Source: Nitrosopumilus sp. K4 (GTDB lineage: Archaea; Thermoproteota; Nitrososphaeria; Nitrososphaerales; Nitrosopumilaceae). From it: a DNA stretch of 64,000 nt. The notes under the pieces were generated by a model, which was given only the letters and a program-made list of their open reading frames with translations, searched no databases and was not told the origin of the DNA. The translations under genes were made by a program, and so were the position numbers. Position 1 is the first letter of the stretch; each line of letters begins with the position of its first letter. Below are positions 1 to 64,000 of this stretch, one piece after another. The stretch lies in contig NZ_CP067007.1 in NCBI RefSeq assembly GCF_018128925.1, positions 660,164 through 724,163 of the forward strand, in the 5' to 3' direction.

Positions 1-34
1 CATTTTTATCATTTGTAGCATCTGAATCGGACAC
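1..34 (-). CDS. possible 5' end of a leftward gene, truncated by the window edge
   Basis: A GTG at position 34 on the minus strand opens a frame reading VSDSDATNDKN that runs off the left edge without a stop. An AT-rich box with TTTAT lies about 20-30 bases upstream, as expected for a leaderless archaeal transcript, and the gene would be divergent from the GAPDH gene. Only 11 codons are visible, so the product cannot be named. ATG codons at 21 and 3 on the same strand lie in another frame and are alternatives. Confidence 0.3.
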   Translation of the reverse strand, partial: MSDSDATNDKN

Positions 35-109
35 CTTCCAAAATTTGACTGATAAATTTCCTATCTGTCAAAATCATACCTAAATAAATGGGATTTGTAT
101 GGAAAATTC

Positions 110-1159
110 ATGAAGAAAATTTTTGTCAATGGATACGGCTCCATTGGTAGTAGAATTACTTCTTTTCTAAAAGATGATCCTGAGATATCTGTAATTGGTG
201 TTGGGAAATATTCTCCTGATGATGATGTTAATGTTGCAATATCTAGGGGATTGAATGTTTATGTGCCTGAAAAGAAACTTGATGATTTTAAGAACTTCAA
301 AATTGCAGGTTCCATTGAATCTGCACTAGATGACTGTGACTTGGTTATCGATGCGGCTCCTGGAGGTCATGGATTTAAGAACAAAAAAAATCTCTATGAG
401 CCTAGAAATCTTATGGCTATCTACCAGGGAGGTGAGGCAGTGCATGGCGATGAGGCAGTTTCTGATCTTCTCTTTAATTCGAGAGCAAATTACACTGAAG
501 CATTTGGAAAGAAACATGTCATGCAAGGAAGCTGTAATGTCACTGGTATGGGTAGAATTCTTGAACCATTACGCGAAAAATATGGTGATAGATTAAAGAG
601 ATTTGATGTTACTTTGATTAGACGTTGGGCAGATATTGAACAAACAGACAAAAAACTGTCTGATACTATTGAAATGACTGAAAAACCTCATCATGGTGAA
701 GATGTAAAAGAGTATTTTGGAAAAGATGCCCCTCTATTTGTTAGAGCTGTCAAAGTTCCAACAAGACAGATGCACTTACACATAATGGATATTCGATTCA
801 ATGAGACTGCCCCATCTCCAGATGAATTGCACAAATTATTTGAAAATGAATATGGTGTAGCGACTCTTTGGACAGCAAAAGGAACAAAAGATGTTAGAGA
901 TTATGCAAATACCATGAACTTTAATTTTACAGATACTAACATGATCCACATTCATGCTAACATGACCGTATCTATTGGAGATACTATCCAGATGATGTAC
1001 TCTGATGATCAAACTGGAATTGTCATTCCTGAAAACCATATGTTGATGCAAGCAATGCTATTTGAGAAACCTTATGAGGAAGCATTCAAACATACGGAAT
1101 CGATTTTTAACATGAAAGAAAAAAAGATGCAATTACAAGAGCGTTTTGCTAGAACATAG
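110..1159 (+). CDS. gap: type II glyceraldehyde-3-phosphate dehydrogenase (archaeal, phosphorylating)
   Basis: The cytoplasmic glycolytic/gluconeogenic enzyme that interconverts glyceraldehyde 3-phosphate and 1,3-bisphosphoglycerate. The protein opens with a Rossmann motif NGYGSIG (residues 7-13) and carries the archaeal active-site segment SCNVTGMGR with nucleophile Cys142. The later TRQMHLHIMD stretch matches the type II family, and the length of 349 residues is usual. I start at ATG 110 (MKKIFVNGYG) because the nucleotide-binding strand begins there; an in-frame ATG at 95 would add only MYGKF. It is monocistronic and convergent with the next gene, whose stop lies 2 bases away. In autotrophic archaea it probably works mainly in the gluconeogenic direction. 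Confidence 0.95.
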   Translation: MKKIFVNGYGSIGSRITSFLKDDPEISVIGVGKYSPDDDVNVAISRGLNVYVPEKKLDDFKNFKIAGSIESALDDCDLVIDAAPGGHGFKNKKNLYEPRNLMAIYQGGEAVHGDEAVSDLLFNSRANYTEAFGKKHVMQGSCNVTGMGRILEPLREKYGDRLKRFDVTLIRRWADIEQTDKKLSDTIEMTEKPHHGEDVKEYFGKDAPLFVRAVKVPTRQMHLHIMDIRFNETAPSPDELHKLFENEYGVATLWTAKGTKDVRDYANTMNFNFTDTNMIHIHANMTVSIGDTIQMMYSDDQTGIVIPENHMLMQAMLFEKPYEEAFKHTESIFNMKEKKMQLQERFART

Positions 1160-1161
1160 AG

Positions 1162-2415
1162 TTATTTTTTCATTCTTTCTATTCTGATTTTCTCTGGAAT
1201 GTTTTTGGTAACTTTTTCAACCACTATTCTCAAGTTTTCAATCTCCAACTTGTCTCCCTCTTGGGGAATGTCTTGAAGTTTTTCGTGTAATAGCCCGCTT
1301 AGTGTACTGTAGTCATCTCCTTCTGGCAAATTTGCCTTGAAAATCTCGTTAACACGTTCTATTTCAATAGATCCGTTTGTTTCAATAGTGTCTCTGTCTA
1401 CTGATTGATAGTCAACCGGTGGTGTAACATCTGTTTCATCTTCAATATCTCCTATAATTTCTTCAATCAAATCTTCTAGTGTGACTAGGCCTTCAACTCC
1501 CCCATGTTCGTCGATTACTATTGCCATGTGTGTTTTTCTTCCCTTCATTTCTTTTAGTAGGGAACTCACCATTTTTTCTTGTGATACAAATACGGGTTTT
1601 CTGGCAATTTGTTCTAATGTTTTCATCTCCTTTTCGCCCTCCATTTCTTTTAGGATGTCTCTTACGTGAACAAATCCTACAATATCGTCATTGGTTTCTC
1701 CAAAAACTGGAACTCTTGAATGTGCATTTTGGTTGATTAGTGGTAGAGCTTCAAACAGAAGCATCTTTGAAGGTAAGGTGAACATCTTTGTTCTGGGTGT
1801 CATTACAGTTCGAATTACTGTGTCGTCAAACTCTAATGCACTGTGAACAAGATCACTTTCATCTTTTTCTAACGCCTTATCTACTAATCCTTGTTCTACA
1901 ATTCCTTTAATTTCATCTTCGGTAATCGGTGGAGAATGGTAACTACTTCCTGTTAATTTTACCATGCCTCGAGTTATTATTTCAAATAATTTCACGACAG
2001 GCCAAAACACATAGCTGAAAATAAGTAAGACTGGCGCAAATCTTAATGCAATTTTTGTTGCATTTGCATTACAATATGTTTTTGGGGTGATTTCTCCAAA
2101 TACTAAGATCAAAAAAGTCATTATTCCTACTGCAATTCCTAGCCCTTCATCTCCAAAAATACGAATTGCCACACTAGTTGCAAATGCAGATGACCCTACA
2201 TTTACCAAGTTGTTTCCAAGATTTACACTGGACATCATCCATCCTGGATTGTGTTTTAATTTGTAAAGTGCCTCAGCTCCTTTTTCTTTCTGTTTTCTTA
2301 ATTGATTAACTTTAGAATTTCTAGTCCCAACCAGTGCAACTTCTAATCCGCTAAAAAATCCTGATAGTCCTATTAGTACCGCTAGGGCAGCTAATTCCAT
2401 CCAAAGATCTACCAT
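1162..2415 (-). CDS. CNNM/CorC (HlyC) family transporter: DUF21, CBS pair, CorC domain
   Basis: A membrane protein of the CNNM/CorC family, which takes part in Mg2+ or Co2+ homeostasis. The first ~150 residues form a DUF21 domain with an N-terminal helix (ALAVLIGLSGFFSG), two more hydrophobic segments and the GEITPK motif before the last one. A CBS pair follows at about 205-325, including MTPRTKMF and IDEHGGVEGLVTLEDLIEEI, and a CorC/HlyC domain ends the chain (about 345-417). The 417-residue length is full. It is convergent with GAPDH and carries its own AT-rich upstream region. Substrate direction (export or uptake) cannot be read from sequence; the old name haemolysin is a family legacy. 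Confidence 0.9.
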   Translation of the reverse strand: MVDLWMELAALAVLIGLSGFFSGLEVALVGTRNSKVNQLRKQKEKGAEALYKLKHNPGWMMSSVNLGNNLVNVGSSAFATSVAIRIFGDEGLGIAVGIMTFLILVFGEITPKTYCNANATKIALRFAPVLLIFSYVFWPVVKLFEIITRGMVKLTGSSYHSPPITEDEIKGIVEQGLVDKALEKDESDLVHSALEFDDTVIRTVMTPRTKMFTLPSKMLLFEALPLINQNAHSRVPVFGETNDDIVGFVHVRDILKEMEGEKEMKTLEQIARKPVFVSQEKMVSSLLKEMKGRKTHMAIVIDEHGGVEGLVTLEDLIEEIIGDIEDETDVTPPVDYQSVDRDTIETNGSIEIERVNEIFKANLPEGDDYSTLSGLLHEKLQDIPQEGDKLEIENLRIVVEKVTKNIPEKIRIERMKK

Positions 2416-2568
2416 GGAACCCTCCAGAAAATTAAATCAGAATAACGACCTTGGTCATTCATTTTATGTTTTATACACCATCTCTTGGTTATCTTTAAAA
2501 CTAAATTTTGCCATTTAAGGTTTTATCTGTTGTTTGCGCTAAGGTTATTTTGGACAACTATTTTGAGG

Positions 2569-3909
2569 CTAATTTTTTGGAGGAATTGCAAATTTGTTTT
2601 GAGGGTTGTTGTGGTATTCTACTGGCAACATTGCATCTTTTTGACGACCTGTGAGGATTCCTACCACTATGTCATCTTTTTTGATGATTTCCTCATTCAT
2701 TAATTTTTTAATCCCTGCAACCGATGCACCTGATGCCATTTCACAATCAAACCCATTGAGCCCTACAACTGACATCCCATCTAACATCTCTGAATCTGAA
2801 ACTGAGGTCACGACTCCGTTTGTGAATTCCAATGCACGTAATCCCTTGAGAATATTTGCAGGCCTTCCAATTTGAATTGCTGTTGCTTTTGTCTTTGGCC
2901 TCTTGTTTTCTTTATCTAAATGAGCATAATACCTGTCAATTAACTCTGCATTTGGGTTTCCTTTATTCCATCTTAATTCCTCATCTTCAAATTTTCCATT
3001 GTACAAATCAGATAATGTGTTTGCACCTTCAGCATTAATTACAGCTATTCTTGGAATTTTTTTAATCCATCCCCACTCATAAAGTTCCATTAGTGCCTTG
3101 CCACAACTTGATGTGTTTCCAAGTGCCCCACCAGGATATACAATCCAGTCAGGGGATTCCCATTTTAGATACTCTAATGCTCTGAATGGAATTGTTTTTT
3201 GACCTTCAATTCTAAATGGATTGATGGAATTAACTGTATAACCTCCATGGTTTTTTGCATCATCTAATGACTGTCTTAATGCATCGTCAAAATTTCCATC
3301 TACCTCTACAATCTGAGCTCCAAATTGATATGCTTGACTTAATTTTCCAGGTGCAATTTGACCTGCTGGAATATACACATCACAGTTTATTCCCTCATTT
3401 GCTGCAAACATCCCTGCAGAAGCTGAAGTATTTCCTGTGGAAGCGCAAACAATTTTTTTTGCACCTACCATTTTTGCATGAGTTACAGCTGTTGCCATTC
3501 CATTATCTTTGAATGAACCACTGGGATTGTAACCCTCTGGTTGCAACCACAAATTATTACTTGAAATCCCAATAAAATCTGCAGCCTTTGTCATATGATA
3601 TGGCTTTGATTGTCTTCCTTCAGACCCATCTAATGAAACCAAAAACTTACTGCATTGTTCTATGTTTTCTGTATCTATTTGACAAAAGTTTAACAGTTCA
3701 CGAAATCTCCAAACACCACTTTCATTGAAAATGATGTTTTGATCCATTCTTCCACGATTTGAAAAAATTTCTTTGAGGTTATCTGATGGTGTTTTTTTGT
3801 ATTTTACATCTAACAAATGTCCTTTTTCACATTGAACATTTGTGCTTTCTATTGGGTATTCTAACCCGCATTGTGGATTTATACACTTTAGAAAAGCATC
3901 GCCCTGCAT
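2569..3909 (-). CDS. thrC: threonine synthase
   Basis: A PLP enzyme making L-threonine from O-phospho-L-homoserine. The N-terminus has a small metal-binding-like knuckle (Cys9, Cys14, Cys27, His31) typical of many archaeal ThrC proteins. The PLP lysine is Lys134 in NPSGSFKDNG, and the phosphate-binding and interface motifs CASTGNTSAS and PGGALGNTSS are present. The 446-residue length is normal for the class with an N-terminal extension. It is transcribed alone, leftward. A TTTAAATTA-like box lies about 30 bases before the ATG. Together with ilvA at 20.8-22.1 kb it gives the threonine-to-2-oxobutyrate branch toward isoleucine. Confidence 0.95.
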   Translation of the reverse strand: MQGDAFLKCINPQCGLEYPIESTNVQCEKGHLLDVKYKKTPSDNLKEIFSNRGRMDQNIIFNESGVWRFRELLNFCQIDTENIEQCSKFLVSLDGSEGRQSKPYHMTKAADFIGISSNNLWLQPEGYNPSGSFKDNGMATAVTHAKMVGAKKIVCASTGNTSASAGMFAANEGINCDVYIPAGQIAPGKLSQAYQFGAQIVEVDGNFDDALRQSLDDAKNHGGYTVNSINPFRIEGQKTIPFRALEYLKWESPDWIVYPGGALGNTSSCGKALMELYEWGWIKKIPRIAVINAEGANTLSDLYNGKFEDEELRWNKGNPNAELIDRYYAHLDKENKRPKTKATAIQIGRPANILKGLRALEFTNGVVTSVSDSEMLDGMSVVGLNGFDCEMASGASVAGIKKLMNEEIIKKDDIVVGILTGRQKDAMLPVEYHNNPQNKFAIPPKN

Positions 3910-3977
3910 TGTTAATTAGGAGACAAAACTTGATAATTTAAAGTTAGAAGTAATTTCTTGATTTTAATAAAAATTAT

Positions 3978-4397
3978 CTATTTTTCAACTACGTGTTGAT
4001 CTAAAACCCCGATACACTTGTTTAGTATTATATTGTCAGAAATTGCTTCTGTTTCTTTTAGGTTGAATTCTTGAAATAACTGCTGATCATAATCTGAAAG
4101 ATCATTTCTATATGTAGTACATGCAGAACGAATTAATCGCCAGTAATAATAACCCTTATTCATTTCTACGTTGATCTGTTCAGGCTCTAATTTTAAAATT
4201 TGATCAAGGTGTTCATAGTCTGTCTTGTAATTGTCAAATTTTTCTTTGACTATTTGTGGTAATTCTTGATACCAATCCCTCCCCTCGGAAGTTTTTTCAA
4301 CATTACGTAGTTTCTGTAGTTGGTATGTTACCGAATCACGTAACATGTCTAGTACATCGATTGATTCTAAGAGTTTCATTAATTCAGGGTTAATCAT
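3978..4397 (-). CDS. hypothetical protein, helical, 139 aa
   Basis: I do not recognise a family. The chain is predicted mostly helical and charged, with no signal peptide, membrane segment or metal motif. I choose ATG 4397 (MINPELMKLLESIDVL) because the upstream in-frame ATGs at 4445 and 4439 would place coding sequence over the AT-rich promoter region (CTTAATTTG) shared with the divergent gene at 4503. It lies directly downstream of nothing obvious and is followed by thrC's promoter. Confidence 0.6.
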   Translation of the reverse strand: MINPELMKLLESIDVLDMLRDSVTYQLQKLRNVEKTSEGRDWYQELPQIVKEKFDNYKTDYEHLDQILKLEPEQINVEMNKGYYYWRLIRSACTTYRNDLSDYDQQLFQEFNLKETEAISDNIILNKCIGVLDQHVVEK

Positions 4398-4502
4398 GTT
4401 AATCGGTAAGAAAATAGTCAAATTAAGCGTATTGTTCATAATCAATTTGGATATTTGCCATAATTGCTAAACTTTAGATTGAATGAATTTTTAGAAAAAA
4501 TT

Positions 4503-4877
4503 ATGGTTACATGGAAGGAGTATTTGGCAAGTATTTTACAAAAAATATTAGATTCCTATTCTGTTTTACAATCATTAAATGACAAGCCGGGTGACTTGGC
4601 CATTATAGAAAAGGAATTGTTGAAAATTAATGGGTTTTTTAACGTACTTGTCACAAAATTAGATTCTGAGAACTATGATTCAAAAAACCTTGAAACTCTT
4701 AAATCAAAATTAAATTATTATCTTGAAAGCTATTATTTTGAAAAAGAAATTCAAACAATGACTCCGCTGTATTCAGAAGATACAAACAGAATCAAAAACA
4801 TTAGACTAAAAATATTGGAATCCTTACAAGACAAGAAATTAATCACAAACATCGAAACTATTATTGAAGATCTTTGA
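4503..4877 (+). CDS. hypothetical protein, helical, 124 aa
   Basis: Not recognised. The protein is helical with repeated Leu/Ile heptad-like spacing (SILQKILDSYSVLQSLND) and many Lys/Glu, with no membrane segment. The ATG at 4503 is preferred; TTG codons at 4464 and 4479 could extend it. Its TGA stop overlaps the TTG start of the Cys-rich microprotein at 4874, so the two are probably co-translated. It is divergent from the gene at 3978-4397, with which it shares an intergenic region of about 105 bases. Confidence 0.55.
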   Translation: MVTWKEYLASILQKILDSYSVLQSLNDKPGDLAIIEKELLKINGFFNVLVTKLDSENYDSKNLETLKSKLNYYLESYYFEKEIQTMTPLYSEDTNRIKNIRLKILESLQDKKLITNIETIIEDL

Positions 4878-4981
4878 TTGAAAAACCAAAAAAATGCGTA
4901 TTGTGTGGATGTAAAGACCACAAGCTTATTGGTTGCTCAAAACACGTGTCAAAAAGGTGTTCTTGTTTTAAGGATGATTGA
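4874..4981 (+). CDS. Cys-rich zinc-binding-type microprotein, 35 aa
   Basis: A 35-codon frame begins with TTG inside the stop of the preceding gene and reads LIEKPKKCVLCGCKDHKLIG followed by CSKHVSKRCSCFKDD. It has six cysteines, with a CxxCxC cluster near the N-terminus and CSKH/CSC later, which is a metal-binding pattern. The overlap suggests translational coupling to the upstream helical protein. Function is unknown. A longer frame over the same bases (4878-5078) has no such pattern and I consider it spurious. Confidence 0.6.
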   Translation: MIEKPKKCVLCGCKDHKLIGCSKHVSKRCSCFKDD

Positions 4982-4996
4982 AAATACTGTGAAAAA

Positions 4997-5113
4997 TTAC
5001 TTTCTTTTTGGGCCTGACCTGACATGGAAATTTAAACAACATTTGCATTCTTTTGAAATACACTCTTCTTCAGAGTGATGATCACAAATACCACATTCAC
5101 AGCTTCTTGCCAT
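4997..5113 (-). CDS. Cys-rich zinc-binding-type microprotein, 38 aa
   Basis: On the minus strand an ATG at 5113 opens MARSCECGICDHHSEEECIS, then KECKCCLNFHVRSGPKRK and a TAA at 4997. Six cysteines and three histidines are arranged CxCxxC...CxxxxCxCC, and the tail is basic. The 3' end faces the other Cys-rich microprotein at 4874-4981, 15 bases away. The residue pattern is very unlikely in random AT-rich DNA. No function can be assigned. Confidence 0.65.
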   Translation of the reverse strand: MARSCECGICDHHSEEECISKECKCCLNFHVRSGPKRK

Positions 5114-5181
5114 GCATTCTCTTTGTTTTGTTTAGAATATAACTAATGCTACAATTTTCCTGATTTTCAGGTCAAATGGTT

Positions 5182-5502
5182 CTATTTTTTAGATTTTGAT
5201 TTTTTTGTGGTTTTTTCAGGTTTACCTTCGAGTTCTTTTTCAATTTCTGCAGCTTTGTTATCTACGGCTTTGATGATCTCTTGAATTATTCCGTCAAGAT
5301 CACTGTCTTCAGCTTCTGGCTCGACATTACCTGCAATTTCATTAATTACATTAGAAATTTCGGCACTAACATCCTCGAAACTTTCAGGATCCTCATATGC
5401 TGCATTGTAAAGATTTTTGAGATTGTTAATTTGACCAATAACTTGATCAGTTAAGACAATTCTGTAATCCGTACCGTTTACATCAAATTCTTTTGAACTC
5501 AT
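5182..5502 (-). CDS. hypothetical acidic protein with lysine-rich tail, 106 aa
   Basis: Not recognised. The body is acidic and helical (residues ~15-95), with a run of Glu/Asp around VEPEAEDSDLDG, and it ends in a basic tail TTKKSKSKK. There is no signal peptide or metal motif. The tail resembles that of the Lys/Ser-rich protein at 26159-26434 in composition only. It may bind nucleic acid through the tail, which is inference. Confidence 0.6.
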   Translation of the reverse strand: MSSKEFDVNGTDYRIVLTDQVIGQINNLKNLYNAAYEDPESFEDVSAEISNVINEIAGNVEPEAEDSDLDGIIQEIIKAVDNKAAEIEKELEGKPEKTTKKSKSKK

Positions 5503-5572
5503 ATCTGAGATTTCAAATTTTAATGCTTAAATGTTTTTAGTTCTGCTTGTAACATGCACAGAGATTAGTTTT

Positions 5573-6049
5573 TTAAAAAATGATGTAATCTAGTGCAGAA
5601 GCATCACTGATCAATGTTGTATGACGTGACCCTACCACATATCCATTTTTGATATCACTTGCAGGCACCCATCTATTTGTTGAGGTATAATGACGTTTTT
5701 CAGCTAATTCCCTTTCAATTGCTTCTATGTCAAACTCACCTTCTTCAACTTCTTGAGTGCTTAGGTGTTTTACGGTAACTAAAATTTTGTTTACTTTTAC
5801 TCTGTCTCCAAACTTCCATTTTATTGGGGCTGTTTCATCTGAAACCTCCAATATTTTGATCTTCATCTGTTTATTTCCAAATGCATCATGGCTTACAAGT
5901 AACCTCTCATCTGTAAATTCCTCAAAACTGATTCTTGAATTTCGTGAATCTTCTGCCTCTGATACTGTCTCTAACAATGATTCAATTTTAGTGTCGTTAT
6001 CGGATACGATTATTTCAGAATCTTTTATCTCGTTCTTTTCTTCTGACAT
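5573..6049 (-). CDS. hypothetical protein, 158 aa
   Basis: Not recognised. A disordered acidic N-terminus (MSEEKNEIKDSEIIVSDND) precedes a compact domain rich in beta strands and aromatic residues (about 45-158), ending SALDYIIF. I start at ATG 6049; an in-frame ATG at 6067 adds six residues. It sits downstream of the Hjc-like gene on the same strand with a 52-base gap and may be cotranscribed with it. Confidence 0.6.
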   Translation of the reverse strand: MSEEKNEIKDSEIIVSDNDTKIESLLETVSEAEDSRNSRISFEEFTDERLLVSHDAFGNKQMKIKILEVSDETAPIKWKFGDRVKVNKILVTVKHLSTQEVEEGEFDIEAIERELAEKRHYTSTNRWVPASDIKNGYVVGSRHTTLISDASALDYIIF

Positions 6050-6101
6050 AATCTTATTCTTTGTCAATCATTAAAAAATGATCCTGATAAAAACTGAAGA
6101 T

Positions 6102-6668
6102 TTAGGCACTAGATCGATATTTTGTTTTGAATGGCATTGGATGATCTTTTAGATCTATTTTTTCTCTTTTACCGTTAATTTTTGCATATATTACTCCGTC
6201 ATAAGTACACACACAATCAGTGATAGGAAGGGCATCGTCCCAGATTTTGTAAAACTCCCTTAATTCTCTATTTTCGTAGATTCCTTGACCTACTCTTTTT
6301 TTTGACAAAAATTTGAATGCTAAAATGACATTTCTTTTCTTGTAAATGTCAAATGTGTCTGTCCATTTTTTACACCTCTCAATTTGATCTGCAGGTACCG
6401 GAAGTGATGTGCTTGTCCCAGATTTTGCTTCAATTGTAAAAATAGAACTATCTAATGTATTTACAGCCAATACGTCTGGTAATGCAATACTTGGAGAGCC
6501 TAGTCTAAATGCCCTCCAATCTGAAACTGAATTAAATCTTTTAACCAGAGTGTCTTCCCAGTTGTATCCTCGCTGCCTTCGAGTCCTGGCAATTTTTTGG
6601 TTTTTCTTTTTATTTTTCCTGTTAGCCTTTGGTTTTGAAACTGTGATTGCAATTGTTTTTGACATCAT
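6102..6668 (-). CDS. hjc: Holliday junction resolvase Hjc-like nuclease (PD-(D/E)XK)
   Basis: An archaeal Holliday-junction-resolving endonuclease acting in recombination and fork repair. After a very basic ~33-residue leader rich in Lys and Arg, the Hjc core reads GYNWEDTLV (Glu38), LPDVLAVN (Asp65) and IFTIEAKSG (Glu80, Lys82), which are the metal-binding and catalytic residues. At 188 residues it is longer than typical Hjc (~130-140), the extra length being the leader and a C-terminal extension. ATG 6665 is an equal start. It is divergent from a tyrosine integrase 86 bases away. It may be either the chromosomal resolvase or one carried by an integrated element. Confidence 0.8.
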   Translation of the reverse strand: MMSKTIAITVSKPKANRKNKKKNQKIARTRRQRGYNWEDTLVKRFNSVSDWRAFRLGSPSIALPDVLAVNTLDSSIFTIEAKSGTSTSLPVPADQIERCKKWTDTFDIYKKRNVILAFKFLSKKRVGQGIYENRELREFYKIWDDALPITDCVCTYDGVIYAKINGKREKIDLKDHPMPFKTKYRSSA

Positions 6669-6753
6669 GATGCTTTGTTCCTTTTTTAGATATAGAGAAG
6701 TGGGTAATTACATAATACCCGTTAAAATTCCTTGAGTTATTCGTTTCTTATTA

Positions 6754-7890
6754 ATGATAAAACAAGCACAATCTCCAATGGAAGAACAACTGACCTTTGA
6801 GGAATTCATAGCAACAAGGCCAAAATCTGTCCAAAAACTGGCAAGAACAACAATGAGAATACTGAACATCTTCACCAATATCACATATTCAAAATCCTTT
6901 GATAAGATTGTAAAAGAGTGTCCAAAAGAAACGATAAACGAACATCTGATTATGATTCTCAAAAAGTTTTCAATTTGGTGTCAACAGGACCATCCTGAAA
7001 TAAAATACCATGTAGTATATGGAAAAACATTATCTCACAAGAAAAAATCGTCAAGGACAATCAGTGCATATACATCAATCATCAGGGCTGTTTTAGAAGG
7101 TGTTTATGGAATTGAATTGTATGCTAGAAATTTCAAAAAGAAACTCTGTATTCCAGAACCAAACGACTTTGATCCTGAACCATTTACAAAAGACGAAGTA
7201 AGAATCCTATGTGATTATGCCCGAACAAAGCACAAGCTCCATTATATGGTTCTAAAAGACTCTGGGCTCAGAGTAGGCGAATCAGTGGCAATCAGGAAAA
7301 AACACATCGATACAACCAAGAATCCAATTGAAATTCTTGTTCCTGCAAACATTACAAAGACAAAGAAGACTAGAACTACATATGTTACAAGAGAGACTGC
7401 ACCAATGCTCATAGGTAGACTGAATCAGATAGGCGATGATGACTTGGTTTTTGGAACAAATGATGATCAGATGACTGCAACTGTCAACGCTGAAAACTAT
7501 TACTGGTATCTTCGAGACAAAATTAAGCAAGATTATCCTGTGTTTGATGAAAAATACCAAGAAAATGGCAGATACAAGAAGAATCTTCACTCACTTAGAG
7601 CGTATACTGCAACCCAGTGTGCTGAGGCCATAGACGAATCCTTTGGACATGGAATTATTGGCCATAAAAAATACCTTCAGCAATACATTCGAAATCAAGA
7701 CAAGATGTCTGAGAAATACAAACGAGCTGAAAACCATCTGATGATTTATGAAACTGTTGAAGTTTTAGATAATGATGAAAAAATAGGATATCTTGAATCC
7801 CAAATGAAAGAACTGTTCAAGCTATTATCTATGAAAGAAGAGAGAACTGAAAAGATTAGAATGATTGAACAAAGATTATCTCATCTGTAG
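6754..7890 (+). CDS. tyrosine recombinase/integrase
   Basis: A site-specific DNA recombinase. The N-terminal ~140 residues fit a SAM-like core-binding domain. The catalytic domain follows with Arg173 in DSGLRVGES, a basic beta-hairpin with Lys near 203-205, the box HSLR (His279, Arg282) and GHKKYLQQY (His304), with the nucleophile probably Tyr307 or Tyr311. It appears intact, with a helical tail (about 345-378). No tRNA gene or clear direct repeat flanks it, so I cannot mark attachment sites. Its neighbours (resolvase, HNH nuclease, tiny ORFs) suggest an integrated or decayed mobile element. The start at ATG 6754 could also be ATG 6778. Confidence 0.88.
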   Translation: MIKQAQSPMEEQLTFEEFIATRPKSVQKLARTTMRILNIFTNITYSKSFDKIVKECPKETINEHLIMILKKFSIWCQQDHPEIKYHVVYGKTLSHKKKSSRTISAYTSIIRAVLEGVYGIELYARNFKKKLCIPEPNDFDPEPFTKDEVRILCDYARTKHKLHYMVLKDSGLRVGESVAIRKKHIDTTKNPIEILVPANITKTKKTRTTYVTRETAPMLIGRLNQIGDDDLVFGTNDDQMTATVNAENYYWYLRDKIKQDYPVFDEKYQENGRYKKNLHSLRAYTATQCAEAIDESFGHGIIGHKKYLQQYIRNQDKMSEKYKRAENHLMIYETVEVLDNDEKIGYLESQMKELFKLLSMKEERTEKIRMIEQRLSHL

Positions 7891-8097
7891 GTCTATAATC
7901 AAATTCTATTGATGTACAAAATGAAGATACACATGGTGTAACTACGCATAACGTTTAACTGGATAATGTTCTTCATAAGTATTAGATTGATTTTCAGAAA
8001 ACAAATTATGTTGAATAAAAAAAATTGGAATACAAACTACACTGATTTAAAAATCTATTTTAACCAGATATTTAATCAGGTTTGTCTTATTGACAAT

Positions 8098-8184
8098 ATG
8101 AAATTAAAAAGTGAGAATGTGCTCACAGCGACCAAACCACAAGCACATTCTACAATAAACACCGGAGGTGTTCATATTAGTTAG
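8098..8184 (+). CDS. possible 28-aa leader peptide
   Basis: An ATG at 8098 opens MKLKSENVLTATKPQAHSTI and stops at TAG 8182-8184. It overlaps the next frame (8168-8323) by 17 bases and contains that gene's GGAGGTG. It could be a coupled leader peptide for the tiny-ORF operon, or simply untranslated leader. There is no domain evidence. Confidence 0.25.
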   Translation: MKLKSENVLTATKPQAHSTINTGGVHIS

Positions 8185-8323
8185 TACTTTTTCTGAATTT
8201 AAACTTAATTCGTATTCTGAATCTGAATTACATTCTTTACTAATTAAGTATCGTAGAGAAGTAAAAGACATTGAAGAAAGAATTCTAAATATTAAGAGGG
8301 ATTATGTTGAGTTCTCCTTGTAA
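8168..8323 (+). CDS. small helical protein, 51 aa
   Basis: The frame from GTG 8168 reads VFILVSTFSEFKLNSYSESE, then LHSLLIKYRREVKDIEERIL and on to EFSL. From residue ~20 it is a charged amphipathic helix suited to a coiled coil. The only canonical start lies inside a strong GGAGGTG sequence, an odd arrangement. Its 3' end overlaps the zinc-finger ORF at 8304 by 20 bases, so it forms a tightly packed set with that gene and the HNH nuclease. No family is recognised. Confidence 0.5.
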   Translation: MFILVSTFSEFKLNSYSESELHSLLIKYRREVKDIEERILNIKRDYVEFSL

Positions 8324-8498
8324 GGGTCTATGTGATATGAGGCCTGAATCACAGTTGGTCTTAGGCTACAAAAATGGACAAAAACGATGTAAAAAATGTG
8401 AAAAATATTTTATTACCAAATCATTGCGTTGTTTTTGTTGTAAAAATCTACTGAGGTGTTCAAGAAAATATCGAAAAAATAGTCAGGAGCTGGCATGA
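8304..8498 (+). CDS. zinc-finger-type small protein, 64 aa
   Basis: A small basic protein with paired cysteines: CKGLC near residues 6-10, CKKC at about 29-32, then CFCC and a last Cys at about 43-52. This suggests two zinc sites. Lys and Arg are abundant, so nucleic-acid binding is plausible. It overlaps the preceding 51-residue frame and its stop abuts the GTG start of the HNH nuclease, so it is likely a functional partner or a regulator in the same transcript. Confidence 0.65.
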   Translation: MLSSPCKGLCDMRPESQLVLGYKNGQKRCKKCEKYFITKSLRCFCCKNLLRCSRKYRKNSQELA

Positions 8499-8987
8499 GT
8501 GAGCAAAATGAATGGTCCAACACGAAAGAAAATCTATCGTGAACTAGCATTAAGGGATGGTAATTTCTGCCAATTTTGTCGACGAAATCCAGAAGAAATG
8601 CAATTAGTAATAGATCACATAGATAATGATAATTCAAACAATGACAGAAAAAATCTTAGAATTCTATGTAGGCGTTGCAATTATGTCAAGAATCCTAGAA
8701 GACCAGTCGATGAGTGTGTGAGTGAGAATTTAGATGAAAAAACCGAATTACAGATTAACCGAACAAAAGAACCTGAATTTAAAAAATATGTGGCTCATGA
8801 GATTAATGAAAGAGGATCTGTGCCTGAGAACGAATTAGTTTACTCTGGAGCTGAATATCTTGGTGTTTCCCCTGTAACCACTTTAAGATATTTGAAGAAA
8901 TTGTATTCCTCATTTGGAATATATCAAAAAACCAAACAAAATTCAAAGTATTTTATCGAATACAAAGATGATTTCTATCACATTTGA
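8499..8987 (+). CDS. HNH endonuclease with C-terminal helical/wHTH-like region
   Basis: A predicted metal-dependent DNA nuclease. The HNH core is complete: a CQFC knuckle (~25-28), VIDHIDND (~43-50), a downstream Asn in NNDRKNLR and CRRCN (~61-65), giving a Cys4-supported HNH fold. Residues ~95-150 (ENELVYSGAEYLGVSPVTTL) look like a helix-turn-helix that could guide DNA binding. The start is GTG directly after the previous stop; ATG 8508 is an alternative. It may be a homing-type or mobile-element nuclease given the nearby integrase. Confidence 0.85.
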   Translation: MSKMNGPTRKKIYRELALRDGNFCQFCRRNPEEMQLVIDHIDNDNSNNDRKNLRILCRRCNYVKNPRRPVDECVSENLDEKTELQINRTKEPEFKKYVAHEINERGSVPENELVYSGAEYLGVSPVTTLRYLKKLYSSFGIYQKTKQNSKYFIEYKDDFYHI

Positions 8988-9170
8988 TTTTTAGGCAGAT
9001 GCATGCGTAAAAAACGAAAATAATGAAATTTAGTCAGGAGTAGGAACAAAAAAAGGCACTTTATGAGGGGTTTATGTGTAATTTTGAACCATTTGAGGTC
9101 ATTTTTTAGAACTTTTTGTTGTAATTATGCACACTAAATTTCATAAATATGTGGATACAAAGCTAAAGTG

Positions 9171-10259
9171 ATGAAGAAAACATCTATGTTATTTTCACTA
9201 TTTCTTATTCCCTTATTACTACACCCTGCATATGCATTGAATTCATTACAAGATACCACTATGAAAGCTCAAAACTCCGTTCTTACATTAGAGTTTGAGT
9301 TTGGTCCAGATGAAATAAAAGAAATGAGAACAAAAACTGTATTCAAACCTACATTGGCAGATTTGTCAATGACATTGTATGGTGATGTTGTGGATCTTAG
9401 TGATTCACGACTAAAGGTGTATTCAAATGGAAAATTGTTTTCTATCCTTCACAAAGAACTAGGAATTGTAATGTATGGAAAATATCAGGAAAATTTAGAT
9501 AACTACAAAATCAATGTTTATTTTGCAACTGATAATGGTTTAAAAAAACAGACAGTCACTACTGGACTCAAATTACCTGAAGATAAAGTGATAGTTTCAG
9601 AACCAAAAAAAGAGAAAACCAAATACATTCCAGACTTGAAGATGACATCTTCACATGACTTTAGAACTTACTGGAAAGACACGTTTAATATTGATGTGCA
9701 GGCTTTTGATGGTAAAATTAATTCAAATCCAAAACAATCTGATTTTAATGGCAGGATAGATGGTGTAGATGTAAAAGTGATATTGTCTCTTGACAATAAA
9801 CAAGTTGCCACACTGTCGGGAGTTACGGCAAATAACGGCCACTGGGCTGGAGAATATTATGTCAATGATCGATTTATGCCAGGGGAATACACTGTAGATG
9901 TTATTATATCTCATCTTGGTAAAGCTGTATCAAAATCCTCAAGTATGTTTATTATTGGAACAACTGCTGGAGGCGGAACTGGTAACCATGCACCTGTGTC
10001 TAATGCAGGTTCTGATCAATCTATAGGTACATCCGTGTTGGTAACTCTTGACGGTTCTGGAAGTTCTGACCCTGATGGTGACACAATTACATATTCATGG
10101 ACACAGACATCTGGAACCTTAGTTACATTATCTGATGAAACTGCTGAATCTCCAACATTTACTTCGCCAGTATCTGCAGACACATTGGTATTCGAACTTA
10201 CAGTCACTGATGATAAAGGAAGTTCCGATACTGATTCTGTAACAATTGTTGTGTCCTAA
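9171..10259 (+). CDS. secreted surface protein with C-terminal PKD domain
   Basis: A signal peptide (MKKTSMLFSLFLIPLLLHPA, cut near YALNS) leads an extracellular protein. The middle (~30-255) has beta-rich segments like archaeal Ig/CARDB modules, a Gly/Thr linker follows, and residues ~270-362 form one PKD domain (APVSNAGSDQ; DGSGSSDPDGDTITYSWTQ; FELTVTDDKGSSD). It ends directly after the PKD strand with no anchor or sorting motif, so it may be soluble, S-layer-associated, or a truncated longer protein. A TTCATAAATAT box about 30 bases upstream fits a leaderless start; GTG 9168 is possible. Confidence 0.85.
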   Translation: MKKTSMLFSLFLIPLLLHPAYALNSLQDTTMKAQNSVLTLEFEFGPDEIKEMRTKTVFKPTLADLSMTLYGDVVDLSDSRLKVYSNGKLFSILHKELGIVMYGKYQENLDNYKINVYFATDNGLKKQTVTTGLKLPEDKVIVSEPKKEKTKYIPDLKMTSSHDFRTYWKDTFNIDVQAFDGKINSNPKQSDFNGRIDGVDVKVILSLDNKQVATLSGVTANNGHWAGEYYVNDRFMPGEYTVDVIISHLGKAVSKSSSMFIIGTTAGGGTGNHAPVSNAGSDQSIGTSVLVTLDGSGSSDPDGDTITYSWTQTSGTLVTLSDETAESPTFTSPVSADTLVFELTVTDDKGSSDTDSVTIVVS

Positions 10260-10373
10260 ACATAACAAAATGGAAATTATTACAAAGATAATATGCTAAT
10301 TTAGAAACAAAATCTAAACCGTGTTTCACTATAACCTAGTCTTTTAGGCTCAAAATATCCTAGTTATTTTCTC

Positions 10374-10547
10374 ATGATTTGTAATATGTTAGGGTGTAAT
10401 AGCGAAGCGTATGCACAGGTGATGTTTTACCACTTTGAAGAGGGATTCAAGAGGCCATTTTGCAAGCAGATAATGAGATTTTGCATTAATCATGCTAAGG
10501 AAATCTCACGAGACAACACATCAATTAGGATTCAGGTGTTGAATTGA
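10374..10547 (+). CDS. small Cys/His protein, 57 aa
   Basis: ATG 10374 opens MICNMLGCNSEAYAQVMFYH, continues FEEGFKRPFCKQIMRFCINH and ends near VLN. Cys3, Cys8, Cys30, Cys37 and His20/His40 can form a zinc site (CxxxxC...CxxxxxxCxxH). Its last 4 bases overlap the TTG start of the 54-residue frame that follows, so the pair is probably cotranslated. No family is recognised; a two-gene regulatory module is possible. Confidence 0.6.
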   Translation: MICNMLGCNSEAYAQVMFYHFEEGFKRPFCKQIMRFCINHAKEISRDNTSIRIQVLN

Positions 10548-10708
10548 GGAAAATAGAGATTGACATCAAGGACAAGGACTATCTTGACTTTTTGTCAATA
10601 GCAATTGAAGATCAGTTATCTGTTGAGGAAAAACTAAAGGCAATAATCCGATGGCATATCATAACGTATCGAAACAGGCAGAAACTAAACAGTCAAAAGA
10701 TACTCTAA
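10544..10708 (+). CDS. small basic protein, 54 aa
   Basis: From TTG 10544 the frame reads LRKIEIDIKDKDYLDFLSIA, then IEDQLSVEEKLKAIIRWHII, with a basic end TYRNRQKLNSQKIL. A short beta strand followed by two helices resembles a ribbon-helix-helix or small DNA-binding layout, but I cannot confirm this. It overlaps the Cys/His gene upstream by 4 bases. Confidence 0.55.
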   Translation: MRKIEIDIKDKDYLDFLSIAIEDQLSVEEKLKAIIRWHIITYRNRQKLNSQKIL

Positions 10709-10713
10709 CAATA

Positions 10714-10735
10714 TGCTTAAGTTCATAAAATATTT
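10714..10735 (+). promoter_or_regulatory. promoter block shared with the gene at 12358
   Basis: The block TGCTTAAGTTCATAAAATAT ending at 10733-10735 sits exactly 30 bases before ATG 10744. A near-identical block (20 of 22 positions) lies exactly 30 bases before GTG 12358. It includes a TTCATA-type TATA element suited to leaderless transcription. Confidence 0.6.
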
Positions 10736-10743
10736 CTACAATC

Positions 10744-11625
10744 ATGGGCTGCAGTCATAACTTTGTCTATACTCAAGGCTATTTTGTTTGTACAAAATGT
10801 GGAAAGCGTTCCTACGGCCGTTCCTACAAGAAAAAACAGGGAAAAAAGATTGCATCAGGAATAACTGTTGTTCTAGTAATAGGGATTGCATTTTTTGCAT
10901 ATTCTAATGGAATATTTGAAATCAACAAAGACAATCTGGATAAATCAATTCAAAACATGCCTCAAACACTTCAGGATGCAGGAAAAACTGCCAAAGACAT
11001 TGCAACAGACACAAGTACAATTCTTAGAGAAACAATTGATCAACAATTAGAAAATGTACAGATAGAGCCTGCCGATATTACGGTTGAAAACATCAAAAAC
11101 ATTCCTAAATCTATTCAGGAAAACAATCCAATAAACAAAAAACCCGTAATAGACAAAATAAAACTGGAGTTTCAGGTTCATCATCTGACCAATCAATACA
11201 GACTTCAAAATGGACTTGCTGCATTGAGTTTTGATGATGAATTATCAAACATAGCAAGACATCATAGCCAAGATATGGCATCAAGAAACTATTTCTCTCA
11301 TGATTCCCCCGAAGGAAATGACCCTACTGATAGAGCATCTTCCCAAGGATATAGATGCCATAAAGTAATTGGAAATCTAATCTATGAAGGAATTGCAGAA
11401 AATATCTTTCAAAACAATCTCTATGATACTGTATGGTACACAAATGGAATTCCTACATCATATGACTGGAATACTCTAGAAGAACTTGCAACATCTACTG
11501 TTGATGGGTGGATGGATTCACCAGGCCATAGACAAAACATTCTCACAAAAACATTTGATAGAGAAGGAATTGGAGTAGAAATAGCTGATGATGATAAAGT
11601 CTACATCACTCAAAATTTCTGTTGA
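10744..11625 (+). CDS. membrane-anchored CAP/SCP domain protein with N-terminal zinc ribbon
   Basis: Domain order: a short cytoplasmic zinc ribbon (MGCSHNF, then CTKC at ~16-19), a basic patch, one membrane helix at ~37-56 (ASGITVVLVIGIAFFAYS), a ~80-residue helical stalk, and a CAP domain from ~145 to the end (HHLTNQYRLQNGLAAL; HSQDMASRNYFSHDSP; GWMDSPGHRQNIL). The CAP histidines and glutamates of the usual site are visible. The domain is predicted to face outward. CAP proteins of microbes include proteases and lipid binders, so the activity is open. A cytoplasmic zinc ribbon joined to an external CAP domain suggests a signalling or assembly role. Confidence 0.85.
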   Translation: MGCSHNFVYTQGYFVCTKCGKRSYGRSYKKKQGKKIASGITVVLVIGIAFFAYSNGIFEINKDNLDKSIQNMPQTLQDAGKTAKDIATDTSTILRETIDQQLENVQIEPADITVENIKNIPKSIQENNPINKKPVIDKIKLEFQVHHLTNQYRLQNGLAALSFDDELSNIARHHSQDMASRNYFSHDSPEGNDPTDRASSQGYRCHKVIGNLIYEGIAENIFQNNLYDTVWYTNGIPTSYDWNTLEELATSTVDGWMDSPGHRQNILTKTFDREGIGVEIADDDKVYITQNFC

Positions 11626-11631
11626 TGGCTT

Positions 11632-12255
11632 ATGTTGCGACCCTATCTTATTGAAATTCGTTTAATGGGAGAACCAAAACATCTGGCAAGACAATTAATC
11701 TATGACATTTTTCACAAATTTCGAGTTAGAGGCCAAGTCAGAAAAAGACCCGTGCCCCATGTTACCCTATTTGGACCATTTGGAACAAAATCAATGCGAG
11801 ATGTAATCCATACTATAGGCGAGGTAGGTTCTGCATATTCAGAATTACCATATGAAATTGATGGGTTTGATTATTTTGAACTAAAGAAAAAATTTCTATT
11901 TATCACTACATCATCCAAGAAAAATGTCATCTATCTGAAAATTGTCCCAAGTAATGATCTAAAAGATTTTAGGCAGAAATTGGCAAAACAACTACTCAAA
12001 TTCACAGATGCAGTAAACACATCCCATGATTCACGTGACAAGTTCAAATTTCATGCAACCATAGCGATGAAAGACATACATTACAAATTTGATAAAATTT
12101 GGGAATACCTCCAAAATTATGAAATAAAAACTCAAGGAGTTGCATTAAGAGTAACTTTGCTAAAACAAGGTAAAATTATGTATGAATATGAATTTCCAAC
12201 TAAAAGACTATTGAATCGAAGGCAGTCATTAAGTAAACGTCATCTAAGAAATTGA
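11632..12255 (+). CDS. LigT/2'-5' RNA ligase-like phosphoesterase (2H superfamily)
   Basis: A member of the 2H phosphoesterase fold acting on 2',3'-cyclic or 2'-5' phosphodiester ends of RNA. Both signature motifs are present: PHVTLFG (His43-x-Thr45) and FHATIAM (His141-x-Thr143). The length of 207 residues is slightly above the family's ~180-190, with a basic C-terminal tail. It starts at an ATG 7 bases after the CAP-domain gene and is probably cotranscribed with it. The RNA substrate is unknown. Confidence 0.88.
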   Translation: MLRPYLIEIRLMGEPKHLARQLIYDIFHKFRVRGQVRKRPVPHVTLFGPFGTKSMRDVIHTIGEVGSAYSELPYEIDGFDYFELKKKFLFITTSSKKNVIYLKIVPSNDLKDFRQKLAKQLLKFTDAVNTSHDSRDKFKFHATIAMKDIHYKFDKIWEYLQNYEIKTQGVALRVTLLKQGKIMYEYEFPTKRLLNRRQSLSKRHLRN

Positions 12256-12327
12256 TATTTCTAAATTAAAAAATGATTTGGTAACAAATAGGATCTAAAA
12301 TATCTGTCACCAAGTTAGAACTTAAAA

Positions 12328-12349
12328 TGCTTAAATTCATATAATATTC
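12328..12349 (+). promoter_or_regulatory. promoter block shared with the gene at 10744
   Basis: TGCTTAAATTCATATAATAT plus two bases lies exactly 30 bases before GTG 12358. It differs from the block at 10714 at two positions and has the same spacing. This suggests a duplicated promoter and coordinated expression of the two zinc-ribbon membrane proteins. Confidence 0.6.
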
Positions 12350-12357
12350 AAAATTGT

Positions 12358-12828
12358 GTGGGCAATTGCTTTTCATGTAAAAAAAAGATGGTGTCTTTTT
12401 TGAGTTTTGGTAGTAGAAAAGATATACTTCGAAGTGGATATAGACCACCTGAAAATATGCAGAATGGTGACAAATTATGCAAATCTTGCTTACTCAAGAT
12501 TAAAGATATTCAGACTAAAGGCAAGCCACAACGTGAGAAAGTTAGCTTAGGTTTTCAAATTGGAATTCTACTACTCGGTTTGATAATTCCGTTTGTTTGG
12601 TTATACCCATTTTATAAAATTGAAAAATTAGGATATGGCTTGATCATCAGTTTAATTTTGACCGTTGGAGGAATTATTCCATTGGCAATATCTGTTAGAT
12701 TAGATATCGATTCTTCAATCAGTAGTGCTATGCTGCTTTTAATGGTAATTATGTGGTTTGGGAAAATCCCAGTTTTGTTTTATTTTTTGATTAAATGGAC
12801 TAAAGAATGGAATAAAGAAGCAATTTAG
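12358..12828 (+). CDS. membrane protein with N-terminal zinc-ribbon motif, 156 aa
   Basis: The N-terminus (MGNCFSCKKKM) has CxxC and a second CKSC at ~41-44, giving a four-Cys zinc site. Three or four hydrophobic helices follow between ~65 and ~148 (IGILLLGLIIPFVWLYPF; LIISLILTVGGIIPLAI; AMLLLMVIMWFGKIPVLF). No catalytic motif is seen. The GTG start and the promoter block 30 bases upstream match those of the CAP-domain zinc-ribbon protein at 10744. Confidence 0.7.
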   Translation: MGNCFSCKKKMVSFLSFGSRKDILRSGYRPPENMQNGDKLCKSCLLKIKDIQTKGKPQREKVSLGFQIGILLLGLIIPFVWLYPFYKIEKLGYGLIISLILTVGGIIPLAISVRLDIDSSISSAMLLLMVIMWFGKIPVLFYFLIKWTKEWNKEAI

Positions 12829-12996
12829 AATATGTATTCATCAACATATTTGGATTATTTCTTCTCTAGGGAAATCTGATCAAAAATAACCTTCCAATTA
12901 ATTAAAGATGTTACATAATAACTCAATAAAATGTTAGAAGTTAGTCATATGTAGTAAAAATGAAATATTTTTTTAAAACGATCATGTAATCAGAAC

Positions 12997-13048
12997 GATT
13001 CATTTGAATCTCGGTGACTGCTGAAAATCAGCTATTCTGAAGTCATCG
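12997..13048. ncRNA. hairpin-rich intergenic segment, possible small RNA or structured leader
   Basis: Three inverted repeats are packed in 52 bases: GATTCA-TT-TGAATC (12997-13010), GCTGA-AAA-TCAGC (13020-13032), and CGGTGACT pairing with AGTCATCG (13012-13019 with 13041-13048, one G-U) around it. An AT-rich box (ATATTTTTTTAAAAC, ~12965-12979) lies about 25 bases before 12997 on the plus strand. CTGA and GATGA-like boxes are present, but not a clean C/D layout. It may be a leader of the gene at 13097 or a separate RNA on either strand. Confidence 0.35.
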
Positions 13049-13096
13049 AACATTTTTCAACAATGCCTAAAATACTAGAAACCCCCTCAATTATTG

Positions 13097-13300
13097 ATGT
13101 CTGAAATTTTATTAGAAAAATTGCTTGAAAAACGAGATTTCTATTTGTACACGTTAAAACATCTGGAATTTAGAGGATTTGATGATGAAGATTCTGCGGA
13201 TACTCAAAAATTAATGAACATGACAATTGAGGAACTCAAAAAAATTGAAAACGAAATTAGAATTATGCTTAGTGAAAACTCATCAGAAGTACATCTTTGA
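13097..13300 (+). CDS. hypothetical helical protein, 67 aa
   Basis: Not recognised. A short acidic, helical protein (MSEILLEKLLEKRDFYLYTL onward) with heptad-like Leu spacing. The ATG at 13097 follows an in-frame TTG. It lies between the hairpin segment and the methyltransferase gene, and a shared transcript with the latter is likely. Confidence 0.55.
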   Translation: MSEILLEKLLEKRDFYLYTLKHLEFRGFDDEDSADTQKLMNMTIEELKKIENEIRIMLSENSSEVHL

Positions 13301-13339
13301 TTTCAGTGAGTTTATGAATCCCTTTTGATAAATTCCAAC

Positions 13340-14167
13340 ATGATTGAAAAATATGCACAGACTTTATGTGCATTAAAACAGGAGTTTGCAAAAAAGTATA
13401 CTGGAACCAGCCACATCCAGGAAATAATTCCTACATCTTCTACGGATGAATTCCCTTTTCCACAAGATGACATTGATGCATTACATAATTTTGCCAAAAA
13501 AAATCCAATTTATGGAAATTCCTATGAGCAAAAAATTTTAGATGTTTCATGTATGGTTTATGAAGGAGATATCAACGAATACTGGTTAAACAGTATAAAA
13601 CATGGTTCTAGCTGTCAACCGTTTTACCCGACATGGATTCTGTCTGCATATCTAATGGCATTAACTGCAAAAGAACTAGGATTTAGAGAATTGGTTGATA
13701 TTGGCTCTGGCGATGGTAGAATTGCATATTGTGGAAAAATTCTAAAAATGGATTCTCATGGTATTGAGATTGATGACGTGTTGGTGGATTTACAAAAGGT
13801 TGTTGTGTCATCTACGGGAATCAATTTTAATCCCAACTGTGCTGATGCATTAGAATTTGATTATTCTTCTTTTAATTTCACATCTCCTGTATTTTTCATT
13901 GGAGGGTTGTCTCAGATGGGGGGTGATGTATTGGCAACAAGCATTATTGAAAAAATAAATTCCATTTCAAATCTTAAACAAACCACTTGCATCGTATTTG
14001 CCGGTTCACACTCTAAAAGACAACTTTCAGGAAATCAAAAATCTGGAGGATGGAGTGGATTGATTGAAAAACACAATCTGATTGAACTCAAAACAATACT
14101 TCTTCCAACCGTGTGGACATTCGATCAGGATCTGGACACTCCTTACATTTTTACAAAATTTATCTGA
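13340..14167 (+). CDS. class I SAM-dependent methyltransferase-like protein
   Basis: Residues from ~100 carry a Rossmann-like SAM fold: LVDIGSGDGRIAYCG is motif I, HGIEIDD places the acidic residue that binds the ribose, and FFIGGLSQMGG is in the motif IV region. The N-terminal ~95 residues are an all-alpha extension. The target is unknown. I start at ATG 13340 (MIEKYAQTLC); a TTG at 13325 would add five residues. It is convergent with the DUF35/thiolase/LLM operon and overlaps its last gene by 8 bases. Confidence 0.75.
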   Translation: MIEKYAQTLCALKQEFAKKYTGTSHIQEIIPTSSTDEFPFPQDDIDALHNFAKKNPIYGNSYEQKILDVSCMVYEGDINEYWLNSIKHGSSCQPFYPTWILSAYLMALTAKELGFRELVDIGSGDGRIAYCGKILKMDSHGIEIDDVLVDLQKVVVSSTGINFNPNCADALEFDYSSFNFTSPVFFIGGLSQMGGDVLATSIIEKINSISNLKQTTCIVFAGSHSKRQLSGNQKSGGWSGLIEKHNLIELKTILLPTVWTFDQDLDTPYIFTKFI

Positions 14168-14477
14168 TCAATGAAAACTCAAAAAAATAACTTCCATTTT
14201 TAATACCACACTTTTTTACATGCACTCTTTGATTGTTTTGAGGTGCTTCTGAAACACTTCCAATTATTTTCACATGGTCTGAAAATTTTGCCAAACAAAA
14301 ATAATCTTGTTCTTTTTTAGAAAACTCTATAATTTTACCTTCAAATGGGCCTTTTTTTATTACGACTTCTCCAAAACACACGTTACAATAATCTGATGGT
14401 GGCCATATTGTTTTTCTACACTGTGCACATTCACCAAGCACAAAATTACCTTTTTCTATTTCTTTTTCTATATTCAA
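14160..14477 (-). CDS. DUF35 OB-fold, zinc-ribbon acyl-CoA-associated protein
   Basis: A short thiolase partner. A rubredoxin-like zinc ribbon (CAQC at ~17-20, CNVC at ~31-34) precedes an OB-fold (~45-105) as in DUF35 proteins, which form complexes with thiolases or HMG-CoA synthase and may channel CoA intermediates. Its ATG overlaps the TGA of the thiolase gene (4 bases), so the two subunits are translationally coupled. It is the last gene of a three-gene operon. Confidence 0.88.
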   Translation of the reverse strand: MNIEKEIEKGNFVLGECAQCRKTIWPPSDYCNVCFGEVVIKKGPFEGKIIEFSKKEQDYFCLAKFSDHVKIIGSVSEAPQNNQRVHVKKCGIKNGSYFFEFSLIR

Positions 14478-15586
14478 TTTTCCAACACCAATACTGTTGA
14501 CGAAGTTGATGCAGCTGACATGTTGTGAACAAGTCCTAATTTTGGATTTTCGACTTGTCTTGAATTTGCTTTTGTTTGTAATTGCTGTGTGATTTCAATT
14601 GTTTGAGCTATTCCTGTTGCCCCTAAAGGATGCCCTGCCCCTATTAACCCTCCACGTGGATTTACTTTTGTATTGTTTGTTGAAAGTAATTCTTTTACAT
14701 AATCAATACCTTTTCCGCTTTTTGTGATTCCTATTGCCTCTAAAGCCATAAGTTCACATACTGAAAATGCATCATGAACTTCCATAACGTCAACATCTTT
14801 TGGCTGATTATCAGACATTTTTAGTGCTGTCTGAGCAGCAATTCTTGATGATTCCATGGAACTAAATGTGATATTTTTTGAAAAACTTGCAGATGTTGTT
14901 TTCTGACCTATGCCTTTAATCCAAATGGGTTCATTTGTGTACTTTCTAATTGTGTCTTCGGATGCTAAAATTATGGATGCTCCTCCTGTGCATGGACGTG
15001 AACAGTCAAGCAGTCTGAGATCCTCTGTTAGTTTTTTGGAGTAAATTACATCATCAACGGTGTATTCTTTTTCTGATAATGCATATGGATTCTTTTGAGC
15101 TAATTTGTGATTTTTGACAGAAACTAGGGCAAGTTCTTCTTCTTTTACATTGTACTCGTTTTTGTATGCTTTAGTAAAAATAGACGCCCAAAATATTGGA
15201 TGTTTGAATTCTCCTCTGGAATTATCCCACTCGAGGATCTGTCCTGGACTGTCATATCTTTCAGCACCTGAAACTAAAACCACATCTGCCAATCCTGATG
15301 CGATATAGGAATATGCTGAAACAATAGCATTTGTTCCAGAATTACAAAGACTCTCAATGGTGTGGGCAATTTTTGGTTGTATTCCTGCAATTTCAGATAA
15401 TACTGAACCTAAGTATTTTGAATTGTTGTTTGTAGAGACTAAAACTGCATCCACATCTCTTTGGTTTAAGTTTGAACTGTTGTGAAATAAATTTTTTACA
15501 GACTCTAATAATACTGATTCAATTTTACTATCATTTCTTGTAAATTTTGTCATTCCATATGCTGCAATACCTACTTTACAATTCAT
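14474..15586 (-). CDS. thiolase-family enzyme (acetyl-CoA C-acetyltransferase / SCP-x type)
   Basis: A ketoacyl-CoA thiolase fold enzyme. The nucleophile Cys81 is in IESLCNSGTNAI; the EVHDAFSVCE region and NPRGGLIGAGHPLGATG carry the active-site histidines. The 370-residue length and the DUF35 partner point to the archaeal/SCP-x type, which condenses acetyl-CoA units or cleaves acetoacetyl-CoA. It could serve the 3-hydroxypropionate/4-hydroxybutyrate cycle or mevalonate synthesis, but the neighbouring LLM oxidoreductase does not decide this. It overlaps both neighbours by 4 bases. Confidence 0.88.
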   Translation of the reverse strand: MNCKVGIAAYGMTKFTRNDSKIESVLLESVKNLFHNSSNLNQRDVDAVLVSTNNNSKYLGSVLSEIAGIQPKIAHTIESLCNSGTNAIVSAYSYIASGLADVVLVSGAERYDSPGQILEWDNSRGEFKHPIFWASIFTKAYKNEYNVKEEELALVSVKNHKLAQKNPYALSEKEYTVDDVIYSKKLTEDLRLLDCSRPCTGGASIILASEDTIRKYTNEPIWIKGIGQKTTSASFSKNITFSSMESSRIAAQTALKMSDNQPKDVDVMEVHDAFSVCELMALEAIGITKSGKGIDYVKELLSTNNTKVNPRGGLIGAGHPLGATGIAQTIEITQQLQTKANSRQVENPKLGLVHNMSAASTSSTVLVLEN

Positions 15587-16551
15587 TTTTCATCAGAAAA
15601 AGTCTTTACAAATAATTTGAATGAATCACCCACATCGCCCACGGGATTAAATTGAATAATGGGCAAATTAATTCCTGTTTCATTAAATTTTACTAGTTGT
15701 TTCTTGCATTCATCAGGAGTTCCACAAACTGTCAATTCGCTAAGCATCTTGTCTGTAACTAATTCATAATTTGTTTTAAACCCTGATCTCTTAAATTCTT
15801 CAAATATTTGACTTGTTTCAGATTCATATCCATGTTTTGCAAGGAACTCTCTGTAAATTTTTCCTACAGATACATAAAATGCAAGTGTTTGCTTGGCACG
15901 AGTTCTCGCAACTTCTGAATCTTCCGACACACAAGTGATTAATTGACATGTTACGTCAAGTTTTTTCTTTTGTTGCATTTTTTGGATAGTTTCTTTCAAT
16001 TCGTTTATTGGTCGTAAATAAAATATCACACCATCTGCAATTTCCCATGCCAAATTGACCATTTTTTGATTTACTGCTGCCAGATAGATTGGAATGTGTT
16101 CTCTAGGGGGTTTGATCAATAGTGAGAAATTCTTCAAATTAAAAATTCTTCCGTCATATGATATTTTTTTTCCAGACAATGCCAATCGTATAATTTCTAC
16201 ATATTCTTTCATCCTTGTTACTGGTTTTTCAAATTTGTATCCGTGAAAGTCCTCTACAATTGGAATACTACTTGTTCCAAGCCCTAAGATCAATCTGCCT
16301 TTAGATACTGTGTCTATTGTTGCAGCTCCCATAGCAATTGATGAAGGACTACGTGAATAGATGTTGATGATAGAAGAACCTATTTTTGAATTTTGAGAAT
16401 ACTGCGAAACAATGCCAAGCATTGTAAAATTTTCCATTCCCCATGTCTCAGGAATCCAAACTGTATCTGTTTTAGTGGCAGAAAGAATTCTTGAGCACTC
16501 TAAAACTTGCTCAATAGTCAAAAGCGAGCCTAAACTATATGAAATTCGCAT
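15583..16551 (-). CDS. LLM-class (luciferase-like) flavin/F420-dependent oxidoreductase
   Basis: A TIM-barrel oxidoreductase of the bacterial luciferase superfamily, probably F420- or FMN-dependent. The TVWIPETWG start, the LGLGTSSIPIVEDFHGY segment and the PIYLAAVNQKMVNLAWEIADG segment are characteristic. The 322-residue length is usual. It heads an operon with the thiolase and DUF35 protein, so its substrate may be an acyl-CoA or a carbonyl intermediate, which is inference. Its ATG faces the divergent small gene at 16608. Confidence 0.85.
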   Translation of the reverse strand: MRISYSLGSLLTIEQVLECSRILSATKTDTVWIPETWGMENFTMLGIVSQYSQNSKIGSSIINIYSRSPSSIAMGAATIDTVSKGRLILGLGTSSIPIVEDFHGYKFEKPVTRMKEYVEIIRLALSGKKISYDGRIFNLKNFSLLIKPPREHIPIYLAAVNQKMVNLAWEIADGVIFYLRPINELKETIQKMQQKKKLDVTCQLITCVSEDSEVARTRAKQTLAFYVSVGKIYREFLAKHGYESETSQIFEEFKRSGFKTNYELVTDKMLSELTVCGTPDECKKQLVKFNETGINLPIIQFNPVGDVGDSFKLFVKTFSDEK

Positions 16552-16607
16552 GAATTTGTTATCTCCTTGGAATATTCTAGTGTATCTGTTTTAGTAATGT
16601 GTAAATT

Positions 16608-16799
16608 ATGATTGAGGTTGTTTATTATGAAATCTCTTTTGAATTAAAATCATTGAGTGAACAGATTTACGTTGAAACTAGCTCGGGGAGAAATTTTTGG
16701 GCAGATGCTACCAAATACGCAGCATCTAAAAATGAAGATGAACCATTTGTAAGTGAAATTGCATATGTGATGGTGACCCTGCATAGAACCGGTGCCTGA
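16608..16799 (+). CDS. hypothetical protein, 63 aa
   Basis: Not recognised. A small mixed alpha/beta protein (MIEVVYYEISFELKSLSEQI) with no Cys pairs. Its ATG is divergent from the LLM gene and its stop lies 8 bases from the convergent nucleotidyltransferase. Confidence 0.55.
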   Translation: MIEVVYYEISFELKSLSEQIYVETSSGRNFWADATKYAASKNEDEPFVSEIAYVMVTLHRTGA

Positions 16800-16807
16800 T
16801 TGGCATC

Positions 16808-17479
16808 TTATTTTATTATTTTATCTACTTCTAATGAACACTCTTCCATATCTTTAAACGAATCTACAGAATACCATTTAACATTCTTGAATTTAACCGT
16901 GTTCAGATTTCCTTTTCTTGCATAATCTGGAAAAACTGTTTTTTCAATATCTCCTTTATCTGGCAGGTCTTTGATAGTTGTTTTAAGCAGATGATAAACC
17001 CCTGCATTCATCCATAAATCTGAAATCTCTTTTTTTTCTCGAAATTTTGTTACTTTGTTTTCTTTTGTTTCCATAATTCCAAATTTTGTTCTCAATTCTA
17101 TTGCCGCAATAGAATTGTCACTTTTTATCATTTTTCTCAAATCAATATTTGTAATCGTGTCACCGTTAAGAACAAAAAATGATCTATCTTTTATTTTTCT
17201 TGCAGCTTGTTTAATTGCACCGCCTGTGCCTAGAGGAGATTTTTCTTTTGAAAATTTTATCTTAACTCCCATGTTTTTTTTCATTGCAAGATAATTTTCA
17301 ATCATCTCTGTTTTGTATCCTGTACAAATTATGATTTCATCCACTCCAAATTTTTTAAGATACTTGATTTGCCATTCAATTATGGGTGTGTTCTTTAATG
17401 GAACTAGTGGTTTAGGAACATAATCTGTTATTGGGCGAAGTCTCTTTCCTCTGCCTCCTGCTAAAATTATTGCCTTCAT
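16808..17479 (-). CDS. NDP-sugar nucleotidyltransferase
   Basis: A sugar-1-phosphate nucleotidyltransferase making an activated sugar for glycans. The N-terminus carries the signature LAGGRGKRLRP (residues 6-16), KPLVPL, and the FVLNGDTITNIDL metal-binding Asp. At 223 residues it has the catalytic Rossmann domain but no C-terminal beta-helix, as in minimal mannose-1-phosphate guanylyltransferase or RmlA-like enzymes. The sugar cannot be told from sequence. A role in S-layer or pilin glycosylation is inference. Confidence 0.85.
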   Translation of the reverse strand: MKAIILAGGRGKRLRPITDYVPKPLVPLKNTPIIEWQIKYLKKFGVDEIIICTGYKTEMIENYLAMKKNMGVKIKFSKEKSPLGTGGAIKQAARKIKDRSFFVLNGDTITNIDLRKMIKSDNSIAAIELRTKFGIMETKENKVTKFREKKEISDLWMNAGVYHLLKTTIKDLPDKGDIEKTVFPDYARKGNLNTVKFKNVKWYSVDSFKDMEECSLEVDKIIK

Positions 17480-17530
17480 AATATTTTCAAAAAAGGCATG
17501 ACATTATAACTTTGAGTTTTCTAAATTCGA

Positions 17531-17638
17531 TCATTTTTGTTCTTTCCTTTTTTTACAAATTCCACGGAACAAATATCCTGATTTGTGCCTGATCCAATAA
17601 TGTTGGGTATGGTCTTTTGGATTTTCAAAATCAGTCAT
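17531..17638 (-). CDS. small basic protein, 35 aa
   Basis: ATG 17638 opens MTDFENPKDHTQHYWIRHKS and ends with the basic tail CKKRKEQK. Its ATG overlaps the end of the 79-residue gene upstream by 8 bases, suggesting coupling. The aromatic/basic composition is protein-like. It has no known family. Confidence 0.45.
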   Translation of the reverse strand: MTDFENPKDHTQHYWIRHKSGYLFRGICKKRKEQK

Positions 17639-17870
17639 GTTTTTTTGAATCATTTTCAGAGTTTACAACATCATCCATCTTTTTTGCAAATTCATTATAG
17701 ACCTTCTCTAACTCTTTAAGTGGTAATTCTACTCCTAACATTTTCATTGTTTTATTCCAAGATTCAATGTATTTTTCGTCATCTAGTCCTTTTCCTAGTG
17801 TTTCTGCAATTGAGTTAACTCCTTCTGTTTTTCCTAATGCATAAATTGCAATTTCTCTGTCTGACAACAT
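17631..17870 (-). CDS. hypothetical helical protein, 79 aa
   Basis: Not recognised. An all-alpha, soluble protein; I start at ATG 17870 (MLSDREIAIYALGKTEGVNS), with an in-frame start at 17894 adding eight residues. It lies downstream of DedA on the same strand with a 35-base gap. Confidence 0.55.
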   Translation of the reverse strand: MLSDREIAIYALGKTEGVNSIAETLGKGLDDEKYIESWNKTMKMLGVELPLKELEKVYNEFAKKMDDVVNSENDSKKHD

Positions 17871-17905
17871 GTGATTTTGATTTTTTTTAAACAAGTATTA
17901 TTTGT

Positions 17906-18433
17906 TTAAAACAATTCTATAGTTGCAACACCAAAATAATATCCTGCAGCAGTAAGTGCTGTACTCCAAACACATGATCCAATTACGGTGTAAATTAGAA
18001 ATTTTATTGGATTCATATTGAAAATTCCTGCAGGAATTGAAACTAATTCTCGAATTCCGGGAATCAATCTTCCTATGATTACTGACTTGTCACCATATTT
18101 TTCAAACCATCTATCTGCCTTGTCCAAACTAGATTCTTTAATTCGTACATATTTCATGTATTTTACCAAGCCTATCCTTCCTATGCCTTTTGCAACAAGA
18201 TATATCAAAAATGCACCAACTGTTGCGCCCATTCCACCAGTAACCCCGACACCAAAAATATGAAAATAACTCATATTGTTTTTTAGAATGCTATATCCTG
18301 CCAAGGGAAATATTGCCTCACTTGGAATTGGCGGAAAAACGGTTTCAAGTAATGCAGCAACAAAAACACCTGGATAGATGTTGTCTGAAACAAGTGAAAT
18401 TACAAATTCTATGAATGACTCTATTCCGTTCAA
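17906..18433 (-). CDS. DedA family membrane protein (SNARE-associated/VTT domain)
   Basis: A polytopic membrane protein of the DedA superfamily, whose members act as lipid (undecaprenyl- or polyprenyl-phosphate) flippases or affect membrane homeostasis. It has the FPPIPSEAIFPLAGY entry motif, a re-entrant region with GATVGAFLIYLVAKG, and the arginine motif IIGRLIPGIRELVSIPAG. The 175-residue length is complete. Its TTG start overlaps the TGA of the zinc-ribbon gene just upstream, so the two are translationally coupled. Confidence 0.88.
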   Translation of the reverse strand: MNGIESFIEFVISLVSDNIYPGVFVAALLETVFPPIPSEAIFPLAGYSILKNNMSYFHIFGVGVTGGMGATVGAFLIYLVAKGIGRIGLVKYMKYVRIKESSLDKADRWFEKYGDKSVIIGRLIPGIRELVSIPAGIFNMNPIKFLIYTVIGSCVWSTALTAAGYYFGVATIELF

Positions 18434-18558
18434 TTATTTTCTTCCGTAAGATAGTAATGAAGCTCAGTATAGCATTCCTTGCAATATTCTTCAAAATCGG
18501 TATGATCGCAATCATATACTTTGGGTACGTCGTTGTTGCATTTTGTACAAGTAGGCAT
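18430..18558 (-). CDS. zinc-ribbon microprotein, 42 aa
   Basis: ATG 18558 opens MPTCTKCNNDVPKVYDCDHT and continues DFEEYCKECYTELHYYLTEE to a TGA at 18430. A CxxC...CxxC pair plus Cys and His in the centre form a zinc ribbon. The last four bases overlap the TTG start of the DedA gene. Confidence 0.7.
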   Translation of the reverse strand: MPTCTKCNNDVPKVYDCDHTDFEEYCKECYTELHYYLTEENN

Positions 18559-18564
18559 GTATCT

Positions 18565-18951
18565 TTAATTTGACAGGGATTTTTTTATCTTTATTCCGCC
18601 TAATGCTGCAATGATGGCGCCTACTGCTATCAAACCACCGCCTTCTCCTGCCATTCTGGCAGTATTTTCAGACTCTCCTGCACTTGACATCGATATTGCA
18701 CCACCAATTATTATCAATATTCCTGTAATGATCAACATGATTCCAAGTCCCTTGTAAGGTGGATTGCGTGACATAAAAAATGCTATAAATGACAATATTA
18801 TTGGTGGGAATCCAAATCCTATCCCTCGAGTCATTGCATCAAATGGCAAGAATCCTTCTCCTGCACCTCCACCGCCCACAATTACATCTACTCCATATAT
18901 TGTCAAAAGAATTATTGAAATTCCAGATAATACATGTGGGATGGATACCAT
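18565..18951 (-). CDS. small polytopic membrane protein, 128 aa
   Basis: Four hydrophobic segments (~5-28, ~45-60, ~68-88, ~100-120) with Gly-rich connections (VIVGGGGAGEGFLPF) and a short basic C-terminus. No conserved catalytic motif is seen and I do not recognise the family. It lies 6 bases upstream of the zinc-ribbon/DedA pair on the same strand and is probably cotranscribed with it. Confidence 0.65.
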   Translation of the reverse strand: MVSIPHVLSGISIILLTIYGVDVIVGGGGAGEGFLPFDAMTRGIGFGFPPIILSFIAFFMSRNPPYKGLGIMLIITGILIIIGGAISMSSAGESENTARMAGEGGGLIAVGAIIAALGGIKIKKSLSN

Positions 18952-19023
18952 GAAACATCTGGCTTTGATTTAATTAATAAACGATTGGGGTATTATCTGC
19001 ACTAGATTTTTGTAAATTAAAGC

Positions 19024-20169
19024 TTAGTTGCTTGGTTGTGTTACTACTTTTTCTTTAAGGGGTTCCAATTTCTTTAGTAATTGTTCTATACTCTCATTGT
19101 TTTTTCCTACCACGTTAAAATGACCTAGTTTTCTCAACGGTTTGGAAATTTCTTTTCCATACATTTTCAAAAACACATTTGGTTCTGACATTGTAATTGG
19201 TTTGTATTTTCCTTCAAATGATTTTGAACCTAAAACATTGTACATTATGGTTGGATATACCAATTTGGTATTGCCTAATTCTAAGCCGAGGATTGCTCTT
19301 AGGTGTTGTTCAAACTGTGATGTTTCACTTGATTGAAGAGTATGATGTCCAGAATTATGAACTCTTGGGGCAATCTCGTTTATGACAATTTGATCATCTT
19401 GCGTGACAAACATCTCTATTCCAAAAACGCCTGCACCTTTTAGTACCGTCATTGTATTGTTTGCAATATCTTCTGCTTTTTTTGCAACTTCTTCTGATAC
19501 TCTTGCAGGTGCAATTGTCTCTCTTAGTATGTTTTCCTCATGAATATTCTCAACTAGAGGAAATGTTTTGATTTGTCCTTTTGTATTTCTTGCCGCAATT
19601 ACTGATACTTCCATCTTAAACGGGACAAATTTTTCAAGCATTAATTTTTGACCTTTGAAATAATCAAATGCCTCTTTGATTTGATCAGGATTGTCTATTT
19701 TGAAATTTCCTCGTCCATCGTAAGCATCTCTCCTTGCTTTTAGTAATGCGGGATATCCAAAATGTTCTAATTTTTTTTCTAAATTTTCAATCGAAGATAT
19801 TTCTACAAATTCTGGCACCGGAATATTGTTGTTATTGAGAAATGTTTTTTGTAAGAATTTGTCTTGGATTATCTTTAGAGTTTCTGGAGATGGTTCAATC
19901 TCAGCCTTACTTTCAACGGATTTTAATACATCACTATCTCCTGATTCAATTTCATATGTGATGATATCTGATTTTTCGGCCAATTTGACAATTGCTGCTT
20001 CATCTTTAAAATCTGCAACAATCTGTTCAGCACCTACTTGTGCAGCAGGGCAGTTTTCAGTCGGATCCAGTACAATAATTTTTGACACATGTTCTGGAAT
20101 TGACTTTGCAGCTTCTGCAATCATCATTCCAAGCTGACCTCCGCCAATAATGCCCAAAACTTTACTCAT
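19024..20169 (-). CDS. purK: N5-carboxyaminoimidazole ribonucleotide synthase
   Basis: An ATP-grasp enzyme that carboxylates AIR with bicarbonate to N5-CAIR, the substrate of PurE. It opens with the Rossmann-like LGIIGGGQLGMMIAEAA, then has the ATP-grasp segments PALLKARRDAYDGRGNF and NEIAPRVHNSGHHTLQ. The 381-residue length is normal. It is divergent from purE across a 98-base region with an inverted repeat (see the 20229-20253 entry), so the pair of consecutive enzymes is likely co-regulated. Confidence 0.95.
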   Translation of the reverse strand: MSKVLGIIGGGQLGMMIAEAAKSIPEHVSKIIVLDPTENCPAAQVGAEQIVADFKDEAAIVKLAEKSDIITYEIESGDSDVLKSVESKAEIEPSPETLKIIQDKFLQKTFLNNNNIPVPEFVEISSIENLEKKLEHFGYPALLKARRDAYDGRGNFKIDNPDQIKEAFDYFKGQKLMLEKFVPFKMEVSVIAARNTKGQIKTFPLVENIHEENILRETIAPARVSEEVAKKAEDIANNTMTVLKGAGVFGIEMFVTQDDQIVINEIAPRVHNSGHHTLQSSETSQFEQHLRAILGLELGNTKLVYPTIMYNVLGSKSFEGKYKPITMSEPNVFLKMYGKEISKPLRKLGHFNVVGKNNESIEQLLKKLEPLKEKVVTQPSN

Positions 20170-20228
20170 GAAAAACCAAATGATTTTCGATTAAAAATAG
20201 CTAATGATATTTTTTGAATTTTGAAACT

Positions 20229-20253
20229 ACAGTTATAGATAATAACTAACTGT
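20229..20253. promoter_or_regulatory. inverted repeat in the purK-purE divergent promoter region
   Basis: ACAGTTA (20229-20235) and TAACTGT (20247-20253) are perfect inverse complements spaced by 11 bases, and AGTTAT-AGATA-ATAACT is nested inside. It lies 15-39 bases before ATG 20268, over the expected core promoter of a leaderless purE. It is a candidate operator; low complexity makes chance occurrence possible. Confidence 0.35.
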
Positions 20254-20267
20254 GTTTTTGTATAATT

Positions 20268-20843
20268 ATGAATTATTCTAAAAAACCATTAATTGGCATA
20301 ATTATGGGGTCTAGTTCTGACAGTAGAATTATGAAAGGTGCTGCAGAAGTTTTAGATGAATTTAAGATAAAACATGAAGATCAAATTGTTTCAGCACATA
20401 GAACTCCTACTCGTTTAGAAGAATATGCACAACACGCAGAAAAGAGTGGGTTTAAAGTGATAATTGCCGGTGCCGGAGGTGCAGCACATCTTCCAGGCAT
20501 GATTGCCTCGCATACCACTATTCCTGTAATTGGAGTTCCAATTCTTGTTTACAACGACAAACAAGCAAAAAAAACTGATAATACAAAATTCTCTGCATTT
20601 GGAGGATTAGATTCATTGCTGTCGATTACTGAAATGCCAACTGGTTCTCCAGTAGTATCTGTAGGGGTAAACAAAGCAGGAAATGCAGGAATTTATGCAA
20701 TGAAAGTTTTAGCCAATGAATTTCCTGACTTGAAAAAGAAACTAAAACAACATAAGTCTAATCAACACAATTCTGTTCTAAAAGAATCTGAAGAGATGAA
20801 AAAACAAGGCCTCTCAAAATTTGTATCAAAGAAATTCAAATAG
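20268..20843 (+). CDS. purE: N5-carboxyaminoimidazole ribonucleotide mutase
   Basis: The class I PurE mutase moving the carboxylate of N5-CAIR to give CAIR in purine synthesis. It carries IIMGSSSDSRIMKGAAE at the N-terminus, SAHRTPTRLEEYA (the active-site His) and IAGAGGAAHLPGMIASHT. Presence of PurK supports the mutase type. The C-terminal ~30 residues form a basic/helical tail beyond the core. It is convergent with ilvA. Confidence 0.95.
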   Translation: MNYSKKPLIGIIMGSSSDSRIMKGAAEVLDEFKIKHEDQIVSAHRTPTRLEEYAQHAEKSGFKVIIAGAGGAAHLPGMIASHTTIPVIGVPILVYNDKQAKKTDNTKFSAFGGLDSLLSITEMPTGSPVVSVGVNKAGNAGIYAMKVLANEFPDLKKKLKQHKSNQHNSVLKESEEMKKQGLSKFVSKKFK

Positions 20844-20844
20844 A

Positions 20845-22053
20845 TTATGTTAATAATCTGAATTGAATGTCTTTTTGCTTTAACGACTCTATTAACTTGT
20901 CAGCTTGTTCCTTTCCTTGCGTTTCTAAACTTAGAGTCACTCCCGCTGAACCTGCATTGATGTCAGAACTTAATCTGTCATGTACTACTTCTACGATGTT
21001 TGCATTAGCTGCACTGATTTCATCAACTATTGTCTTAAATGCACCTGGTCTGTCAGGAAGCAATATTGATAATTTCAACAGTCTTCCCATTGCTGCTAGC
21101 CCTTTATCTACGATTTGACCTAAAAGATACATGTCGACATTACCTCCTGCTAAAATTGCAACAACTTTTTTTCCCGGCGATGGTTTTTTGGAAATTAGAT
21201 AAGCTAAACTTGCCGCTCCTGCAGGTTCTACCACAAATTTCATTCTTTCCATTAGCAGAAACATTGCTTTTGTGATTTCACCATCATCGACTAATACAAC
21301 ATCATCAATCAAATCTTGTATTATGGAAAACGTCAATTGACCTGGCACTTTTACTGATATTCCATCTGCAATAGTTCTAGCTCCGCCACTTGCAGTAATT
21401 TTTCCTTCTTTCATTGATTCATACATGGATGGAAATGATCTGGATTGTACTCCGATAACTTTGACGTTTGGATTTTTTTCTTTAATTGCAATTAACGTTC
21501 CAGCAGCTAAGCCACCACCACCTATTGGAACATATACTTCTTCAACATCTGGCAAATCTTCCAAAATTTCTAGTCCTATCACTCCTTGGGCTGCAATGAT
21601 TTGTGGATCGTCAAATGCATGTATCATCATAGATCCTGTGTTTTGAGCTATTTCTTTTGCCCTAGAAGAGGACTCGTCGTAATTTGTTCCTTCCAATATT
21701 ACATTTGCACCATATCCTTTTGTCGCAGCAACTTTTGCCGGTGATGCATTTTTTGGCATAACTATGGTGCATGGTATTTTTTCAAGTGACGATGCAAAAG
21801 CGACCCCCTGTGCATGATTTCCTGCAGATGCAGCTACAACTCCCAATTTTTTTTCTTCATCGGATAATGATTTTATTTTATAATATGCACCACGAATTTT
21901 AAATGAACCTGTCTTCTGTTGAAATTCTGCTTTTAGGTAAACCTTTGAACCTGTAATGTTGCTAAATGTTGGAGAAAACAACAATGGCGTTTTTCTTATC
22001 TCTTGCCCTCTCATTGAATTTGCATTTGTTATTTCATCATATGTGGGATTCAT
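20845..22053 (-). CDS. ilvA: threonine dehydratase/ammonia-lyase with ACT domain
   Basis: A PLP enzyme converting threonine to 2-oxobutyrate and ammonia. Lys52 in KTGSFKIRGAYYK binds PLP, the loop PIGGGGLAAGT holds the phosphate, and AASAGNHAQGVAFA is present. An ACT-like regulatory domain (~330-402; RLLKLSILLPDRPGAFKTIV) ends the chain. The 402-residue length matches the TdcB/IlvA short type with a single ACT. It is convergent with purE (1-base gap). A long upstream region (211 bases) holds a hairpin at 22178-22228 that may be part of its leader. Confidence 0.92.
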   Translation of the reverse strand: MNPTYDEITNANSMRGQEIRKTPLLFSPTFSNITGSKVYLKAEFQQKTGSFKIRGAYYKIKSLSDEEKKLGVVAASAGNHAQGVAFASSLEKIPCTIVMPKNASPAKVAATKGYGANVILEGTNYDESSSRAKEIAQNTGSMMIHAFDDPQIIAAQGVIGLEILEDLPDVEEVYVPIGGGGLAAGTLIAIKEKNPNVKVIGVQSRSFPSMYESMKEGKITASGGARTIADGISVKVPGQLTFSIIQDLIDDVVLVDDGEITKAMFLLMERMKFVVEPAGAASLAYLISKKPSPGKKVVAILAGGNVDMYLLGQIVDKGLAAMGRLLKLSILLPDRPGAFKTIVDEISAANANIVEVVHDRLSSDINAGSAGVTLSLETQGKEQADKLIESLKQKDIQFRLLT

Positions 22054-22177
22054 TTGAAATTCTGTTTTTTTTCTGACATATTTGACTTCTTGCTTTTCAA
22101 AATTTCATTATTTGTCAATTTTTATGCGTAATTTTTGAGAAAATCCTAAATAGTTATTTTGAAATGTTCTGATTAGT

Positions 22178-22228
22178 CAAGGGATCGGTCTCCCCTCCGC
22201 AGAAAGTATTTCTGCATCCGGTCCCTTG
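22178..22228 (-). ncRNA. closed-stem hairpin RNA candidate or structured ilvA leader
   Basis: The 51-base segment starts and ends with paired arms: CAAGGGATCGG (22178-22188) against CCGGTCCCTTG (22218-22228), one G-U, with an inner perfect hairpin GCAGAAA-GTA-TTTCTGC (22199-22215) and an asymmetric internal loop of C-rich sequence. It is much more GC-rich than its surroundings. On the minus strand a strong TATA-like stretch (TTTTATATTTAT, ~22246-22257) lies about 25 bases before 22228, so a transcript could begin at the stem's first base. It could be a stand-alone small RNA or the 5' leader of ilvA. Confidence 0.5.
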
Positions 22229-22264
22229 TTCTTAACCTTCATGATAAATATAAAATCATATTTA

Positions 22265-23101
22265 TTATTTTAATAAATTATGAATTTCATTAAATCGTTT
22301 TAAAATACTTTCTTTGACAGTGTCTGACATTTTTCTAGGATCAAACAATCCTTCTTTTGTTTTATTTTTTACATATTCTATGTCAAATGTACACAAACAT
22401 CCTTCTTCACCAGTAACTAATCGAGTATCGTCAATCAAAACAGGAGTTATCTGATATGTTTCTACCAACAAGCTATCTAACTCATTAAATAATTTCAATT
22501 TTTTGTCAGATAATTTTTTAAAATCAACTTCTGCATCATTTTCAATTTCTTTGTATACTTTTTCCCTAAATTCATCGTTTTCATAAAATATTTCAAATAG
22601 TTTTTGATGATCAAAATCTTTGTATCCCATTTCCTTGAGTTTGTTAAAAACAAACTGATCGCTGTTATCTGCCATTTCTTGCTCTTTATTTTTTGTTAGA
22701 TCTACAATTTCAGCAAGTTCTTTTTGACAATCAATTACTCTTTGATCAGGTTTGTAATACAATAAGACGTGAAATTGGATTGAAAGGTGTCCTGAAATTA
22801 AATAATTCCCTTCCCTGATTTCAAATTTGGTAAAAATTCGTCTGATGTCCTCATTATTTGATATGGAGACTTCTTGAATAGACCAATCTTTTAGATTATT
22901 TGTAAATTTTTTGAAAAAATTACTTACTGACATTGGATCAAATGTTTTCTGTGTCGTGACTGTTGCATCTCCCATCATCACTTTGGCTTCAATCATGTTT
23001 GTCAAATCTTTCATACGAGAAAGGAATTCTTGTTGGATTTCTTCATTTTTCTTGTTTAGGATTTGCATGAAGTCATTTGAAGATCTAGATCCTAATCTCA
23101 C
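22265..23101 (-). CDS. hypothetical protein with coiled-coil start, 278 aa
   Basis: Not recognised. The N-terminus (from GTG 23101, VRLGSRSSNDFMQILNKKNE) is helical and coiled-coil-like; a mixed alpha/beta middle and a C-terminal segment with VLIDDTRLVTGEEGCLCTFD follow. There is no signal peptide. I prefer GTG 23101 because a TATATAA box lies ~50 bases upstream within the frame that would otherwise start at 23167; ATG 23068 is another option. It is divergent from the zinc-ribbon/cyclase pair. Confidence 0.65.
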   Translation of the reverse strand: MRLGSRSSNDFMQILNKKNEEIQQEFLSRMKDLTNMIEAKVMMGDATVTTQKTFDPMSVSNFFKKFTNNLKDWSIQEVSISNNEDIRRIFTKFEIREGNYLISGHLSIQFHVLLYYKPDQRVIDCQKELAEIVDLTKNKEQEMADNSDQFVFNKLKEMGYKDFDHQKLFEIFYENDEFREKVYKEIENDAEVDFKKLSDKKLKLFNELDSLLVETYQITPVLIDDTRLVTGEEGCLCTFDIEYVKNKTKEGLFDPRKMSDTVKESILKRFNEIHNLLK

Positions 23102-23179
23102 AAGAGTTAGCAAAATTTTATTGCCCTTAAACCTTAAGGAAGAAGATATCTTATATACAAATTTCAATCTATTTTTGTC

Positions 23180-23302
23180 GTGGTTGGAGAGAAATTCCTA
23201 TGTATTCATTGTAATAACGAGATTTCTCAGTACTATGATGAGGGTTATAAAGGGAATAGAGGAAAATGTCCTATCTGTGGAGTAGATTTTCCATTGGAGT
23301 AA
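23180..23302 (+). CDS. zinc-ribbon microprotein, 40 aa
   Basis: From GTG 23180 the frame reads VVGEKFLCIHCNNEISQYYD, then EGYKGNRGKCPICGVDFPLE and TAA. Two CxxC knuckles ~21 residues apart form a classical zinc ribbon. The stop lies 2 bases before the ATG of the nucleotide cyclase, so the two genes are likely one transcript. Confidence 0.75.
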   Translation: MVGEKFLCIHCNNEISQYYDEGYKGNRGKCPICGVDFPLE

Positions 23303-23304
23303 AC

Positions 23305-24114
23305 ATGACTGAAAACAATACCGTTGACGAAACTGAAAAAAAATCAGACCCCTCTACAACAAGTCCAAATGTTGTGGACATGCTTCTTAGCCAAAAAAAA
23401 GACAAGATTGTTGATTCTGAAACTATGATCTTAGAAACCCAAAAGAGAGTGTGGGGTGCCTTGAAAAAAGGATATGAGTATTTAGGAATTACAGATGAGT
23501 CTGACAAATTTCTTAGGAAAAATGTTTTTTCAAAAGTGGATATGGTTGTTTTGTATGTTGATTTAGTTGGCTCTACTACTATGACTCTAGAATTACCTGA
23601 AGAAAAACTGGCAATAATTATTAGTTCATTTTCTCAAGAAATGGCATCAGTAATTAATTTGCATAATGGATATGTTTTGAAATTTGTTGGTGATGCTGTG
23701 ATTGGTTATTTTGTTGCAAAAGACAATCCTTTGATGGCTGCTGATAATGCAGTAACATGTGCAAAATCAATGCTAACTGTGATTCAAAAAGGAATCAATC
23801 CAATATTGAATCAATATGATTACCCAGATTTGATGGCAAAGATTGGTTTGGATTTTGGACAAAGTATTGTTGTAAGATATGGTTCTAATCCTGATGCATC
23901 ACATGTGGATTTAATGGGTCCTGTAATGAACATTGCATCAAAAATACAATCTATGGCAAAAACAAATCAAATTTTAATTGGTGAGGATGTTTACAAAAAA
24001 CTACATCCTTCAACACAAAAAAATTTCAAACAAGTTGTTTGGAAAAACAATGAATGGAAATACCGTTCAAGAATAACTGGTGAGATTTACAAAGTCTATG
24101 AATTTACAGGTTAA
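23305..24114 (+). CDS. class III adenylate/guanylate cyclase-like protein
   Basis: A nucleotide cyclase homologue, 269 residues from ATG 23305. The catalytic domain (~75-265) has both metal aspartates (VVLYVDLVGST, Asp86; KFVGDAVIGYF, Asp130). The site that normally holds an Asn and the transition-state Arg four residues later reads Asn209...Lys213 (NIASK), which is unusual. The N-terminal ~70 residues are low complexity then helical, with no membrane segment or sensor domain. It follows a zinc-ribbon microprotein by 2 bases. Product (cAMP or other) cannot be told. Confidence 0.82.
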   Translation: MTENNTVDETEKKSDPSTTSPNVVDMLLSQKKDKIVDSETMILETQKRVWGALKKGYEYLGITDESDKFLRKNVFSKVDMVVLYVDLVGSTTMTLELPEEKLAIIISSFSQEMASVINLHNGYVLKFVGDAVIGYFVAKDNPLMAADNAVTCAKSMLTVIQKGINPILNQYDYPDLMAKIGLDFGQSIVVRYGSNPDASHVDLMGPVMNIASKIQSMAKTNQILIGEDVYKKLHPSTQKNFKQVVWKNNEWKYRSRITGEIYKVYEFTG

Positions 24115-24257
24115 ACTGTAAATTTGCCTGGACATTCTACATGTTCATAATGATGCTCAGTGAATTTTTCTTGCACAACATAAATCACAATTTTGTGCAA
24201 TTCTTCATTCTCTATTGTCTTGTTACACCTTATACACATCTTGGATTTTTCTGCCAT
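24111..24257 (-). CDS. zinc-knuckle microprotein, 48 aa
   Basis: ATG 24257 opens MAEKSKMCIRCNKTIENEEL, continues HKIVIYVVQEKFTEHHYEHV and ends ECPGKFTV. CxxC at 8-11 plus HH/H and Cys at ~35-42 make a zinc site. Its TAA overlaps the cyclase stop tail-to-tail by 4 bases. Confidence 0.7.
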   Translation of the reverse strand: MAEKSKMCIRCNKTIENEELHKIVIYVVQEKFTEHHYEHVECPGKFTV

Positions 24258-24423
24258 GCGTAACAGCGATCAAAATTAGGAATCTATAAGGATCTGCGAT
24301 CAGCTGAATTTGAGCTAAAATGACTCAATGTTCACTATTTGTTATATCAAACGCCTAAAGACAAGGCAAAAATATAGCAAAATCTGTCAATTATTTGTGG
24401 AAGATTTAGCAATTAAGCAACTA

Positions 24424-24768
24424 ATGGACCTTTATGGATTAAATCCAAACATCCCTCATCTTGCATTTCAATTTCCACGATTGCCTCCTGGGCTATCTCA
24501 CCCGATGTTTAAGATTTATGAAAATCCATTAAAAGAAAAATTTGCACAAAACAATGAAACAATCACTAAAAAACTGCAAGGGTTTCAACAAATGTATCAA
24601 CAACACGCTGCAGGACTCATGACAATGAACTCTGCTGGAATTGTACCTCCTGGACACCCGTTATACAGTACACAAAATACAGTTGAAACTCTAAAATCAG
24701 AAAATGATAAACTATTAAAAGAAAATTTGGAACTAAAAAAGAAATTAGACAAAACAAAAGAACATTAG
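24424..24768 (+). CDS. hypothetical protein with C-terminal coiled coil, 114 aa
   Basis: Not recognised. From ATG 24424 (MDLYGLNPNIPHLAFQFPRL) there is a Pro-rich N-terminus, then a helix with many Gln (LQGFQQMYQQHAAGLMTMNS), and a Lys/Glu coiled coil (TLKSENDKLLKENLELKKKL) at the end. Upstream in-frame starts at GTG 24397 and ATG 24328 are possible. No signal peptide is predicted. Confidence 0.6.
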   Translation: MDLYGLNPNIPHLAFQFPRLPPGLSHPMFKIYENPLKEKFAQNNETITKKLQGFQQMYQQHAAGLMTMNSAGIVPPGHPLYSTQNTVETLKSENDKLLKENLELKKKLDKTKEH

Positions 24769-24839
24769 TACAATTTTTAGCTAAAAATCTGTTTTCATAA
24801 TTTGAGAATCCTTATTAATTTGCAATTCTTGCTTTTATT

Positions 24840-25226
24840 ATGGTAAAAACACCTGCAGAGAAATGGAAAAACCAAATTATTCAATATAGAAAAAAATGTC
24901 AAAAGATCATTGACATATCAAAAAGTGTAAGATATGCAGGAGTTGTAAACAATTATGGGCGAACGTTAACTGGAATTGTTAGATCAAATGTAAAACCCTT
25001 GTTAAAATCTGAACAAGTAAAAAATGAATTTTTTATTATATCTACATTGATGACACTTCGTAAAGATTCTCTAAATGCGGTGGGGAAATTAGACTATGTT
25101 ATACTTCAACATCAAAAAGTTACAATAGTTGTTTTCCAAAAAGATAATGTGACTTACTATGTTTCAATCGATAGAAAAGAAAAAGGCATAGACAAGATTA
25201 TCTCATCTATTAAAAAGACAATCTAA
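24840..25226 (+). CDS. conserved-looking hypothetical protein, 128 aa
   Basis: A compact alpha/beta protein (helix pair, then strands KLDYVILQHQKVTIVVFQ and VTYYVSID). The layout recalls roadblock/profilin-like or DUF6659-type thaumarchaeal proteins; I cannot confirm either from sequence alone. It has a near-consensus leaderless start. It is convergent with the VOC gene, with which it overlaps by 4 bases. Confidence 0.6.
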   Translation: MVKTPAEKWKNQIIQYRKKCQKIIDISKSVRYAGVVNNYGRTLTGIVRSNVKPLLKSEQVKNEFFIISTLMTLRKDSLNAVGKLDYVILQHQKVTIVVFQKDNVTYYVSIDRKEKGIDKIISSIKKTI

Positions 25227-25636
25227 GCTGGTGTAAATCCATGATATCCGCCAGTTTGTTGTTCTTTGTCTTCAAAGTTTGGTTCAAACAATGAAATCAA
25301 ATAATCATCAGGATCTTGAACAATGGCATTTTTGCCAGCCTCTCTTTCTACTATGTCTCTGTAGATTTTAACTCCTTTTGATTTTAGTTCCTCAACGGCA
25401 GATTTGACATCACCAACAAGGAATCCTATCGATATTCCATTTTCGATAGAACTGCCAATATGCTGGGCAGTTAGTGATGCAGGATGTAAACTCAATAAAG
25501 CACCAGATGTTCCCAAATCTACCCATGAACGGCGTTGGTTCTTGATTGGAAGGCCAATGATTTCATGGTAAAACTTCAGGGATTTATCGATGTCTTTAAC
25601 AGCCAAAATAACATTTCCGACTTTTTTGATGTTCAC
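25223..25636 (-). CDS. VOC (glyoxalase/bleomycin resistance) superfamily protein
   Basis: A single-module VOC-fold protein of 137 residues: VGNVILAVKDIDKSLKFYHE opens the beta-alpha-beta unit, and ISIGFLVGDVKSAVEELKSK and IVQDPDDYLISLFEP form the second half with metal-ligand-type Glu. Family members are lyases, dioxygenases or binding proteins; which one is unknown. It is followed on the same strand, upstream, by the twin RAM genes. Confidence 0.82.
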   Translation of the reverse strand: MNIKKVGNVILAVKDIDKSLKFYHEIIGLPIKNQRRSWVDLGTSGALLSLHPASLTAQHIGSSIENGISIGFLVGDVKSAVEELKSKGVKIYRDIVEREAGKNAIVQDPDDYLISLFEPNFEDKEQQTGGYHGFTPA

Positions 25637-25670
25637 AAATTATCTCCTCCCAAGTATGTTAAATTCTTTG

Positions 25671-25889
25671 TTATTGAACCTCAACCATAGTTTCCGTTCT
25701 TTCAACACCGTTTATTTTCTGAATTTGGTTGGTGATTTCTTTAATTTTGGATAATTTGTCGACTTGAATAATTGCTACAGCATCAAATTGGCCGCTGGTA
25801 GGAAAAGAATCATAGACAGACTGTACTTTTCGCAGTCTGGCTGCGATTAGTTTTTTTGGAGATTTTACCAAAACTATGGCTCTTACCAT
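25671..25889 (-). CDS. stand-alone Lrp/AsnC ligand-binding (RAM) domain protein, 72 aa
   Basis: The chain has the RAM fold only: a strand (MVRAIVLVKSP), helix, DAVAIIQVDKLSKIKEITNQ, and the last strand ERTETMVEV. It has no DNA-binding helix-turn-helix, so it is likely an amino-acid-binding oligomer that may associate with full-length Lrp proteins. Its start overlaps the stop of the second RAM gene by 7 bases. Confidence 0.85.
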   Translation of the reverse strand: MVRAIVLVKSPKKLIAARLRKVQSVYDSFPTSGQFDAVAIIQVDKLSKIKEITNQIQKINGVERTETMVEVQ

Positions 25890-26122
25890 CCTAGATTCAC
25901 CTCAACTTCAATTAACGTCTCAGTTGTGACAATCTCTTTAATTTTTTTAAAATCAATTACCATGTTGTTTATTTCATCAATATTTCCTTGTAGTATAACG
26001 CTAATATCAGCTCTACCAGTGACTACCATCACATCTTTGACAATTTTTCGTTTCTTTTTAAGAATCTCTACAACTGTATCTACTTTACCTGGCTTTACAG
26101 TAATTAGACATAATGCACGCAT
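25883..26122 (-). CDS. stand-alone Lrp/AsnC ligand-binding (RAM) domain protein, 79 aa
   Basis: A second RAM-fold protein (MRALCLITVKPGKVDTVVEI; VMVVTGRADISVILQGNID; TTETLIEVEVNLGW) without HTH. Overlap with the first RAM gene indicates co-expression and possibly a hetero-oligomer. The two differ enough to have diverged in ligand choice. Confidence 0.85.
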   Translation of the reverse strand: MRALCLITVKPGKVDTVVEILKKKRKIVKDVMVVTGRADISVILQGNIDEINNMVIDFKKIKEIVTTETLIEVEVNLGW

Positions 26123-26158
26123 GTATTGTATTGTATGTCCAAGTGGATAAAGATTACT

Positions 26159-26434
26159 TTAATCAAAAGCTTCCTGAGAACGGGCCTCTTCAAGGTATGC
26201 TCTTCTTTCTTCGTTTATTTTTTCTTGATCAACTGTAATGTCATCATCTACGATTACTATTCCCATGTCATCAATTGGTTCTTCTTTTGATTTTTTTGAT
26301 TTGGATTTAGTTGCCTTTGATTTGGATTTTGCAGTTTTTGATTTGGATTTAGTTGCCTTTGATTTTTCTTTTGGTTTGGCAGTCTTTTTTTCAGTGGTTT
26401 TTTTCGTCTTTTTTGCTGCCTTTTTTTCAGCCAT
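26159..26434 (-). CDS. lysine/serine-repeat protein with acidic tail, 91 aa
   Basis: Residues ~3-50 are Lys-, Ser-, Ala- and Thr-rich, with a 14-residue period (KATKSKSK / TAKSKSKATKSKSK), like histone H1 tails. The DNA shows a 26-base exact repeat at 26298 and 26340 (42-base period). The second half is acidic (EEPIDDMGIVIVDDDITVD) and helical. It probably binds nucleic acid or a phosphorylated partner through the basic half. It is not a recognised archaeal chromatin protein. It may be prone to repeat-length change. Confidence 0.65.
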   Translation of the reverse strand: MAEKKAAKKTKKTTEKKTAKPKEKSKATKSKSKTAKSKSKATKSKSKKSKEEPIDDMGIVIVDDDITVDQEKINEERRAYLEEARSQEAFD

Positions 26435-26617
26435 GAATGTCGAAAAACAAGAGGTAGCCTTGTTTTTAAGTATTATGCAGAATCGTTTTTTTAAAAAATT
26501 TGTTCAAAATTCTAACATTTTCGTAGATTAGTTAAATCCTCATAAAATTTTTGATCGATTAAACATCTTGAGTCTAATGATGATTTTTTTCGACTCGATA
26601 AAACAACAATGAAACGA

Positions 26618-26691
26618 TGCCGGGGGCGGGATTTGAACGCGCGACAGCCCGGTCTTCAGCCGAGTGCTCTCCCAGGCTGAGCTACCCCGGC
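26618..26691 (-). tRNA. tRNA-Phe (GAA)
   Basis: A 74-base cloverleaf on the minus strand: acceptor GCCGGGG/CCCCGGC with A73, D arm GCTC/GAGC, anticodon loop CTGAAGA (anticodon GAA) on a CTCGG/CCGGG stem, 5-base variable loop and T loop TTCAAAT. The T stem pairs GCGCG with CCCGC, leaving one C-C mismatch at 52-62. No intron is present and CCA is not encoded. It lies upstream of the Lys-rich gene and 44 bases downstream of the cobalamin adenosyltransferase on the same strand. Confidence 0.93.
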
Positions 26692-26735
26692 ACTCAGAAA
26701 TTTTGAATTTCATGAGGAAATAAAAGTTGTCTTTT

Positions 26736-27272
26736 CTACGATTTCCACAAAGTATCGGGATTGCCTTTGCTTTTGTTGACAGTTCTTGCCAAAACAAACA
26801 ACAAGTCGGAAATCCTGTTTAGATATTTTAGGCAATTTTCATTTAGACTTTCACTTTGATTGACAATTACCGCATAAGATTCTGCTCTTCGGATTATAGC
26901 TCGAGTTAAATGAAGTTGAGATGCAACAATATCTCCTCCTGGCAAAATGAAGTTTTTCAAAGGTTCTAACTGAGTTTCAAGAGTGTCAATAATTTGTTCT
27001 AAATTGGCAACCATCTGCGATGTTACTCTGTTTTTTGAATCATCTGTGTTAGGGTTTGACAGATCTGCACCAACTACAAACAATTCATTTTGCAATGACG
27101 TTAGAATTCTTTTGGTTGCTTCATTTGGATTATGACTTAATGCAAGTCCAAGAGAAGCATTTGCCTCATCTACTGCACCATATGCAAAAATTCTAGGGTC
27201 TGATTTTAAAACTCTGACATCTCCCTGAAGGCCAGTGGTACCATCATCACCAGTTTTGGTATAAATTTTCAT
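26736..27272 (-). CDS. ATP:cob(I)alamin adenosyltransferase, PduO type
   Basis: The enzyme that adds the adenosyl group to cob(I)alamin to make coenzyme B12. It has the ATP-binding start KIYTKTGDDGTTGLQG, the YGAVDEANASLGLALS segment and the helix LTRAIIRRAESYAV with the RxxxR pattern. The 178-residue length is normal. It supports a B12-dependent step such as methylmalonyl-CoA mutase in carbon fixation, which is inference from known biology of the group. Confidence 0.9.
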   Translation of the reverse strand: MKIYTKTGDDGTTGLQGDVRVLKSDPRIFAYGAVDEANASLGLALSHNPNEATKRILTSLQNELFVVGADLSNPNTDDSKNRVTSQMVANLEQIIDTLETQLEPLKNFILPGGDIVASQLHLTRAIIRRAESYAVIVNQSESLNENCLKYLNRISDLLFVLARTVNKSKGNPDTLWKS

Positions 27273-27343
27273 TGAAATTTTATAATTTTTTGATCTATTA
27301 TGTTATTCGAATTCCTTAATACTTAGAATGCTTTGAACTTATT

Positions 27344-27466
27344 GTGGCTGAAGCAAAATGTCCGTACTGCGATTCAATATTTGAAAACAATAATGACCTA
27401 TCAAAACACATAGACAAAATTCATCATGGTTCTGGTTTATTAGAAGGCGATACCAGAAAATATTAG
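27344..27466 (+). CDS. C2H2-type zinc-finger microprotein, 40 aa
   Basis: GTG 27344 opens VAEAKCPYCDSIFENNNDLS, continuing KHIDKIHHGSGLLEGDTRKY. The pattern C-x2-C-x12-H-x4-H is a classical C2H2 finger, rare but known in archaea. It is divergent from the adenosyltransferase and its stop lies 3 bases before the HD hydrolase start, so the two are likely cotranscribed. Confidence 0.8.
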   Translation: MAEAKCPYCDSIFENNNDLSKHIDKIHHGSGLLEGDTRKY

Positions 27467-27469
27467 AAC

Positions 27470-27994
27470 TTGCTCTTAGATTTTTTTAATATTGTTTGCA
27501 ATCTTAAAAAAGTTCCCAGACAGGGATGGATTGACAAATTAGGACTTAAAAAGCCAGAATCTGTTTCTGACCATACTTTTTCTATGACGATGATGGGATT
27601 AATTTTTTCTGAAATTAAAAAACTTGATTCACAAAAAGTTTTGAAGATGTGTTTAATTCATGATTTGGCTGAGTCAATTACGGGTGATTTAACTCCTGAA
27701 CAAATTTCCAAAGATGAAAAAAGAGTTTTAGAAAAAAATACAATGGAGCAAATTTTGAACAAACTTCCAGAAAATATTAAAACTCAGTTTTTAGATTCAT
27801 GGAATGAATTCTTGGAAAGAAATACCCCTGAGGCAAAACTAGTTCACGAAATTGATAAATTAGAAATGGTACTGCAGGCAAAGATTTACGAAAAGTCAAA
27901 CGGGGTTGATGTAACATCCTTTTTAGAATCTTCAGAAAAAGAAATCAAATACCTTGAACTAAAAGAATTATTTAGAAAAATAACAGAGCAATAG
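27470..27994 (+). CDS. HD-domain hydrolase (YfbR/HDDC2 5'-deoxynucleotidase-like)
   Basis: A metal-dependent HD phosphohydrolase resembling YfbR and HDDC2, which hydrolyse deoxynucleoside monophosphates. It has PRQGWIDKLGLKKPESVSDH with the first metal His, CLIHDLAESITGD carrying the HD dyad, and a further conserved Asp in HEIDKLEMVLQAKIYE. The 174-residue length fits. The start is a TTG 3 bases after the C2H2 microprotein. Substrate not certain. Confidence 0.85.
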   Translation: MLLDFFNIVCNLKKVPRQGWIDKLGLKKPESVSDHTFSMTMMGLIFSEIKKLDSQKVLKMCLIHDLAESITGDLTPEQISKDEKRVLEKNTMEQILNKLPENIKTQFLDSWNEFLERNTPEAKLVHEIDKLEMVLQAKIYEKSNGVDVTSFLESSEKEIKYLELKELFRKITEQ

Positions 27995-27995
27995 T

Positions 27996-28229
27996 ATGTC
28001 TGAAAAAAATAAAGATGAGTTAATTGAAGCACAAAATCAAGTAATAGGTATTCTTTTTGAAGTAATTAAGAGATTTCAGGCAAACAACACACTTGATGAT
28101 GAATATTTTCAGATTATTTCTTTGGATGAAAAGTCAAAAGAACAAGAAAAAAGAATTAAAGAAATTCAACATGAGAGAAGTGAAAATGGCAAAATTATAA
28201 GCAGACTGCTATCTCAACTGGAGATTTAA
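27996..28229 (+). CDS. small coiled-coil protein, 77 aa
   Basis: Not recognised. A single charged helix or coiled coil is predicted through most of the chain (LDEKSKEQEKRIKEIQHERS). Starts 1 base after the HD gene stop, giving a probable operon C2H2-HD-coiled coil. It is convergent with the gene at 28226-28531, overlapping by 4 bases. Confidence 0.55.
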   Translation: MSEKNKDELIEAQNQVIGILFEVIKRFQANNTLDDEYFQIISLDEKSKEQEKRIKEIQHERSENGKIISRLLSQLEI

Positions 28230-28531
28230 TTCCCACAACTACAAGAATCCCCTTCTTCAGAAATGATCTTTAGTTTTGCTGTTTGATCAAATTTATCTTG
28301 GACGTAATGGGACAAATTTACGATTCTCAGACGTGACGCTTTATTTGTCCATGTTCCCTCATTTTCAAACCATGACTCAATGTCATCGACATCATATCTT
28401 TCACCTGTTTTCAAAATGTCTTTAAAAATAGATTTTATTTCTCGTATTTCTTCTTCTTTTAGATTGTTCTTATCCTCTACCATTGTGGTGATTTCATTTA
28501 ATTTGATTATGACGTTGTTTGTAAGAGGCAT
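28226..28531 (-). CDS. hypothetical protein with C-terminal CxC, 101 aa
   Basis: Not recognised. Helical with a central segment YDVDDIESWFENEGTWTNKA, and ends SCSCGN, a possible metal- or disulfide-forming tail. It is divergent from the gene at 28605 across a 73-base promoter region. Confidence 0.6.
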   Translation of the reverse strand: MPLTNNVIIKLNEITTMVEDKNNLKEEEIREIKSIFKDILKTGERYDVDDIESWFENEGTWTNKASRLRIVNLSHYVQDKFDQTAKLKIISEEGDSCSCGN

Positions 28532-28604
28532 GTTCTGATTTTATTTTAAAAGATATAACAATCTTTTGAGATTGTTTTTATAACAATCATTATCACATTT
28601 GATC

Positions 28605-28952
28605 GTGCAATATTTTCAAGCATTAAAGTTAGGTCAAAAAAGAGTAGCACAAGCCCGTGAATATCTTAATGAATTAACAAATGGTAAGGCAATGCCTGCA
28701 TTAGCATTGTCTGACAACAAATCCAACATATGGAATCCTGTTGGTGAGGAAAATCTTTATGCATTTGTTGATGAATCTGCAGGGTTTGTTCTTACTGATA
28801 ACAGTGGATATATTCTGGCACTTGTAGACAATAAAGGATTCTCAAAGACCATAGTTCAAGGAGTGACAAAAGAGCAAAAAGATATTTTGGAAAAAAAATT
28901 CAAAGAAGATAATATTCCTGAATTCAAAGGAAAAGTCACTCTTCCCGTATGA
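28605..28952 (+). CDS. hypothetical protein, 115 aa
   Basis: Not recognised. Mixed alpha/beta: an N-terminal helix (VQYFQALKLGQKRVAQAREY), then strands with ENLYAFVDESAGFVLTDNSG and ILALVDNKGFSK. I start at GTG 28605 because a TTTTTATAAC box sits about 26 bases upstream, fitting a leaderless transcript; TTG 28599 would add two residues. No signal or membrane segment. Confidence 0.6.
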   Translation: MQYFQALKLGQKRVAQAREYLNELTNGKAMPALALSDNKSNIWNPVGEENLYAFVDESAGFVLTDNSGYILALVDNKGFSKTIVQGVTKEQKDILEKKFKEDNIPEFKGKVTLPV

Positions 28953-29013
28953 AAAAATTTACAAATTTTGTGCCTAAATTTACCCCCAAACATTTTTGAA
29001 TGAATGAATAGGT

Positions 29014-30246
29014 TTGAAATTGTTGAAAAAGCATTCTCAAGAAGTAGAAGTTAATGGTCATCTTATTGATTCAATGATACTCACCAAGATATTTGACAAA
29101 ATAATGAATCAGGGGGGAGAGTTTGAGATTTTGGAGTTAGATGTTGGAAAAAAGAAAAAGGATACTAGCCATGCAAGATTACTTGTTTCAGGAAAAAACG
29201 CCAAACATCTGGAAGAGATACTAGATGACATTCACAGAGAAGGAGCAACTCCTAAAAATGAAAAACAAGTCAAATTAAAAAAAGCAATTAAAGATATGGT
29301 ATTACCAGATAATTTTTACAGCACAACAAACAACGATACATGGATATTTCACAACAACAAGTGGGTTCCAGTAGAAAATCAAATGATGGACAAATGTATC
29401 GTTGTGAAGAACAATAAAGCATATTGTGTGCCAATAAGAGATGTAAAGAAAAATGATCTAGTGGTAGTTGATGAAATTGGCGTAAAGGTTCAAGCTCCTG
29501 AAAGACCTCGAGATAAAGCAAACATCTTTGCATTTATGGGTAGCAGCAGTTCAAGTGAAAGACCAACACAACATATTGCAAAAAAAGTAGCTCAAGATAT
29601 TTTGCAAACAAAAAAGAACGGAGGAAAAATTGTCATTGTCGGAGGACCTGCAATTGTACACACTGGTGCTGCTAATGCAGTTGCTGACTTGATAAGACGT
29701 GGGTATATTGATGGAGTTTTGGCAGGAAATGCTTTGGCAGTACATGATATTGAATATGCCACACTTGGAACATCGCTTGGCATGTATGTTCATGATGCAA
29801 CATTGGCAAAAAGAGGTCACAGGAATCACATGGATACAATTAATGCAGTGTTTAAGGCTGGCTCTATCCCAAAAATGGTAAAAAGCGGGAAACTCAAGAG
29901 TGGGATTTTCTATGAATGTGTAAAGAACAATGTCCCATTTGTTTTGGCAGCATCCATTAGAGATGATGGTCCACTTCCAGATGTGATTACTGATATTGCA
30001 CAAGCTCAAAGAGAATACAAAAAAATTCTAAAGGATGCAAGTATGGTGATAATGATTTCCACCATGCTTCACTCTATTGCAACAGGAAACATGCTTCCTG
30101 CAGGAGTCAAGGTGATTGTTGTCGATATCAACCAACCAACAGTTACAAAACTTATGGATAGAGGCACTTGGCAAGCATTAGGAATTGTATCTGATGTGGG
30201 AGCATTCTTGCCGCTTGTTGCCCAAGAAGTAAAAAAACTTCGATAA
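29014..30246 (+). CDS. LOR/SDH bifunctional-type protein (TIGR00300; archaeal ornithine cyclodeaminase-like)
   Basis: The N-terminal ~100 residues are the LOR/SDH domain (EVNGHLIDSMILTKIFDKIM; SHARLLVSGKN), followed by a Rossmann-type region (~175-400) with GGKIVIVGGPAIVHTGAANA, VLAGNALAVHDIEYA and MLHSIATGNMLPAGVKVIVV. Archaeal homologues of this architecture (such as MMP1218) have been described as an ornithine cyclodeaminase making proline. I take that as the best guess, from family knowledge only. The start is TTG after a weak AGG; no overlapping partner gene. The 410-residue length is normal for the family. Confidence 0.85.
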   Translation: MKLLKKHSQEVEVNGHLIDSMILTKIFDKIMNQGGEFEILELDVGKKKKDTSHARLLVSGKNAKHLEEILDDIHREGATPKNEKQVKLKKAIKDMVLPDNFYSTTNNDTWIFHNNKWVPVENQMMDKCIVVKNNKAYCVPIRDVKKNDLVVVDEIGVKVQAPERPRDKANIFAFMGSSSSSERPTQHIAKKVAQDILQTKKNGGKIVIVGGPAIVHTGAANAVADLIRRGYIDGVLAGNALAVHDIEYATLGTSLGMYVHDATLAKRGHRNHMDTINAVFKAGSIPKMVKSGKLKSGIFYECVKNNVPFVLAASIRDDGPLPDVITDIAQAQREYKKILKDASMVIMISTMLHSIATGNMLPAGVKVIVVDINQPTVTKLMDRGTWQALGIVSDVGAFLPLVAQEVKKLR

Positions 30247-30984
30247 TTATGGGGTCAGTCTTGGATGCATAATATGTAATCCATCTTCACTTAGTTCGAT
30301 TGGATGTATTTGATCACTGTGTCTAACACCACGAAGTTTTGTTACTTGAAGGGATCTTTCCATAGTGTCTTGTTTTCGTGAATGACGTAATTGTATAACT
30401 CCAGATGATACAAACCACTCAGGTGGAATTTTGTTGTCTTCTACAATCTCTGATAGTAAAATTGATGTCACGCCATAATTTTCTAGTGCTTGAACTAATC
30501 CTTGAAGTCCTTGTCTGGTATAAAATTCATCATCATATTGCATCTCTAAAATTGTGATAGAGTCAATCACAATCCTCTTAGCCTCTATTCGTTTAATGCT
30601 GCTGAGAATCAGCTTTGTGAGATGCTCAAAAGGCATCTGTTCTCCTCTGTACAGGGAATCATCCTTGCCTATAGATTCCTCTGAAATTTTAAATGGTCTT
30701 GCATCTATCATCAAAATTTTATCTTTAGATACCAAATCATCAAAATCCCATCCGTACATCTTACAGTCGTTTTTTATCTCATTGATATTTTGAGACAATG
30801 TAATGTATACGCCAGGCTCATCAAAGTCCTTTGCACCTTTGTATAGAAATTGCAATCCTAATGTGGTTTTGCCTGAACCTGGAGGACCGGACACAACTAT
30901 TGAACGTCCCTGTTTTAACCCTCCTGAAATTATAGAGTCTAACCCGGGAATTCCTGTTTTGACCTTTGTATAGGTGGTACTCAT
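30247..30984 (-). CDS. KaiC-like RecA-superfamily ATPase, single domain
   Basis: A single-domain KaiC/RadA-family ATPase. Walker A is GPPGSGKT (33-40), Walker B-like RIVIDSITIL is near the middle, and the KaiC C-terminal motif KLRGVRHSDQIHPIEL is present. Single-domain KaiC proteins act as signalling or regulatory ATPases in archaea; ArlH of the archaellum is a relative. It lies next to the TrmB gene at 31060, both leftward, at the edge of the pilus locus, and may regulate it. Convergent with the LOR/SDH gene (stops adjacent). Confidence 0.85.
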   Translation of the reverse strand: MSTTYTKVKTGIPGLDSIISGGLKQGRSIVVSGPPGSGKTTLGLQFLYKGAKDFDEPGVYITLSQNINEIKNDCKMYGWDFDDLVSKDKILMIDARPFKISEESIGKDDSLYRGEQMPFEHLTKLILSSIKRIEAKRIVIDSITILEMQYDDEFYTRQGLQGLVQALENYGVTSILLSEIVEDNKIPPEWFVSSGVIQLRHSRKQDTMERSLQVTKLRGVRHSDQIHPIELSEDGLHIMHPRLTP

Positions 30985-31059
30985 ATAGAAAATCTATGCT
31001 GATTTTTGTATATAAAGAGGAAGACTAGTTGAATTCTAACAGGTATGAGTTTAGGAAAA

Positions 31060-31911
31060 TTATAAATGAATATTTTTTGAGGTTGACCACTGTGATTCAA
31101 ACAACAATTTCATCGAATACACTAATGCTGGAGAATCAGTCCACATTGCAAAGGGCTCGTCTGAATTGTTTGCATTCTTTGTAAAGAAGAGTAACTCTGA
31201 ATTGTCTTTTAAAATGAAACAAAGATTATTTTGAATTTCTTTACTGAGGGATTTTATGTTCTTTCTTTCAATATCATCAAAGATGTAAAGTGTTTTTGAA
31301 GTGCAAGAACTCAATATTCTGAATTGTTGTTTTGATTTTATGAATTGCTCTAGGAAATCTCCATGATATAATTTTAGAAAATCTTTCTCAGAGCCTAAAA
31401 TCAAAAACTCTTCTTTGAAATTATCCGTCATTTCTGTAATCTTTGAATGAATTTGATTTGCACCCTGAAGCATTTGAAATTTGTCTTCTGTCGATTCTTC
31501 AACTGAATCAAAATCTGGAATGTTTTTCCATAATTCTGACAAGTCTTTTTCCATCATTTCGAGTCCTTTTACTCTTTCTTTTTCAGAATTGACTAGAATC
31601 CATATTGCTTTGTCAAGAGGCAATGCCTTGAATTGGATTGGATGCTGAAATGTTGCAGTGACTACTCCTTTGTTTTGTAATGCAGACAGTAAATGGTATG
31701 TTTCGGTTCTTGGAAGTTTTAATGCCTTGCATACTTCTGGAGCCGTCTTTGAGCCATACTTTCCAAGGTAAATGAACACCTTGCTTTGGTTTGATGTTAA
31801 ACCGTATTTTGATAATTCTGATTGTAATTTTTCAACAGACATTTTGTACTCGTACATCTGGGTGTCTGGTGCCGGGTCAAATATTGAAATTTGATTAGTT
31901 TCTTTTACCAT
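31060..31911 (-). CDS. TrmB-family transcriptional regulator
   Basis: A winged-HTH regulator. Residues ~30-95 form the TrmB DNA-binding domain (LSKYGLTSNQSKVFIYLGK; LKLPRTETYHLLSALQNKG), and the remainder matches a TrmB effector/PLD-like domain (FQMLQGANQIHSKITEM; EEFLILGSEKDF). It is clearly paralogous to the protein at 47009-47977, which shares SKVxxYL, PRTETYHLL and ILGxExDF blocks. A GGAGG precedes the ATG by ~10 bases, so this mRNA has a leader; palindromes lie further upstream. It marks the left edge of the pilus locus. Confidence 0.88.
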   Translation of the reverse strand: MVKETNQISIFDPAPDTQMYEYKMSVEKLQSELSKYGLTSNQSKVFIYLGKYGSKTAPEVCKALKLPRTETYHLLSALQNKGVVTATFQHPIQFKALPLDKAIWILVNSEKERVKGLEMMEKDLSELWKNIPDFDSVEESTEDKFQMLQGANQIHSKITEMTDNFKEEFLILGSEKDFLKLYHGDFLEQFIKSKQQFRILSSCTSKTLYIFDDIERKNIKSLSKEIQNNLCFILKDNSELLFFTKNANNSDEPFAMWTDSPALVYSMKLLFESQWSTSKNIHL

Positions 31912-31956
31912 GTTTTTTCAGGATCCTCCGTTAGAAAACACTAGATTATATCGATA

Positions 31957-31966
31957 GTTAGCTAAC
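31957..31966. promoter_or_regulatory. perfect palindrome upstream of the TrmB gene
   Basis: GTTAGCTAAC is a perfect 10-base palindrome beside a GATATAAT-like TATA of the TrmB gene (minus strand), and a second palindrome GATCGATC lies at 31979-31986. Such positions fit autoregulation by TrmB or another factor. Chance occurrence in AT-rich DNA is possible. Confidence 0.35.
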
Positions 31967-32049
31967 ATTTGTTGATATGATCGATCGTTTTGATTGCTTT
32001 TTTTGTTATTGAAAGTATTTGTATATTTAAATAAATTATTCAATTTTTC

Positions 32050-32604
32050 TCAGTTATTCTCCATTTTCACCAAATTTTCATTATTTTCAGGTTTTGCACT
32101 ATAGATCGTTTGAAATGAGAATTTCTTGCGAGTCTGGGCGTTTTTGGAAAATGCAATTTCTAAAGGTCCCGAGTTTTTCAGATATACAATACACCCCATA
32201 TCTTCTTTGAGACCTTTTTCAATAACCATGTCAAGGGTCTTTTTTGTTTTCTCCATGGACTCAAGCTCAGATTTTAGTTCATCAATTCCCTTAAAGTATA
32301 GTTCTAGTTCTCCATTTAGCCCCAAACCATTGTAAATGAAGATGCCATCAAGATCATACCATTGAGAATTTTTCTTTTTCTTTGAGGGTTTCTTTTTTTT
32401 CTCAGAATCCGATGAGCTTTCTAGTTTTTCTTTTAATTCTAAAAATTCAGGATCATCTTTGCTAGAGTCATTATTCATTCTAATTTTTTCACCAAGAATG
32501 TTGGAATACTCTTGAATATCTTCTTCAAGTAACTTTATTTTGTTGTTGATATGGCTCTGTAACTCATTTACAGAATTAAATCGCATTACTAGATTTGAAT
32601 TCAT
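32050..32604 (-). CDS. hypothetical pilus-locus protein, 184 aa
   Basis: Not recognised. Coiled-coil-like N-terminal half (~10-75), a highly basic run (KKKKPSKKKKNSQWYD, ~75-92), then a globular beta-rich region (GIFIYNGLGLNGELELYFKG). No signal or membrane segment, so it is cytoplasmic. Its ATG overlaps the previous gene's TGA by 4 bases; it is the last gene of the leftward pilus operon. Confidence 0.65.
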   Translation of the reverse strand: MNSNLVMRFNSVNELQSHINNKIKLLEEDIQEYSNILGEKIRMNNDSSKDDPEFLELKEKLESSSDSEKKKKPSKKKKNSQWYDLDGIFIYNGLGLNGELELYFKGIDELKSELESMEKTKKTLDMVIEKGLKEDMGCIVYLKNSGPLEIAFSKNAQTRKKFSFQTIYSAKPENNENLVKMENN

Positions 32605-33095
32605 TGAGGAACACCATCAGGATTCTCAGGTGTTGTGGTGGCCCCGTTTCTAAGATTACTCAATTGGCTCAATTGTTTTGTAGCAGAACGCAAGAAGGTA
32701 ATTTTTTCAGTAAGATATGCTTTTTCAGATGTGATCAATTGTAGTATTTGTGGAATCACATATTGAATTATCTGTGTTAAGGTATCTGGTGAATAATCGC
32801 TGATTTTTTTAATTTCTGTTTTTCCATTTGCTAAACGTATTACCATGTCTAGATTTGGGAGAAGAGTAATTTGTGAATCTTCTGGCAGATGAAATATGCC
32901 TGGATGAATGGTTACTGAAAAAGACAAAAACTCTGTGATGATTTTTAGTGAATTATACAAATCATCAATTGTGTTTGCTTTTTGATTCTCTAATTCATAA
33001 ATTTGTAGGGATTCTGAAATCAAATTATTTAATTGATCAAGTGTGGAAGATACATTTGGTACTCCCTCTTTGGGTGTACTTTCAGTAGATTGCAT
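32601..33095 (-). CDS. hypothetical pilus-locus protein, 164 aa
   Basis: Not recognised. Helical, cytoplasmic protein with a central beta segment (IHPGIFHLPEDSQITLLPNL) and helix QIIQYVIPQILQLITSEKAY. It shares a 4-base overlap with the gene downstream and lies 60 bases downstream of the LamG pilin-like gene, so it is probably the same operon. Confidence 0.65.
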   Translation of the reverse strand: MQSTESTPKEGVPNVSSTLDQLNNLISESLQIYELENQKANTIDDLYNSLKIITEFLSFSVTIHPGIFHLPEDSQITLLPNLDMVIRLANGKTEIKKISDYSPDTLTQIIQYVIPQILQLITSEKAYLTEKITFLRSATKQLSQLSNLRNGATTTPENPDGVPQ

Positions 33096-33155
33096 AGGTA
33101 TTCTGGCTCCTGAAAATTACATTAAAAGTAGTCTGTTACAAAATGTTACATACAT

Positions 33156-35651
33156 CTATGTGCATGGGTCACAGACATCAACTACGCCTACATAGAATGT
33201 TCTAAACACACTGGCTCCTTGACTGTCATATCCCACAATTGACACATACATACGATAATTGCTATTTGTGGGCATATCCCCTGATGGATTTGGAGATAAT
33301 CCTGGTTCTGTGTTTGGATATCCGAATGTCAGCACTCCTTTATCATCTACTGACATAAAATTCCCGTCTTCATTGGAATTCATGGTCGTACTGTTAAATT
33401 TTTCTAGCAATCCTGCATATGACATAGATTTATCCAATTCCTCAAAAATTACACGTGTACCTGAAAACAACATAAACATCCCATTTGGCCCTGCATTAGA
33501 GATGGTAAACACCAAAGGATTTTTAGAATCCCACTGGAAGTAAGAAGGGAAAGGATTGTTTGGTGTAGGAAGCACAAGTTTTGAGCCAATGTTATCGGTA
33601 TACCCGTTATCATCCGTGTTCATTGTCCAATCTAAAAATGAATTACCTGAGATATTCTCAATTTCAACATATAATCTTGAATCTGATGTAAAATGAAATG
33701 AGCCTAATGAATCAGTACTATTTGTTAGTAAATTGCTATGAGTGAAATCATTCCACCCTAATGGAACATTGGAAGTATCTTGAAATGGAATGTCTATAAT
33801 TTCGGTATGTATGGTGTCTAAAATATTTCCACTGTCATCTGCCCGATAAATCTCATAGCTTATTCGGTGAGCTGCTGTTCCATAATTTGCATCATGAAGA
33901 TCCGATGCTTGAGATGATGTTATTCCGTAATTATTCCAATGCATTAATTGGCTCAGTTCGCCTGTAAAATAATTGGTTCCTGAAGGATCTCGTCCAATGT
34001 TTGTATCTGCAGACGTAATGTCTATAATGTCTTTTCCTGTTCCACTGTTACCTGTTTGGAAATCAGTATCGACTTGACTTCCATCAACATACAAAATGCA
34101 ACTATGTGCCGTGTCTCTTACTGCTACAAAGGAATGCCACTTATCATCTGCATAGGATAATGGTGATGTGCATGTGGTTGGCGCAGCAGAATCATCATCA
34201 GCTACAAATGAAAACTCTACTTTTCCATTATTGATTGATATGTCATAAAATTCTTCAAAACCTGCAACATCTTGCTCAACACGATAAATGGTAAGCTTGC
34301 CTGAAGATGTGCTTGTCTTAAACCACCCAGCAGTAGAATCATCAGTAGCACTAATGTCTGAAAATGCATCATCATATGAAATAACAAAATAATCATCTCC
34401 GTCAAATATCGCTGTATCAGTTCCGTTCTGACCAACACCATTACCAGTTCCCGGAGTGCCTGCTTGTGTTAGATCAATATTATTTCGTGAATCCAATAAT
34501 GGATCAGCAGAATCAAAAAAGTATACCAAATCAGGAAGGTTTGCAGATAATGAAGACGGAACAAGATCACTTGACATAACCAATGTTAAATCCCATGTTC
34601 CCTGAGGTACATCTACTTGGGTGGCCCCATCATTTTTTGAATAATATCTTAAAGGCGAATCAGCAGGCATAGTACGAGTATCTCCTGACAATTCCGGCAA
34701 TCCAGAATAGGTCTGAAAACTAGTGCCATTTCCACCAGGAGAAGGAGCAGGGACCCCTGTAGTTTCACCGTGAAATGCTAGCGTGTCATCGGTAGTTTTA
34801 CAACAGGTCAAACCTTCAGACTCAAGTGCGGTTTCACTCTGTGATGCAAATGAAGGGTTTTCGATTTTTACAGTGACTGAATCAAGCAAATTTGCAGGAA
34901 TTGGGTTGTTGTTGATGTAAGCATTACATGGTGCAGTATCCCCCCCTGTTCCAGTAGCAACATATACCCACCTAAATGTCGCAACATCTCCTCGTTCCAA
35001 TGTTTCGACTGTGTTGGGGACAGGATATGTCAAACCAGATTCAGATTCAAGAGTAATATCTGGATCACATACTATTGATGGTGATATTTCTGTTAAGATG
35101 CTATCAGATGTTTGATTATTGATAATTTCCAATGTTAAAGTGGTTGAAAATCCAGGAGCTATGATTTTTGGCTCGGCGTGAAGTTTTGCATATAACTTTG
35201 AGGTCATGGTTGAGCTTACTGAGAAAGGTAATGCGTTTCCTCTGTCGGTAATTAATTTAAAATCATACGCTTCAGTATCTAAAGCAATCAACCCAATATC
35301 TTGTCCTATGTTAGATTTTTTGCCGCCGGGGCTAACGGATTTATTGATGTCAAATTTCTGAGGAACCCAACTAGAATCGGTTGTATTTTCAACCCACAAA
35401 CGTGCAATTGTGACTGGGACGTTTCCTGTGTTTTGTATTGTAAAGTTAAATTTTCCACCATCTATTCTTACCTGAGTTAAATCAAATTTTTCATTTGCTC
35501 TGTTTGTTTGTTCTATCTCATTTGTTGCAATTGTTTGTGCAAAATTATCTACAGTATCCATGCTGTATGTGATATATGCAATTGATGTAGCAGCTGCAAT
35601 TACAAAAAATACAGCACCTACAATTGTACTAAGAGCTCTTCTATTTCTCAT
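33156..35651 (-). CDS. 831-aa pilin-like protein with LamG (concanavalin-like) domain
   Basis: The N-terminus MRNRRALSTIVGAVFFVIAA is an archaeal class III (type IV pilin) signal: basic leader, Ala-Leu-Ser cleavage region, then a hydrophobic helix. The extracellular part has beta-rich Ig-like segments (~60-300), and a LamG/concanavalin A-like domain at ~372-590 (LPDLVYFFDSADPLLDSRNN; DDKWHSFVAVRD; SQVDTDFQTG; ISYEIYRAD). The last ~240 residues form another Ig-like domain. At 831 residues it is far larger than ordinary pilins (100-250). I infer an adhesive pilus tip or minor pilin. It overlaps the upstream small pilin-like gene by 4 bases. Confidence 0.82.
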   Translation of the reverse strand: MRNRRALSTIVGAVFFVIAAATSIAYITYSMDTVDNFAQTIATNEIEQTNRANEKFDLTQVRIDGGKFNFTIQNTGNVPVTIARLWVENTTDSSWVPQKFDINKSVSPGGKKSNIGQDIGLIALDTEAYDFKLITDRGNALPFSVSSTMTSKLYAKLHAEPKIIAPGFSTTLTLEIINNQTSDSILTEISPSIVCDPDITLESESGLTYPVPNTVETLERGDVATFRWVYVATGTGGDTAPCNAYINNNPIPANLLDSVTVKIENPSFASQSETALESEGLTCCKTTDDTLAFHGETTGVPAPSPGGNGTSFQTYSGLPELSGDTRTMPADSPLRYYSKNDGATQVDVPQGTWDLTLVMSSDLVPSSLSANLPDLVYFFDSADPLLDSRNNIDLTQAGTPGTGNGVGQNGTDTAIFDGDDYFVISYDDAFSDISATDDSTAGWFKTSTSSGKLTIYRVEQDVAGFEEFYDISINNGKVEFSFVADDDSAAPTTCTSPLSYADDKWHSFVAVRDTAHSCILYVDGSQVDTDFQTGNSGTGKDIIDITSADTNIGRDPSGTNYFTGELSQLMHWNNYGITSSQASDLHDANYGTAAHRISYEIYRADDSGNILDTIHTEIIDIPFQDTSNVPLGWNDFTHSNLLTNSTDSLGSFHFTSDSRLYVEIENISGNSFLDWTMNTDDNGYTDNIGSKLVLPTPNNPFPSYFQWDSKNPLVFTISNAGPNGMFMLFSGTRVIFEELDKSMSYAGLLEKFNSTTMNSNEDGNFMSVDDKGVLTFGYPNTEPGLSPNPSGDMPTNSNYRMYVSIVGYDSQGASVFRTFYVGVVDVCDPCT

Positions 35652-36106
35652 GGGGTAGTCACCTGTGTAGAAATTATCGAGCCTCGCTCTGTCGTGATTA
35701 CTGCAGTAAATGATGAATACGGAGTATGATCAAAGACATTGTCACTTGTTTGATAAGAATATGATTCTGAGGGACTTAGCTGACCATCACTGATTGTTTC
35801 TTCATGAAGGGTCTGCTGTGTATCTGGATTTCTAAATTCTACATCGACAATGTTTAATGAATTTGTTCCAATGTTTGTTATTGTCATGTTTGTAAATTTG
35901 GGACTGCTACTAAACCAAACATATTCTAAAATCACAGATTCTTTTAATTTGTTAATATTATTTTGAAATGAAGTATTAAGATTTGCTTGTCTTTCAGTGA
36001 GATTAGATTGTGACCAACTTACAAGTCCTGTACCCATCAATGCAACAGCTGAAAGCAGAATTGCTGCAGTTACAATATTGCTTAATCCTCTCCTTTTACA
36101 AAGCAT
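35648..36106 (-). CDS. small type IV pilin-like protein, 152 aa
   Basis: A class III signal (MLCKRRGLSNIVTAAILLSA) leads a hydrophobic helix and a ~115-residue beta-rich domain (VILEYVWFSSSPKFTNMTIT). I start at ATG 36106 because a GGAG lies ~10 bases before it; TTG 36121 would add five residues. It is probably a minor pilin partner of the giant pilin-LamG protein, with which it shares a 4-base overlap. Substrate for the prepilin peptidase at 46245. Confidence 0.8.
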   Translation of the reverse strand: MLCKRRGLSNIVTAAILLSAVALMGTGLVSWSQSNLTERQANLNTSFQNNINKLKESVILEYVWFSSSPKFTNMTITNIGTNSLNIVDVEFRNPDTQQTLHEETISDGQLSPSESYSYQTSDNVFDHTPYSSFTAVITTERGSIISTQVTTP

Positions 36107-36159
36107 AATTAAAAACTCCAAAATTAGGTATTATCGGTCTGTATGTCTGCCAAGATTAC

Positions 36160-36822
36160 TTACACTGTAGATTCCAAAGGTTCACTTGAGCTATTCTTTT
36201 GATTCATTTGTGTTGAAATTGTTTCTAATTTTTTACGTAGTTCTTCAGAGGGGTTCTTGCTATATTCATCAGATGTTTTTGCATATAGTTCTTGTAATTC
36301 TTCTATTGTCTGTCCTTCTTTTTCAGTAGTTTCATCGGATGTAGATTCTGTAATTGGGGGTTCCCCAGATACGGTTTCTTTTGACGATTCTGGAATTTCT
36401 ATAGTTTCAGGTTCTGTTTCCGTTTCTGCTTCTACATTGTTACTGTTTTGAGGAATTGTTTCATCACCTAATGTCAATATTTGATATGGAGGACAAGGAA
36501 CATTTGCACTTTTTGAAAGCATAAAAAATGAAGGAAACAGTTCATGATAGATTAATGGTAGAATTTTTGGTATGTCGTTTTCATTTTTGTCTAAAATAGC
36601 GTCTCTTTCCTCTGGTTTTCCAAAAACCCTGATCGTTCCATCTACTGCAATTCGTACATTTTTTGGTTGTGAAAGAATAGTGAAAGTGTATTTAAAACCA
36701 GAATGGTTTTCTGTATTTTCAAATTCATCAATATTTGCTTGTATGTCATATTTTTCAAAGGATTCCATGACTGGATTTGCTTTACTTATCGATAAAGAAT
36801 TGATATCTACCTTTGATTTCAT
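36160..36822 (-). CDS. hypothetical pilus-locus protein with acidic C-terminal half, 220 aa
   Basis: Not recognised. The N-terminal ~110 residues are a globular alpha/beta domain (FTILSQPKNVRIAVDGTIRV; PLIYHELFPSFFML), the rest is acidic, low-complexity and ends in a coiled coil (ELRKKLETISTQMNQ). No signal peptide. I start at ATG 36822 (MKSKVDINSLSISKAN); ATG 36846/36879 are in frame but would extend into the promoter region. First gene of the leftward operon, divergent from the MoxR gene. Confidence 0.6.
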   Translation of the reverse strand: MKSKVDINSLSISKANPVMESFEKYDIQANIDEFENTENHSGFKYTFTILSQPKNVRIAVDGTIRVFGKPEERDAILDKNENDIPKILPLIYHELFPSFFMLSKSANVPCPPYQILTLGDETIPQNSNNVEAETETEPETIEIPESSKETVSGEPPITESTSDETTEKEGQTIEELQELYAKTSDEYSKNPSEELRKKLETISTQMNQKNSSSEPLESTV

Positions 36823-36914
36823 GAAAAAACACGAGTAAATTGTCATTAAACAATACGTATGTAATACTTTGATACACATGCTAGCATTAAGAAGGATAAA
36901 ATGTACATTATTCT

Positions 36915-37910
36915 ATGAATGATGCTTCTGGAAGGCAGGGGGAACAGTCAAAGATCAGCTCTAAGAACATGAATCTTTCTGTTACGGTTTCAAAATTAAA
37001 AAGAGATGAACACAAACTAGCAAAATTATATGATTTCAAAAAATATCTGGATCCCTCAAAATTCTCATTTCCTGAAAAAATGATGGAGATGGTGCCAAAA
37101 GGAACACCGCCTTATCTTGACAACGGAGAGCACTATGTAGAACGAATTGCAAGAGCATTGGCATATTTCAAACAATGTGCCTTAATCGGTCCAAGTGGGA
37201 CTGGGAAAACACACATTGTATATCTTGTATCCGAATTATCCGGTCTTCCGTTATGGGAAATTAACTGTGGTTTGCAAACATCTGTCTTTGACTTGTTTGG
37301 AAGATATGTGGGACTGGGAAAAGAAAATTGGATTGATGGTTTGATTACTAGTTGGGTAAGACATGGTGGCATATTGTATTTGGATGAGGCAAACATGATG
37401 AAACAAGATATTGCAACAAAACTCAATCCAATTTTAGATACTAGAGGACACATGGTATTAACAGAAAAAGACAACGAGTTAATTCATAGACATAAAAATG
37501 CATTTTTAATAATTAGTATGAACCCATTTTCGTCAGAATTTGCAGGTACTAAACCAATTAACGCTGCAATGAGAAGAAGAATGAGCGTATGGTTGAATTT
37601 TGACTACATGAGTGTAGGGGACAAAGTTGATCAAAAAGAAATTGAAATGGTTGCGGAAAGAGGAAACATTTCATTAAATGACGCAGAAATAATTACAAAG
37701 ATCGGTGCCAAGCTAAGACAAGAATACAAAACAGGTGATTTACCTTATGGTCCATCAATTGGTGATCTGGTTAACTGGGGAAAAATTGTTTCAGACGGTG
37801 CAAACATCTTAGAAGCAGGAATAGAAACAATAGTTTCAATGACAAGTGATGATCTGGAAATTCAAGATGAAGTAATAAAGATCATCAAGAAGTTTGTTGG
37901 CGAGAAGTGA
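36915..37910 (+). CDS. MoxR-type AAA+ ATPase
   Basis: A MoxR-family AAA+ chaperone. Walker A is GPSGTGKT (92-99), Walker B GGILYLDEAN (151-160), sensor 1 and arginine-finger regions follow (FLIISMNPFSSEFAGTKPIN; AMRRRMSVWLNF). MoxR proteins pair with VWA proteins to activate or assemble targets; the adjacent gene encodes such a VWA protein and its ATG overlaps this gene's TGA. The pair sits inside a pilus locus, suggesting assembly or maturation of the pilus machinery, which is inference. Confidence 0.88.
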   Translation: MNDASGRQGEQSKISSKNMNLSVTVSKLKRDEHKLAKLYDFKKYLDPSKFSFPEKMMEMVPKGTPPYLDNGEHYVERIARALAYFKQCALIGPSGTGKTHIVYLVSELSGLPLWEINCGLQTSVFDLFGRYVGLGKENWIDGLITSWVRHGGILYLDEANMMKQDIATKLNPILDTRGHMVLTEKDNELIHRHKNAFLIISMNPFSSEFAGTKPINAAMRRRMSVWLNFDYMSVGDKVDQKEIEMVAERGNISLNDAEIITKIGAKLRQEYKTGDLPYGPSIGDLVNWGKIVSDGANILEAGIETIVSMTSDDLEIQDEVIKIIKKFVGEK

Positions 37911-39463
37911 TGAAAGATACTCTTGCTGATGTTTCTCACGAATTATTTTTTGATCTCTCTGGAAAAAACCCTTCTGAAATTGACATATTTTTTGAAGAAT
38001 CCATAGACTATCCTAAAATCTCAAAAACACCAAGAATTACAATCACTATTCCATTGCCAAGAGAATATGGAGGAAAATATCATTTGCTTGGATATGAATT
38101 TGCAGAATATGAAACCAATCATGAGTCAATATGGACATTATATGCGGGGATTTTAGTTAAATTTGCAGCATATGTTCATAATATAGAATATTTAGATTTG
38201 GAGGATTGGAAGAAAAATAAAACTTCTAAATTATGTGAAAAAGTAATTCAATTCATAGGAAATACACTTGCTGAAAATCATCTTCAAATGAACTATCCTG
38301 AATATAAAATCGAATTAGACAATATAGAAAACAAAATTGCTGAAATAAATTTTGATTCAAATTCTAAGCAAATTGAAACAAGGAAAAAATTTGCATCTCA
38401 ATTTGCAGTAAATAAGACATCCATTCAAGAATTAAAAACAAAAATAATACAAGATAAAGAATCTAAAGCAAAAATAATTGAATATGCTGATTTTCTGTAC
38501 AGACATCAAGACTATCTAAAAGATACGGTTTTTCCATTTTATGATGAAAAAGAACTTTCATTTAAAAATAAAAACAAGACTATTTTCATAAAACCAAAAT
38601 CAGAATTTAAAAAATTAGTCGATTCGTTTGATGAAATGTGGATTGACGAAAAAATCAAAAAAGCAAGAATAACAAAAAAATATGATAAAATTACCAAGGA
38701 TCTTAATTTTGACAAAATTGGTTTTGCCGATGAAAATATTGGAGAATATCTTAGATTAAAAAATGAAAGTAGCATGTTTCTCAAAAAATTGAGAACTCAA
38801 TTAAAAATGGTTGCAAATATTGTTGATGATCCAAATGCTGAAGATTTAGGATTAGTAGAAATGCAAAAAGCAATTCAGGCAATGGCAAGTCAAAATGACA
38901 GCATACAGATTTTTGAGCAAGATGTTGCACGAAAAACAGATGAAAATTGGGCCATAATTTTAGATACTAGTGCAAGTATGAAACTAAAATTTGAGGATTT
39001 GAAAAAATTTGCATTGTGCCTTTCTGAGACTGCTGATGAAATGAATTCAAGAGGAGGTCAATGGGGATTGTTTTCATTTAACAATGAATTTTTGATTGTC
39101 AAAGACCACTCTGAAAAATACACTCAAATGGCCAAAGCCCGAATTGGAGGAATCAAAAACAAAGGCTTATCGTTTATTCCAGATGCCATAACCTTAGGTG
39201 CCAGAATCATGCAAGACGACCCTACTGATAAAAAATTCATTTTTGTCATTACCGATGGACAGACATTAGGCCAAGATCAGGATGAAAAGGCATTTCAAGA
39301 CGCAATAAAACAGGCCCGAAACATGGGAATTAACGTTATAGGCATAGGACTGCCTGAAAAAATCTCAAAATACTTTACTTTGAACATTCCACACGGAGAT
39401 CTCAAGAAAACTGTGGCTAAATTCATTGATGCCTATATCGAGGTAGCACAGTCCTCGATGTAA
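37910..39463 (+). CDS. VWA-domain protein, MoxR partner
   Basis: The C-terminal ~180 residues are a von Willebrand A domain with the MIDAS motif DTSAS (Asp352, Ser354, Ser356), SFNNEFLIVK and FVITDGQTLGQD. The N-terminal ~330 residues are a helical region typical of CoxE/CobT-like VWA partners of MoxR. It is cytoplasmic, with no signal peptide. Its ATG overlaps the MoxR stop by 1 base (TGATG), so the two are coupled. It precedes the pilin gene by 117 bases. Confidence 0.85.
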   Translation: MKDTLADVSHELFFDLSGKNPSEIDIFFEESIDYPKISKTPRITITIPLPREYGGKYHLLGYEFAEYETNHESIWTLYAGILVKFAAYVHNIEYLDLEDWKKNKTSKLCEKVIQFIGNTLAENHLQMNYPEYKIELDNIENKIAEINFDSNSKQIETRKKFASQFAVNKTSIQELKTKIIQDKESKAKIIEYADFLYRHQDYLKDTVFPFYDEKELSFKNKNKTIFIKPKSEFKKLVDSFDEMWIDEKIKKARITKKYDKITKDLNFDKIGFADENIGEYLRLKNESSMFLKKLRTQLKMVANIVDDPNAEDLGLVEMQKAIQAMASQNDSIQIFEQDVARKTDENWAIILDTSASMKLKFEDLKKFALCLSETADEMNSRGGQWGLFSFNNEFLIVKDHSEKYTQMAKARIGGIKNKGLSFIPDAITLGARIMQDDPTDKKFIFVITDGQTLGQDQDEKAFQDAIKQARNMGINVIGIGLPEKISKYFTLNIPHGDLKKTVAKFIDAYIEVAQSSM

Positions 39464-39580
39464 TTTTCAATCAATTTAGGCACGAATCATGAAGATTTTC
39501 ATAACATAAGATAATTTGACCCGTAATTTCTAAAAAATACATACACCTTTAGATATTCTTCCTATTGCCATAGAATTCAA

Positions 39581-40201
39581 ATGACAAAACTAGGCAACAA
39601 GCCAAACAAAAGAGCAATCAGTACTGTATTGACAACCATCATCATCTTGGTGGCATCTGTCGTATTGGGTTCAGGCGTTGTTTTGTACGGTACCAGTCTT
39701 TTCCAAGGCGGTACTCAGACAGAAGCAATGACTGTATCTGGAACTCAGATGTGGGTACATGCAACTGATTCAAATGGTTTAGCTTGGGGTGCTGCAAAAG
39801 TTAGAAACACTGGAGACAAGGTTATTTCAGTAGACAAAATCCAAGTTAGAGGTTCCGATGTACCTTTTGGAAACTGGTATCCTGACACAGCCCTAACTGC
39901 TTCTGAATTCCAGCAATCACTGCCACATCCAGGATGGTCTGGAGTTGCAGGTGGATTGACTGCTGATGGAGCATGTGGTGGCGGTGAAACAGTGAATATT
40001 GACTTGGCAGGAGTAGGTGATGTATGCGCAAATGCTGCAACAGGTCCAGTATCATTAAGTACAGGACAATCAGCAATCATATACTTCAAACTATCAAATG
40101 GCACATTATCTACACTTGACTCAGGTATCAATACCAGCGTGAATATATTTGCTGGAAACGCAGGAGCACCACAAAGCGTAGCCGTGAAAGGACAATCCTA
40201 G
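39581..40201 (+). CDS. type IV pilin/archaellin-like protein, 206 aa
   Basis: Class III signal with cleavage before Ala-Ile-Ser (NKRAISTVLTTIIILVASVV), a long hydrophobic helix and a ~150-residue Gly- and Thr-rich beta domain with cysteines (CGGG, VCANAATG). Length and composition fit a major pilin. Processed by the peptidase at 46245 and assembled by the ATPase and platform genes just downstream. An AT-rich stretch with no overlapping gene lies before the start, so it probably has its own promoter for high expression. Archaellin is the alternative; ArlF/ArlG-like partners are absent here, favouring a pilus. Confidence 0.85.
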   Translation: MTKLGNKPNKRAISTVLTTIIILVASVVLGSGVVLYGTSLFQGGTQTEAMTVSGTQMWVHATDSNGLAWGAAKVRNTGDKVISVDKIQVRGSDVPFGNWYPDTALTASEFQQSLPHPGWSGVAGGLTADGACGGGETVNIDLAGVGDVCANAATGPVSLSTGQSAIIYFKLSNGTLSTLDSGINTSVNIFAGNAGAPQSVAVKGQS

Positions 40202-40254
40202 GTAGGGGGTATTTTTTTAATCTACCAAAAATCTATTTTTGAGGTAAATGAAAG

Positions 40255-41793
40255 ATGGGGAAAAAGAAAAACGAGCAGGGTTTGGAAACTTTTCTAAAAA
40301 GTGAATTTTTAGATCAATATCAAAACAAAACACCTTCAGGATACAAAGTAGTGGAAAAGTATCCGTTATTAGCTCCTTTTAGCTATGTTAACATTTTGGA
40401 AGACAAAGAAACAGCAGGGTATCTGTATCAAGTAGATGAAGTAAAACTAAATAATTCCGAGCAAATGATTTTTGAGAAATTATATTCCTTAATTGAAGAT
40501 TCTCTAGACTCACCTGAAAATATCACTAAAGACTTGGGCTTTACATCATTTCTCAACAAAACATTAAAAGAAAATGAAAAAATGTTTCAAGAATATCCCT
40601 TAGCAAGTATTGAAAAGGTAAAGTACTATCTAGAACGAGATATCGCAGGTTTTGGCTTAATTGATTCACTAATGCATGACCCAAACATAGAAGATGTGAG
40701 TTGTAGTGGAATCGACACCCCGATTTACGTTTGGCATAGAAAATATGATAGCATGCCCACAAACATCCAATTTGAGGATGAAAGATTAAACAATTTTGTA
40801 TCTAGGATTGTCTTTAGAGCAGGAAAGCATATCAGCTCAGCATTTCCGATTTCAGATTTAGCCTTGGAGGGAAATCACAGAATTTCAGTATTGTATCAAA
40901 AAGAAGTAACACCAAAAGGCACTAGTTTCACAATAAGAAAATTCAGAGAGGACCCATATACGGTAGTTGATTTGATCAATTTTGGAACATTAGACATCAA
41001 TATTGCTGCATATCTATGGATGCTAGTTGAATCAAAGATGTCAATTATTGTAATTGGTTCTACAGGTAGCGGAAAAACAACCATACTTAATGCAATTACA
41101 GGATTGATAAATCCAGATTACAAAATATTTTCAGTTGAAGATGTTGCAGAAATTAACATCAATCATGAAAACTGGTTTAGTTTAATCTCAAGAACAGGGT
41201 TTGGTGCAAGTGGTGAAGGGGAAATTGGACTATATGATTTGATCAAATCAGGGGTAAGACACAGACCAGATTATATCGCAGTAGGAGAAATCAGAGGTTC
41301 AGAAGCCTATGTGATGTTTCAAGCAATGGCTACAGGCCATGGCGGATTATGTACCATGCACGCAGACAGTTTGGAATCTGCTTCAAAAAGATTACAGCAA
41401 AAACCAATGGATATCCCCCCTGCATATCTGTCCTTGATGAACTGTGCCATAGTAATCAGGAGAGTTAAAAACAACGTTACAGGACAGAGCAGCAGAAAAG
41501 CCGTAACAGTTCAGGAAATCATCAGTGCAGATTCTTTTAACGATGTTTTTAATTGGAATCCAAAAACAGATGAATTTGATTCAAAGATTGAACAAAGTAA
41601 AATGTTGTACAAAATTTCTGAGCAAACAGGACAAGACATGGAAGAGATTATCAACGAATTTGAGAAAAGAAAAAAACTCCTCAGACATCTAACTGAACGT
41701 GGAATCCGAAGTTATAAGAAAGTCTCAGAATATGTGGGGATGTACTATCGTGATTCTGACGCTCTACTAGCGAAAATGGAATACGGGGTATAA
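40255..41793 (+). CDS. type II/IV secretion system ATPase (PilB/TadA/ArlI-like)
   Basis: The hexameric assembly ATPase of the pilus. It has an N-terminal ~200-residue region, then the ATPase with GSTGSGKT (268-275), Asp box VEDVAEININHENW, Walker B YIAVGEIRGSEAYVMF, and His box GHGGLCTMHAD. The 512-residue length is typical of archaeal members. It is followed by the platform gene after 4 bases. Family members drive archaellum, pilus or secretion systems; the mixture of neighbours favours an archaeal type IV pilus. Confidence 0.92.
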   Translation: MGKKKNEQGLETFLKSEFLDQYQNKTPSGYKVVEKYPLLAPFSYVNILEDKETAGYLYQVDEVKLNNSEQMIFEKLYSLIEDSLDSPENITKDLGFTSFLNKTLKENEKMFQEYPLASIEKVKYYLERDIAGFGLIDSLMHDPNIEDVSCSGIDTPIYVWHRKYDSMPTNIQFEDERLNNFVSRIVFRAGKHISSAFPISDLALEGNHRISVLYQKEVTPKGTSFTIRKFREDPYTVVDLINFGTLDINIAAYLWMLVESKMSIIVIGSTGSGKTTILNAITGLINPDYKIFSVEDVAEININHENWFSLISRTGFGASGEGEIGLYDLIKSGVRHRPDYIAVGEIRGSEAYVMFQAMATGHGGLCTMHADSLESASKRLQQKPMDIPPAYLSLMNCAIVIRRVKNNVTGQSSRKAVTVQEIISADSFNDVFNWNPKTDEFDSKIEQSKMLYKISEQTGQDMEEIINEFEKRKKLLRHLTERGIRSYKKVSEYVGMYYRDSDALLAKMEYGV

Positions 41794-41797
41794 TTTC

Positions 41798-43240
41798 ATG
41801 TCATTGTTAAAAGCAATGGGAAAAAACGGAAAACCTCAGAAGGAAGATCAAACAATATTATTTGAGTTGCCATATTTTATCACAATAGTAACTCTTCTTG
41901 CAACAAGTGGTTTTGGACCGTACACGATTTTTCAAAAAATGCGCGAAATCAAACTACTGCCAAAAATTAGCCTAGAGTCTGAGAAAATCATCAAAAGAAT
42001 AGACATCCTAGGCATGGATCCACTAACAGTAATGATGCAAATCAAAGAAAAAACAACTTCAAAATCATTTGGCGAATTTCTTAACGGCTATGTGTCATCA
42101 ATCCAAGGAGGGGGAGATGTTGTAAATTATTTGAAAAGCAAAATGAATAGTGCATTTGACGCATATGCAAATACACAGAAAGAATCTGTAGAAAAAGTAA
42201 AAGCTCTCATAGAGGCATTTATGACAATGCAAATTGTTGTTTTGGCAGTATACATAATCATTACTGCTACTAGTTCAACGGGAGTGGAACAGTCTTCTGA
42301 AGGACTAGACCCATTCTTTATGATCATAGTTTTACCACCAGTAGTCTCAGCATTTTTCATGTTTGTATCAAGCAAGTTAAACAAATCAAAAATGTCTGAA
42401 CTTGATTGGAAAAAGATTGCAATGATAGGAATTCCGGGCGTTGCTATTGCAGGACTACTTTACTCTATGGATATTTTACCAGATTATGATGCATATATTT
42501 TAGGAATTGCGTTAATTGTAGCATCAATATTGCCTGCAATAAAATTCTCAAAAGCATATTCGTTGTCCTTAGATTCAGAAAATGCAACACCTCAAATTCT
42601 TAGAGATATTGCAGAGGCAAGAAAAGCAGGTTTGGGTCCAGAAAAATGTGTTGTGAGAGCATGTAAAAGAAAAGATTTTGGATTTTTCAACAACATTGCA
42701 AATTCCATTGCAAACAAGTTAGAATGGGGAGTGTCGTTAAACAACATTTACAAATCAATTCAAAAAGAAATCAAAGACTTTCAGATATTGATCAGTTTCA
42801 AAATTCTTTTTGAAATAATTGCAGCAGGTGGAGGCAATGTTCACACGTTAGAATCACTTGCAGGAATTGCAGAAAAAATACAAAATATTGAAAAATCAAA
42901 ACGAGAGATGTTAAAACCATATGTAATGATAGGGTTCATGCTGATTGGAATTACTGGATTTACAACTTTGATGGTTATTGATTCACTTACAAGCATCAGT
43001 GTACAATCAGAGATAGAAGAATACAAAAAAGAGCAATTAGAATTGGAATCAAAATCAAGATTTGAACTAATGTCATTTTCAATTATTGCACAGGCATGGT
43101 TAGCAGGGCTATTTCTTGGAAAAGTAACTACGGGTAATTATTCAGGAGGATTCAAACTTTCAATCTTTTTGATAATAATTACGTTAATTGCAATATTTGT
43201 CATTAGTCAGGGATTATTTGACGTAGGAGCGTTTTTCTGA
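41798..43240 (+). CDS. type IV pilus platform membrane protein (TadC/ArlJ-like)
   Basis: The inner-membrane platform that works with the assembly ATPase. Two T2SSF-like cytoplasmic helical domains (~20-140 and ~265-375) alternate with membrane helices (VVLAVYIIITATSS; FFMIIVLPPVVSAFFMF; AMIGIPGVAIAGLLYS; YVMIGFMLIGITGFTTLMV; SIFLIIITLIAIFVISQGLF), about eight in all. The 480-residue length is in range. ATG follows the ATPase stop by 4 bases. Confidence 0.88.
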   Translation: MSLLKAMGKNGKPQKEDQTILFELPYFITIVTLLATSGFGPYTIFQKMREIKLLPKISLESEKIIKRIDILGMDPLTVMMQIKEKTTSKSFGEFLNGYVSSIQGGGDVVNYLKSKMNSAFDAYANTQKESVEKVKALIEAFMTMQIVVLAVYIIITATSSTGVEQSSEGLDPFFMIIVLPPVVSAFFMFVSSKLNKSKMSELDWKKIAMIGIPGVAIAGLLYSMDILPDYDAYILGIALIVASILPAIKFSKAYSLSLDSENATPQILRDIAEARKAGLGPEKCVVRACKRKDFGFFNNIANSIANKLEWGVSLNNIYKSIQKEIKDFQILISFKILFEIIAAGGGNVHTLESLAGIAEKIQNIEKSKREMLKPYVMIGFMLIGITGFTTLMVIDSLTSISVQSEIEEYKKEQLELESKSRFELMSFSIIAQAWLAGLFLGKVTTGNYSGGFKLSIFLIIITLIAIFVISQGLFDVGAFF

Positions 43241-43305
43241 TTATTAGTATGTCTCATAATGTTTCACACTGCTGAATATATCAAAAAATACCATATTTTT
43301 GACAG

Positions 43306-45912
43306 ATGAAGAGTATTTTCTTATTTTTAATAATATTGGGAAGTTTTTTCACAATTCCTGTACAGGGACAACAGGTATTTGAGCTAGGATATCAGCAACA
43401 TCCAGGAAAATTATTAGAAAATACCGAAGGAATTCTTCAGATCTATGTAAAATCAAACGAATACATGATTCCAAAAGAGATTTCAAATTTGCAAGTAACG
43501 AGCTCTGATAGAAAAATCATTGAGGTGTTAGGCGTTGAAAAAATGTCTGATGGTTTTACCACCAATGTTAAACTGAGTGCAAAAAATTCTGGAACTGCAG
43601 ATATTTCTGTTGCAGCACCGGGATTTACATCTCAAGAAATTCCAATTACTGTCTATACAAGCAACAACAATCCTACTCATTTACTATTAAAAGCAACCCC
43701 TAATGACTTTGCAGTAGATGGGCCAAAGTACGGGTATTTGGCAGTAGAAGTAGTCACAAGTGGGGATTTACCAACAAAGACAAACAAAGATCTAGAAATT
43801 GAATTAACATCTCCAAACTCCGATATCATAATTTTAGAAGAAGAAAAAATCACTATAGACTCTGGAAATTATTTTGCTATTACCAAATTTAAAATAAAAG
43901 ATTCGGGAGATGCAATGGTTTTTGCAAAAACAGAAGGAATGAAACCAGTTAGTGCACAAATTCATGTTAGAGAAGCCAAAGAACCATTGACGCTTAAACT
44001 ATACACATACCCTGAAAATTATTTAACAGGAACAAATAACAAAGGTTTTGCAATTATACAGTTAGAAGATGGTGAAGGAATCCCAGTAAAAGCAACCGAA
44101 GATATTCCAATTAAAATTGCTGTAGAAAATCCAGATGCAAGAATTAACACAAGTAATGATTTTGAAGAAATAATTTTCAAACAAAAAGAATTAATGATAA
44201 AACAAGGAGAATACTCAACATACACAAGCTTTACCCCGAGACCCGATTTTTCAGATATCATTGAAAGTTATGTAGAAGATCCAGAAGCATCAGGCAGTGT
44301 AGTAAAGTCACTGTCGATTGGAATATCTGCTGAAAACTATCATGTCAAGGATGGTTCAATCAACATAGTTCATGATGAATATGTTAGTGAAACAACAGGT
44401 AAAGGACCGGTAGTGGTAAAGTCCATTCCATTCCTAGTTACGGGAGATCGAGAAATTTTAGGAGTAGCGTATCTTGAAACAGATGTAGAAGTTTCTAAAA
44501 AAAGACCTGATGAGACCAGATACAAAGAAACAGTTACCATTCCAGTCATGGCAGATGAAACTTTCAAAATGTATGCAGATTCATCAGATTTGAAGACAGC
44601 AAGTATAATTGATCCAGAATTCAATGTAGGCGATAATGCCGCCTTGGTATTTGGTAACACAGGAACCGTAATTCCAGAAACTAAATCAATGGATTTTACA
44701 TTTGAGGATGGTGAGGGAATTAAGAAATTTACAGGCAATCCCACAGGACCAATAGAAGATGATCTGACCATAAAATCTGAAAGTTTAATTCCTGAAATTT
44801 TAGCAGGAGAAGAATTTTTTATAATTTCATACATGTGGGAAGAGGAAGAGGAAGACGAGGATGCAGCTACAACTGAAGATGAAGATGAAGAGGAAAATGG
44901 GAGAGAAGGTCCAACCCATTTTATTTCAAACACAGTAATTACATTTTCGGCAGACAACATAATAGAAATCGAACCACAGGTAGTGAAACAAAATGATGCA
45001 TATGCAATACTCAACGCCAATGCACTAAAAGTCGGAGACACATCAGTTACAGGTACTGCAGGTAAATTTGAAACAGGATTAGATCTATCAAGTAAAACTA
45101 CAGATCCAACTTCTATCTCAATGGCATACGTTAAAACAATTTTTCCAGGTACAACTAGTTTTGCAACAATTCAACTATTAGATTCAGCTGACAACCCAGT
45201 ACATGTAAAAGAAGACGTTCACATAAAATTAGTATACGACGGAATAGATTCAATTGAAATTCCGGAAAACATTACAATTAAAGAAGGAGAATATTTTGAA
45301 ACATTTGAGATAAGTGGACTAAAGGATGGAAAAATAAACATATCTGCACTATCAGAAGACTTTCCTTTGGCAAAATTTGAAATCAACGTATCATCACTTC
45401 ACCCAAATCTAGTTTTAACATCTCCTGACGCCGTAAACCCAGGCGATGTAATTGATGCAGAGATGAAAATTTCATTTGAAGACGAACAATTACCATTATC
45501 TGATTACAATGTAATATGGGAAGTAGAAGGAGCAGAAATCAGACAACAAGATGAGATTACAAATTCAGACGGAATAGCAAAGATCAAAGCAGTTGCAACA
45601 AGTCAGGATACAGTAAAAATCACTGCAAAAATTTCTGGACAGGGATTTTTTGAATCATCAGTATCAAAACCCACATCAGTGATTCAACCACAAGTATCTC
45701 CAGAGGGACAAGTTGTTGAGGAAGAGAAAAAAGAATTAGCATTACCCATAACTGGAGAAAATGCAGTATTTGTGATAATACCTGTTGCTATTGGAGCTGC
45801 AATATTCTTTTTAAAGAAAACTAATAGGCTAGATGAAATTCTAGAGAGAGTAAATCTATCTGATAAAGTAGAAGAGATCAAAGAGAAAGTATCAGAATTA
45901 AGAGACAGATAG
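43306..45912 (+). CDS. large secreted Ig-like surface protein with C-terminal membrane anchor
   Basis: Signal peptide (MKSIFLFLIILGSFFTIPVQ), then repeated beta-sandwich modules of invasin/Ig-like type (repeats of LKLYTYPENYLTGTNNKGFA style; IRLLDSADNPV-type motif at LLDSADNPVHV), an acidic linker at ~510-533 (EEEEEDEDAATTEDEDEEE), and a C-terminal anchor at ~820-838 (AVFVIIPVAIGAAIFFL) with a basic helical tail. Several Cys-free modules suggest an adhesin or stalk. It stands downstream of the platform gene and may be a surface partner of the pilus. No sorting motif is seen. Confidence 0.8.
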   Translation: MKSIFLFLIILGSFFTIPVQGQQVFELGYQQHPGKLLENTEGILQIYVKSNEYMIPKEISNLQVTSSDRKIIEVLGVEKMSDGFTTNVKLSAKNSGTADISVAAPGFTSQEIPITVYTSNNNPTHLLLKATPNDFAVDGPKYGYLAVEVVTSGDLPTKTNKDLEIELTSPNSDIIILEEEKITIDSGNYFAITKFKIKDSGDAMVFAKTEGMKPVSAQIHVREAKEPLTLKLYTYPENYLTGTNNKGFAIIQLEDGEGIPVKATEDIPIKIAVENPDARINTSNDFEEIIFKQKELMIKQGEYSTYTSFTPRPDFSDIIESYVEDPEASGSVVKSLSIGISAENYHVKDGSINIVHDEYVSETTGKGPVVVKSIPFLVTGDREILGVAYLETDVEVSKKRPDETRYKETVTIPVMADETFKMYADSSDLKTASIIDPEFNVGDNAALVFGNTGTVIPETKSMDFTFEDGEGIKKFTGNPTGPIEDDLTIKSESLIPEILAGEEFFIISYMWEEEEEDEDAATTEDEDEEENGREGPTHFISNTVITFSADNIIEIEPQVVKQNDAYAILNANALKVGDTSVTGTAGKFETGLDLSSKTTDPTSISMAYVKTIFPGTTSFATIQLLDSADNPVHVKEDVHIKLVYDGIDSIEIPENITIKEGEYFETFEISGLKDGKINISALSEDFPLAKFEINVSSLHPNLVLTSPDAVNPGDVIDAEMKISFEDEQLPLSDYNVIWEVEGAEIRQQDEITNSDGIAKIKAVATSQDTVKITAKISGQGFFESSVSKPTSVIQPQVSPEGQVVEEEKKELALPITGENAVFVIIPVAIGAAIFFLKKTNRLDEILERVNLSDKVEEIKEKVSELRDR

Positions 45913-46152
45913 CCTATTGATGGAGAGTTTTGATAAATGTGTTGCAAAGTCATTTTGTGTTTTCCTATGTCTGCTGAGCATATACATCGAAGCAAATCCT
46001 TCAAAGAAAACTGCAGTTGCTTCAATTACAGAAATTTCAATCATATTCACAGACATGAAGATCACAAAAGACACAATTACTGCAAGAACAATAGCATAAT
46101 AAGATGCATATTTTTCATGTGTGGGATCATGCAAAGATTTCAGAAATTGCAC
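45898..46152 (-). CDS. small two-helix membrane protein, 84 aa
   Basis: Two membrane helices (YYAIVLAVIVSFVIFMSVNM and IEATAVFFEGFASMYML) with a cytoplasmic basic tail (SRHRKTQNDFATH). It has no known family. It is antisense-convergent with the surface protein (15-base overlap) and divergent from the peptidase. Size and location suggest a possible accessory membrane component. Confidence 0.55.
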   Translation of the reverse strand: MQFLKSLHDPTHEKYASYYAIVLAVIVSFVIFMSVNMIEISVIEATAVFFEGFASMYMLSRHRKTQNDFATHLSKLSINRLSVS

Positions 46153-46244
46153 AAAATAAACAGTAGAAATTATTATAAAAATTTTGAAAGGTATGTGACA
46201 TAGTGTTAAAAAACAATGTTACACACCAACAAAGAGGCTAAAAA

Positions 46245-46934
46245 ATGAGTGAAATTTTTACCGATTTAGGTATAATCAGAATAGGTGTTGCATTATCTAT
46301 GTTAGTCATAGGTTCCATTATAGATATCTGGAAAAGGGAAATACACGATTATTATTGGATAGGATTTGCTTCTTTAGGAATCATTATAACATTATTTGAA
46401 GAAAACATGCTTGAATCCTTTGTCCTTATGGGATACGCCTTAATCATTGCGCCATTTTCACTGTTAATTTGGAGATTGGGGTTGTTTGGAGGTGCAGATG
46501 CTTTTGCACTAATTGTACTTGCTGTAATTGCACCTGTTTCAACGTTTTCAGAAAATGCAATAACGCCATTTACAGTACTATCAAATGCTGCAATCTTGTT
46601 TGTAATTCCATTATTGGCAAACCTAGTAAGAAATATCATATCATTAGCTAACAAACAGGACATTTTTGAGGGGTTTGAGGAGAGTCTTTGGACTAAGATC
46701 GGCGCAATGATTATTGGGTATAGGGCAAAAAATCCAAAATTCGGATTTCCAATAGAGAGGATTGAAGGAAAAATCAAGAAAATTTCACTAGGATTTCACC
46801 ATGCAGAAAATCAAGAATTTTGTAACAAATCAGACACATGGATTACGCCTGGAATCCCATATTTGTTGTTAATTTCAGGAGGGTATCTCATTCAATTAGT
46901 ATACGGAGATGTGTTGATTTCTTGGTTCATGTAA
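46245..46934 (+). CDS. prepilin peptidase (type IV, A24/ArlK-like)
   Basis: The membrane aspartyl peptidase removing class III signal peptides. Asp27 in IGSIIDIWKREI and Asp85 in LFGGADAFAL (a GGAD version of the GxGD motif) are the catalytic pair. Six or more helices span the 229 residues, with a cytoplasmic segment ~150-205 before the last helix. It is the processing partner for the pilins at 33156, 35648 and 39581. Confidence 0.88.
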   Translation: MSEIFTDLGIIRIGVALSMLVIGSIIDIWKREIHDYYWIGFASLGIIITLFEENMLESFVLMGYALIIAPFSLLIWRLGLFGGADAFALIVLAVIAPVSTFSENAITPFTVLSNAAILFVIPLLANLVRNIISLANKQDIFEGFEESLWTKIGAMIIGYRAKNPKFGFPIERIEGKIKKISLGFHHAENQEFCNKSDTWITPGIPYLLLISGGYLIQLVYGDVLISWFM

Positions 46935-47008
46935 CATATACAAATCAAGGATCTGTATCACAACATAACATACACGTGCTTAAGATAACTTTATTGTAAT
47001 TATTTCAT

Positions 47009-47977
47009 ATGACAATAGAAGAGTATGCAATAGAGCAATCAGGACTAGAGTCAAAATTTCACAATCCTATTGAGGAACTAAACAAACTGATCGGGGCCTA
47101 TGGGCTGACTCCAAATCAATCAAAAGTTTACCTGTACCTTAGTAAAATCGGAACAAAAACGGCATCGGAGATTTCTAAAAATCTCAAAATACCAAGAACT
47201 GAAACATATCATCTCTTAAACTCGCTTGAACAAAAAGGAGTTGTATACTCCATATTTGGAAAGCCAACCAAATTTGAATCAGTAGATATCGAAAAAGCAA
47301 TTGACATTTTGATACGCAATGAAAAAAACAGAGTTTCAGAAATGGAGTCAAAAAAAGAACACATTGTAAAACTTTGGAAGACAATTCCAAATCATGGAAA
47401 AACAGATTCTGAGGCAGAAGAGAACAAATTCCAATCACTACAGGGAAAAAACTCCATACTTGCAAGATTGCAGAAAATGATCCAAGATTCAAATGAAGAA
47501 GTGTTAGTTTTAGGAACAGAAGAAGACTTTATGAAATTTTATCATACAGAGTTTACAGAGTATTTGAAAAAATGCAAAGGAGATTTGAAGGTACTTACAA
47601 CATACACAAACAAAGGCAATTACATCTTTGATGACGTACCATTAGAAAAAATAAAAAAAATTGAAGATAAAAATAGGGAGAATTTTTGCTTTATAATCAA
47701 AGATGACGATGAAGTCATTTTCTTCATCAACAATTCAATTATTGATAATGTGATGGCAATATGGACCGATTCAAAATCATTTGTCTCTACATTAAAGTCT
47801 CTGTTCAAATTAGTATGGAAAAAATCAAACCACATCAAAGAGTCTGATGCATCAAAAATTCTCGGATCAGAAATCACATATGAGCACAGACTAAGAGAAA
47901 TAGAGCAAGAGAAAAGAATTCTAAGTTATCTTCAAAAAAATTTCAAAATGAACAAAAAAGGAGTTACTAAAAAATGA
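47009..47977 (+). CDS. TrmB-family transcriptional regulator (paralogue of 31060)
   Basis: Winged-HTH N-terminus (GAYGLTPNQSKVYLYLSK; LKIPRTETYHLLNSLEQKG), then the same effector domain as the protein at 31060 (FQSLQGKNSILARLQKM; EVLVLGTEEDF; YIFDDVP). It is ~40 residues longer at the C-terminus with a basic helix (KRILSYLQKNFKMNKKG). Its stop overlaps the ATG of the response regulator (ATGA), forming an operon regulator-receiver-kinase at the right edge of the pilus locus. Confidence 0.88.
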   Translation: MTIEEYAIEQSGLESKFHNPIEELNKLIGAYGLTPNQSKVYLYLSKIGTKTASEISKNLKIPRTETYHLLNSLEQKGVVYSIFGKPTKFESVDIEKAIDILIRNEKNRVSEMESKKEHIVKLWKTIPNHGKTDSEAEENKFQSLQGKNSILARLQKMIQDSNEEVLVLGTEEDFMKFYHTEFTEYLKKCKGDLKVLTTYTNKGNYIFDDVPLEKIKKIEDKNRENFCFIIKDDDEVIFFINNSIIDNVMAIWTDSKSFVSTLKSLFKLVWKKSNHIKESDASKILGSEITYEHRLREIEQEKRILSYLQKNFKMNKKGVTKK

Positions 47978-48381
47978 GTGAAAACAAGATGGATTCAGAG
48001 ATAAAAGAAGACAACTTGAAAATTTTGATTATCGACGATAATGAACAGATTACAAAGATGCTGACGACATTTTTGAGCACGCAAAATTTTGCATGCATTA
48101 TAACTAACGATGCAAAAGAAGGGCTAAAAATGATCGAAGAGGACAGATATGATGCAGTGTTGTTGGATCTGGCACTTCCTGATTTTAACGGATATGATGT
48201 AATTGATGCACTTGAAAAGAACGACATGCTTAGAAAAAACAAAATCATTGTCTTTACTGCATCAAATATCTCTGAAGACGAGCTAGACAAACTAGTAAAA
48301 AGAGGAGTGACATCGTACATTCTAAAGCCTGTTGATATTGATGAATTGTTATCAAAAATACAAAAAGTGATCAACACATAA
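47974..48381 (+). CDS. response regulator, receiver domain only
   Basis: A stand-alone receiver domain. Acidic pair Asp21-Asp22 (ILIIDDNEQ), phosphoacceptor Asp65 (AVLLDLALPD), Thr95 (IIVFTAS) and Lys118 (YILKPV) are all present. It has no output domain, so it probably works through protein-protein contacts, perhaps with the TrmB regulator encoded by the gene it overlaps. Length 135. Confidence 0.92.
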   Translation: MSENKMDSEIKEDNLKILIIDDNEQITKMLTTFLSTQNFACIITNDAKEGLKMIEEDRYDAVLLDLALPDFNGYDVIDALEKNDMLRKNKIIVFTASNISEDELDKLVKRGVTSYILKPVDIDELLSKIQKVINT

Positions 48382-48397
48382 CAAGACAGGAGTCATT

Positions 48398-49480
48398 TTG
48401 CTTCAAATCAAGCACACGTTATTTCTTGTCTTTGGGATAACAAGTTTTATCATTTTCTACATAGGATTGCTAAATTATTTTACGTCTGATGATCACGATA
48501 TGGCTTCATTAATTCTTGTGTTTACAATTATTGTTTCAGGTGGCTCTCTTATTGGCACGATATTTGTCTCAAAAAGCATTACAAGCCCCATTGAAAAATT
48601 GGCACAAAACATGACCGAGTTTTCTGAGACAAACAAAATAGATTCTAATGAGAAAATAATTACAAACATCAAAGAAATTCATGAATTAAACACAAACTTT
48701 CAAAATATGACGAAAACAGTACATGACACAATTAAAAAAGAAAAGCAGTATGTAGAAAAACTCAAAGATATCGATAGGCGAAAAGATGAATTTTCATCAA
48801 TGGTTTCTCATGAATTAAAAACACCAATAGTTCCAATTCTAGGATATGCAAAGATGCTAAAAAAACAAGATGTTCTAGGAAGGCTAAACCCAATGCAAGA
48901 AGACGCAGTTAACGAGATATACACATCATCATTAAAGTTACAAAAATTAATCGGAGATATCTTAACTGCACAAAAATTAGGTTTAGGAAAAATTGCAATC
49001 AACAAAGAAAAACTCGATACTGGTATTTTACTTGAAGATGTTTTTAAGACATTTGATCCAATCGTTAAAGAAAAAAAAGTACAATTAATCAAAGTGAATT
49101 CAGACAAATCATTTGTTTATTCAGACAAAGACAGAATCATCCAAGTGTTCTCAAATCTGATTAAAAATGCACTTGATTTTGTAGATGAGGGCTCAGGCAA
49201 AATAGAATTTGGAGCCAAAGAAAATAATGAACATATAGAATTTTTTGTCAAGGATAACGGGATTGGAATTTCTGAAGAAAATCAAAAAGAAATTTTTAAG
49301 AAATTCTATCAGATCGATACATCAAATAGACGAAAAAGAGATGGTAGTGGTCTCGGATTGGCAATATGTAAAGGAATAATTGAAAAACTAGATGGAAAGA
49401 TTTGGGTTGAAAGCAAATTTGGTCATGGTTCTACATTTTATTTTTCAATTCCAAAAAAATATATCAAAATAGAATCTTGA
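48398..49480 (+). CDS. membrane sensor histidine kinase with HAMP-like linker
   Basis: Two membrane helices (~7-26 and ~36-57) with a very short outside loop, a HAMP-like region (~58-115), a dimerisation box FSSMVSHELKTPI (His138), then an ATPase domain with N box VFSNLIKNALDF, DNGIGI and GSGLGLAICKG. The start TTG 48398 is supported by an AGGAG 7 bases upstream. The tiny extracytoplasmic loop suggests a membrane-state or intramembrane stimulus. Likely partner of the receiver gene 17 bases upstream. Confidence 0.93.
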   Translation: MLQIKHTLFLVFGITSFIIFYIGLLNYFTSDDHDMASLILVFTIIVSGGSLIGTIFVSKSITSPIEKLAQNMTEFSETNKIDSNEKIITNIKEIHELNTNFQNMTKTVHDTIKKEKQYVEKLKDIDRRKDEFSSMVSHELKTPIVPILGYAKMLKKQDVLGRLNPMQEDAVNEIYTSSLKLQKLIGDILTAQKLGLGKIAINKEKLDTGILLEDVFKTFDPIVKEKKVQLIKVNSDKSFVYSDKDRIIQVFSNLIKNALDFVDEGSGKIEFGAKENNEHIEFFVKDNGIGISEENQKEIFKKFYQIDTSNRRKRDGSGLGLAICKGIIEKLDGKIWVESKFGHGSTFYFSIPKKYIKIES

Positions 49481-49481
49481 A

Positions 49482-51059
49482 TTATTTTAATTCAACAAGA
49501 ATAAAATGAGACAATCCTTGGACTATAACATCGAAAGAATAACATCCTATCGCATAGGGTTTTGTGTCAAAGTTTAGTTTGTATTTTCCTTCTGTTGCTT
49601 TGAATGTCTCATCAGATTCTTCTGAAATACCATCAATTATTGTTCTAGGGTATGCTGGACATCCAATAGAATTTATGGTAAATGTTATCTCTTCAGAATT
49701 TATAGGTGTTGAGGGATTACCCATTTCATCTATCAATTCAAACTGGATAGGTATGGTACTTCCCTGATTAGCAATATTTGATGAATTGTTTTCCAGAGGA
49801 GACAATACGTTGAATTTATGTACAACATTAACAGTTCTTGTTACTTGTTCTGCTACATTTCCAGACGAATCTGTTACATCATATGTTACAGCATATGTTC
49901 CTAGAGAATAAGTGTTGACTTCAGATGAATTAATCACAATTAATGACGAAATGTCACCATCCCTATTGTCAATTGCATTTGCTCCTTGTTCAGCGTAAGA
50001 AGTTCCAACTTCAACAATCAATGGATCATCACCTGTTAATGTAATTACTGGGGGTTCAGTGTCAGAATTCCCACAAGATGTTGATTCATGTGCATCAAAC
50101 CTCATCAAAGAGTCAAATACACCAGAGCCATCGATATCTAATGAAATTATTATTTCACCATTACAAGATACTGCAACATTATGTGTTGGTGGAGAAGTAC
50201 TATCCGAGGGACTCAAAGTTCCATAAGTGGTCCAGTCTAACTGCCATACACCATTTTCATCCACATGAAATCGATGAATATTTGAAGGATATCTTGAACT
50301 GTTAAAAAACCAATTTTCATCAATTACAATTACATTATCATTTGAATCAAAATCAATATCTCCTACTTTGAAGAAGGATGCTCCAGTTGCAGTTTCCAAA
50401 TCAAGATCAGGTATGGATGATTGAGTAAGATCAGAATTCAAAACCTTTATTCCGTTAACTGAGCCAACCCCATAACCGAGATAAACAAGGCCTGATGAAT
50501 CTACTGCAATGATAGTTGCTGCAACTCCACCAGGCAAAACAAATTGAACAGGAGGGTCTGCAATCCCATTGTTTATTCGAAAAACTTCATTAGTAAACGA
50601 CTGCAGAAGATAAATTTCATTTTCGTTTTGAGGATTTATTACAAAATCAGCTATTCTGGCATCATGATCATAAATTATTGTATCAGATCCATTCTCGCTT
50701 AGTTTTTTAATTGCATCCTTGTCAGTAGTGGCATAAAAGATAGAGTCATTAGAATCAATGTTTAATGCAGTAATGGTTTGTGCAGGCACATTTTTGATCA
50801 TAGAATATTGGTCATACCCATTTGTAGTGAGGCTAAATTTTCCAAAAACAGTTCCAAACCCGTCTCGTTCTGCAAGAATAATTTCATTTTGGGAATTAGT
50901 ATCAAACACTACAAAGTTACCTCCTGCAAATGACTCAAATGGAGAGGATGTAAATTGAGAAGAGTTAAACGGAATCTGTGCAGGAGCAGAAGTTGCAAAT
51001 GCAGGAATCATAGAAAATATGCCTATCAGAACGAGAGAAGAAAGTAAAACCTTATTCAT
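49482..51059 (-). CDS. secreted beta-propeller plus DUF5011/Ig-like protein, 525 aa
   Basis: Signal peptide (MNKVLLSSLVLIGIFSMIPA), a repeat-rich N-terminal ~300 residues of NHL/beta-propeller type (ALNIDSNDSIFYATTDKDAI; AVDSSGLVYLGYG), a DUF5011/Ig-like domain at ~330-410 (PPVITLTGDDPLIVEVGTSY; GTYAVTYDVTDSSGNVAEQV) and a final beta module (IPIQFELIDEMGNPS). It has no anchor or sorting motif, so it is probably soluble or S-layer-bound. It is convergent with the kinase gene (1-base gap). Confidence 0.82.
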   Translation of the reverse strand: MNKVLLSSLVLIGIFSMIPAFATSAPAQIPFNSSQFTSSPFESFAGGNFVVFDTNSQNEIILAERDGFGTVFGKFSLTTNGYDQYSMIKNVPAQTITALNIDSNDSIFYATTDKDAIKKLSENGSDTIIYDHDARIADFVINPQNENEIYLLQSFTNEVFRINNGIADPPVQFVLPGGVAATIIAVDSSGLVYLGYGVGSVNGIKVLNSDLTQSSIPDLDLETATGASFFKVGDIDFDSNDNVIVIDENWFFNSSRYPSNIHRFHVDENGVWQLDWTTYGTLSPSDSTSPPTHNVAVSCNGEIIISLDIDGSGVFDSLMRFDAHESTSCGNSDTEPPVITLTGDDPLIVEVGTSYAEQGANAIDNRDGDISSLIVINSSEVNTYSLGTYAVTYDVTDSSGNVAEQVTRTVNVVHKFNVLSPLENNSSNIANQGSTIPIQFELIDEMGNPSTPINSEEITFTINSIGCPAYPRTIIDGISEESDETFKATEGKYKLNFDTKPYAIGCYSFDVIVQGLSHFILVELK

Positions 51060-51237
51060 TGCGTTAAGTATGAAGGTATTATGTTATTTAATCAACAATA
51101 AAGGATAGTCAATCATTAAGTAAAAAAACATCAACAAATTTCAATTAGGCATCATATGAGTTTTTAATTATTTCGCATTGAAAATCTGAATCATTACTAC
51201 GTGCATCTTAAATCAAAAATGTACACTATCAAACATA

Positions 51238-52344
51238 ATGAGCGTAAATAGGCATGGGTTATACTCGCTATTCATTGGAATGATGTTGGTTTTTTCAATA
51301 ATTCCAGCATTTGGTGAAGTAACAAAACTTTCAACAAACACTGAAAGTTATCTTTTTGGAGACAACATCACATTTGAGGGAAAAGTAGCAAATGGAGACA
51401 CAGGAATAGTAACAATAGTGATTCGTGATTCTGAAAATAATTTTGTCTTGTTATCTCAAGCAATTCCAGAGTCAGATTATTCCTTTAAAAAAACAATCAA
51501 GATTAATGAAAAATTTACCAATTCAGGAATCTATAATGCAACAGGATTCATTGTCAACATGACTGCAGGAATCACAACAGAGTTTGGAATCTCTGCAAAT
51601 GACACTACGTTTACAGAAGAGCCTAGAAAAGAACAAACATTAACAGAAAAATATACAAAAACAACACCCATAATTGAAGAAGACATAATCATCGAATCAA
51701 AGGAACCAGATTTTGTTGACCCGCAAAAAGATCCAAAATACTATGTGGACAGATACTATAACGAGCCAGAATACAAGTCATGGTTTGATAGAAACTATCC
51801 TGATTACACTATAGAAGAAGCAGTAGGATATGATATGCAAGAAAAGGAATTAGCTGATTTTGTTGACCCGCAAAAAGATCCAAAATACTATGTGGACAGA
51901 TACTATAACGAGCCAGAATACAAGTCATGGTTTGATAGAAACTATCCTGATTACACTATAGAAGAAGCAGTAGGATATGATATGCAAGAAAAGGAATTAG
52001 AAACGGCCGTAGAAGAACTGATCAACAAAGAAATCATTCCCAAAGCTGAAGCATCATCAATTGTAAAGCCATCATCAAAAGCAGATGACAATTCAGATAC
52101 TGCCCAAATAATTCTTGCAATAGGCGGACTAGGAATTTTGTTTGGGGCAGTATATGGAGTCAAAAAAAAAGTCGATGATAATTCAAAACAGATATCCATA
52201 AACAAAGATACAATTCGAAAAAGGATCATCAACCCTCTGATGGGTAATAACCCATACGATATTCTTCAAACCAGACTTGCAAAAGGCGAGATAACCTTAG
52301 AAGAGTTTGACATGCTAGAAAGAAAACTGAACAAAAAATACTAG
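51238..52344 (+). CDS. surface protein with duplicated 49-residue unit, membrane helix and SHOCT end
   Basis: Signal peptide (LYSLFIGMMLVFSIIPAFGE), a beta-sandwich (~35-120), then an exact tandem duplication of a 49-residue unit containing DPQKDPKYYVDRYYNEPEYK, a helical stretch, a membrane helix at ~286-305 (AQIILAIGGLGILFGAVYG) and a C-terminal SHOCT-like motif (PYDILQTRLAKGEITLEEFD). The SHOCT segment is cytoplasmic. No function is known; a surface-anchored ligand or stalk is inferred. Confidence 0.8.
   Translation: MSVNRHGLYSLFIGMMLVFSIIPAFGEVTKLSTNTESYLFGDNITFEGKVANGDTGIVTIVIRDSENNFVLLSQAIPESDYSFKKTIKINEKFTNSGIYNATGFIVNMTAGITTEFGISANDTTFTEEPRKEQTLTEKYTKTTPIIEEDIIIESKEPDFVDPQKDPKYYVDRYYNEPEYKSWFDRNYPDYTIEEAVGYDMQEKELADFVDPQKDPKYYVDRYYNEPEYKSWFDRNYPDYTIEEAVGYDMQEKELETAVEELINKEIIPKAEASSIVKPSSKADDNSDTAQIILAIGGLGILFGAVYGVKKKVDDNSKQISINKDTIRKRIINPLMGNNPYDILQTRLAKGEITLEEFDMLERKLNKKY
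51709..52000 (+). repeat. exact tandem duplication, two copies of 145 bases at a 147-base period
   Basis: Bases 51709-51853 and 51856-52000 are identical in every position I compared, in frame, giving 49-residue units inside the surface protein. The lack of any substitution implies a recent duplication or ongoing homogenisation. An assembly artefact from the repeat is possible. Confidence 0.9.
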
Positions 52345-53699
52345 CCTGGAACACTCAAACTATCTTTTTTTGTTTTTAAATCTCTTACAGCATCTTGTTT
52401 TAGTTGCTCAAAGAATTTTTCAATCATTTTAATTCCTGCAACAATTTTTGGTGCATTTGATTTTACAAATTCTAATCTATCTGAAGTCGTTTTTGGTTTT
52501 TGATTCAAATAGTTCTCATAAACTTGGGCTCCATCATAGTCAACATATGCAATTCTTGCACTATAATCAGTTCTCTCCAACACCAAACTATCCCCACCAA
52601 CAATTGCAGTATGATAGGGATGGACAATTAGAGATTCAGAGAGTCTTTGAGAAGTAGTGATTTTTGATTTTTGTAATTCAGGTGCAAAAGTGTTAAAATC
52701 AGCTAGAAGGTAAAACGTTGCCTCAGGCTTTGTGGCTTTGACTCCTTCGATTGCAGTTAATGCATGATAGGTGTAATCCCCCATGATTTTGTGGATGTTA
52801 CGTGTCACATCAAAATACTCATTTAGATCATTACTAATTTCAAATCCTGCAACTGCTGCATTTTGTATCGGGGTAGAAACAGCAGTGTATTCTGTTGCAA
52901 GAATTTTTTTGAATTGTGCTTTAAGGTCTACTGCGTGTTGTGGGAAAATAACATAGCCTAATCTGTATCCTCCAGCAGCATGTGATTTTGATAATCCATT
53001 TGTGACAAATGTTCCTTCAGGATAAATTTTTCCCATACTGACAAATTTAGAAAAATCATATGTTGTCTGAGCATAAATCTCATCAGATATTACAGTGATG
53101 GATTGCTCTCTGCACACATCAGCAATTTCTTCAAGTTCCAACATATCATACAACAAGCCAGTTGGGTTGTGAGGATTATTCAATATGAGGATTTTTTGCC
53201 TATCATGTAATCGCAATGCAAGTTTTCTAAGATCACTAGGAGAAATCTTTCTGTTTGCACGTGTAGGCAACATGTGATAATTTTTTTTTAAGAATCTAAT
53301 TTGTGGTAGATATCCAAGCCATGCTGGTGTTGGTAAAATCACAGTGCCATGAAGAATTTCAAGTAAATTGAAAATCAATTCCTTTGTTCCAGGTCCAACA
53401 TAGATTCGTTGCGGATCTATATCCATAGAAAAATAATGTTTATTGTATTTGGATATGGCTTGACGTAATTCTGGAATTCCAGGTACTGCAGCATATTCAC
53501 CCTTATGGGCATTTTTTATCAGTGCCTCTTGAACTAGTTTGGGTACAGGAAAAGGAGATTGACCAAAAGCAAATCCATAAAACCCAAAATTGCATTCAGG
53601 ATGCTTGCAATCTGAATGAAATTCCTGTAAAAACGTGTTTAGTTTTAGATTCTCAGGCAGCTCAATGTCTTCAACTTGCTGATCTACAATAAACCTCAT
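52341..53699 (-). CDS. class I/II pyridoxal-phosphate aminotransferase
   Basis: A fold type I PLP enzyme. The PLP lysine lies in GLSKSHAAGGYRLGY, NNPHNPTGLLYD is the conserved Asn-Pro loop, and SDEIYAQTTYDF carries the aspartate that pairs with the pyridine N. At 452 residues it is longer than a typical AspC (~390), with a ~35-residue helical tail. Specificity is unknown. It is convergent with the surface protein (4-base overlap). Confidence 0.88.
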   Translation of the reverse strand: MRFIVDQQVEDIELPENLKLNTFLQEFHSDCKHPECNFGFYGFAFGQSPFPVPKLVQEALIKNAHKGEYAAVPGIPELRQAISKYNKHYFSMDIDPQRIYVGPGTKELIFNLLEILHGTVILPTPAWLGYLPQIRFLKKNYHMLPTRANRKISPSDLRKLALRLHDRQKILILNNPHNPTGLLYDMLELEEIADVCREQSITVISDEIYAQTTYDFSKFVSMGKIYPEGTFVTNGLSKSHAAGGYRLGYVIFPQHAVDLKAQFKKILATEYTAVSTPIQNAAVAGFEISNDLNEYFDVTRNIHKIMGDYTYHALTAIEGVKATKPEATFYLLADFNTFAPELQKSKITTSQRLSESLIVHPYHTAIVGGDSLVLERTDYSARIAYVDYDGAQVYENYLNQKPKTTSDRLEFVKSNAPKIVAGIKMIEKFFEQLKQDAVRDLKTKKDSLSVPG

Positions 53700-53769
53700 A
53701 ATTGAACATGTTTTTGCTCAAATATAGACAAGAGATGTGAATTACTCAATATCAACATGTGAGATTTTC

Positions 53770-55692
53770 TCAACCCATTTCAGATATCTCGTCTAGAACC
53801 TGGGGGTTTTCCAGTGAAGAGAGATCTCCCAACTGCATGCCCAATAACTTTGCTTTGAGTAGCCGTCTCATAATTTTTCCGGTCCTAGTTTTTGGCAATT
53901 CCGAAATCTGAAAAATAATTTTAGGTCGTGCCAGTTTTCCAATTTTTTCAGAAACATATTCAGATATCTCTTTGTCTAAATTCTCATCTTTTTTATCAGT
54001 CACATAAAACACAACGATTGCCTCTCCTGTTATGTCATCAGGAATTGCAATTGATGCAGCATCTGAAATTTTTGGATGAGATATCACAGTATGTTCAATT
54101 TCAGCAGTACTCATCCTATGTCCTGAGACATTTATCACATCATCTGTTCTTCCTTGCATATACCACAAACCATCTTTGTCAACATGGACATAGTCTCCAT
54201 GAAACCACACATTTTCAAATCTTGACCAGTATGTTTGCATATACCTTTTATCGTCATTAAGCAGACTTTTTGTCATTGCAGGCCAAGGAGATTTTATTAC
54301 AAGATATCCATTTTTCTCCCTAACTGATTTTCCATCATCATCTACAACATCAAGATTCATGCCTGGACACGGAATGCCTACAGTAGAGGGTTTGAGTTTC
54401 ATCCCAGGAAAAACAGAAAGCATTGCGCCACCTATCTCGGTTCCCCCAGAGAGATTCATTATTGGGATTCTTTTGTTACCAACTTTTTCATAAAGCCACC
54501 ACCAAGAATCTGTATCCAATGGCTCCCCAGTTGTAGGAATATTCTTGATATGATCGAGAGGATGAAGAGACAGAGGGATCACATTATTTTTTTTGAACAA
54601 TCGAACTGCAGTTGGAGATATACCAAAAATTGTAACCTTATACTCGTACAACATATCCCAGATTCGATTAAAATTTGGATAATCAATGCCTCCATCGTAA
54701 ATTACAGCCGATGCTCCCATCATCAATAATCCATAGACATTCCACACAAGTCCCGTAATCCAACCAATGTCGGCAGGCCACAAAATAATGTCATTTTTGT
54801 GCGTGTCAATCAAATATGCTGCCTGGTGCCCTGCAAAAACTGAAAATCCCCCGTGGACATGGACGACACCCTTTGGTTTTCCAGTAGTGCCTGATGTATA
54901 CAAAATAAAAAGAGGATCATCAGAATTCATGCTTTCTGTAGCGCATTGCGAGTTTTGTTTTTCTACTAATTCATTATAAAAAATTATTTTTTCAGATTTT
55001 TCATATTTGTCTATGTTTTTGTATGAAACAACAACAGTTTTTTCAACTGATGTGTTGTTTATTGCATCAATAACTGTCTTTTTTTGTGATATTTTTTTTC
55101 CTTTTCTGTAAAAACCATCTGAAACAAAAAGTACCTTTGCCTTACAATCTTGCAACCTAATATTCAATGAATCAGAACTGTATCCAGAAAATATCACTGT
55201 TTGAACTGCACCAATTTTTGCACAAGCCAAGATTGCCAAAATTGACTCTTCAATCATAGGAAGATAAATTGCAATGACATCTCCTTTTTTGACACCTAAC
55301 TGTTTTAATCCATTTGCAAGTCTACACACTTTGGTGTCTAGTTCCGAATAAGTAATGTTGGATTTCCCTCCATCTTCAGATTCAAAATAATATGCAATTT
55401 TCCCAGGATCCGAACTTGCAAATTTCTCAACAGATGATTTGTAAATGTTTGTCTTCCCACCTACAAACCAATCTGACCACGCAATGCCTTTTGTAGTATC
55501 TAAAACTTTGTCATAAGAAACATCCCATACAACCCCTACATCTCTTGAGACCTGCTCCCAAAACCATTCTAAATTGTTAATGGATTTTTTAGATAATTCA
55601 TCTAATGTTGAAATCCCAAACTTTTCCATGAATTGAAAAATATTGGATTCATTTTTTTGGTGTTCAGTTGGAAAAAATACAAAATCAGACAT
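53770..55692 (-). CDS. AMP-forming acyl-CoA synthetase (acetyl-CoA synthetase family)
   Basis: An AMP-forming acyl-CoA ligase of the acetyl-CoA synthetase family: YTSGTTGKPKGVVHVHGG for ATP binding, NLSGGTEIGGAMLSV replacing the canonical TETGG core, GRTDDVINVSGHRMSTAEIE for the hinge and C-terminal TRTGKIMRRLLKAKLL with the essential Lys. The 640-residue length is full. The substrate may be acetate, propionate or 3-hydroxypropionate; the altered core motif argues against simple acetate specificity. It follows an AT-rich gap from the aminotransferase on the same strand. Confidence 0.87.
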   Translation of the reverse strand: MSDFVFFPTEHQKNESNIFQFMEKFGISTLDELSKKSINNLEWFWEQVSRDVGVVWDVSYDKVLDTTKGIAWSDWFVGGKTNIYKSSVEKFASSDPGKIAYYFESEDGGKSNITYSELDTKVCRLANGLKQLGVKKGDVIAIYLPMIEESILAILACAKIGAVQTVIFSGYSSDSLNIRLQDCKAKVLFVSDGFYRKGKKISQKKTVIDAINNTSVEKTVVVSYKNIDKYEKSEKIIFYNELVEKQNSQCATESMNSDDPLFILYTSGTTGKPKGVVHVHGGFSVFAGHQAAYLIDTHKNDIILWPADIGWITGLVWNVYGLLMMGASAVIYDGGIDYPNFNRIWDMLYEYKVTIFGISPTAVRLFKKNNVIPLSLHPLDHIKNIPTTGEPLDTDSWWWLYEKVGNKRIPIMNLSGGTEIGGAMLSVFPGMKLKPSTVGIPCPGMNLDVVDDDGKSVREKNGYLVIKSPWPAMTKSLLNDDKRYMQTYWSRFENVWFHGDYVHVDKDGLWYMQGRTDDVINVSGHRMSTAEIEHTVISHPKISDAASIAIPDDITGEAIVVFYVTDKKDENLDKEISEYVSEKIGKLARPKIIFQISELPKTRTGKIMRRLLKAKLLGMQLGDLSSLENPQVLDEISEMG

Positions 55693-55733
55693 GATGTTTT
55701 TAAAAAATATACTCGACGTAAAAAGATTTTAGA

Positions 55734-55997
55734 TTAAGAAATGTCAATCCCAAGTCTTCTTGCGCAAGCAATTGCTGCTTTCCCATCATCTTCTGAAATT
55801 CCAGCTTTTTCAAATTCTTGATTCCATCCAGTAGGGAATCCCATAGTGTTTTCTCGGTAATATTCTCTCAAAACAGTGCCTATCCTGTCATTTAATTGAG
55901 ATTTTGTGGCATCGTTCATACCTAATTGTAAAATAGTCGAGTCAGAAGTTGCCAAAATTTTGATAAATTCAATATCTTCTAGAGAAAGTTTTGCCAT
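55734..55997 (-). CDS. hypothetical protein, 87 aa
   Basis: Not recognised. Helical, soluble; MAKLSLEDIEFIKILATSDS then ILQLGMNDATKSQLNDRIGT, ending ACARRLGIDIS. It stands 3 bases downstream of gatB on the same strand, so it is probably the last gene of the AspS-GatCAB operon. Confidence 0.6.
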   Translation of the reverse strand: MAKLSLEDIEFIKILATSDSTILQLGMNDATKSQLNDRIGTVLREYYRENTMGFPTGWNQEFEKAGISEDDGKAAIACARRLGIDIS

Positions 55998-56000
55998 TTG

Positions 56001-57404
56001 TTATTCTATTTTCTTTTTGAGTAACTCCAAGGTTAGTTTAGGGTCTGCCTTGCCTTTTGTCTTTTGCATCACTTTTCCAACCAAATAGTTTATTGTCTGA
56101 GGATTTGTTTTTGCTTGCTCTACTGCCTGAGATTCTTCGGACATGACTTCCTCAATCACATTGTTTAGTTCTGATTCATCAGATACATTTCCTAAATCAA
56201 GATCTGAAATTATCGTGTCAAGTTCTTTTCCGGTTTTTACAATCTCATATAATGCATTTTTTGCAGAATTTCTTGTAATTTTTCCTGATTGGATTGCATT
56301 TGCCAAATCCCTTAGATGTTTTGATGTAAATTTTGACTGTTCTCTTTTTTCTCTAGTGTCAACTAATCCCATAAGATCAGTTGTGATTATGTTAGCAATT
56401 TCTTTTGCATTTTTCTCATCATGTGATTCTTCAAACAAGTCAGAGTAAAATTTGTCTGATGACAATACATCTGCCACCTGTGGAGGGATTCCATATTTTG
56501 ACACATATCGTTCTTTTTTAGAACTAATACTTTCAGGCATTATCTTTTGCAAGTTTTCTTTCATTTCTTTTTCAATCCTAATCCACGGAATATCACCTTC
56601 CAAAAAATATCTATAGTCTAATTCTTCTTCTTTTGATCTTGCAGAGATTGTGATTTTTCTTTGTTGGTCCCAATGTCTTGTTTCCTGTACAATTTCAATT
56701 CCTCTTGCATGGAGACTTTCTTGTCTTGTTATCTCAAAATGGACAGCTTTTTCCAAATCATGAAAAGAGTTGATGTTTTTAATTTCTACTTTTTTTCCTC
56801 CTTCAATTGATACATTTGCATCTGCCCTCATTGCACCTTCAAGACTCGGATCAGACACATCCAAATTTTCCAGTAAATCAGATAAAATATTGAGAAATTC
56901 TCTTACTTGTTTTGGGTTTTCAAAGTCAGGCTCAGTTACGATTTCTACCAAGGGTGTGCCTGCACGATTGTAATCTACAAGCGTAATCTGATTTTTTGAT
57001 GAACTTCCCTCATAAATCAGCCTGCCCGGATCTTCTTCCAATTGGATTCTGGTGATGCGAATTTTTTTATCTCCCACCATTATGTGACCTGGTCCGCCAA
57101 CACTGGTATCTCCATACATGTTTAATTGTGTAAGCTGGAAATTTTTTGGCAGATCAGGATAAAAATAATTTTTCCTAAAAAATGCAATTTTTTCAGGGAT
57201 TGTGCAATTTAATGCCATTGCAATCATTATTCCTTTTTCTACAGCTTTCTGATTTAATCTAGGAAGGCTTCCCGGCAATCCCATACAAATTGGACATATG
57301 TTGGTATTTGGTGCGTATTCCCTATAGTTTGCCTTGCATGGGCAAAACAATTTGCTCTCAAGTTTTGTTAGTTGACAGTGAATCTCCAAACCTATTTTTG
57401 TCAA
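56001..57404 (-). CDS. gatB: aspartyl/glutamyl-tRNA amidotransferase subunit B
   Basis: The subunit that binds Asp-tRNA(Asn) or Glu-tRNA(Gln) and makes the kinase-like activation step of the GatCAB amidotransferase. It starts TKIGLEIHCQLTKLESKLFC with paired cysteines (FCPC, ICPIC), typical of GatB, and has a GatB/YqeY tail helix region. The 467-residue length fits. The ATG overlaps the gatA stop by 4 bases. It works with GatA, GatC and the non-discriminating AspRS encoded just upstream. Confidence 0.95.
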   Translation of the reverse strand: MTKIGLEIHCQLTKLESKLFCPCKANYREYAPNTNICPICMGLPGSLPRLNQKAVEKGIMIAMALNCTIPEKIAFFRKNYFYPDLPKNFQLTQLNMYGDTSVGGPGHIMVGDKKIRITRIQLEEDPGRLIYEGSSSKNQITLVDYNRAGTPLVEIVTEPDFENPKQVREFLNILSDLLENLDVSDPSLEGAMRADANVSIEGGKKVEIKNINSFHDLEKAVHFEITRQESLHARGIEIVQETRHWDQQRKITISARSKEEELDYRYFLEGDIPWIRIEKEMKENLQKIMPESISSKKERYVSKYGIPPQVADVLSSDKFYSDLFEESHDEKNAKEIANIITTDLMGLVDTREKREQSKFTSKHLRDLANAIQSGKITRNSAKNALYEIVKTGKELDTIISDLDLGNVSDESELNNVIEEVMSEESQAVEQAKTNPQTINYLVGKVMQKTKGKADPKLTLELLKKKIE

Positions 57405-58846
57405 ATTGGGGCCTCCGGTAGTTTAACCGTACTTTCAAGAGCACGTGCTGCTTTGAGTAGTGATTTGTCTTCCATAGAATTTGCCATGATCTGCATCCCT
57501 ATTGGTAAACCGTTTGAAATCTCAAAAGGCACAGATATTGCAGGTTTGCCTGTAAGATTTGCAGTAACTGTGTTAATATCAACTAGAAACAGTGCAATAG
57601 GATCATCAATCTTTTCACCAATCTTAAATGGTAAAATTGGGACAGTCGGAGATATCAGGTAATCGTATTTTTTGAACACTTCCCTAACTTCTCTAGTTAG
57701 TTTTTGTTTTACCTTTAGTGCTTTGAGAAAATATTTTCCAGCATGTCCAGCAGAGGGAACAAATCCCCCTAAAATCATTCTTCGTGTAACTTCGGGTCCA
57801 AACTTTGTTCTGGCCTTAGATATGTATGAATTAAACTCGTATCCCTCGACGGGAAAATCATATCCGTATAACAAGTTATCATACCTTGCGAGATTACTTC
57901 CAGCCTCTGTTGCAGTAATTGTATAGTATGCTGCAACTGAATATTTCACCATATCAAGTGAAACAACTTCGCATGAAGCACCTAACCCTTCAAATTTTGA
58001 AATTGCTTTTTTTGTTGCAGAAGAAACAGCAGGATCAATGCCTTCTCCTATCATTTCTTGAATTATGCCTATTTTTTTGCCTTCTATTCCATCATCTATG
58101 CCTGAAAGATAGTCTTGACCAGAGTTATCAATAGTGGTATCGTCATTTTGATCCTGACCTGATATGATGTTTAACATAAAGGCAGTATCTTTGACAGTTC
58201 TTGTCATCGGACCTATTTGCTCAATACTGTTTGCATAAGAAATCAAGCCAAATCGGCTAATCAAACCATATGTTGGTTTGTAACCTACAACACCACAAAA
58301 GCTTGCAGGGTTTCTTACAGAGCCACCAGTATCAGATCCAAGAGATGCAACACACTCAAATGCACTAACAGAAGCTCCACTACCTCCAGAGGAGCCCCCG
58401 GGAACATAATCCAGATTCCAAGGGTTATGTGTTGGACCATATGCACTAAATTCTGTAGTCAAACCCATTGCAAATTCATCAAGATTTACTTTTCCAATAA
58501 ACACTGCATCCTGTTCTTTTAATTTTGAAATCACAGTCGCATCATATGGCGCAACAAAGTCATGTAATATTTTTGAGGCACAGGAAGTCCTAGTACCGTT
58601 GATGCAAATATTGTCCTTAACAGATATTGGCATTCCAAAACAAGCACCAACTTTTTCACCTGATTTTATTTTCTTATCAATTTGTCTTGCTTTATCTACT
58701 GCATTAGAATCAACATGCAGGTATGAATGTAGTTTGTCATCTACATGACTGATTCTTTCTAACGTTTCTGCAGTAAAATCCTCAGCTGAGATATTTCCAT
58801 TTTTTACTTCTTGCACATACTCTAAAGCAGAAATTTTGAGGTTCAA
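57401..58846 (-). CDS. gatA: aspartyl/glutamyl-tRNA amidotransferase subunit A
   Basis: The amidase subunit that frees ammonia from glutamine for the transamidation. The amidase signature is complete: catalytic Lys in PISVKDNICI, cis-Ser in GGSSGGSGASVSAFE and nucleophile Ser in SDTGGSVRNPASFCG. The 481-residue length is normal. It overlaps gatB (4 bases) and directly abuts gatC. Confidence 0.95.
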   Translation of the reverse strand: MNLKISALEYVQEVKNGNISAEDFTAETLERISHVDDKLHSYLHVDSNAVDKARQIDKKIKSGEKVGACFGMPISVKDNICINGTRTSCASKILHDFVAPYDATVISKLKEQDAVFIGKVNLDEFAMGLTTEFSAYGPTHNPWNLDYVPGGSSGGSGASVSAFECVASLGSDTGGSVRNPASFCGVVGYKPTYGLISRFGLISYANSIEQIGPMTRTVKDTAFMLNIISGQDQNDDTTIDNSGQDYLSGIDDGIEGKKIGIIQEMIGEGIDPAVSSATKKAISKFEGLGASCEVVSLDMVKYSVAAYYTITATEAGSNLARYDNLLYGYDFPVEGYEFNSYISKARTKFGPEVTRRMILGGFVPSAGHAGKYFLKALKVKQKLTREVREVFKKYDYLISPTVPILPFKIGEKIDDPIALFLVDINTVTANLTGKPAISVPFEISNGLPIGMQIMANSMEDKSLLKAARALESTVKLPEAPI

Positions 58847-59122
58847 TTATACCATCTTGGGAGCTCTAACATATGTTCCCTTGTAGTGTTTTAGTTTTTC
58901 AATCAGTTTATCTGGATATGTAATATGTTCGTCTTTTCTAAGACTCGAAAGAGGAACATCTTTCATCAAAATTTCTTCATCATCAACACCTGCCGAATCT
59001 AAGATGTCAAAATAGTCAATCATCGCATGGACCTTGTCTATGAACTCTTTGTGATCATGGACATCTATTTTCATTAATTTTGTTACTTGTTCTATTTCTT
59101 GTTCAGTTACCACATAAATCAC
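58847..59122 (-). CDS. gatC: aspartyl/glutamyl-tRNA amidotransferase subunit C
   Basis: The small belt subunit wrapping GatA and GatB. 91 residues, helical N-terminus (TEQEIEQVTKLMKIDVHDHK), then an extended segment with the PLSSLRKDEHITY motif region. The GTG start comes right after the aspS stop; GTG 59113 is another possible start. Stop abuts gatA. Confidence 0.9.
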   Translation of the reverse strand: MIYVVTEQEIEQVTKLMKIDVHDHKEFIDKVHAMIDYFDILDSAGVDDEEILMKDVPLSSLRKDEHITYPDKLIEKLKHYKGTYVRAPKMV

Positions 59123-60433
59123 CTAAGGTGTCAATCTGTCAACATCTCTTGGATAAAATGTTACATCTCGAATGTTTTCTGTGCCTGTAAGTGCCATAAT
59201 TAGCCTCTCAAGGCCAATCCCACAGCCAGCGTGGGGAGGAACACCGTAATCAAATGCGCCAAGATGGTATTCAAAAGCATCAGTTTTCATACCTTTGTTT
59301 TTCATTCTCTCTTCGAGCTCATTTCTTTTTTCAATTCTTGTACTGCCTGAAGACAATTCAAGATCACCAAACATCAAATCAAATGATTCAGAAATTTTCT
59401 GGTTTTCTTTATTCACTTTAACATAGAATGGTTTTGGACCCATTGGCCAGTCTTTGATAAAGTAAAACCCTTCAAGACCAATCTTTTTGAGATTAGATGG
59501 ATAAAGATCATCACCCCATTCTGTTTTTGCGCCTGCCTTTTGCATTTTATCTACCAATTCATCATAGGAATATCGCGGAATGTTGTCAGGCAACTCAGGC
59601 ATCGTAAATTCTGCATCTGGGTTTTCTTTTACGTATTCTTTTACAGTTGAAATTGAAATCTTTACAATGTCTTCAATTCTCGTCATAACATCATTGTAAT
59701 CGACAAACGCCTCTTCAAGATCAATAGATATCGCTTCAGCCAAGTGTCTGTTTGTCCTTGAGGGTTCTGCTCTAAAGATGGGTGCAATCTCAAATACTTT
59801 TTCAAAGCTCATAGTCAATTGTTCTTTGTACAATTGTGGACTCTGGGCAAGAAATGCTTCCTTGTTGTAATAAAATATTGGAAACAACGCTGCACCGCCT
59901 TCAGTCGCAGTTGCAATCATTTTTGGAGTGTTAATCTCTGTAAAGTTTTGATTGTAAAAATAATCTCTTATAGATTTTAAAACAAGACTTCGAACATTGA
60001 AAATGTGTTGCAATACCTGACGTCTCAAGTCAATTGGCCTTACTTCTAGTCTTGTGTCTATGTTTTTGACAGTTTTTGCTACAGGTTCAAATGGAGGTAT
60101 TTTTTCAACTTCGGAAAACACTCTAAGTTCGGAAGGAACAATTTCATAACCCGAGGGGGCCTTTTCAGATGCCTTTACTTTTCCAACAACAGCTATAGAT
60201 GAATGTGCTTTCAGAGAGGATAGTTTTTCACGAACTTCATCAGGACATTCACCTTTTTTGGCAACAATGGAGATTTGTCCAAATTTGTCTTTTATTGTTG
60301 CAAAGGTAATGTTGCCATGGCCTCTTATCGTTAAGATCCAGCCCATGACAGTCACTTCTTGACCATCCTTTGAGGAATCTAATTCATTTGAATAATGAGA
60401 TCTACGTAAATTTCCCAGTTCCGTTTCTATCAT
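59123..60433 (-). CDS. aspS: aspartyl-tRNA synthetase, probably non-discriminating
   Basis: A class II synthetase of the archaeal type (436 residues): an OB-fold anticodon domain (~15-105) and a catalytic core with motif 2 (EIAPIFRAEPSRTNRHL) and motif 3 (GLERLIMALTGTENIRD). Aligned to Thermococcus AspRS, the specificity position Trp26 is Leu34 here and Lys85 is Pro93, the combination reported to relax discrimination so that tRNA(Asn) is also charged with Asp. The following gatC-gatA-gatB genes then amidate it. Gene order and reading overlap support one operon. Confidence 0.93.
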   Translation of the reverse strand: MIETELGNLRRSHYSNELDSSKDGQEVTVMGWILTIRGHGNITFATIKDKFGQISIVAKKGECPDEVREKLSSLKAHSSIAVVGKVKASEKAPSGYEIVPSELRVFSEVEKIPPFEPVAKTVKNIDTRLEVRPIDLRRQVLQHIFNVRSLVLKSIRDYFYNQNFTEINTPKMIATATEGGAALFPIFYYNKEAFLAQSPQLYKEQLTMSFEKVFEIAPIFRAEPSRTNRHLAEAISIDLEEAFVDYNDVMTRIEDIVKISISTVKEYVKENPDAEFTMPELPDNIPRYSYDELVDKMQKAGAKTEWGDDLYPSNLKKIGLEGFYFIKDWPMGPKPFYVKVNKENQKISESFDLMFGDLELSSGSTRIEKRNELEERMKNKGMKTDAFEYHLGAFDYGVPPHAGCGIGLERLIMALTGTENIRDVTFYPRDVDRLTP

Positions 60434-60563
60434 AATTTACTAATTGCCTGTCTGCTGGTGTAATTAATTTTTACACAAAAAATATGCACCTATTTACTAA
60501 ATTTAGCAAAAAATAGTTCCAAAGTAACATTTATGATTAGAACCCAATTCAGTACAAAACAAC

Positions 60564-60749
60564 ATGGACATATTAATCGGGATTGTAATTGCAGTTTTCA
60601 TAATTACGGCAGTTTATGTGGGGTATTATGCATCACAGGCACCTGAACCAGAAGGAGAAGCACACAGCATACCTGCAGAGTCAAATTTTGAATCCCTCGA
60701 CACGTCACAAATACTCAAAATACGAGCCGATCAAATATCTGTTCTTTAA
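60564..60749 (+). CDS. small membrane protein, 61 aa
   Basis: An N-terminal membrane helix (MDILIGIVIAVFIITAVYVG) is followed by an acidic, Glu-rich outside or cytoplasmic tail (APEPEGEAHSIPAESNFESL). No family is recognised. A TTTATG-like box lies ~30 bases upstream and the gene is divergent from aspS. Confidence 0.6.
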   Translation: MDILIGIVIAVFIITAVYVGYYASQAPEPEGEAHSIPAESNFESLDTSQILKIRADQISVL

Positions 60750-60786
60750 TTTTTACATTAATTTACTACAATCATGTTGGTTTTTT

Positions 60787-60996
60787 ATGGCATTATCTGA
60801 TAAAGAAAAAGCAGTAGCGATTATTTCAAACGGGATTGCAGTATTTTCATTATTTCAAGAAAGAGGGGAGCTTCCTGAAAATATCACCATGTATGATTTT
60901 ATTTCAAAGGCAGTTCCTGAAAACATCAAATCAGAAGTGACTGCCGAATTAATTGACGAGATATTTGTGTACGTATCATCTGCACATAGTTCATAA
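60787..60996 (+). CDS. hypothetical helical protein, 69 aa
   Basis: Not recognised. A small all-alpha protein (MALSDKEKAVAIISNGIAVF; LIDEIFVYVSSAH). The ATG at 60787 is chosen; the frame extends upstream to 60616 but overlaps the coding sequence of the previous gene and looks non-coding there. It lies 28 bases before purP and may be its partner in transcription. Confidence 0.55.
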   Translation: MALSDKEKAVAIISNGIAVFSLFQERGELPENITMYDFISKAVPENIKSEVTAELIDEIFVYVSSAHSS

Positions 60997-61023
60997 AGTA
61001 TGGAGAAATAGGGAAAATATCGC

Positions 61024-62049
61024 ATGACTTCAATTGCAACTCTTGGTTCTCATTGTGCATTACAGGTTCTAAAAGGTGCAAAAGACGAGGGACTGAAAAC
61101 ACTTCTTGTGTGTGAAAAAAAACGTGAAAGTCTATACCGAAGGTTTTCATTTATTGATGAATTGATTCTAGTGGATTCTTTTTCTGAAGTCATAGAACAG
61201 AAATGTCAATCAACATTAGAACAAAATAATGCCGTGATAATCCCACATGGCACACTCATTGCACAGATGTCTTCTGAGGAGATAGAGTCCATAAAGACCC
61301 CTATTTTTGGAAACAAGTGGATTCTAAGATGGGAATCAGACAGGGAGATGAAAGAAAAACTCATGCGAGAGGCAAATCTTCCAGTGCCAAAACCAGTAAC
61401 CACTCCAAGTGAAATTGACAAGCTTGTAATTGTAAAAAGACAAGGTGCCGCAGGTGGAAAAGGATACTTTATGGCTGCAAATGAAGAAGACTATAACACA
61501 AAAAGAAATCAACTAGTATCAGAAGGAACAATCTCTTCGGATGAAACACTGTACATTCAAGAATATGCAGCAGGAGTGTTGGCATATTTGCAATTCTTTT
61601 ATTCACCGCTAAAACAAGAATTGGAATTTTTTGGAGTTGATCAAAGACATGAATCAGATATTGAAGGGCTAGCAAGAATACCATCAGAACAACAACTCAA
61701 AAGCAAAAAAGTCCCATCATTTAACGTGATTGGAAACAGTCCACTAGTTCTAAGAGAATCATTGCTTGACGAAGTATACAAGATGGGAGATAGTTTTGTT
61801 GAAGCTGCAAAAAGACTAGTCAAACCAGGAATGAACGGCCCATTTTGCATAGAAGGAGTGTATGATGAGAATGCAAAGTTTACAGCCTTTGAGTTTTCTG
61901 CAAGAATTGTTGCAGGAACCAACATCTACATGGATGGTTCCCCCTATTACTCACTTCTTTATGATGAGCCAATGAGCATGGGAAAAAGAATAGCGCGCGA
62001 GGTAAAAATAGCATCAGAGCATAATCAATTAGATAAAGTTACAACCTAA
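61024..62049 (+). CDS. purP: formate-dependent AICAR formyltransferase (FAICAR synthetase)
   Basis: An ATP-grasp ligase making FAICAR from AICAR, formate and ATP, the archaeal route that replaces folate-dependent PurH1. N-terminal ATLGSHCALQVLKGAKDEGL, the ATP-grasp KRQGAAGGKGYFMA loop and NGPFCIEGVYDENAKFTAFE with FSARIVAGTNIYMDG near the end are diagnostic. The 341-residue length is right. With purE and purK in this window it marks de novo purine synthesis. Confidence 0.95.
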   Translation: MTSIATLGSHCALQVLKGAKDEGLKTLLVCEKKRESLYRRFSFIDELILVDSFSEVIEQKCQSTLEQNNAVIIPHGTLIAQMSSEEIESIKTPIFGNKWILRWESDREMKEKLMREANLPVPKPVTTPSEIDKLVIVKRQGAAGGKGYFMAANEEDYNTKRNQLVSEGTISSDETLYIQEYAAGVLAYLQFFYSPLKQELEFFGVDQRHESDIEGLARIPSEQQLKSKKVPSFNVIGNSPLVLRESLLDEVYKMGDSFVEAAKRLVKPGMNGPFCIEGVYDENAKFTAFEFSARIVAGTNIYMDGSPYYSLLYDEPMSMGKRIAREVKIASEHNQLDKVTT

Positions 62050-62530
62050 GAATATTTTTTGTTCGGGCAAGCATCGTTACGATTGAAATCATTATAGCAA
62101 ATCCCAACATCACTCCCAAAGGAAATTCAGGAATCACATGAGTTCCAATAATCTCTACTTCTTCAGTAAACTCTGGAACATAAAACGAAAACGTTGAGCT
62201 GTCAGCATCACTTACAATGTCATAGTCTACCTCATAACCGTTGACCAATATAGCAAACTCATTATTTTCTGCATTGATCAACTCATGCTCTAGATCAATT
62301 ACAAAAATAGAATCATGAGTGTTTTCTAGACCTACAAGCAAAGAAGTCAATTCAGGATCAATTGCCATTGCTAAAACTTTTGCATCAACTGAATACGAAA
62401 TAGAGTAAAAATGTTCATCTACTTTTAATTCATAGATTGAAGGATTTTCAATTCCCATATACTCTGGATGAGATTCTGCAAATGCCGAAGAAAATATCAA
62501 CATCAGGGGCAAAAGCAATAAAAATTTCAT
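62039..62530 (-). CDS. PEFG-CTERM surface protein, 163 aa
   Basis: Signal peptide (MKFLLLLPLMLIFSSAFAES), a beta-rich domain of ~110 residues with no Cys, then the sorting tail IPEFPLGVMLGFAIMISIVT ending in a basic RTKNILRL. This is the PEFG-CTERM type recognised by archaeosortases, which remove the tail and attach the protein to the envelope. Start at ATG 62530; 62551 would add 7 residues. It is convergent with purP, overlapping by 11 bases. Confidence 0.8.
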   Translation of the reverse strand: MKFLLLLPLMLIFSSAFAESHPEYMGIENPSIYELKVDEHFYSISYSVDAKVLAMAIDPELTSLLVGLENTHDSIFVIDLEHELINAENNEFAILVNGYEVDYDIVSDADSSTFSFYVPEFTEEVEIIGTHVIPEFPLGVMLGFAIMISIVTMLARTKNILRL

Positions 62531-62612
62531 AGTTAAAAGAGAATATTTCACGTATTAGAGTATTTTTCATCATTTACACTAGACAAATTATTTTGTTTTT
62601 TCAGTTATTGGC

Positions 62613-62738
62613 CTAGTCTTTTTGGGATTTTTCAAAAATCCAGTTTGTAAGCATGTCGGTATAGACATTTTCGAGGTGGTTTGCAATATCCTTACCTTTT
62701 TCCATCATGTGAGTATGACAAGCAGTGCAATTAAACAC
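62613..62738 (-). CDS. zinc-knuckle microprotein, 41 aa
   Basis: From GTG 62738 the frame reads VFNCTACHTHMMEKGKDIAN, then HLENVYTDMLTNWIFEKSQK. CxxCHxH near the N-terminus is a metal- or haem-like pattern; without a CXXCH context elsewhere I favour zinc. The upstream frame (to 62822) is not protein-like. Function unknown. Confidence 0.5.
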   Translation of the reverse strand: MFNCTACHTHMMEKGKDIANHLENVYTDMLTNWIFEKSQKD

Positions 62739-62849
62739 CAAGTATACATTGCAATGCAAAAAGTACAAAAATTGATAAGACCAGAGTAAAAATGTGAAAC
62801 GTTGACTGATTTTATCCATCAACCATACAAGACAATTTACGTCAGAGAC

Positions 62850-63152
62850 ATGATAAAGATGACACTTGACGATCTCCTAAACATGATGTCTACCTTAGAA
62901 TCAGGAAACGCATATTGGGTAGATGGGGTTCTTTTTGCAAGTTTTGCAATGACCGATTCTGAAGAATTGGCAAAAAAGGAGATCCAAGGAGAAACATACT
63001 TGGACAAGATAATTTTTGCAAAATACGAAGATTATACAAAGACAATAAAGTCATCAACAAATCTTGAAATCAATATCCTAAATGTTCAGAAAAGCCAACT
63101 CTATAGAGATTTGATAAAATGGTTAAAACAGCAACCAATTTGGAAGGATTGA
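62850..63152 (+). CDS. hypothetical protein, 100 aa
   Basis: Not recognised. From ATG 62850 (MIKMTLDDLLNMMSTLESGN) it is alpha/beta with NAYWVDGVLFASFAM and a helical end KSQLYRDLIKWLKQQPIWKD. TTG 62802 would extend it by 16 residues. No signal or metal motif. Confidence 0.55.
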   Translation: MIKMTLDDLLNMMSTLESGNAYWVDGVLFASFAMTDSEELAKKEIQGETYLDKIIFAKYEDYTKTIKSSTNLEINILNVQKSQLYRDLIKWLKQQPIWKD

Positions 63153-63228
63153 ACAGATCCAAGATAATCAAAAACAGAACTAATTTACAATCAATACCCT
63201 TATTTCATAATTTTTTGACAGTAAGAGT

Positions 63229-63408
63229 ATGCGATGTGATGATACAAATCCCATTTATGCAATAATGGAGGTAAAAAACCCCAATACAAACGAAATTGAA
63301 GTTTGGGAGGTATGTAAGGCACATTATGAAAAAAGAGACCCAATTGCAGGTAAACAATATTGGGAGACAAGTGCAATCAAAACAAGAATCATAGACAAAC
63401 CAAAATAA
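63229..63408 (+). CDS. small Cys-containing protein, 59 aa
   Basis: ATG 63229 opens MRCDDTNPIYAIMEVKNPNT, continues NEIEVWEVCKAHYEKRDPIA and ends KTRIIDKPK. A Cys3...Cys29-x2-His pattern may bind metal. A TTTCATAATT box about 26 bases upstream supports a leaderless start. Confidence 0.6.
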   Translation: MRCDDTNPIYAIMEVKNPNTNEIEVWEVCKAHYEKRDPIAGKQYWETSAIKTRIIDKPK

Positions 63409-63459
63409 TGTAAAAATCTAAAAATTACAAAATACAATCACATGTAATAATTACAAAAA

Positions 63460-63555
63460 TTATGCTAGTTCTTCAATGCCACAGTGTATACACATCTTTT
63501 TTCCTTGAATTGCAAAAAAGGAATAGTTGTGAACATATCCATCTCTGCACTTCAT
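63460..63555 (-). CDS. zinc-knuckle microprotein, 31 aa
   Basis: ATG 63555 opens MKCRDGYVHNYSFFAIQGKK and ends MCIHCGIEELA. The pattern C-x5-H...CxxC matches small zinc ribbons. An upstream TTG at 63612 would extend it through an AT-rich stretch that I think is non-coding. Confidence 0.55.
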   Translation of the reverse strand: MKCRDGYVHNYSFFAIQGKKMCIHCGIEELA

Positions 63556-63632
63556 GTTGCTAGTCAGAATGGTGAATAGTTTAGTATGATGGTCAAAAAT
63601 AATGTCGATCAAGGGCCAATTGTATCAAAAAA

Positions 63633-64000
63633 CTAGAGTTCAACCAATATTGCTGCACGATCAGATTCTTTGAGTTCTTCACGTACTCCATCTAATATGT
63701 GAGACGAGGATGTCAAACTTGAATAATCTACCAACTTCAAGTCATTTAACAAATATGTCTTAGGGGCAATTTCAGAATGTTTTGATTCCAAGAACTCATC
63801 TAAATCTTCTAAAATCGAAATTTTACCGCCTTGGAAGATTTTTCCATTCCTCAATGAAAGCTTTGGTTTTCCGTATCTATCTAAAACCAGAATGTAATGT
63901 TGGCTTTTCTTGCTGAATAGTTTTTTAACTTTAACATGCCCTGTAAGTACAAAATAATGATCAGTTTCAAAGCTCAACTCGATTAGATCTTCAGAGATAT
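63633..64000 (-). CDS. hypothetical protein, N-terminal part beyond the window edge
   Basis: Not recognised. The frame remains open to position 64000 on the minus strand (reading ISEDLIELSFETDHYFVL at the edge), so the true start is probably outside. The visible part is beta-rich (VLTGHVKVKKLFSKKSQHYI; KLSLRNGKIFQGGKISIL) and ends SDRAAILVEL. No clear domain. Confidence 0.55.
   Translation of the reverse strand, partial: ISEDLIELSFETDHYFVLTGHVKVKKLFSKKSQHYILVLDRYGKPKLSLRNGKIFQGGKISILEDLDEFLESKHSEIAPKTYLLNDLKLVDYSSLTSSSHILDGVREELKESDRAAILVEL

Follow-up and report, generated by a model that had tools for sequence, protein, structure and literature searches.

The window analysed here is a stretch of 64,000 nucleotides from Nitrosopumilus sp. 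K4 (contig NZ_CP067007.1, positions 660,164 to 724,163), a genome that encodes archaeal AmoA. Two adjacent genes on its minus strand encode a candidate giant modular pilin of 831 residues (33156-35651) and a candidate small pilin (35648-36121). Both sit within a type IV pilus (T4P) locus, whose plus strand encodes a putative major pilin of 206 residues (39581-40201; class III N-terminus recognised by eye, NCBIfam UpsA match of 3.6e-8, below the cut-off), a pilus assembly ATPase (40255-41793; Pfam T2SSE, 2.9e-36), a TadC/FlaJ-type platform protein (41798-43240; Pfam T2SSF, 3.7e-15) and a FlaK-like prepilin peptidase (46245-46934), the sole Peptidase_A24 match in the genome. A large Big_1-like surface protein with a C-terminal hydrophobic segment seen by eye lies between the last two (43306-45912, plus strand; Pfam Big_1, 5.3e-6, below the cut-off).

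The two genes are bordered by uncharacterised proteins recognised by synteny: p239 (36160-36879, minus strand), which also borders the cassette in relatives, p164 on the other side (32601-33095, minus strand) and p184 (32050-32604, minus strand). The position between p164 and p239 is hereafter called the main slot. A MoxR/CbbQ-type AAA ATPase (36915-37910, plus strand; Pfam AAA_5, 4.4e-19), which weakly resembles the gas-vesicle protein GvpN, and a VWA-domain protein (37907-39463, plus strand; Pfam VWA, 3.4e-10) border the pilus genes at 36915-39463, as they do in most of the slot loci of the relatives. The pilus region is flanked by two TrmB-like regulators and a KaiC-like ATPase (30247-31911 and 47009-47977), of which the KaiC-like ATPase (30247-30984; Pfam, 8.4e-60) and the TrmB-family regulator at 31060-31911 (Pfam TrmB, 1e-12), both on the minus strand, form a pair that accompanies the slot in relatives. 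In addition, the same genome holds a second T4P locus (G000:C1:526000-540000), where a 591-residue giant overlaps a preceding small pilin by 4 bases; no LamG match was found in this 591-residue protein.

The giant's frame, which the first-pass annotation had placed correctly without a strand, begins with ATG and reads on the minus strand. As the 17 other full-length rows of our alignment A1 are similarly long (799-876 residues), its length is not a frame artefact. The proposed class III pilin signal is recovered as well: the N-terminus (MRNRRA/LSTIVGAVFF) matches what we take to be the archaeal class III pattern, with a predicted leader of six residues (1-6, MRNRRA/LS; 35634-35651, minus strand), and 74 of the 77 giants with a judgeable N-terminus, among 90 related giants examined, carry the same pattern. 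The pilin root (residues 1-147; 35211-35651, minus strand) consists of a helix predicted at 4-52 followed by a beta, Ig-like head. A profile built from 18 relatives matches the solved archaeal pilin 8fk7_A, presumably from a Pyrobaculum filament, over residues 3-142 (E=5.1e-7), and the single giant sequence matches it too (E=0.0027). The NCBIfam UpsA model matches the root weakly (2.2e-5, 24.6 bits, below the cut-off of 130), and the bindosome model BasA gives E=0.046 and 13.9 bits, far below its cut-off of 230. With its predicted class III signal, its homology to a solved pilin and its linkage to T4P genes, the giant would be classed as an archaeal type IV pilin.

Beyond the root, a second beta module that may act as a stalk (residues 148-265; 34857-35210, minus strand) was delimited from the model strands, and in one relative (L096) the corresponding module is recognised by Pfam as NPCBM_assoc/NEW3 (170-240, E=2.4e-6), so that, together with the root, the Ig-like modules proposed earlier are confirmed. 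It is followed by a linker or beta region that is conserved in A1 and has low pLDDT (residues 266-371; 34539-34856, minus strand), then by the LamG part, and the protein ends in a C-terminal beta region that is Ig-like at low confidence (residues 591-831; 33159-33881, minus strand). Residues 590-831 folded alone reached a pLDDT of 70.9, and since their matches are generic Ig-like ones (best Z 7.6), we claim no specific fold for them. The AlphaFold model of the whole giant, based on 12 aligned sequences, is poor (mean pLDDT 61.8, pTM 0.42), and the arrangement of the domains is therefore not readable from it.

The LamG/concanavalin-like domain (residues 372-590; 33882-34538, minus strand) is supported by Pfam, modelling, structure comparison and conservation, as the earlier annotation had anticipated. 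Pfam Laminin_G_3 matches residues 433-573 above its cut-off (E=1.8e-11, 44.9 bits versus 27.6) and Laminin_G_1 also matches (2.7e-5), so that a pilin root is combined here with a domain that is not specific to T4P, as in a modular pilin. The predicted fold spans about 366-590, with ten-residue pLDDT means of 68-91 over 441-530 and 78-86 over 551-590, and lower values over 381-440 and 531-550. The fold prediction and Foldseek search suggested earlier, together with VIA, recovered a jelly-roll/LamG fold: AbnA arabinanase entries aligned with the predicted model in VIA with Z 20.6-21.0, the highest reached, and rmsd of 2.6-2.9 Å over 187-189 residues. These include the LamG-like domain 4 of AbnA (5hon, solved with arabino-oligosaccharide; Z 20.6, 2.6 Å, 187 residues), and Foldseek with the giant's model lists Streptococcus sanguinis PilC (7oa8) at rank 44 (E=1.2e-6). 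Over the same part, the profile built from 18 relatives also picks up neurexin and an S-layer-domain protein. Many matches in both structural searches are to binding domains of clostridial neurotoxins; these share the jelly-roll at low identity, and we attach no toxin-like meaning to them.

Across 40 LamG domains of the family, W443, C494, W505, C518 and G591 are invariant (40/40), H571 is kept in 36 and W572 in 39. Position 467, which aligns with an Asp of neurexin LNS2 that we take to be a calcium ligand, is acidic in 33 of the 40, a correspondence drawn from the alignment; it would fit a metal or glycan site without demonstrating one. The only other Laminin_G_3 match of the genome (G000:C1:1464709-1465227) lies in a 3219-residue open frame away from the pilus genes. 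In one relative (genome G133), a LamG giant is broken by in-frame stops (L021:1474-3654; L040:9992-12172).

The small pilin gene, which had been noticed as a coupled neighbour, indeed overlaps the giant: its stop and the giant's start share four bases (35648-35651, ATGA). It is listed with 157 residues, and the ATG at 36106 is its likelier start. Among the 90 giants, 79 have a small pilin (<260 aa) directly upstream, at most 106 bases away and in the same orientation; 43 of the 90 overlap it by precisely 4 bases, and 11 have none by this definition. The class III pattern occurs in 73 of the 79 small pilins, and the small pilins match the profile of the giant's root.

Relatives of the giant were found in 92 of 250 genomes of the host's family when searching with the single protein (E<=0.001), and, when searching with a profile, in 112 of 330 genomes of the host's class with a completeness of 80 or more, belonging to 30 of 75 genera; the records containing them carry names that include Nitrosopumilus, Nitrosarchaeum and Nitrosopumilaceae. 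Many of these matches span only about the first 260 residues. A scan of contigs gave 0 relatives among 35 pattern matches with the window protein alone and 12 among 47 with alignment A2. We fetched 80 regions, selected by hand from the match table, which with other loci gave the 90 distinct giants (L014 and L051 are one locus, counted once). Loci were labelled as slot loci by BLASTP matches to proteins of the window and of L006 within four genes. Outside the slot, the cassettes of relatives lie between or beside aspS and gatC, beside genes resembling those for biotin synthesis (by eye), or beside the peptidase. In the window gatC and aspS abut at 59122/59123; several relatives hold a small-pilin and giant cassette between or beside these two genes. 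A slot cassette and a remote cassette occur together in at least 16 of the 67 genomes with a fetched giant, and since at most three candidates were scored per genome, the cassette numbers per genome are lower bounds. In six slot loci (L062, L063, L069, L074, L078 and L111), the cassette is inverted and the giant is preceded by a further pilin-like gene, which encodes about 480 residues.

The part of these proteins beyond residue 260 or so falls into several unrelated payload classes. Single-linkage clustering of BLASTP matches after the root, entered by hand for counting, gave a LamG class, two short classes, a class of 550-600 residues and small groups, and a few giants stop at the root without a payload. 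In the main slot, we counted 27 LamG payloads, nine of the short170 class, five of short137, three of P550, two of P300, two without payload and four unassigned. Pfam searches with ten other giants gave matches above the cut-off in only three of them, LamG in L058, a propeller in L119 and NEW3 in L096, and weak matches or none in the remaining seven. The propeller giant (L119:7051-9237, plus strand) belongs to a second T4P locus, where a beta-propeller (Vgb_lyase 1.1e-25, NHL 7e-22) replaces the usual payload of 590 residues, recalling the propellers of PilY1.

Mapped on a tree of the neighbouring MoxR and VWA proteins, the payload classes require at least 8 changes over 41 loci (least possible 5; mean after shuffling 16.2). 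The tree holds 41 of the 49 slot loci, as eight were dropped for having no VWA protein over 350 aa, and L070 was set by hand to 'no payload', though its copy carries a stop codon. This clustering of payloads on the neighbour-gene tree rules out rampant swapping and indicates that payloads are mostly inherited and now and then replaced.

In several close pairs, roots that are 84-100% identical are followed by payloads with identities down to 20-60%. Per 50 residues, identity runs 90-86-88-76-78 and then 39-26-16% in L062/L063, and 100-94-76-56-42-22-40-40-34 in L090/L099; in L059/L103 it begins at 92-94-88-72 and is down to 41 inside the LamG part. Little contrast between root and payload was observed in L041/L054 and L050/L053. 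Where the VWA proteins of LamG loci share 70-85% identity, the mean identity is 89 for the ATPase, 76 for the major pilin, 62 for the small pilin, 59 for the root, 49 for LamG and 51 for the C-terminal region. In 10 of 10 hand-picked pairs, dN beyond residue 260 exceeds dN of residues 1-150, with dS near saturation, and dN is the lower of the two in every case that yielded both values. With dS so close to saturation, the payload gives no support for positive selection. Both the pattern of a constant root with a variable payload and the pairing with a small pilin are computational observations, and a root that stays constant while the payload is exchanged or diverges fast is what a pilus head recognising different partners or surfaces would be expected to show.

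Our preferred reading, to which we give a probability of roughly 55%, is that the giant serves as a minor pilin of modular build which presents a lectin, probably at the tip of the pilus, and has the small pilin as its partner. The first-pass annotation had proposed an adhesive tip or minor pilin; its structural premises (pilin root, LamG fold and coupled small pilin) hold by computation, as does the T4P locus, and the cleavage, assembly, tip position and binding are what we infer from them. The peptidase encoded at 46245-46934 would cut the giant after residue 6, and the helix and pilin head (1-147) would pack into a filament of the 39581 pilin built by the 40255/41798 machine, a step suggested by gene order and by homology. 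The small pilin, which would be translated from the same message immediately ahead of the giant, may serve as a partner or adapter, a role suggested by the coupling and by the precedents of PilA-PilC and KilK/KilO. The stalk, the LamG domain and the C-terminal modules would project outward, most likely at the tip since their bulk seems hard to accommodate in the shaft; the LamG domain may bind a glycan presented by a surface or by another cell.

Other readings of the same proteins have to be weighed. The giant could be cleaved and enter the pili as a shaft or priming subunit rather than as a tip adhesin. Its root does resemble an ordinary pilin (8fk7), the small pilins match the profile of that root, and system-specific minor pilins may line a filament (PMC10191384); nevertheless, nearly 700 residues past the root would then need fitting beside each neighbour, and the modelling presented for PilB and PilC favours the tip (PMC8179133, PMC9934059), and we consider this placement unlikely. 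It is also improbable, in our estimation, that the giant works outside any pilus, as a binding protein that carries a class III signal and is anchored to the cell, like the bindosome of Sulfolobales, its LamG domain capturing sugars or glycans at the cell surface. The weak BasA match and the location of the relatives' remote cassettes away from recognised T4P genes agree with such a protein, but in the window the giant and its coupled small pilin lie within a T4P locus, the model for the pilin UpsA outscores that for BasA, and no transporter was recognised by eye among the neighbours.

Finally, the LamG domain might be structural or bind proteins, in a pilus without glycan recognition. LamG domains also bind proteins or serve structurally, those of the neurexin type being protein binders, and the residues invariant in all 40 domains look fold-keeping. 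Against this, sugar-binding domains are among the nearest fold matches, and PilC, functionally the closest parallel, is a lectin; we regard this as the least probable of the alternatives considered here.

More tentatively, and with more doubt than belief, the lectin-displaying minor pilin could be one instance of a wider arrangement in which the type IV pili of ammonia-oxidizing archaea bear recognition heads that can be exchanged, each a cassette of a small adapter and a giant with a constant root and a swapped or diversified payload. Several cassettes from separate places in the genome would perhaps be served by one machine, and the heads would set the surface, partner or kin cell that is recognised. 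Such a system would correspond, in archaea, to the Kil tips or to the variation seen in phage tail fibres. Little is known about what archaeal pilus tips contain or about the choice of surfaces or partners by ammonia-oxidizing archaea, and a two-gene candidate with a recognisable lectin fold makes both questions testable by experiment, while the pattern of constant root and variable payload offers a way to read recognition heads from the genomes of an abundant nitrogen-cycle group. In the literature searched, outside which most subscription papers and all preprints lie, we found neither an archaeal LamG pilin nor a pilin family of constant root and variable payload in ammonia oxidizers.

Parts of this picture are already known: modular pilins with PF13385 in bacteria, and large archaeal class III proteins proposed as tip adhesins. 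The latter are DUF2341 proteins with a class III signal, encoded in T4P loci and interpreted by analogy with PilY (PMC4858521); they belong to Methanococci and others and lack LamG, the terms LamG and concanavalin being absent from the main text of that article. Another large archaeal Ig protein, VARTIG of Thermococcales, has a hypervariable C-terminal domain, and its authors report no counterpart elsewhere (PMC8416519); it belongs to a different order, and the available portion of its description mentions no pilin signal. The survey of bacterial modular pilins lists PF13385 (Laminin_G_3) among the grafted modules (PMC8179133); as with PilB, what is shared is the addition to a pilin of a module foreign to pilins. 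The survey began from the N-terminal motif IPR012902, and its main text leaves archaea unmentioned. In Sulfolobales, a variable region of UpsA sets species-specific, glycan-based partner recognition (PMC7064770). UpsA is likewise an archaeal pilin, and its model weakly matches the giant's root and the 39581 pilin, but it is a small major pilin with a short recognition stretch, not a grafted domain. The Kil (Tad) pilus of Myxococcus has one machine with several exchangeable sets of tip pilins and adapter pilins (PMC12075869), among them a large pilin with a variable domain; it differs in being a bacterial Tad system whose function was shown by genetics. The closest likeness is to S. sanguinis PilC, which is stabilised by PilA and in which the pilin moiety is followed first by an Ig-like module and then by a glycan-binding lectin of the concanavalin A-like type (PMC9934059). 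The order of modules is the same and the small partner pilin PilA has its parallel in the coupled small pilin, whereas PilC is bacterial and the candidate giant pilin is longer, with an extra C-terminal beta region, an archaeal Ig-like root and payloads exchanged across its family. Taken together, the precedents of PilC, the Myxococcus Tad pilus and UpsA lead us to take the giant for a probable minor modular pilin that displays a lectin.
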